Assembly: GCA_021166815.1 (NCBI GenBank)
Contig: JAJPEO010000013.1
Span: forward strand, 1 to 18,015
DNA from: Nocardioides sp.
Lineage (GTDB): Bacteria > Actinomycetota > Actinomycetes > Propionibacteriales > Nocardioidaceae
DNA: 18,015 nt
Reading direction: 5' to 3'
The position numbers were made by a program, and so were the translations under genes. A model generated the notes under the pieces. It did no database searches, was not told the origin of the DNA, and worked only from the letters and a program-made list of their open reading frames with translations. Position 1 is the stretch's first letter. Every line of letters starts with the position of its first letter. Below are positions 1 to 18,015 of the stretch, piece by piece.

Positions 1-1263
1 CCATCGGCGGCCCTCGATCGCGCGCAGGCGGCTGATCTCGAACTGCTGGGCGATCTGGCCGGTGTCGACGAACATCGCGTTGCTCGTCTGCACGGCGAGC
101 AGCTGCCCACCGCGGCTCAGCTGTGCGGCGATGCCCGCGTCGTACGCCACGTCGAAGCAGATCGCGTCCGCCACGAGGACGTCGTCGACCCGCAGGGGCT
201 CGACCCGGGTGCCGCGCACCATGTCCCGGCCGATCTCGCGCAGACGCCCGTAGGTGTCCGGGATCAGCGCCCCGCGGAAGGGGATGTACTCGCCGTAGGG
301 CACCGGGTGCCGCTTGGTGTAGCGGTCCCCTCCCCCGGTGTCCGGGTGCCACACGATTCCCTGGTTGAGCACGCGCGAGTCGTCGTCCTGGTCGTCCAGC
401 ATGGCGCCCACCAGGACCGGCCTGTCGATGGCCGCCACAGCCGTCTCGATCCCGTGGCGCACCCCCGGGTCGGTGAACGGGTCGACCGCGGTCGAGTTCT
501 CCGGCCACACGACGAGGTCCGGGGCCGTCTCCTCCCCGGCTCGTACGCGTGCGGCCAGGTCCACGGTGGCTGACACGTGGTTGGCAGTGACCTCGCGGTG
601 GACGCCCACGACGTCGATGCCCGAGCCGGGGACGTTGCCCTGGACCACGGCGATCGTGAAGCGCCCCACCTCCGTGGGCGAGGAGCTCACGAGCACCGGC
701 ACGAGCACGACGCCCGCGAGCGACACGACACCGGCCCCGACCAGCAGCGGCCGGGCGCGCACCGTGACCAGCACCCACGCCAGGGTCGTGCCGCTCAGGG
801 CCACCAGGAGCGACACGCCGGTCATCCCCACCCAGGGCAGCGCCGCCGCCCACGGGGTGTCGGCGGTGGCGTAGGCGAGGCGTCCGAAGGGCATGCCGGA
901 GAAGGGCCACTCGCTGCGCCAGTTCTCCACCGCGACCCACCACAGGGCCGTCCACAGCGGCCAGCCCCGGTGGCGCAGCGACCAGGCCATGACCAGGCCG
1001 AGGGGAGCGAAGAACGCGGCCTCGACCGCGCACATCGCCAGCCAGGCATCCGTGCCCACGGCCCGCATCCACACCATCACCGAGAACACGAAGGACACGC
1101 CGAACGCCAGCGCCGGGATCCACGCCCTGCCCAGCGGCGCGCCACGCAGGCACAGCACCAGCGCGGCGAGCGCGGGCGGCATGAGGGCGGAGACCCCCAC
1201 CGGCTCGAAAGCCGCGGCCAGCACCAGCCCCGCCGTGAAGGCGATGAGGGTTCGGAGCGGCAC
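1..1263 (-). CDS. lnt: Apolipoprotein N-acyltransferase, 5' part (runs off left edge)
   Basis: This is the N-terminal 421 codons of a membrane acyltransferase that adds the third acyl chain to the N-terminal cysteine of lipoproteins at the outer face of the cytoplasmic membrane. The first ~200 residues are strongly hydrophobic, as expected for the multi-helix membrane part. A nitrilase-like domain follows with the expected catalytic triad: Glu255 in WPENST, Lys317 in YTKRHPVPYGEY and Cys369 in ICFDVAYD. Spacing matches the known E/K/C triad of the family. The frame is still open at base 1, with roughly the last 100 residues missing. The GTG at 1263 is the first start after an in-frame TGA (1269-1267), although no clear ribosome binding site precedes it. 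It lies 44 bp downstream of kal on the same strand, so it could be read from the kal operon or from its own promoter. No polyprenol-phosphate mannosyltransferase domain is seen in the visible part. Confidence 0.93.
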   Translation of the reverse strand, partial: MPLRTLIAFTAGLVLAAAFEPVGVSALMPPALAALVLCLRGAPLGRAWIPALAFGVSFVFSVMVWMRAVGTDAWLAMCAVEAAFFAPLGLVMAWSLRHRGWPLWTALWWVAVENWRSEWPFSGMPFGRLAYATADTPWAAALPWVGMTGVSLLVALSGTTLAWVLVTVRARPLLVGAGVVSLAGVVLVPVLVSSSPTEVGRFTIAVVQGNVPGSGIDVVGVHREVTANHVSATVDLAARVRAGEETAPDLVVWPENSTAVDPFTDPGVRHGIETAVAAIDRPVLVGAMLDDQDDDSRVLNQGIVWHPDTGGGDRYTKRHPVPYGEYIPFRGALIPDTYGRLREIGRDMVRGTRVEPLRVDDVLVADAICFDVAYDAGIAAQLSRGGQLLAVQTSNAMFVDTGQIAQQFEISRLRAIEGRRW

Positions 1264-1307
1264 GCGTCAGACCGTAACCGACGACCGGGCACGTGCCGCG
1301 CCGGGCG

Positions 1308-1697
1308 TCACCGGGGTGGGACGACGACCGTGCCGAGGGCGGTGGTGGCGACGATGGGCTCGGGCAGCACCGTGGCCGCGCCGGGCGCGTCCGTGGTGGC
1401 CGCGCCGCGGGCGACGACGGCCACGGCGAAGGCCATCACCCGGCTCCGCGTGCCGGCCCGGACCAGCTCGCAGCTCACCTCGAGGACGTCACCCGCCCGC
1501 ACCGGGGCCAGGAACTGCACGTCGTCGTAGGACGCGAACAGGCCCTCGTCGCCGTCGGTGGTGATGCACATGTCGGTGGCGATGTCCCCGAACAGCCCGA
1601 GGCTGTAGGCGCCGTCGACCAGGTTCCCGGCGTAGTGGGCGTGGGAGTAGGGCACGTACCGGCGGTGGACCAGGCGGGTGCCGACGATGTCGTTCAT
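1308..1697 (-). CDS. kal: 3-aminobutyryl-CoA ammonia-lyase (hotdog fold)
   Basis: A 129-residue protein that looks like Kal, the hotdog-fold lyase that eliminates ammonia from L-3-aminobutyryl-CoA to give crotonyl-CoA late in lysine fermentation. Length matches the family (about 130 residues). The N-terminal stretch RYVPYSHAHYAGNLVDGAY and the central YDDVQFLAPVRAGDVLEV fit the small CoA-binding hotdog fold. Identification rests on this pattern plus its position directly after kamE. Its ATG overlaps the kamE stop as ATGA, and an AAGGTGG-like ribosome binding site lies inside the kamE end, so translation is probably coupled. It is the last recognisable lysine-pathway gene in the operon; lnt follows after 44 bp. 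A generic MaoC/hotdog thioesterase would be the alternative, but the context makes Kal more likely. Confidence 0.88.
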   Translation of the reverse strand: MNDIVGTRLVHRRYVPYSHAHYAGNLVDGAYSLGLFGDIATDMCITTDGDEGLFASYDDVQFLAPVRAGDVLEVSCELVRAGTRSRVMAFAVAVVARGAATTDAPGAATVLPEPIVATTALGTVVVPPR

Positions 1698-2434
1698 GAG
1701 GCCACCTTGGCGGAGACGAGACGGTGCACGAGGAAGGACGCGACCTCACCGGGCGTGGTGCCGCGAGTGAAGACCCGGTCGACGCCGAGATCGGCGGACA
1801 TGGCCTCGTCGAAGCGGGGACCACCGACGACCAGCAACGGACGACGATCGGCGGGGTAGGCCTCGCGGAAGGCGGCCGACATCTCACGCGTGTTGAGCAG
1901 GTGGGCGTCGCGCTGGGTCACGACCTGCGACACCAGCACCGCATCAGCCTTCTCCGCTCGCGCGGCGGCCACGAGCTCGGGGACGGAGACCTGGGCGCCG
2001 AGGTTGACCACCTTGAGCTCGCGGTAGTACTCGAGCCCCTTCTCCCCCGCGAATCCCTTGATGTTGAGGATCGCGTCGATGCCGACGGTGTGGGCGTCGG
2101 TGCCGATGCAGCCACCCACCACCACCAGCCGGCGCCGGAGCCCCTGCTTGATCGCGGCGTTGGCCTCCTTGGGCGTCAACAGCGGGTAGTCGCGCTCGAC
2201 GACGCTCACCGCGTCGGTGTCGACGAGGTGGGACACCCGGCCGTACACGACGAAGAAGGTGAACCCCTCCCCCACCGGCTTGGCGTGCACCACGAGGGCG
2301 GGCTCCATGCCCATCTTGTTGGCGAGCTGCACCGCGGCGCCCTCGGCCACCTTGGAGTGCGGCATCGGCAGGGTGAACGACAGCTGCACCATGCCGTCGC
2401 CGGTGGTGTCGCCGTAGGGACGGATGATGCTCAC
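1694..2434 (-). CDS. kamE: Beta-lysine 5,6-aminomutase, beta (B12-binding) subunit
   Basis: A 246-residue cobalamin-binding subunit of the adenosylcobalamin/PLP enzyme that moves the terminal amino group of beta-lysine (or D-lysine) from C6 to C5. The B12 motif DxHxxG is present as DAHTVG (Asp113, His115, Gly118), with His115 as the expected lower cobalt ligand. Lys126 in the NIKGFAG segment fits the PLP-binding lysine of the family, at the same 11-residue distance from the histidine as in the clostridial enzyme. A Rossmann-like B12 domain fills the C-terminal half, ending around LLVVGGPRFD. The GTG start at 2434 overlaps the kamD stop as GTGA, and AAGGAG (2442-2447 on the complement) sits 7 nt upstream, which decides the start. 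It is slightly shorter than the clostridial subunit (about 262 residues). The kal start overlaps its stop by 4 nt. Confidence 0.95.
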   Translation of the reverse strand: MSIIRPYGDTTGDGMVQLSFTLPMPHSKVAEGAAVQLANKMGMEPALVVHAKPVGEGFTFFVVYGRVSHLVDTDAVSVVERDYPLLTPKEANAAIKQGLRRRLVVVGGCIGTDAHTVGIDAILNIKGFAGEKGLEYYRELKVVNLGAQVSVPELVAAARAEKADAVLVSQVVTQRDAHLLNTREMSAAFREAYPADRRPLLVVGGPRFDEAMSADLGVDRVFTRGTTPGEVASFLVHRLVSAKVAS

Positions 2435-4032
2435 TTGCCGGCTCCTTGCTTCGGTGCGTCGAGGATCTCCGTGGCCGGGTTGAAGTACGCCTCCGACTTG
2501 GCAGCCACTCCGTCGAGGCCCTTGCCGCGGTCGGCCGGACGCTTCATGAGGCCGAACGTGCCGTCGGCGATCGCGGCGAGCAGCGGCGGGTCGCCCGCGG
2601 CGTCGGTATCGTTGCGGATCTGGTCGAGCAGCTGGATCGACTCGGCGAGCACTTGGCGCGCCCGGGTCGCGATGAAGCCGTCGGGTGCCGGGTGGAAGTC
2701 CTCGCGCAGGTTGCCGGCTGCGTTCATGACGTAGCGGACGTTCTGGAGGGCGAGGTCGCGGTCGGAGAGCCACGGCGTGACGACGGCCTCGGTCATCATG
2801 CCGACCAGCAGGATCCCCTGGTCGGTGAGCGCGCCCACGAGGTTGAAGAACGCGTCGAGGAGGTAGCCCCGGAAGATGTCGCCGGTCATGTGCCTCGTCG
2901 GGGGCATCCACTTCAGCGGCGCCTCGGGGAAGAGCTCGCGGGCCAGCAGGGCGTGCGCGAGCTCGAGGCGGAAGGAGTCGGGGACGTCGGGATCGATCTC
3001 GAAGGCGTGCCCGAGCCCGAGCTGCCAGTCCTCGAGCCCGGCCTCCTTGGCGAAGTACTCGTTGAGGAGCTGGCTGGTCGTGACGGTGTGTGCCGCCTCG
3101 ACCGCGTCGGCGGTGGTGAGGTAGTTGTCCTCGCCGGTGTTGATGATGATGCCGGCGCGGGCGTGCACCTGCCGGCTGAACCGCTGGTCGACGAAGGTGC
3201 GGATCGGGTTGATGTCGCGGAAGAGGATTCCGTACATCGAGTCGTTCAGCATCATGTCGAGCCGCTCGAGCCCGGCCAGCGCGGCGATCTCGGGCATGCA
3301 CAGCCCGGATGCGTAGTTGGTGAGGCGCACGTAGCGCCCGAGCTCCTGCGACGTCTCGTCGAGCGCCGCGCGCATCAGGCGGAAGTTCTCCTGGGTGGCG
3401 TAGGTGCCGGCGAAGCCCTCGCGGGTGGCCCCCTCGGGCACGAAGTCGAGCAGCGACTGGCCGGTCGACCTGATGACGGCGATGACGTCGGCGCCCGCGC
3501 GGGCGGCTGCCTGCGCCTGCGGGATGTCCTCGTGGATGTCGCCGGTGGCCACGATGAGGTAGATCCACGGCTTGCGGGGCGCGTCACCCACCCGCTTGAT
3601 GAACTTCTCACGACGCGCGCGCTGCCGGTCGATGGTGCGGATCCCGGCCCCCACGGCCTTGCTGCTGGCCGAGCGTGCCCGGGTGGCTGCACGGCCCTCG
3701 GGCAGGGAGAACCGCACCGACCCGGCCGAGGCCTTCTGGGCGAGCACGTGCAGGTCGTCGGCCTCGCCGCGGACCAGGGCGTCCCATACCGGCAGCGCCA
3801 CGCCGTGCTCGAGGCCGCAGTCGGCCCGGACCGCGTCGACCAGGCGGTTGACCCACGGGGTGCCCTCAGCGTCGGCGCCGTCGAGGCCGGCCAGCCGCAG
3901 GGTGGCCCGTTCCACGGAGACCGTGGTGTGCCGGCGGGCCAGGTCGACGATGGGCTTGCCCACCTGACGAGCCAGCGTCCGCGCCCGGCGTACGTCGGCC
4001 CGGTCGATCCCGAGCGTCGAGGTCGTGGCCAT
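2431..4032 (-). CDS. kamD: Beta-lysine 5,6-aminomutase, alpha subunit
   Basis: The 533-residue large subunit of the B12/PLP-dependent lysine 5,6-aminomutase; it forms the TIM-barrel catalytic part and works with KamE, encoded next. Family signatures are clear: MMLNDSMYGILFRDINPIRT, then ARAGIIINTGEDNYLTTADA and NEYFAKEAGLEDWQLGLGHA. Length is close to the clostridial alpha subunit (about 516). The first ~130 residues (ADVRRARTLARQVGKPIVDL) also match the helical N-terminus of the family. The ATG at 4032 is preceded by GGAGG (4038-4042 on the complement) with a 5-nt spacer. The frame stays open further upstream, but that part is antisense-type sequence overlapping kdd. It shares one base with the kdd stop (TGATG) and four with the kamE start. 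No frameshift is seen. Its cofactor demand implies a cobalamin supply that is not visible here. Confidence 0.96.
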   Translation of the reverse strand: MATTSTLGIDRADVRRARTLARQVGKPIVDLARRHTTVSVERATLRLAGLDGADAEGTPWVNRLVDAVRADCGLEHGVALPVWDALVRGEADDLHVLAQKASAGSVRFSLPEGRAATRARSASSKAVGAGIRTIDRQRARREKFIKRVGDAPRKPWIYLIVATGDIHEDIPQAQAAARAGADVIAVIRSTGQSLLDFVPEGATREGFAGTYATQENFRLMRAALDETSQELGRYVRLTNYASGLCMPEIAALAGLERLDMMLNDSMYGILFRDINPIRTFVDQRFSRQVHARAGIIINTGEDNYLTTADAVEAAHTVTTSQLLNEYFAKEAGLEDWQLGLGHAFEIDPDVPDSFRLELAHALLARELFPEAPLKWMPPTRHMTGDIFRGYLLDAFFNLVGALTDQGILLVGMMTEAVVTPWLSDRDLALQNVRYVMNAAGNLREDFHPAPDGFIATRARQVLAESIQLLDQIRNDTDAAGDPPLLAAIADGTFGLMKRPADRGKGLDGVAAKSEAYFNPATEILDAPKQGAGK

Positions 4033-5075
4033 CACAGCCTCCGTTCGAAGAGTGCGCGTACGCCCGGTTCGGAGCGCAGCAGTTCCATTGCGGCCTGGGC
4101 ATGGCCCGGCACGTAGCCGGTGCCGATCAGCATGGTGACGTCGGCGGCGAGTCCCTCGGCTCCGAGGGCCGCCGCGCTGAAGGAGGTCGCCATGGAGAAG
4201 AAGATGATGGTGCCGCCGTCGGCGGTCGACAGGATCGCGCCGCCCTCGCAGCCCGGGACGTCGACGCAGACGATGGTCACGTCCGCGGGGCCACCGGCGC
4301 CCGTCACGGCCGCTCGCAGGGCGAGGGGGTCGCGCGCGTCTGCGATGACGACCTCGTCCGCGAGGCCGCTCGCGGTCAGCAGGTCCGCCTCCTCCTGGTG
4401 GGGCACGACGCCGATGGTGCGGCGCGCGCCGGCCTGCCGCGCGGCCGCCAGGCAGAGGGACCCGGACTTGCCGGCCCCGCCGATGACCGTGACGACCGGA
4501 TCGGTGTAGCGCGACACGTGGCGGGTGGCCAGTGCCGGCGCTCCGCAGACGTCCATGACGCTCAGCGACAGGGCAGGGTCCAGGTCGTCGGGGATCACGG
4601 CGGCGATGGAGCGGCCGAAGAGGACGGCGTAGCCGTCGCACGGCACCTGCTCGCTCGTGCCGTCCCACCGGGCCAGGTCGTCCTCGACCACCAGCGGGGT
4701 CAGCGTGAGGCTGACCAGGGTGGCGATCCGGTCCCCCACCGCGAGACCCAGCGGCGACTCGGGACCGACCGCCTCCACGGTGCCGACGAGCATGCCGCCC
4801 GAACCCGTCTCGGGGTTCTGCATCTTGCCGCGCGCGCCGATGATCGAGAGGACCTCGGCGCGCACGGCCGCACCGTCACCGTCGTGCTTGCGCTCGAGCT
4901 GGCGGAACGAGGCAGCGTCGAGGTTGAGCCGCTCCACTCGCACGCGGACCTCGTCGGGCCACAGGTCAGGCCGGGTGTCGAGCCGCTGCGCCGCCTGGGG
5001 CAGCACCACCCGATCGTCGAGGACGCGGTGCAACCCGGTGGGATCCGCCGGCCGAACGTCGTCACTCACGAACAT
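4032..5075 (-). CDS. kdd: L-erythro-3,5-diaminohexanoate dehydrogenase
   Basis: A 347-residue NAD(P)-dependent dehydrogenase that deaminates 3,5-diaminohexanoate, the product of KamDE, to 3-keto-5-aminohexanoate. It has the layout of a zinc-free medium-chain dehydrogenase. An N-terminal GroES-like part contains MQNPETGSGGMLVGTVEAVG, a stretch typical of Kdd. A Rossmann nucleotide-binding segment follows (VVTVIGGAGKSGSLCLAAAR, about residues 190-210), and the C-terminal part has GTIIFFSMATSFSAAALG. It is the first gene of the minus-strand operon. The ATG at 5075 has GGAG 4 nt upstream and AAGGA further out. Its stop TGA shares a base with the kamD ATG. Expression is probably driven from the divergent region shared with kamA, where a TAAGAT hexamer is a candidate -10. 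An unrelated alcohol dehydrogenase is the alternative, but sequence and neighbours argue for Kdd. Confidence 0.93.
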   Translation of the reverse strand: MFVSDDVRPADPTGLHRVLDDRVVLPQAAQRLDTRPDLWPDEVRVRVERLNLDAASFRQLERKHDGDGAAVRAEVLSIIGARGKMQNPETGSGGMLVGTVEAVGPESPLGLAVGDRIATLVSLTLTPLVVEDDLARWDGTSEQVPCDGYAVLFGRSIAAVIPDDLDPALSLSVMDVCGAPALATRHVSRYTDPVVTVIGGAGKSGSLCLAAARQAGARRTIGVVPHQEEADLLTASGLADEVVIADARDPLALRAAVTGAGGPADVTIVCVDVPGCEGGAILSTADGGTIIFFSMATSFSAAALGAEGLAADVTMLIGTGYVPGHAQAAMELLRSEPGVRALFERRL

Positions 5076-5108
5076 CTGACTCCATCCTTGTCGTTTCAAC
5101 ACCGTAGT

Positions 5109-5145
5109 GCCGCAAATCTTACGGCGTGGCATTGGACTCGCCGTA
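5109..5145. promoter_or_regulatory. Repeated half-site GCCGCAA / TTACGGC / CGCCGTA (candidate operator)
   Basis: GCCGCAA-ATC-TTACGGC at 5109-5125 is an imperfect 17-bp palindrome: 6 of 7 arm positions pair around a 3-bp AT-rich centre. A further half-site CGCCGTA (5139-5145) forms a perfect 7-bp inverted repeat with TACGGCG (5120-5126), 12 bp apart. The first repeat covers the candidate kdd -10 and the last half-site runs into the candidate kamA -10. This layout would suit a multimeric regulator such as the Lrp/AsnC protein encoded downstream of kamA. The repeats are seen directly; the binding protein is inferred. Confidence 0.45.
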
Positions 5146-5168
5146 TGATCTACACGTACTCTTTCAGA

Positions 5169-5184
5169 TGTGGTGCGCACCACA
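5169..5184. promoter_or_regulatory. Perfect 16-bp palindrome TGTGGTGCGCACCACA
   Basis: The sequence TGTGGTGCGCACCACA is an exact palindrome without a spacer, which favours a dimeric protein-binding site over an RNA hairpin. It lies about 20 bp downstream of the candidate kamA -10, in the likely 5' untranslated leader and 51 bp before the kamA ATG. A bound protein there would block kamA elongation or initiation. The inner core TGGTNNNNACCA recalls GntR-type sites, but no GntR gene is in the window. A 10-bp version of the core also occurs by chance inside a coding region at 12004-12013. Confidence 0.45.
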
Positions 5185-5190
5185 CAACTG

Positions 5191-5207
5191 GGGCGCGCCG
5201 TGCGCCC
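5191..5207 (+). other. Small hairpin in the kamA leader
   Basis: GGGCGC (5191-5196) and GCGCCC (5202-5207) form a 6-bp GC stem with a 5-nt loop in the likely kamA leader, 17 nt before the ribosome binding site. There is no U-run after it. It may be a leader structure affecting initiation, or chance in GC-rich DNA. Confidence 0.3.
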
Positions 5208-5224
5208 GTATCCGTCGTGCTGAC

Positions 5225-5230
5225 GAGGAG
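5225..5230 (+). promoter_or_regulatory. kamA ribosome binding site
   Basis: GAGGAG ends 4 nt before the ATG at 5235. The reading frame is open far upstream because it runs antisense through kdd, so this site is what fixes the kamA start. Confidence 0.8.
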
Positions 5231-5234
5231 AACC

Positions 5235-6689
5235 ATGAGCATCGACACCGCCACCAGCCTCACCACCGAGCAGCCGTACGCCTATCGGCGCGTGGAGCTC
5301 GTCGAGCCGGACTGGACCCGGTTCCCCGGCTGGGCCGACGTCACGGCGGAGGAATGGGCCTCGGTGCAGTGGCAGCGCGCCCACTGCGTGAAGAACGTCA
5401 AGCAGCTGCGCGAGCTCCTCGGCGACCTCGTGGACGACCGCTTCTACGAGGACCTCGAGCGGGACCAGGCCGAGCGGGCCACCATGTCGATGCTGGTGCC
5501 CCCGCAGATGATGAACACGATGGTGCCGGACTTCGAGCCGCGCGGCGCAGGGTCGATGACCGAGGCGCTCTACGCCGACCCGATCCGCCACTACATGATC
5601 CCCGTCTTCTCCGATCGCCGCACCGACTGGCCGTCCCACCCGCACGCCACCCGCGACTCCCTCCACGAGCACGACATGTGGGTCACCGAGGGCCTGACCC
5701 ACCGCTACCCGACCAAGGTGCTCGCCGAGCTGCTGCCGACGTGCCCCCAGTACTGCGGGCACTGCACGCGGATGGACCTCGTCGGCAACTCCACCCCGGT
5801 CATCGACAAGCTGAAGTTCGCGGGCAAGCCCAACGACCGCCTCAAGGACATGCTCGACTACCTGCGCCAGAACCCGGCCGTGCGCGACGTGGTCGTGTCC
5901 GGAGGCGACGTGGCCAACATGCCGTGGCCCCGCCTGGAGGCCTTCCTGACCGAGCTGCTGGAGATCGAGAACATCCGCGACATCCGCCTCGCCTCCAAGG
6001 CGCTGATCGGTCTCCCCCAGCACTGGCTGCAGCCTGACCTGCTCGAGGGCCTGTCGCGGGTCGCGACCACTGCCCGCTCCCGTGGCGTGTCGATCGCCAT
6101 GCACACCCACACCAACCACGCGAACTCGGTGACGCCCCTCGTCGCCCAGGCGGCGGGCGCGATGCTCGACGTCGGGCTGCGCGACGTACGCAACCAGGGC
6201 GTCCTGCTCAACGGCGTCAACGCCGACCCGCACGCGCTGCTCGACCTGTGCTTCCGCCTGCTCGACGGCGCCCAGATCATGCCCTACTACTTCTACATGT
6301 GCGACATGATCCCGTTCTCGGAGCACTGGCGGGTCTCGGTCGCCGACGCCCAGCGCCTGCAGCACCACATCATGGGCTACCTGCCGGGCTACGCCACCCC
6401 GCGGATCGTGTGCGACGTGCCCTTCGTCGGGAAGCGCTGGGTGCACCAGCTCGCCGACTACGACCACGAGCACGGCATCTCGTACTGGACGAAGAACTAC
6501 CGCACCTCGATCGAGGCGACGGACGCCGAGGCGCTGACGCGCCACTACGAGTACTACGACCCGATCCACACCCTGCCCGAGTCGGGCCAGCAGTGGTGGG
6601 CGGAGCACGGTCGCCTCGACGAGACCGCCCTCAAGGCGGCCGAGATGGCCGAGGCGTCGCGACGGACGGCCGCGCTGCAGGCCTGGTGA
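5235..6689 (+). CDS. kamA: Lysine 2,3-aminomutase (radical SAM, PLP)
   Basis: A 484-residue radical-SAM aminomutase that interconverts L-lysine and L-beta-lysine. The iron-sulfur motif CxxxCxxC is CPQYCGHC (Cys170, Cys174, Cys177), followed by Arg179, equivalent to the carboxylate-binding Arg of the clostridial enzyme. SGGD (222-225) fits the SAM-binding segment. Asp357 in MCDM and Asp394 in VCDVPFVGK match the two aspartates that hold the lysine side-chain amine, which separates lysine from glutamate 2,3-aminomutases. Lys400 is the expected PLP lysine, although the usual PGGGGK motif is PFVGK here. The C-terminal CxCxxC-type zinc cysteines of the clostridial enzyme are absent. The protein is also longer than that family (about 416 residues), with ~80 extra residues split between both ends. 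It is divergent from kdd-kamDE-kal, whose products continue the pathway, and converges on the Lrp gene. Lysine specificity is inferred from residues and context. Confidence 0.93.
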   Translation: MSIDTATSLTTEQPYAYRRVELVEPDWTRFPGWADVTAEEWASVQWQRAHCVKNVKQLRELLGDLVDDRFYEDLERDQAERATMSMLVPPQMMNTMVPDFEPRGAGSMTEALYADPIRHYMIPVFSDRRTDWPSHPHATRDSLHEHDMWVTEGLTHRYPTKVLAELLPTCPQYCGHCTRMDLVGNSTPVIDKLKFAGKPNDRLKDMLDYLRQNPAVRDVVVSGGDVANMPWPRLEAFLTELLEIENIRDIRLASKALIGLPQHWLQPDLLEGLSRVATTARSRGVSIAMHTHTNHANSVTPLVAQAAGAMLDVGLRDVRNQGVLLNGVNADPHALLDLCFRLLDGAQIMPYYFYMCDMIPFSEHWRVSVADAQRLQHHIMGYLPGYATPRIVCDVPFVGKRWVHQLADYDHEHGISYWTKNYRTSIEATDAEALTRHYEYYDPIHTLPESGQQWWAEHGRLDETALKAAEMAEASRRTAALQAW

Positions 6690-6705
6690 CCTGATGGCCC
6701 CGAGG

Positions 6706-6733
6706 ACCGGCCGGCGCTAGTCGATCGGCCGGT
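6706..6733. terminator. Inverted repeat between convergent kamA and lrp
   Basis: ACCGGCCG (6706-6713) and CGGCCGGT (6726-6733) form a perfect 8-bp GC-rich stem with a 12-nt loop. It begins 17 nt after the kamA stop and contains the stop codon of the convergent Lrp gene. There is no T-run on either side, so it would be a non-canonical, possibly bidirectional terminator of the kind proposed in actinobacteria. It is the only obvious structure in the 27-bp gap. Confidence 0.45.
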
Positions 6734-7169
6734 TCTCGTACGGGGTCGACAGCACGATCGTGGTGCGCGTCGACACGTTGGCCGCGGAGCGGATGCGGGC
6801 CAGCAGGTCCTCGAGGTCACCGGGGGTCTCCACCCTGACCTTGAGGATGTAGGACTCCTCCCCCGCGACCGACCAGCACGACTCGATCTCGTTGATGTCG
6901 ACCAGCCGGTCGGGGTAGTCGTCCGGCTGGGAGGGGTCGATCGGGGTGATCGAGATGAACGCGGTGAGCGGACGTCCGAGCTGCTCGTGGTCGACCGTGG
7001 CGCCGTAGCCCTTGATCAGCCCGCGCTGCTCCAGGCGCTTGACGCGCTGGTGGACCGCCGACGTGGAAAGTCCGGTCGCCTTGCCGAGGTCGGTGTAGGA
7101 CATCCGGCCGTCGACGGCCAGCAGGGAAAGGATCTTGCGGTCGGTGACCTCGACCTCGGGGGCGCTCAC
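6717..7169 (-). CDS. Lrp/AsnC family transcriptional regulator
   Basis: A 150-residue Lrp/AsnC protein. The N-terminal winged helix-turn-helix is clear (DRKILSLLAVDGRMSYTDLG then TGLSTSAVHQRVKRLEQRGL, residues ~10-52). The RAM effector-binding domain follows, with TAFISITPID and ESCWSVAGEESYILKVRV in the usual places. Such proteins bind DNA as octamers and sense amino acids. The GTG at 7169 is the only possible start: an in-frame TAG, the stop of the exonuclease gene, lies 9 nt upstream and the frame is the same. No strong ribosome binding site is seen, so it may depend on translational reinitiation after the exonuclease. It converges on kamA with 27 bp between stops. Position makes it the best local candidate to regulate kamA and the kdd operon, perhaps in response to lysine or beta-lysine; that link is inferred. 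Confidence 0.93.
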   Translation of the reverse strand: MSAPEVEVTDRKILSLLAVDGRMSYTDLGKATGLSTSAVHQRVKRLEQRGLIKGYGATVDHEQLGRPLTAFISITPIDPSQPDDYPDRLVDINEIESCWSVAGEESYILKVRVETPGDLEDLLARIRSAANVSTRTTIVLSTPYENRPID

Positions 7170-7178
7170 ACCGTCAGA

Positions 7179-8114
7179 CTAGTGCTCGCCGGCGAGCGCC
7201 TCTGCCAATCGCACGGATGATGAACCCAGTCCCCAGCGCTCGGTCAGGGCCTGGACCGCTGCGGCGTCGCGCGGCGCACGCGGGCGGGCCAGGTCTGGGG
7301 TCCCGAGGTCGAGGTCCCGTCGCACGGCGACCACCCGGGGCGCCACCTCGAGGTAGTCGGCGCTCAGGCGGAGCTTGCTGCGCGGACCCGGGCCCAGGTC
7401 GGAGTCGGGGTCCTCCACGGCGGCGAGGATCCCGGTCAGGTCACCGAACCGGCCCAGGAGGGTGGCCGCCGTCTTCTCGCCCACTCCGGGCACTCCGGGT
7501 AGCCCGTCGGAGGCGTCACCCCTCAAGGTCGCGAAGTCGGCGTACTGGTGTGCGTCGACGCCGTACTTGGCGCGGACCCAGGCGTTGTCGACCCGTTCGT
7601 GCCGACCGACCCCACGGGCGGTGTAGAGGACGCGTACGCCGGCCGCGTCGTCGACCAGCTGGAAGAGGTCACGGTCGCCGGTCACCACGTCGACCGGCAT
7701 CCCCGCACCCGTGGCGAGCGTGCCGATGACGTCGTCCGCCTCCATGGCGGCGTGCCCGACGACGGGGATCCCGAAGGCGGTCAGCACCTCCCGGATCACC
7801 GGCACCTGTGCCTGCAGCGGGTCGGGCACCTCCTCGACGTCGGGGGCCGGGCCCGGCACCTCCTCCACGACCCGGTGGGCCTTGTAGGACGGGAGCAGGT
7901 CGACGCGCCACTGGGGGCGCCAGTCCTCGTCCCAGCAGCACGCGAGGTGGCTGGGCTCGTACTCGGCGACCAGCCGGCTGATGAAGTCCATGAGACCGCG
8001 CACGGCGTTGACCGGCGTGCCGTCCGGGGCCTTCACCGAGTCGGGCACGCCGAAGAACGCCCGGAAGTAGAGCGACGCGGTGTCGAGGAGCAGGAGGCGG
8101 TCAGCATCGGCCAT
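7179..8114 (-). CDS. Stand-alone 5'-3' exonuclease (Pol I 5'-nuclease / FEN family)
   Basis: A 311-residue structure-specific 5' nuclease resembling the N-terminal domain of DNA polymerase I but without a polymerase. Metal-binding acids sit where expected: Asp11 (LLLLDTASL), Glu125/Asp127/Asp128 (EADDVIG), Asp147/Asp149 (TGDRDLFQLV) and Asp200/Asp203. The last pair leads into the helix-3-turn-helix DNA clamp GDASDGLPGVPGVGEKTA. The arch region contains LLPSYKAHR, typical of the family. Its ATG has GGGAGG 8 nt upstream. It starts 26 bp after the helY stop and ends 9 nt before the Lrp start. Its likely role is flap or RNA-primer removal, or a repair function overlapping that of Pol I. All catalytic residues appear intact. 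Confidence 0.93.
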   Translation of the reverse strand: MADADRLLLLDTASLYFRAFFGVPDSVKAPDGTPVNAVRGLMDFISRLVAEYEPSHLACCWDEDWRPQWRVDLLPSYKAHRVVEEVPGPAPDVEEVPDPLQAQVPVIREVLTAFGIPVVGHAAMEADDVIGTLATGAGMPVDVVTGDRDLFQLVDDAAGVRVLYTARGVGRHERVDNAWVRAKYGVDAHQYADFATLRGDASDGLPGVPGVGEKTAATLLGRFGDLTGILAAVEDPDSDLGPGPRSKLRLSADYLEVAPRVVAVRRDLDLGTPDLARPRAPRDAAAVQALTERWGLGSSSVRLAEALAGEH

Positions 8115-8140
8115 GGGCGCAGCCTCCCACACGCGGACCC

Positions 8141-10933
8141 TCAGTCCGCGAGGGCGGAGTAGGCGACGACGCCCCGCTTGACCAGTCGGGTTACCTCGCG
8201 TGCGCGGGCGCGCAGCTCCTTCTCCCCCGCCGCGTCGGCGACCTGCCCGGCGAGGTCGAGCAGCTGCTTCATCCACCGGACGAAGTCCCCCGCCGACAAA
8301 CCGGTCACCATGAGCACGTCGTCGAGCTCGTCGCCGGCAGCCCATCGCCACGCGGCCCAGCTGAGACCCTCGTCGGGCGCCCGCAGGAAGTCGAGGCGAT
8401 GCTGCTGCTCGAGGGCGTGCAGGTCAGCCCACACCGCGCTCACCTGCGCGAGCACCCGCGGCACCTCGCCGCCCGGGGAACGGGCCGCTCCGGAGTCGTC
8501 CGCACGACGTGCCTCGTAGACGAGGGCCGCCAGCACGCCGGCGAGCTCAGGAGCGTCCAGGTCGTCGAGCAGGCCGGCACGCATCGACTCCGCGACCACC
8601 AGGTCCATGTCGGTGTAGAGCCGCCGCAGGTGCATCCCCTGCTCGGTCACCCGGTCCCCCTCCAGGTAGTCCAGCGCCACCAGCACCTCGCACACGCGGT
8701 CGAACTGGCGCGCCACGCTGTTGGTGCGGTTCTCCACGCGCCGCTGCAGGGTCTCGGTGTCGCGCTGGAGCTTGAACCACCGCTCCGCCCACCGGGCGTG
8801 GTCCTCCCGATCGGGACACCCGTGGCAGGGGTGGGCCTTCAGCTCCTGCCGCAGCCGCGAGATCTCCCGCTCGGTGGCCGAGCCGGTCACCGCGTCACGG
8901 CGCTCCCGGGAGGGGCCACTGGTGTCCAGCCCCCGCACACGGGCCCGCAGGGCGGTGGCGAGGTCGCGACGCATCGCGGGGTTGCGGCCGTTGAAGTTGC
9001 GCGGCACCCGCATCCGCGCGATCGCCTCGACCGGCTCCGGGAAGTCGGCCGGTGACAGCCGGCGGGCCTCGCGACCGATCGTGAGCACGTACGGACGAGG
9101 TTCGTGGCCCGACAACCCCGGGTCGACGACCACGGCGAGACCGGAGAACTTGCCGGACGGGACGCGGATGACGTCGCCGGGGCGGAGCCGGCCCAGGGAC
9201 GCCAGCGCTTCGGTGCGGCGATCCGCTCGGCGCTCACGAGCGGCGCTCTTCTCGACGTCGGAGATCTGACGACGCAGGCCGGCGTACTCCATGAAGTCCC
9301 CGAGGTGGCACGTCGCGGCCTGCTCGTAGCCGTCCAGCGCGTCGTGGGCCTTGTGCAGCTGCCGGGCCAGGCCCACCACGGCCCGGTCGGCCTGGAACTG
9401 GGCGAACGACTGCTCCAGCAGCTCCCTCGAACGTGCCCGGCCGAACTGGTGGACCAGGTTGACGGCCATGTTGTACGACGGCCGGAAGGAGGACTTGAGC
9501 GGGTAGGTGCGGGTGGAGGCGAGCCCCGCGAGCTCGGCCGGGTTGATGCCGGGCTGCCAGAGCACGACGCCATGGCCCTCCACGTCGAGGCCGCGCCGTC
9601 CGGCGCGACCGGTGAGCTGGGTGTACTCGCCCGGGGTGACGTTGACGTGCGCCTCGCCGTTCCACTTCGACAGCTTCTCGATGACCACGGTGCGAGCCGG
9701 CATGTTGATGCCCAGCGCGAGGGTCTCGGTCGCGAAGACGACCTTGATCAACCCCTCCTGGAAGAGCTCCTCGACCACCTGCTTGAACGCGGGCAGCAGC
9801 CCGGCGTGATGGGCGGCCACGCCGCGGGACAGGCCGTCGAGGAAGTCGTGGTAGCCGAGGACGTCCAGGTCGGCAGGGGGAAGGCTGCGTGAGGCCAGCT
9901 CGACCCGCGCAAGGATCTCGTCGCGCTCCTCGGGCGTGGTCAGCCTGGTGTTGGCCGCGAGCAGCTGGCTCACCGCGGCGTCGCACCCGGCCCGGCTGAA
10001 GATGAAGACGATGGCCGGGAGCAGGCCCTCGCGCTCGAGCCGGTCGACGATCTCGACGCGGCTCGGGATCCAGACCCGGCGGCCGTTGCCGACCGCGCGC
10101 GGGTTCTTCGGCGAGCCCGGCTTGCCCTTGCGTGGGGACCGCCGGTCGCGCATCAGCCGCTGGCTCGCCCAGTCGTCGCGAGCCACCTTGAGCAGCTCGT
10201 CGTTGACCGGGGCGCCCTCCTTGACGAAGCCCGCGCTCGCGTCGACGTCGGACGAGGCGAAGAGGTCGAGCAGTCGGCGACCCACCATGACGTGCTGGAA
10301 GAGCGGAACGGGGCGACGCTCCTCGACGATCGTGGCGGTGTCGCCGCGGACCGTCTCCAGCCACTCCCCGAACTCCTCGGCGTTGGAGACCGTGGCGGAC
10401 AGGGAGATCAGGCTCACGGACTCGGGGAGGTGGATGATGACCTCCTCCCACACCGCCCCTCGCATCCGGTCGGCCAGGTAGTGGACCTCGTCCATCACCA
10501 CGAAGCCGAGGCCGAGGAGCGTGCGCGAGCCGGCATAGAGCATGTTGCGCAGGACCTCGGTGGTCATGACGACGACCGGCGCCTCACCGTTGACCACGTT
10601 GTCGCCCGTCAGCAGACCGACCTGGTCGGGCCCGTAGCGGGCCACCAGGTCGTTGTACTTCTGGTTGGACAACGCCTTGATGGGGGTCGTGTAGAACGCC
10701 TTGCGACCCGTGGCGAGCGCGAGGTGGATCGCGAACTCGCCCACGACCGTCTTGCCCGACCCGGTCGGCGCCGCGACGAGGACTCCCCTGCCGTCCTCGA
10801 TCGCCTTGCAGGCGCGTACCTGGAAGTCGTCGAGCGGGAACGCGTAGAGGCTCGTGAACTCCGTGAGGTGGGGGTGTTCGCGGCCCCGGCGGTACGCGGC
10901 GTACCGCGAGGCGGGCCCGTCCTCGGTGCTCAC
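8141..10933 (-). CDS. helY: Ski2/Mtr4-like DEAD/DEAH-box helicase HelY
   Basis: A 930-residue superfamily 2 helicase of the Ski2/Mtr4 type, usually thought to act on RNA. Walker A is APTGSGKT (55-62), motif II is DEVH (147-150), motif III is SAT (178-180), and motif VI is QLTGRAGRRGLD, followed by the long C-terminal DSHCT-like region. TTPIKALSNQKYND fits motif Ia. A short cysteine/histidine stretch, HPCHGCPDREDH, in the C-terminal half could bind a metal. The GTG at 10933 is fixed by GGAGG 7 nt upstream (10941-10945 on the complement) and by its GTGA overlap with the lipid-kinase stop. The open frame further upstream overlaps the lipid kinase and is not coding. The gene is a regular neighbour of the tatA/tatC-paf region in actinobacteria. 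Its partner may be the exonuclease gene just downstream, but this is only suggested by adjacency. Confidence 0.95.
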   Translation of the reverse strand: MSTEDGPASRYAAYRRGREHPHLTEFTSLYAFPLDDFQVRACKAIEDGRGVLVAAPTGSGKTVVGEFAIHLALATGRKAFYTTPIKALSNQKYNDLVARYGPDQVGLLTGDNVVNGEAPVVVMTTEVLRNMLYAGSRTLLGLGFVVMDEVHYLADRMRGAVWEEVIIHLPESVSLISLSATVSNAEEFGEWLETVRGDTATIVEERRPVPLFQHVMVGRRLLDLFASSDVDASAGFVKEGAPVNDELLKVARDDWASQRLMRDRRSPRKGKPGSPKNPRAVGNGRRVWIPSRVEIVDRLEREGLLPAIVFIFSRAGCDAAVSQLLAANTRLTTPEERDEILARVELASRSLPPADLDVLGYHDFLDGLSRGVAAHHAGLLPAFKQVVEELFQEGLIKVVFATETLALGINMPARTVVIEKLSKWNGEAHVNVTPGEYTQLTGRAGRRGLDVEGHGVVLWQPGINPAELAGLASTRTYPLKSSFRPSYNMAVNLVHQFGRARSRELLEQSFAQFQADRAVVGLARQLHKAHDALDGYEQAATCHLGDFMEYAGLRRQISDVEKSAARERRADRRTEALASLGRLRPGDVIRVPSGKFSGLAVVVDPGLSGHEPRPYVLTIGREARRLSPADFPEPVEAIARMRVPRNFNGRNPAMRRDLATALRARVRGLDTSGPSRERRDAVTGSATEREISRLRQELKAHPCHGCPDREDHARWAERWFKLQRDTETLQRRVENRTNSVARQFDRVCEVLVALDYLEGDRVTEQGMHLRRLYTDMDLVVAESMRAGLLDDLDAPELAGVLAALVYEARRADDSGAARSPGGEVPRVLAQVSAVWADLHALEQQHRLDFLRAPDEGLSWAAWRWAAGDELDDVLMVTGLSAGDFVRWMKQLLDLAGQVADAAGEKELRARAREVTRLVKRGVVAYSALAD

Positions 10934-11820
10934 GCGATGACCTCCAGCGCCCCCGGGACGCACTCGACGGTGAGCGGCAGGGCTCCGAATCGCTCGCCGT
11001 CGGCGTACGACACGACGTCCGGAGCCGCGACGGTCACGCGGGAGACGCGGCGGTGGACGTACTCGGCGACGCCGTCGATCTTGCCGGTGAACAACCGGGG
11101 GTACGAGCGCACGAGCTTGGCCTTGCTCATGCGCGTCACGATGACGACGTCGAGCAGGCCGTCGTCGAGCAGGGCTCCCTCGGTGATGCGCAGGCCCCCG
11201 CCGAACGACGGCCCGTTGCCGACGGCGACCAGCATCGCCTCGGTCTTCATCTGCTCGCCGTCGAGGTCGAGGACGTACGGGATCGGGCGGAAGGTCCGCA
11301 GCTCGGCGAGGGTGGCCAGGTTGTAGCGCATCTGCCCCCGCGGCCACGTCATGGTGTTGGCTCGCTCGTTGACGATGGCGTCGAACCCGGCGGCAAGCAC
11401 TGTGACGAAGTAGCGCCCGTTGCTGCGGGCCAGGTCGATCGTGCGCGTACGCGAGGCGATCACACGGTCCGCCGCCGCCGCCGCGTCCTTGCGGGGCAGG
11501 TCGAGGTATCGCGCGACGTCGTTGCCGGACCCGCTCGGGATCAGCCCCAGCGGGATCCCGGTGCCGGCCACCGCCTGGACTCCGAGGTGCACGAGCCCGT
11601 CGCCGCCGCAGACCACGAGCGCCTCGACGCCGTCCGCGACACAGGCGCGCGCCAGGTCGAGGGCCTCGTCGGCGTCACGGCCCTGGATGCTGCGGACCAC
11701 GAACCCGGCCTGCCGAAGCCGCGGCACGGCGATGTCGCGGTTGCGCAGGCCACGACCCTTGCCTGAGGTGGGGTTGGTGAGGAAAGCGATCTCCCGGCCT
11801 CGGGGCGTGGCGTCCTGCAT
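10930..11820 (-). CDS. Diacylglycerol kinase-like lipid kinase (DagK/YegS/BmrU family)
   Basis: A 296-residue soluble lipid kinase of the DAGK catalytic-domain family, which phosphorylates diacylglycerol or a related lipid at the membrane surface. The N-terminus has FLTNPTSGKGRG, the nucleotide-binding GGDG is at 72-75 (VVCGGDGLVHLG), and PSGSGND is at 96-101. The C-terminal beta-sandwich contains AVGNGPSFGGGLRITEGALL and DGLLDVVIV, as in the YegS-like family. It starts 10 nt after the stop of the small unknown gene and its stop overlaps the helY start as GTGA. The ATG has no good ribosome binding site. Instead, a TAGGGT hexamer (11828-11833 on the complement) ends 7 nt before it, raising the option of an internal promoter giving a nearly leaderless message. 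The lipid substrate cannot be told from sequence. Confidence 0.92.
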   Translation of the reverse strand: MQDATPRGREIAFLTNPTSGKGRGLRNRDIAVPRLRQAGFVVRSIQGRDADEALDLARACVADGVEALVVCGGDGLVHLGVQAVAGTGIPLGLIPSGSGNDVARYLDLPRKDAAAAADRVIASRTRTIDLARSNGRYFVTVLAAGFDAIVNERANTMTWPRGQMRYNLATLAELRTFRPIPYVLDLDGEQMKTEAMLVAVGNGPSFGGGLRITEGALLDDGLLDVVIVTRMSKAKLVRSYPRLFTGKIDGVAEYVHRRVSRVTVAAPDVVSYADGERFGALPLTVECVPGALEVIA

Positions 11821-11830
11821 GGACGCGACC

Positions 11831-12220
11831 CTATCCCCCGATCCGCAGGAGGACGGCGTAGTTCTGGGGGCGTGCCCCCACCGACTTCGCGAGGCGGGTG
11901 AGCGCTGCGACCACCCGGTCGCTGTCCCACGCCGAGCCCGGGGCCGCCAGGGTCAACCGGCCGGCGTACTCCCCCACCAGCACCTGGCCGTGGTGCCACG
12001 CCTGGTGCGCACCGTGGCGTGACGCCTCGTCGGTGACCGCGGCCGGGTAGGCCAGGTCGACCGCCAGGAGGTCGCAGGCCATGTCGGCCTCACCGACGCT
12101 CGTCAGGCGCCCGTGGACGAGGTGACCGACCCGCACGTCGTCGGCGCGCCAGACCACCTCGGCGGTCCCGAGCCACTCCGGCAGCTCGAACGTGTCGACG
12201 GGGATCACGGGCAGGGGCAT
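11831..12220 (-). CDS. Small protein of unknown function in the tat-helY string
   Basis: A 129-residue protein that I do not recognise as a named family. It has no signal peptide, membrane segment or cysteine pair; it contains a single cysteine (MACDLLAVDLAYPAAVTDE). Acidic and hydrophobic stretches alternate in a way that suggests a compact alpha/beta fold. Codon use is the same G/C-rich type as its neighbours. Reality as a gene is supported by tight packing: it begins 12 nt after the tatC stop and ends 10 nt before the lipid-kinase start. A GGTGGA sequence lies a few nt before its ATG. On context alone it could serve lipid or envelope functions, but no function can be assigned. Confidence 0.75.
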   Translation of the reverse strand: MPLPVIPVDTFELPEWLGTAEVVWRADDVRVGHLVHGRLTSVGEADMACDLLAVDLAYPAAVTDEASRHGAHQAWHHGQVLVGEYAGRLTLAAPGSAWDSDRVVAALTRLAKSVGARPQNYAVLLRIGG

Positions 12221-12232
12221 CGGTCCACCGTC

Positions 12233-13069
12233 TCAGATCTGGGACAGCTCGTCAGGCGAGAGGCCTGCGTTGGGCGCGCGGCGGGCCCGCCGGCGGTCGT
12301 TGAGCCGGGCGATGACCTCGGACAGGAAGAACAGCAGCACCATCGGCACGGCCATGAACGTCATCGTGAAGGGGTCGGCCGACGGAGTCGCCACCGCGGC
12401 GAAGACGAACGTGCCGACGATGATCCAGGGACGGTACGCCGCCAGCGACTTGCCCTTGATGACGCCGGCGATGTTGAGCAGCACCACGAACACCGGGATG
12501 TTGAACGCAAGCCCGAACACCAGCAGCGTGCGGGTGAAGAACTGCAGGTAGTCGTTGAAGTCGGTGAGGTTGGTGACCCCGTCGGGGTTGAACCCGATGA
12601 GCACCTCGATGGCCATGGGGAACGTGAGGTAGCCCAGCGCCACGCCCGCCAGGAAGAGCGGCCCGGCGACGGCCACGAACACGCGCGTCATCTTCCGCTC
12701 GCGCGCGTAGAGGCCCGGCAGCACGAAGGCCCAGACCTGGTAGAGCCAGTACGGGGCGGTGGCGACCACCGCGGCGAACCCGCACAGCTTGAGGTAGAGC
12801 AGCAGGCCGCCGCCCAGGCCTCGGGTGGTGGCCATCGTGGTGTCCTCGCCGAGCTTGGCCCGGGCGCCCTCGTACGGCCCGTAGACCAGGTCGTAGAGCT
12901 GGGAGAAGAAGACGAGGGCGAGCGCGAAGGCGACGACGAGCACGAGCAGGCTGCGCAACAGACGGGCACGGAACTCACGGAAGTGGTCCGACAGGGCCAT
13001 CCGCCCGTCCTGCCCCACAGGGTGCAGCGGCCGGCCTGCGAACAGGCCGGCGATCCCGGCGAGACTCAC
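12233..13069 (-). CDS. tatC: Sec-independent protein translocase TatC
   Basis: The multi-spanning receptor of the twin-arginine translocase, which binds RR signal peptides of folded exported proteins. The cytosolic N-terminal motif ALSDHFREFRARLL precedes the first of about six hydrophobic segments (LLVLVVAFALALVFF). Family landmarks include YWLYQVWAFVLPGLYARERK and the C-terminal FAAVATPSADPFTMTFMAVP. With the GTG at 13069 the protein has 278 residues and starts 3 nt after the tatA stop. An ATG at 13000 would give 255 residues, beginning directly at the DHFRE motif. The longer start is chosen because the stretch HPVGQDGRMALSDH looks like the N-terminal tails of other actinobacterial TatC proteins. 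The ribosome binding site of the GTG is weak, so the start is less certain than the gene. Confidence 0.95.
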   Translation of the reverse strand: MSLAGIAGLFAGRPLHPVGQDGRMALSDHFREFRARLLRSLLVLVVAFALALVFFSQLYDLVYGPYEGARAKLGEDTTMATTRGLGGGLLLYLKLCGFAAVVATAPYWLYQVWAFVLPGLYARERKMTRVFVAVAGPLFLAGVALGYLTFPMAIEVLIGFNPDGVTNLTDFNDYLQFFTRTLLVFGLAFNIPVFVVLLNIAGVIKGKSLAAYRPWIIVGTFVFAAVATPSADPFTMTFMAVPMVLLFFLSEVIARLNDRRRARRAPNAGLSPDELSQI

Positions 13070-13072
13070 CCG

Positions 13073-13324
13073 TCAGGCGGTCGTGTCGTCGCGCCGCTCA
13101 CGCGCCGCCTCGTCGGCGGGCTCGGCGGACTCGATCTGCGCCGGGGTCGAGGGCGATGCGTCGTCGTCGCGCAGTCCCTTGGTCTCGGTCTTGAAGATCC
13201 GCAGAGCCTGGCCCGAGCTCCGGGCGAGGTCAGGGAGCTTGGCGGCGCCGAAGACGAGGACGACGATGGCGAGGATGATGAGCCACTCCGCCCCCTGGGG
13301 CATGCCGATCATCGGGTTCACCAT
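13073..13324 (-). CDS. tatA: Twin-arginine translocase subunit TatA
   Basis: An 83-residue pore-forming Tat subunit. It has one N-terminal membrane helix (WLIILAIVVLVFGAAKLPDL) with the FGxxKLP hinge, an amphipathic helix (ARSSGQALRIFKTETKG) and a disordered charged tail of about 30 residues. The ATG at 13324 has GGAG 6 nt upstream (13331-13334 on the complement). It is followed after 3 nt by tatC and preceded by a 47-bp gap after pafC. That gap holds no obvious hairpin, so the paf and tat genes may share a transcript. No TatB is visible in the window. Confidence 0.95.
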   Translation of the reverse strand: MVNPMIGMPQGAEWLIILAIVVLVFGAAKLPDLARSSGQALRIFKTETKGLRDDDASPSTPAQIESAEPADEAARERRDDTTA

Positions 13325-13371
13325 GTGTCACTCCAGTGTCGTGGTTCGTTCAGGGTGGTGCGCGGGCCATC

Positions 13372-14361
13372 CTACCCGTCGGTGCCGTACAGGCGGAGGG
13401 CGTTGCGCGCCTGCGCGACGAAGGCTGTCGTACGACCCTCCGGCTCCACCACCGTGGCGTGGGGCGCGACGCGCAGCAGCAACCGCGTGAGCCAGTCGTC
13501 GCTGGCCACCTCGAGGGCGACCTCGAGGGTCCCGTCAGGACCCTCGCGCCGTTCGAGCACGGGGTAGTACTCGCTCACCCAGAAGGCCGGGGGCTCCAGG
13601 CGCAACGTCACCACCGCGACCTGCTCGTCGCTGAACCACCCCTGGGTGAGGTCCCTGGGCCGGCGGGACGGGTCCTCCACGGGCGTGTCCAGCTCCTCGG
13701 CCGACAGGATCCGGTCCAGCCGGAAGACCCGGTCGCCGTCCGCGGTGTGGCACCACGCGTCGAGGTAGTGGACGTTCTCCACGCGGGTGACCCCGCGCGG
13801 GTCGACCACCCGCTGTGAACGCTCGTCACGCGTCGGGACGTGGTAGTCGAGGCGGACCTGGTGACCTCGCGCGATCGCGCCCTCCAGCAGCGGCACCAGG
13901 TCGTCGCCGGGCACCACGGGCTCGTCCACGTGCAGGGACAGCAGGGTCTCGGGGTCTGCGCCCGCGACCTCCTCGAGCTTGGCCAGGGTGCGCTCGAGCA
14001 CGCCCCTCGCCTCGCCCTCCGCGCCGTCGAGCATGGTCCGCAGCGCGACGATCAGCGCCGTGGCCTCCGCCGGCGCGAACCGGACCGGACGCGCGAGGTA
14101 GTCGGCGTTGTCGACCCGGATGACGCCCTCGCCCTCCAAGGCGTCGATGTCGACCTCGATGAGGTCACCGGGAAGACCTGGCGAGAGGCCGGTGAGGAAG
14201 AGCAGGCGCAGGTCCTTGTCGAGCTGGGCCGGGCTCACGCCGAAGTGTGCGGCGGCCTCATCGAGCCGGACCTCGCCGCGCGCCAGCAGGTACGGAACGA
14301 GCGCGAGCAGACGAGCCACCTGGTCGGGCGCCGTCTCGGGCCCGGACGCAGCCGCGCTCAT
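13372..14361 (-). CDS. pafC: WYL-domain regulator PafC
   Basis: A 329-residue regulator with an N-terminal helix-turn-helix (LLALVPYLLARGEVRLDEAA then FGVSPAQLDKDLRLLFLTGL, ~20-65), a WYL domain (HYLDAWCHTADGDRVFRLDRI, ~215-240) and a C-terminal WCX region. Together with PafB it activates the LexA-independent DNA-damage response in actinobacteria, and the two proteins are thought to act as a heterodimer. In this copy the WYL core reads HYL. The ATG at 14361 overlaps the pafB stop as ATGA. The gene is encoded with pafA because of ancient linkage; the known function of PafBC is in DNA damage rather than in pupylation. PafB/PafC order follows other actinobacteria. The open frame upstream overlaps pafB and is not coding. 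Confidence 0.93.
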   Translation of the reverse strand: MSAAASGPETAPDQVARLLALVPYLLARGEVRLDEAAAHFGVSPAQLDKDLRLLFLTGLSPGLPGDLIEVDIDALEGEGVIRVDNADYLARPVRFAPAEATALIVALRTMLDGAEGEARGVLERTLAKLEEVAGADPETLLSLHVDEPVVPGDDLVPLLEGAIARGHQVRLDYHVPTRDERSQRVVDPRGVTRVENVHYLDAWCHTADGDRVFRLDRILSAEELDTPVEDPSRRPRDLTQGWFSDEQVAVVTLRLEPPAFWVSEYYPVLERREGPDGTLEVALEVASDDWLTRLLLRVAPHATVVEPEGRTTAFVAQARNALRLYGTDG

Positions 14362-15359
14362 CGGGAGGCCCCCTGCGTCTCCACGACCGCGCGCAGGCGG
14401 TCGACCACGACGGAGCGCAGCACCTCGGGGCCCACCACGACGACGTCCGGGCCATGGCTCAGCACCTCGCCGGCGAGCTGCTCGACCCCGCCCTCGAGCA
14501 CGACCTCGTCCCACGGCCCGGGGTCACCGCCAGGGGCGACGTCGGCCGGGGCCGGCCGGTCGGACTCTGCGCGGCGCCTCAGGGTGAGGCCAGCGCCCCG
14601 CCGCACCAGCAGCTCGGCGCGCACCCGGGCCGCCTCCGGGTCGAAGGCGCGCACGATGGCGCGCACGTCCGTGCCGGCGGGGACGTCGTAGGCGCCGGAC
14701 TTGCCGGAGGCCCGTACGCGGCCGGCGATGCGACTCAGGCGGAACACCCGGGGCGCGTCACGGTCGACGTCATGGCCCACGACGTACCAGCGGCCCGAGG
14801 TGCGGACCAGGCCCCAGGGCCGGATCCGGCGCCTGGACGCCACCGCAGCGGCGCCGCGGTGGTAGTCGAAGGTGACCACGCGCCGCTTCTGCACGGCGTC
14901 CCACAGCGGCTCGAAGGCGGGTTCGGTGCTGGCGATCGAGGGGGGCATGACCTCGAGGCGCTGGGCGTCGACCTCGATCCCTTGCGCCCGGAGCTTGGCC
15001 ACCGCCCTGGACGTCGCGCGGGAGAGCGTCGCGTCCTGCCAGACCTGCGCCGCCAGACCGAGCACCGCCGCCTCGTCGGCCTCCAGGCGGATCTCCGGCA
15101 GCGACGTCTGCTCGGTCGGGATGCGGTAGCCCACCTCGTCGTCGAAGTAGGCGTCGGTGGTGCCGACCTCGATGAAGGCGCCGATCTGGCGCAGGGAGTC
15201 CTTGTCGCGCTCGAAGGCGCGCTCGAAGGCCTCGTCACCCGCAGGCGTGTCCGGGTGGTCGGGGTAGCACGCGCGCCGGATGGCCTCCTTGTCGAGGAAC
15301 CTGCGGGCCCCGAGCAGCAGGATGTGCAGGTTCATCAAGCGCTCTGCACGTGAGACCAC
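14358..15359 (-). CDS. pafB: WYL-domain regulator PafB
   Basis: A 333-residue WYL-domain regulator, partner of PafC in the mycobacterial-type DNA-damage response. The N-terminus (ERLMNLHILLLGARRFLDKEAIRRACYPD and FERDKDSLRQIGAFIEVG) forms the winged-helix DNA-binding part. WYL is present as GRWYVVGHDVDRDAPRVFRL (around residues 200-220), and a WCX-type C-terminal region follows. The GTG at 15359 is chosen because AGGAGGAGG (15364-15372 on the complement) lies just upstream; the open frame above it overlaps the FKBP gene and is not coding. The 44-bp gap to the FKBP stop holds a short hairpin. Its stop overlaps the pafC start by 4 nt. The ligand of WYL domains, probably single-stranded nucleic acid, is known for the family and is not shown here. 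Confidence 0.93.
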   Translation of the reverse strand: MVSRAERLMNLHILLLGARRFLDKEAIRRACYPDHPDTPAGDEAFERAFERDKDSLRQIGAFIEVGTTDAYFDDEVGYRIPTEQTSLPEIRLEADEAAVLGLAAQVWQDATLSRATSRAVAKLRAQGIEVDAQRLEVMPPSIASTEPAFEPLWDAVQKRRVVTFDYHRGAAAVASRRRIRPWGLVRTSGRWYVVGHDVDRDAPRVFRLSRIAGRVRASGKSGAYDVPAGTDVRAIVRAFDPEAARVRAELLVRRGAGLTLRRRAESDRPAPADVAPGGDPGPWDEVVLEGGVEQLAGEVLSHGPDVVVVGPEVLRSVVVDRLRAVVETQGASR

Positions 15360-15375
15360 GATGCCTCCTCCTGTC

Positions 15376-15391
15376 CGGGGCTCGCTCCCCG
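15376..15391 (-). other. Short hairpin between the FKBP gene and pafB
   Basis: CGGGG and CCCCG form a 5-bp stem with a 6-nt loop, located 12 nt after the FKBP stop and only 4 nt before the pafB ribosome binding site. There is no U-run. It could be a weak attenuator separating FKBP from pafB expression, or have no role. Confidence 0.25.
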
Positions 15392-15403
15392 CGTGGACGG
15401 ATC

Positions 15404-16357
15404 CTACGCAGCGGCAAGGATGTCCACGACGAAGTACATCGTGTCGTCGCGCTTGATGCCCGGCGGGAGCTTCTCGGCGTCGCCGTAGCCCTTCTTGGGC
15501 GGGATCTCGATGATGACCCTGGAGCCGACCGTCTGGCCGACCAGCGTCTCGTCCCAGCCCTTGACCAGGGCCCCGACACCGATCGCCTGCGCCATCGGCT
15601 CCTTGCCCTCGCTGTAGGACTCGTCGAACGGCTTGGCCGCGCGGTAGACCTGTCCGAGGTAGTCGACGTGGATGGTCTGGCCCTTGGCCACGACCGGGCC
15701 GTCCCCCTTGACGAGCAGCGTCGAGCGCAGCTTGCCCTCCGGGCGCGGCACGCCCTTGAAGTCGAACCCGGTGACGACGCCGTCCTTCTCGTCCACGGCC
15801 GGCGCCCACGCGGCCGGCTTCTGCTGGGTCCCCTGGGGCCCGTCCAGGCGCACGCCCATGATGTCGACGATGATGAGGGCCGAGTCCTTGTTGCCGATGC
15901 CCAGCTGCGGGTTGCCCATCTCGCCGAACGCCTCGGTGGCCGACGCCAGCACCGCCACGCGAGAGCCCACCGTGTGCCCCTCGAGGGCGGCGAGCAGGCC
16001 CGGGAAAGTGTTGTCCGAGACCGGGATCGCCGTCGTCGGACCCTCGAAGGCGTTGACTGCCTCCTTCTCGGTGAAGCCGTTGCCGATCCACCAGTAGGCC
16101 AGGGCGGTGTCGCCCTTCTCCAGCTCCTCGCCCTCGCCCTCGTGGAGCACCTCGACCTCGGGCTCGCCGGCGGCGAGCCGCCCGTCGAAGGTCACCTCGG
16201 GCGCCTTCCCGACCTCACCCTTGATCGACACCGAGTCCAGGTCCTTGCCCTGCTCGGTGTCAGCCTCGTCGGAGCCGCACGAGGTCAGGGCGAGGCTGAG
16301 GGCCAGCACGCCGGCGAGGGACGCGGCGCGAAGACGGGGACGAAGCACGGGGACCAC
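15404..16357 (-). CDS. FKBP-type peptidyl-prolyl isomerase, lipoprotein with two FKBP-like domains
   Basis: A 317-residue secreted lipoprotein. The N-terminus has arginines, a hydrophobic core and a lipobox LTSC with Cys27, so it should be anchored on the outer membrane face. Two FKBP-like domains follow. The second (~210-317) keeps the usual active-site pattern: VDYLGQVY, PFDESY, the tryptophan in KGWDE, KKGYGD and TMYFVVDIL. The first (~65-168) has the same overall order (GDTALAYWW, GLLAALEGHTVGSRV, IIVDIMGV) but lacks the FD pair and the central tryptophan, so it is probably a non-catalytic, binding-only domain. The start is the GTG at 16357 or the in-frame GTG at 16348; the latter leaves a normal signal peptide. 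A TAGGGT hexamer at 16388-16393 on the complement could be a -10. The gene is a usual passenger between pafA and pafB in actinobacteria. Confidence 0.92.
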   Translation of the reverse strand: MVPVLRPRLRAASLAGVLALSLALTSCGSDEADTEQGKDLDSVSIKGEVGKAPEVTFDGRLAAGEPEVEVLHEGEGEELEKGDTALAYWWIGNGFTEKEAVNAFEGPTTAIPVSDNTFPGLLAALEGHTVGSRVAVLASATEAFGEMGNPQLGIGNKDSALIIVDIMGVRLDGPQGTQQKPAAWAPAVDEKDGVVTGFDFKGVPRPEGKLRSTLLVKGDGPVVAKGQTIHVDYLGQVYRAAKPFDESYSEGKEPMAQAIGVGALVKGWDETLVGQTVGSRVIIEIPPKKGYGDAEKLPPGIKRDDTMYFVVDILAAA

Positions 16358-16420
16358 CTGTCAGTCATGGGAGCGGGTTGCCGGGACACCCTACCCAGCC
16401 CCTCCACAGCGCCGAGGGAG

Positions 16421-17782
16421 TCACATGCCGTCGATGAGTCGCTGCACCCGCTCGTCGTGGGCCTTGAAGGGGTCCTTGCAGAGCACGGTGCGCTGCGCCT
16501 GGTCGTTGAGCTTGAGGTGCACCCAGTCGACGGTGAAGTCGCGACGCCGGGCCTGGGCCTCGCGGATGAACTCCCCGCGCAGCCGCGCCCTGGTCGTCTG
16601 GGGCGGCACCGACTTGGCCTCGAACACCTTCAGGTCGGTCGTGACCCGGGCGACGGCGCCTCGCTTCTCGAGGAGGTAGTAGAGGCCGCGGCCGCGGTGG
16701 ATGTCGTGGTAGGCGAGGTCGAGCTGGGCGATGCGCGCGTGCCCGAGCGGCAGGTCGTGAGCGGCGCGGTAGCGGTCGATCAGCTTCCACTTGATGACCC
16801 AGTCGATCTCGCGCTCGACCAGGCCGAGGTCGTCGGACTCGACGGCCTTGAGGCCGCGCTCCCACAGGTCGAGGGAGCGCTCGATCACGGGGGTGGAGAT
16901 CTGTCGGCGGTCGACGAAGTCGCGGGCCTTGGAGAGGTACTCCTTCTGGATGTCGAGGGCGTTCACCTCACGTCCGTTGGCCAGGCGGACACGACGACGG
17001 CCCGTGACGTCCTGGGCGATCTCGCGGATGGCCCGGATGGGGTTCTCCAGCGTGAGGTCGCGCATGACCACGCCCTCCTCGATCATGCGCAGCACCAGGT
17101 CGCAGGAGGCGACCTTGAGCATCGTGGTGGTCTCGCTCATGTTGGAGTCGCCCACGATCACGTGCAGGCGCCGGTAGCGCTCGGCGTCCGCATGCGGCTC
17201 GTCCCGGGTGTTGATGATCGGACGGCTGCGCGTGGTGGCGCTGCTGACGCCCTCCCAGATGTGCTCCGCACGCTGGCTGACGCTGTACGACGCCCCGCGT
17301 GGCGTGGTCACGACCTTTCCGGCGCCGACGACGATCTGTCGGCTCACCAGGAACGGGATGAGGACGTCGGCGAGCCGGCTGAACTCCCCTGCTCGGCTGA
17401 CGAGGTAGTTCTCGTGGCAGCCGTAGGAGTTGCCGGCGGAGTCGGTGTTGTTCTTGAACAGGTAGATGTCACCGGCGATGCCCTCGTCGTGGAGGCGCTG
17501 CTCGGCGTCGAGGAGCAGGCCCTCGAGGATCCGCTCCCCCGCCTTGTCGTGCGTGACGAGCTCGACGATGTCGTCGCACTCAGGTGTGGCGTACTCCGGG
17601 TGGCTCCCGACATCGAGGTAGAGACGCGCGCCGTTGCGCAGGAACACGTTGGAGGACCGGCCCCAGCTCACGACCTTGCGGAACAGGTAGCGGGCCACCT
17701 CGTCGGGACTGAGGCGGCGCTGTCCGCGGAACGTGCACGTGACGCCGTACTCGTTCTCGATGCCGAAGATCCGCCGGTCCAC
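16421..17782 (-). CDS. pafA: Pup--protein ligase PafA
   Basis: A 453-residue ligase that uses ATP to join the C-terminal glutamate of Pup to lysines of target proteins, marking them for the actinobacterial proteasome. The N-terminus [16 protein letters not shown] carries the metal-binding Glu9. Asp57 in [15 protein letters not shown] is the expected catalytic base, and [21 protein letters not shown] is a strong PafA/Dop family signature. Length fits PafA (about 450-480). The short loop after LYLDVG lacks the insertion typical of the depupylase Dop, so ligase is the better call. The GTG at 17782 has GGAGG 3 nt upstream and also a TAGGGT hexamer (17789-17794 on the complement) ending 6 nt before it, the arrangement of a leaderless actinobacterial promoter. 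It follows prcA after 62 bp. Pup itself and prcB are expected just beyond the right edge. Confidence 0.97.
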
Positions 17783-17844
17783 ACCTCCACCCTAGTCACC
17801 TGCGTCACACAGGGTGCGGATGTCGGCCGTCGACGCGGCGAGCC
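17783..17844 (-). promoter_or_regulatory. prcA-pafA gap with candidate leaderless pafA promoter
   Basis: The 62-bp gap contains TAGGGT (17789-17794 on the complement) positioned so that transcription would begin at about the G of the pafA GTG. No convincing -35 lies 16-19 nt further upstream. A GGAGG in the same place could instead be an ordinary ribosome binding site on a prcA-pafA message. No terminator-like stem is seen. Confidence 0.3.
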
Positions 17845-18015
17845 TCAGGCGTCGGCAGCGGGGGCGGTCGGAGTGACCAGGAGCTGGGCCAGTGCCTCCT
17901 CGCGCACCCGCACGAACTTCCGAGGCTGGGCCCGCGTGCGATCGAGCACCGCGACCTCGAGGTCCTCGACCTCGATCTTGCGGTCTCCGGTCTCGGAGTG
18001 CCCGAGCGCCGCCAC
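17845..18015 (-). CDS. prcA: Proteasome subunit alpha, C-terminal 56 residues (runs off right edge)
   Basis: The last 56 codons of a protein ending VAVLDRTRAQPRKFVRV followed by an alanine/leucine-rich tail and TGA at 17845-17847. The stretch GDRKIEVEDLEVAVLDR matches the end of actinobacterial 20S proteasome alpha subunits, and the position upstream of pafA is the usual one. The start lies beyond the window, so the N-terminal gate region cannot be seen. The frame is intact in the visible part. Confidence 0.85.
   Translation of the reverse strand: MAALGHSETGDRKIEVEDLEVAVLDRTRAQPRKFVRVREEALAQLLVTPTAPAADA

Follow-up and report, generated by a model that had tools for sequence, protein, structure and literature searches.

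A lysine beta-mutase gene locus with an unlinked kce candidate in Nocardioides: a predicted lysine catabolic route in probably respiring actinobacteria

The breakdown of lysine through beta-lysine and 3,5-diaminohexanoate is known mainly from anaerobic fermenting bacteria such as Clostridium and Fusobacterium, for which the order of the reactions is established. In this pathway, the acetyl-CoA-dependent Kce step is obligatory between those catalysed by Kdd and Kal. We analyzed a window (the whole stretch of DNA studied here, 18,015 nucleotides) from a Nocardioides sp. assembly, a fragmented MAG of 400 contigs that is 89.7% complete. Our analysis indicates that this locus most likely encodes an L-lysine catabolic route to crotonyl-CoA in an actinobacterium that probably respires, with a Kce candidate encoded elsewhere in the genome. 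The reading that best accounts for the data is an old, Lrp-linked variant of the fermenters' pathway in respiring actinobacteria.

The core of the locus consists of four reverse-strand genes, in which each start overlaps the preceding stop, and one divergent gene on the forward strand. The run is headed by kdd (4032..5075, a 347-aa 3,5-diaminohexanoate dehydrogenase), followed by kamD (2431..4032), kamE (1694..2434) and kal (1308..1697, a 129-aa 3-aminobutyryl-CoA ammonia lyase whose start overlaps the kamE stop), while kamA (5235..6689, 484 aa) is transcribed in the opposite direction. All four proteins of the run exceed their NCBIfam equivalog cut-offs: KamD with 693.4 bits against NF052384 (cut-off 600) and 808.6 bits against PF09043, KamE with 343.8 bits against NF052385 (cut-off 280), Kdd with 249.4 bits against NF052381 (cut-off 200), and Kal with 179.6 bits against NF052388 (cut-off 160). 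The best solved relatives of KamD, KamE and Kdd are the expected enzymes, namely the 8t0v alpha subunit (E 3e-157), the 9q1a/8t0v beta subunit (E 1.6e-62) and 7dl3 (E 4e-66, over query residues 12-344), respectively; the nearest PDB relative of Kal is 4mtu, a beta-alanyl-CoA:ammonia lyase (E 7e-19). The KamE columns that we take to hold the cobalt-ligand His and the PLP Lys are kept in 92 of 93 sequences, the remaining one being a gap. Compared with five relatives, the five kam genes have pN/pS values of 0.19-0.45, and are thus under purifying selection. A sequence-only reading of this DNA had described five intact genes between 1308 and 6689 with their catalytic residues in place, and the open frames, family assignments and conserved columns agree with that description. 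Its placement of the cluster between lnt and the proteasome/Tat/HelY genes was likewise borne out: below the kam genes lies an lnt-like gene (LNT_N), and above them are genes for a 5'-3' exonuclease, a DSHCT/DEAD helicase (HelY), a lipid-kinase-like protein, TatC and the Pup ligase (PafA). Its view that the core is complete was not upheld, as kce is not in the window.

KamA, a KamA-type radical-SAM aminomutase, stands apart from the other four proteins. Its best model is that of lysine 2,3-aminomutase (TIGR03820), with 161.6 bits against a curated cut-off of 525.4; two further members of this subfamily, found in other families within the phylum, have 171.2 and 157.3 bits, whereas L147, a classical KamA encoded in a different actinobacterial family, reaches 606.1 bits. 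The Clostridium subterminale lysine 2,3-aminomutase 2a5h is the sole PDB sequence match at E 1e-3 (E 1e-37), and it is also the sole PDB entry under E 0.001 (E 2e-21) in a fold search with the predicted model of KamA (mean pLDDT 75.9, pTM 0.80), with a TM score of 0.59 by query length, an rmsd of 10.5 and 26% identity over the fold alignment. Because the cluster loop (169-196) is of low confidence and the underlying alignment included L147, this fold match is taken as support and not as proof. Of the 196 aligned sequences, 191-195 retain the equivalents of the CxxxCxxC motif, R134, D293, D330 and K337; the exceptions are gaps, apart from a single mismatch at D293 and another at K337. By correspondence with the clostridial structure, these are the radical-SAM cysteines, R134, the PLP lysine (K337) and the two aspartates that bind the epsilon-amino group. 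Since 120 of the 196 rows are whole database proteins that represent the closest relatives (79-88% identical), this conservation applies within the subfamily; a further 75 are segments of the alignment, some of which stop short of the C-terminus. The C-terminal CxCxxC motif and the equivalent of C268, which we assume to be the structural zinc-site cysteines of the SB4 enzyme, are missing in 195 of the 196 sequences (three of them gaps at C268) and present in L147 alone. Compared with the C. subterminale SB4 enzyme, then, the window's KamA has the same cluster, PLP and lysine-binding residues, but it lacks the zinc-site cysteines in addition to being distant in sequence and far under the family cut-off. 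It thus belongs to a distinct actinobacterial subfamily that probably catalyses the same reaction, and we annotate it as a predicted lysine 2,3-aminomutase.

For the step missing from the window, the rest of the genome supplies a candidate. No match to Kce was found at E 1e-6 in any of the 80 related loci (the best 80 of 571, with flanks of up to 10 kb per side). The window's genome contains one BKACE-family match, on a different contig (G000:C366), where it adjoins dtd. Its best PDB relative is the true Kce 2y7d (E 4e-59, the next best being 1e-37), with which it has in common Glu14, His46, His48, Arg226, Glu230 and Asp231. It thus resembles 2y7d in its catalytic residues and in Glu14, but differs in lying outside the kam cluster and in scoring 273.6 bits against NF052387, below the NCBIfam cut-off of 382, a threshold that none of the 148 sampled host-family genomes passes. 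According to the excerpted text of PMC10470551, Glu14 of Kce binds the 5-amino group of the substrate. Residue 14 is Glu in all 28 kamD-positive host-family genomes checked, including the window's, while in six host-family paralogues checked it is Gly (five loci) or Ile (G139). In the phylum sample, where residue 14 was read from the loci returned or fetched among the 71 genomes with a match, a Glu14 protein occurs in 14 of the 16 genomes with KamD (one of them, G204, with a partial KamD); of the other two, G324 has Ala14 in its best BKACE protein, and G204 gave no match at E 1e-40. A Glu14 protein is also present in two kamD-negative genomes (G429 and G348).

We analyzed the co-occurrence of this Kce type with kamD across the 148 host-family genomes, of which 68 have a KamD above the family cut-off and 70 were counted as kamD-positive. 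Matches were called Kce if they spanned no more than 810 bases and had an E value no higher than 2.6e-71; this rule was chosen after inspecting the rows, and 28 of the 66 double-positive genomes were checked residue by residue. On this basis Kce is present in 68 of the 148 genomes, in 66 of 70 kamD-positive against 2 of 78 kamD-negative ones (table 66/4/2/76, Fisher p 2e-34). The kamD-positive genomes without a full Kce call are G002, whose truncated Kce was scored negative, G042, G045 and G090; the kamD-negative genomes with Kce are G014 and G031. G139 was left out of the Kce count, since its protein has Ile14 and shares 35% identity with that of the window's genome; when counted, it changes the table to 66/4/3/75 (p 4e-33). 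As a control for shared descent, we used trees of a single gene, HelY, which was matched in 146 genomes and sampled from 121 of them; these trees leave out 25 genomes of an all-negative genus (g16), two further genomes (G084 and G102) have no HelY match, and assembly gaps add noise. KamD changes 17 times on the FastTree tree and 18 times on the IQ-TREE tree. Among 15 independent pairs differing in KamD on the former, Kce differed in the same direction in a mean of 12.8 and in the opposite direction in 0.4 (median p 2e-4); the latter gave 16 pairs, with means of 13.8 and 0.2 (median p 1e-4). A control BKACE paralogue of about 860 bases, with Gly14 where read, had a raw Fisher p of 0.036 and showed no such pattern on the tree (2.1 same, 1.5 opposite, p 1). 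It is this co-variation, together with the Glu14 residue, that ties the unlinked kce to the kam route.

Comparison across relatives, for which we took the best 80 of 571 stretches encoding relatives of the locus, revealed a shared architecture; with KamD in so many host-family genomes, the locus is not peculiar to the window's genome. These 80 loci include Nocardioides, Kribbella, Phycicoccus, Knoellia, Terrabacter, Humibacillus, Ornithinimicrobium, Kineosporia and Actinopolymorpha. Among them, kamA and kdd are divergent in all 66 loci that have both, and kal immediately follows kamE in all 78 loci having kal. In the phylum sample, KamD was above the cut-off in 15 of 296 genomes, and five loci from other classes (L143, L144, L146, L153 and L154) keep kamA, kdd, kamD, kamE and Lrp together, although the kamA/kdd divergence is not constant there. 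This distribution suggests that the locus is old and has been lost repeatedly, and not that it was recently imported from fermenters.

The divergent kdd/kamA promoter contains a candidate operator (5116..5149), an inverted repeat with 11-nt arms (5116-5126 and 5139-5149) that are 91% complementary and separated by a 12-nt spacer. The repeat sits in a block common to Nocardioides relatives, and the arms read TACGGCG/CGCCGTA in the window against TGCGGCG/CGCCGCA in its neighbours, so that both sides have changed and the pairing is kept. Allowing up to two mismatches, the core GCATTGGAC occurs in 24 of the 70 intergenic sequences, the window's included (three of these are probably chance matches); in these 24 rows, five of the seven arm pairs can form in 19-22 rows and the other two in 9 and 11. 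Since the core was not found in the other 46 sequences, the site is lineage-bound. A matrix was built from 20 of these sequences, excluding the window and L035, L049 and L056, which look like chance matches. It scores 51.5 at the window's own site, and shuffling the window 20 times gave at most 10.4; at 37 kce loci in 34 genomes the best score was 2.5, and no copy of the operator was found there. Beyond kamA lies a reverse-strand gene for an Lrp/AsnC-family regulator (6717..7169; PF13404, PF01037). Its orthologue is found beyond kamA in 53 of 57 loci with more than 3 kb of sequence there, in 46 within 3 kb (among the best 80 of 571), and Lrp also stands beside kamA in the five other-class loci, which have no HelY or exonuclease match. 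This neighbouring protein is the obvious candidate for binding the inverted repeat, and it probably controls the kam genes.

In the route that we propose, KamA (radical SAM/PLP) would convert L-lysine into L-beta-lysine, and KamDE (adenosylcobalamin/PLP) would move the terminal amino group, giving 3,5-diaminohexanoate, which Kdd would oxidise to 3-oxo-5-aminohexanoate. The candidate Kce would then use acetyl-CoA to yield acetoacetate and 3-aminobutyryl-CoA, and from the latter Kal would release crotonyl-CoA and ammonia. A CoA-transferase would activate acetoacetate, and both products would most likely reach acetyl-CoA by beta-oxidation. The genome has genes for a cobalamin adenosyltransferase and, at C240 and C280, for subunits of a CoA-transferase, as well as two haem-copper oxidase matches; no transporter gene was found within the window's operon. 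The sequence-only reading had proposed a possible lysine beta-mutase route to crotonyl-CoA in an actinobacterium that probably respires oxygen, and as a prediction this stands, in view of the Kce candidate, the oxidases, the adenosyltransferase and the CoA-transferase; what does not stand is the notion that the window alone holds a complete core. Lysine 6-aminotransferase, considered as a complementary route, is found in 4 of the 148 host-family genomes (E 1e-100) and not in the window's own, and therefore shows no clear complementarity with the kam route.

The broader proposal is that of an old, widespread aerobic lysine route in oxygen-respiring actinobacteria, additional to those through cadaverine, saccharopine and aminoadipate, in which a radical-SAM and an adenosylcobalamin enzyme would work with an oxygen-adapted, zinc-free KamA, without a MutS-type reactivase, and with crotonyl-CoA entering beta-oxidation. 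We consider the prospects of this full version to be evenly balanced. KamA-type enzymes from the anaerobes studied are sensitive to oxygen, and the same proteins might be active only in anoxic or microoxic periods, in fermentation or redox balancing, with crotonyl-CoA being reduced or acetyl-CoA converted to acetate for ATP. This we regard as rather unlikely, and the two oxidase matches in the window's genome speak against it. It would fit the presence of pta-ack between kdd and kamD, yet this arrangement occurs in just five of the best 80 of 571 loci (some of which end before that place). One of the five belongs to Phycicoccus elongatus Lp2 (L074), which we take to be the same strain as Tetrasphaera elongata Lp2. 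PMC6630437 describes Tetrasphaera elongata Lp2 as continuing to grow during an anaerobic phase of 3 h, but gives succinate as the sole fermentation product in significant amounts.

The entry substrate, in turn, could be something other than free L-lysine: beta-lysine, which occurs in actinomycete antibiotics, or a derivative, acylated or lactam, that comes from peptides or antibiotics. KamA would then play a secondary part. In 31 of the best 80 of 571 loci an Amidohydro_3 gene (PF07969) indeed lies upstream of kamD at a distance of no more than 3.5 kb, and in 10 of 12 loci from other families it is immediately upstream. We nevertheless judge this improbable. The window's operon has no Amidohydro_3 gene, and its genome has just weak relatives of it (the best with 30% identity, E 1.5e-13); moreover, of the 71 loci with kdd among the best 80 of 571, 66 also have kamA and the other five start inside kdd. 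A decaying relic or a misassembly, which a source in 400 contigs might bring to mind, is hardly credible and is refuted by the intact frames, by the low pN/pS values and by the same gene order in genomes of named isolates, Nocardioides and Kribbella among them. A lysine catabolic route to crotonyl-CoA with an unlinked Kce candidate remains our preferred reading.

The enzymes themselves are known; what varies is their setting, the KamA subfamily and the gene layout, and the aerobic route is a well-supported prediction. If true, the two radical enzymes of lysine fermentation would serve lysine use in respiring actinobacteria. Pathway calls based on cut-offs would miss the route, because its Kce and KamA members lie under the curated ones, whereas the Glu14 rule together with the co-variation offers a way to call it in genomes. 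As the locus is present in named isolates from the genera Nocardioides, Kribbella and Knoellia, the question can be addressed by ordinary gene deletions. Among the best matches of a literature search that covered few subscription papers, we found no description of the route in aerobic actinobacteria; the sections of PMC2667541 consulted name Nocardioides for seven methylmalonyl-CoA mutase members and give no 5,6-aminomutase host.

Set beside lysine fermentation in Clostridium, Fusobacterium and others, the Nocardioides system has the same KamD, KamE, Kdd and Kal, all above their cut-offs, and a Kce-like Glu14 enzyme in the genome. It differs in that kce is unlinked, KamA comes from a different subfamily, an Lrp regulator stands beside kamA, and the host has oxidase genes. 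The fermenter cluster shown in PMC3149608 includes a mutS gene, at least as named in the figure legend, whereas the window's genome, at 89.7% completeness, gave no MutS_V match in a search that found one in 11 of 14 control genomes. The variant of Candidatus Cloacamonas, in which Kat replaces Kal according to the part of PMC3149608 that deals with it, is, like the one described here, another version of the same route; unlike it, the window keeps Kal, with a score above the family cut-off.

Genes beyond the core of the predicted route from L-lysine to crotonyl-CoA recur in kam loci related to that of the window. Of the 80 closest loci listed, 31 (L009, L015, L034, L066, L072 and 26 more) encode an Amidohydro_3 protein (PF07969) in the 3.5 kb that precede kamD, its gene lying in most cases between kdd and kamD. 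Among kam loci sampled from other families, 10 of 12 encode such a protein as well. The closest solved structures to this protein are uncharacterised metal-dependent hydrolases, and the kam operon of the window has no such gene. Five of the 80 closest loci listed (L026, L042, L054, L074 and L078) carry pta and ack between kdd and kamD, while in L152 the pair lies upstream of kamD; their presence would tie the route to the formation of acetate and ATP.

Within the window, a 16-base perfect palindrome, TGTGGTGCGCACCACA, lies upstream of kamA (5169-5184), with only partial conservation in relatives. A 129-aa ORF (11831-12220), situated between the lipid-kinase-like gene and tatC, had no Pfam match at an E-value of 1e-3.

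Across the sampled genomes, kam-related genes also occur in other combinations. In L125 (genome G429), a kce of the Glu14 type, named for the residue reported to bind the substrate's 5-amino group, adjoins kdd, and no KamD match was found in the genome; this gene pair may form a partial route starting from 3,5-diaminohexanoate. Weaker KamD-model matches, of about 141-147 bits and beginning at about model position 150, were obtained in G273, G303, G322, G280 and G204, and may represent ornithine 4,5-aminomutase-type proteins in actinobacteria.

Classical KamA, with the Zn-site cysteines present, is encoded in the actinobacterial genome G324 (L147, 9874-11034; 606 bits), where kamD, kamE and kdd adjoin kamA and the best BKACE protein of the genome, from the wider family that includes Kce, carries Ala14. 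In G181, from another class of the phylum, a compact kal-kce-kdd cluster (L113/L165), whose Kce scores above the NCBIfam cut-off, corresponds to the classical layout.
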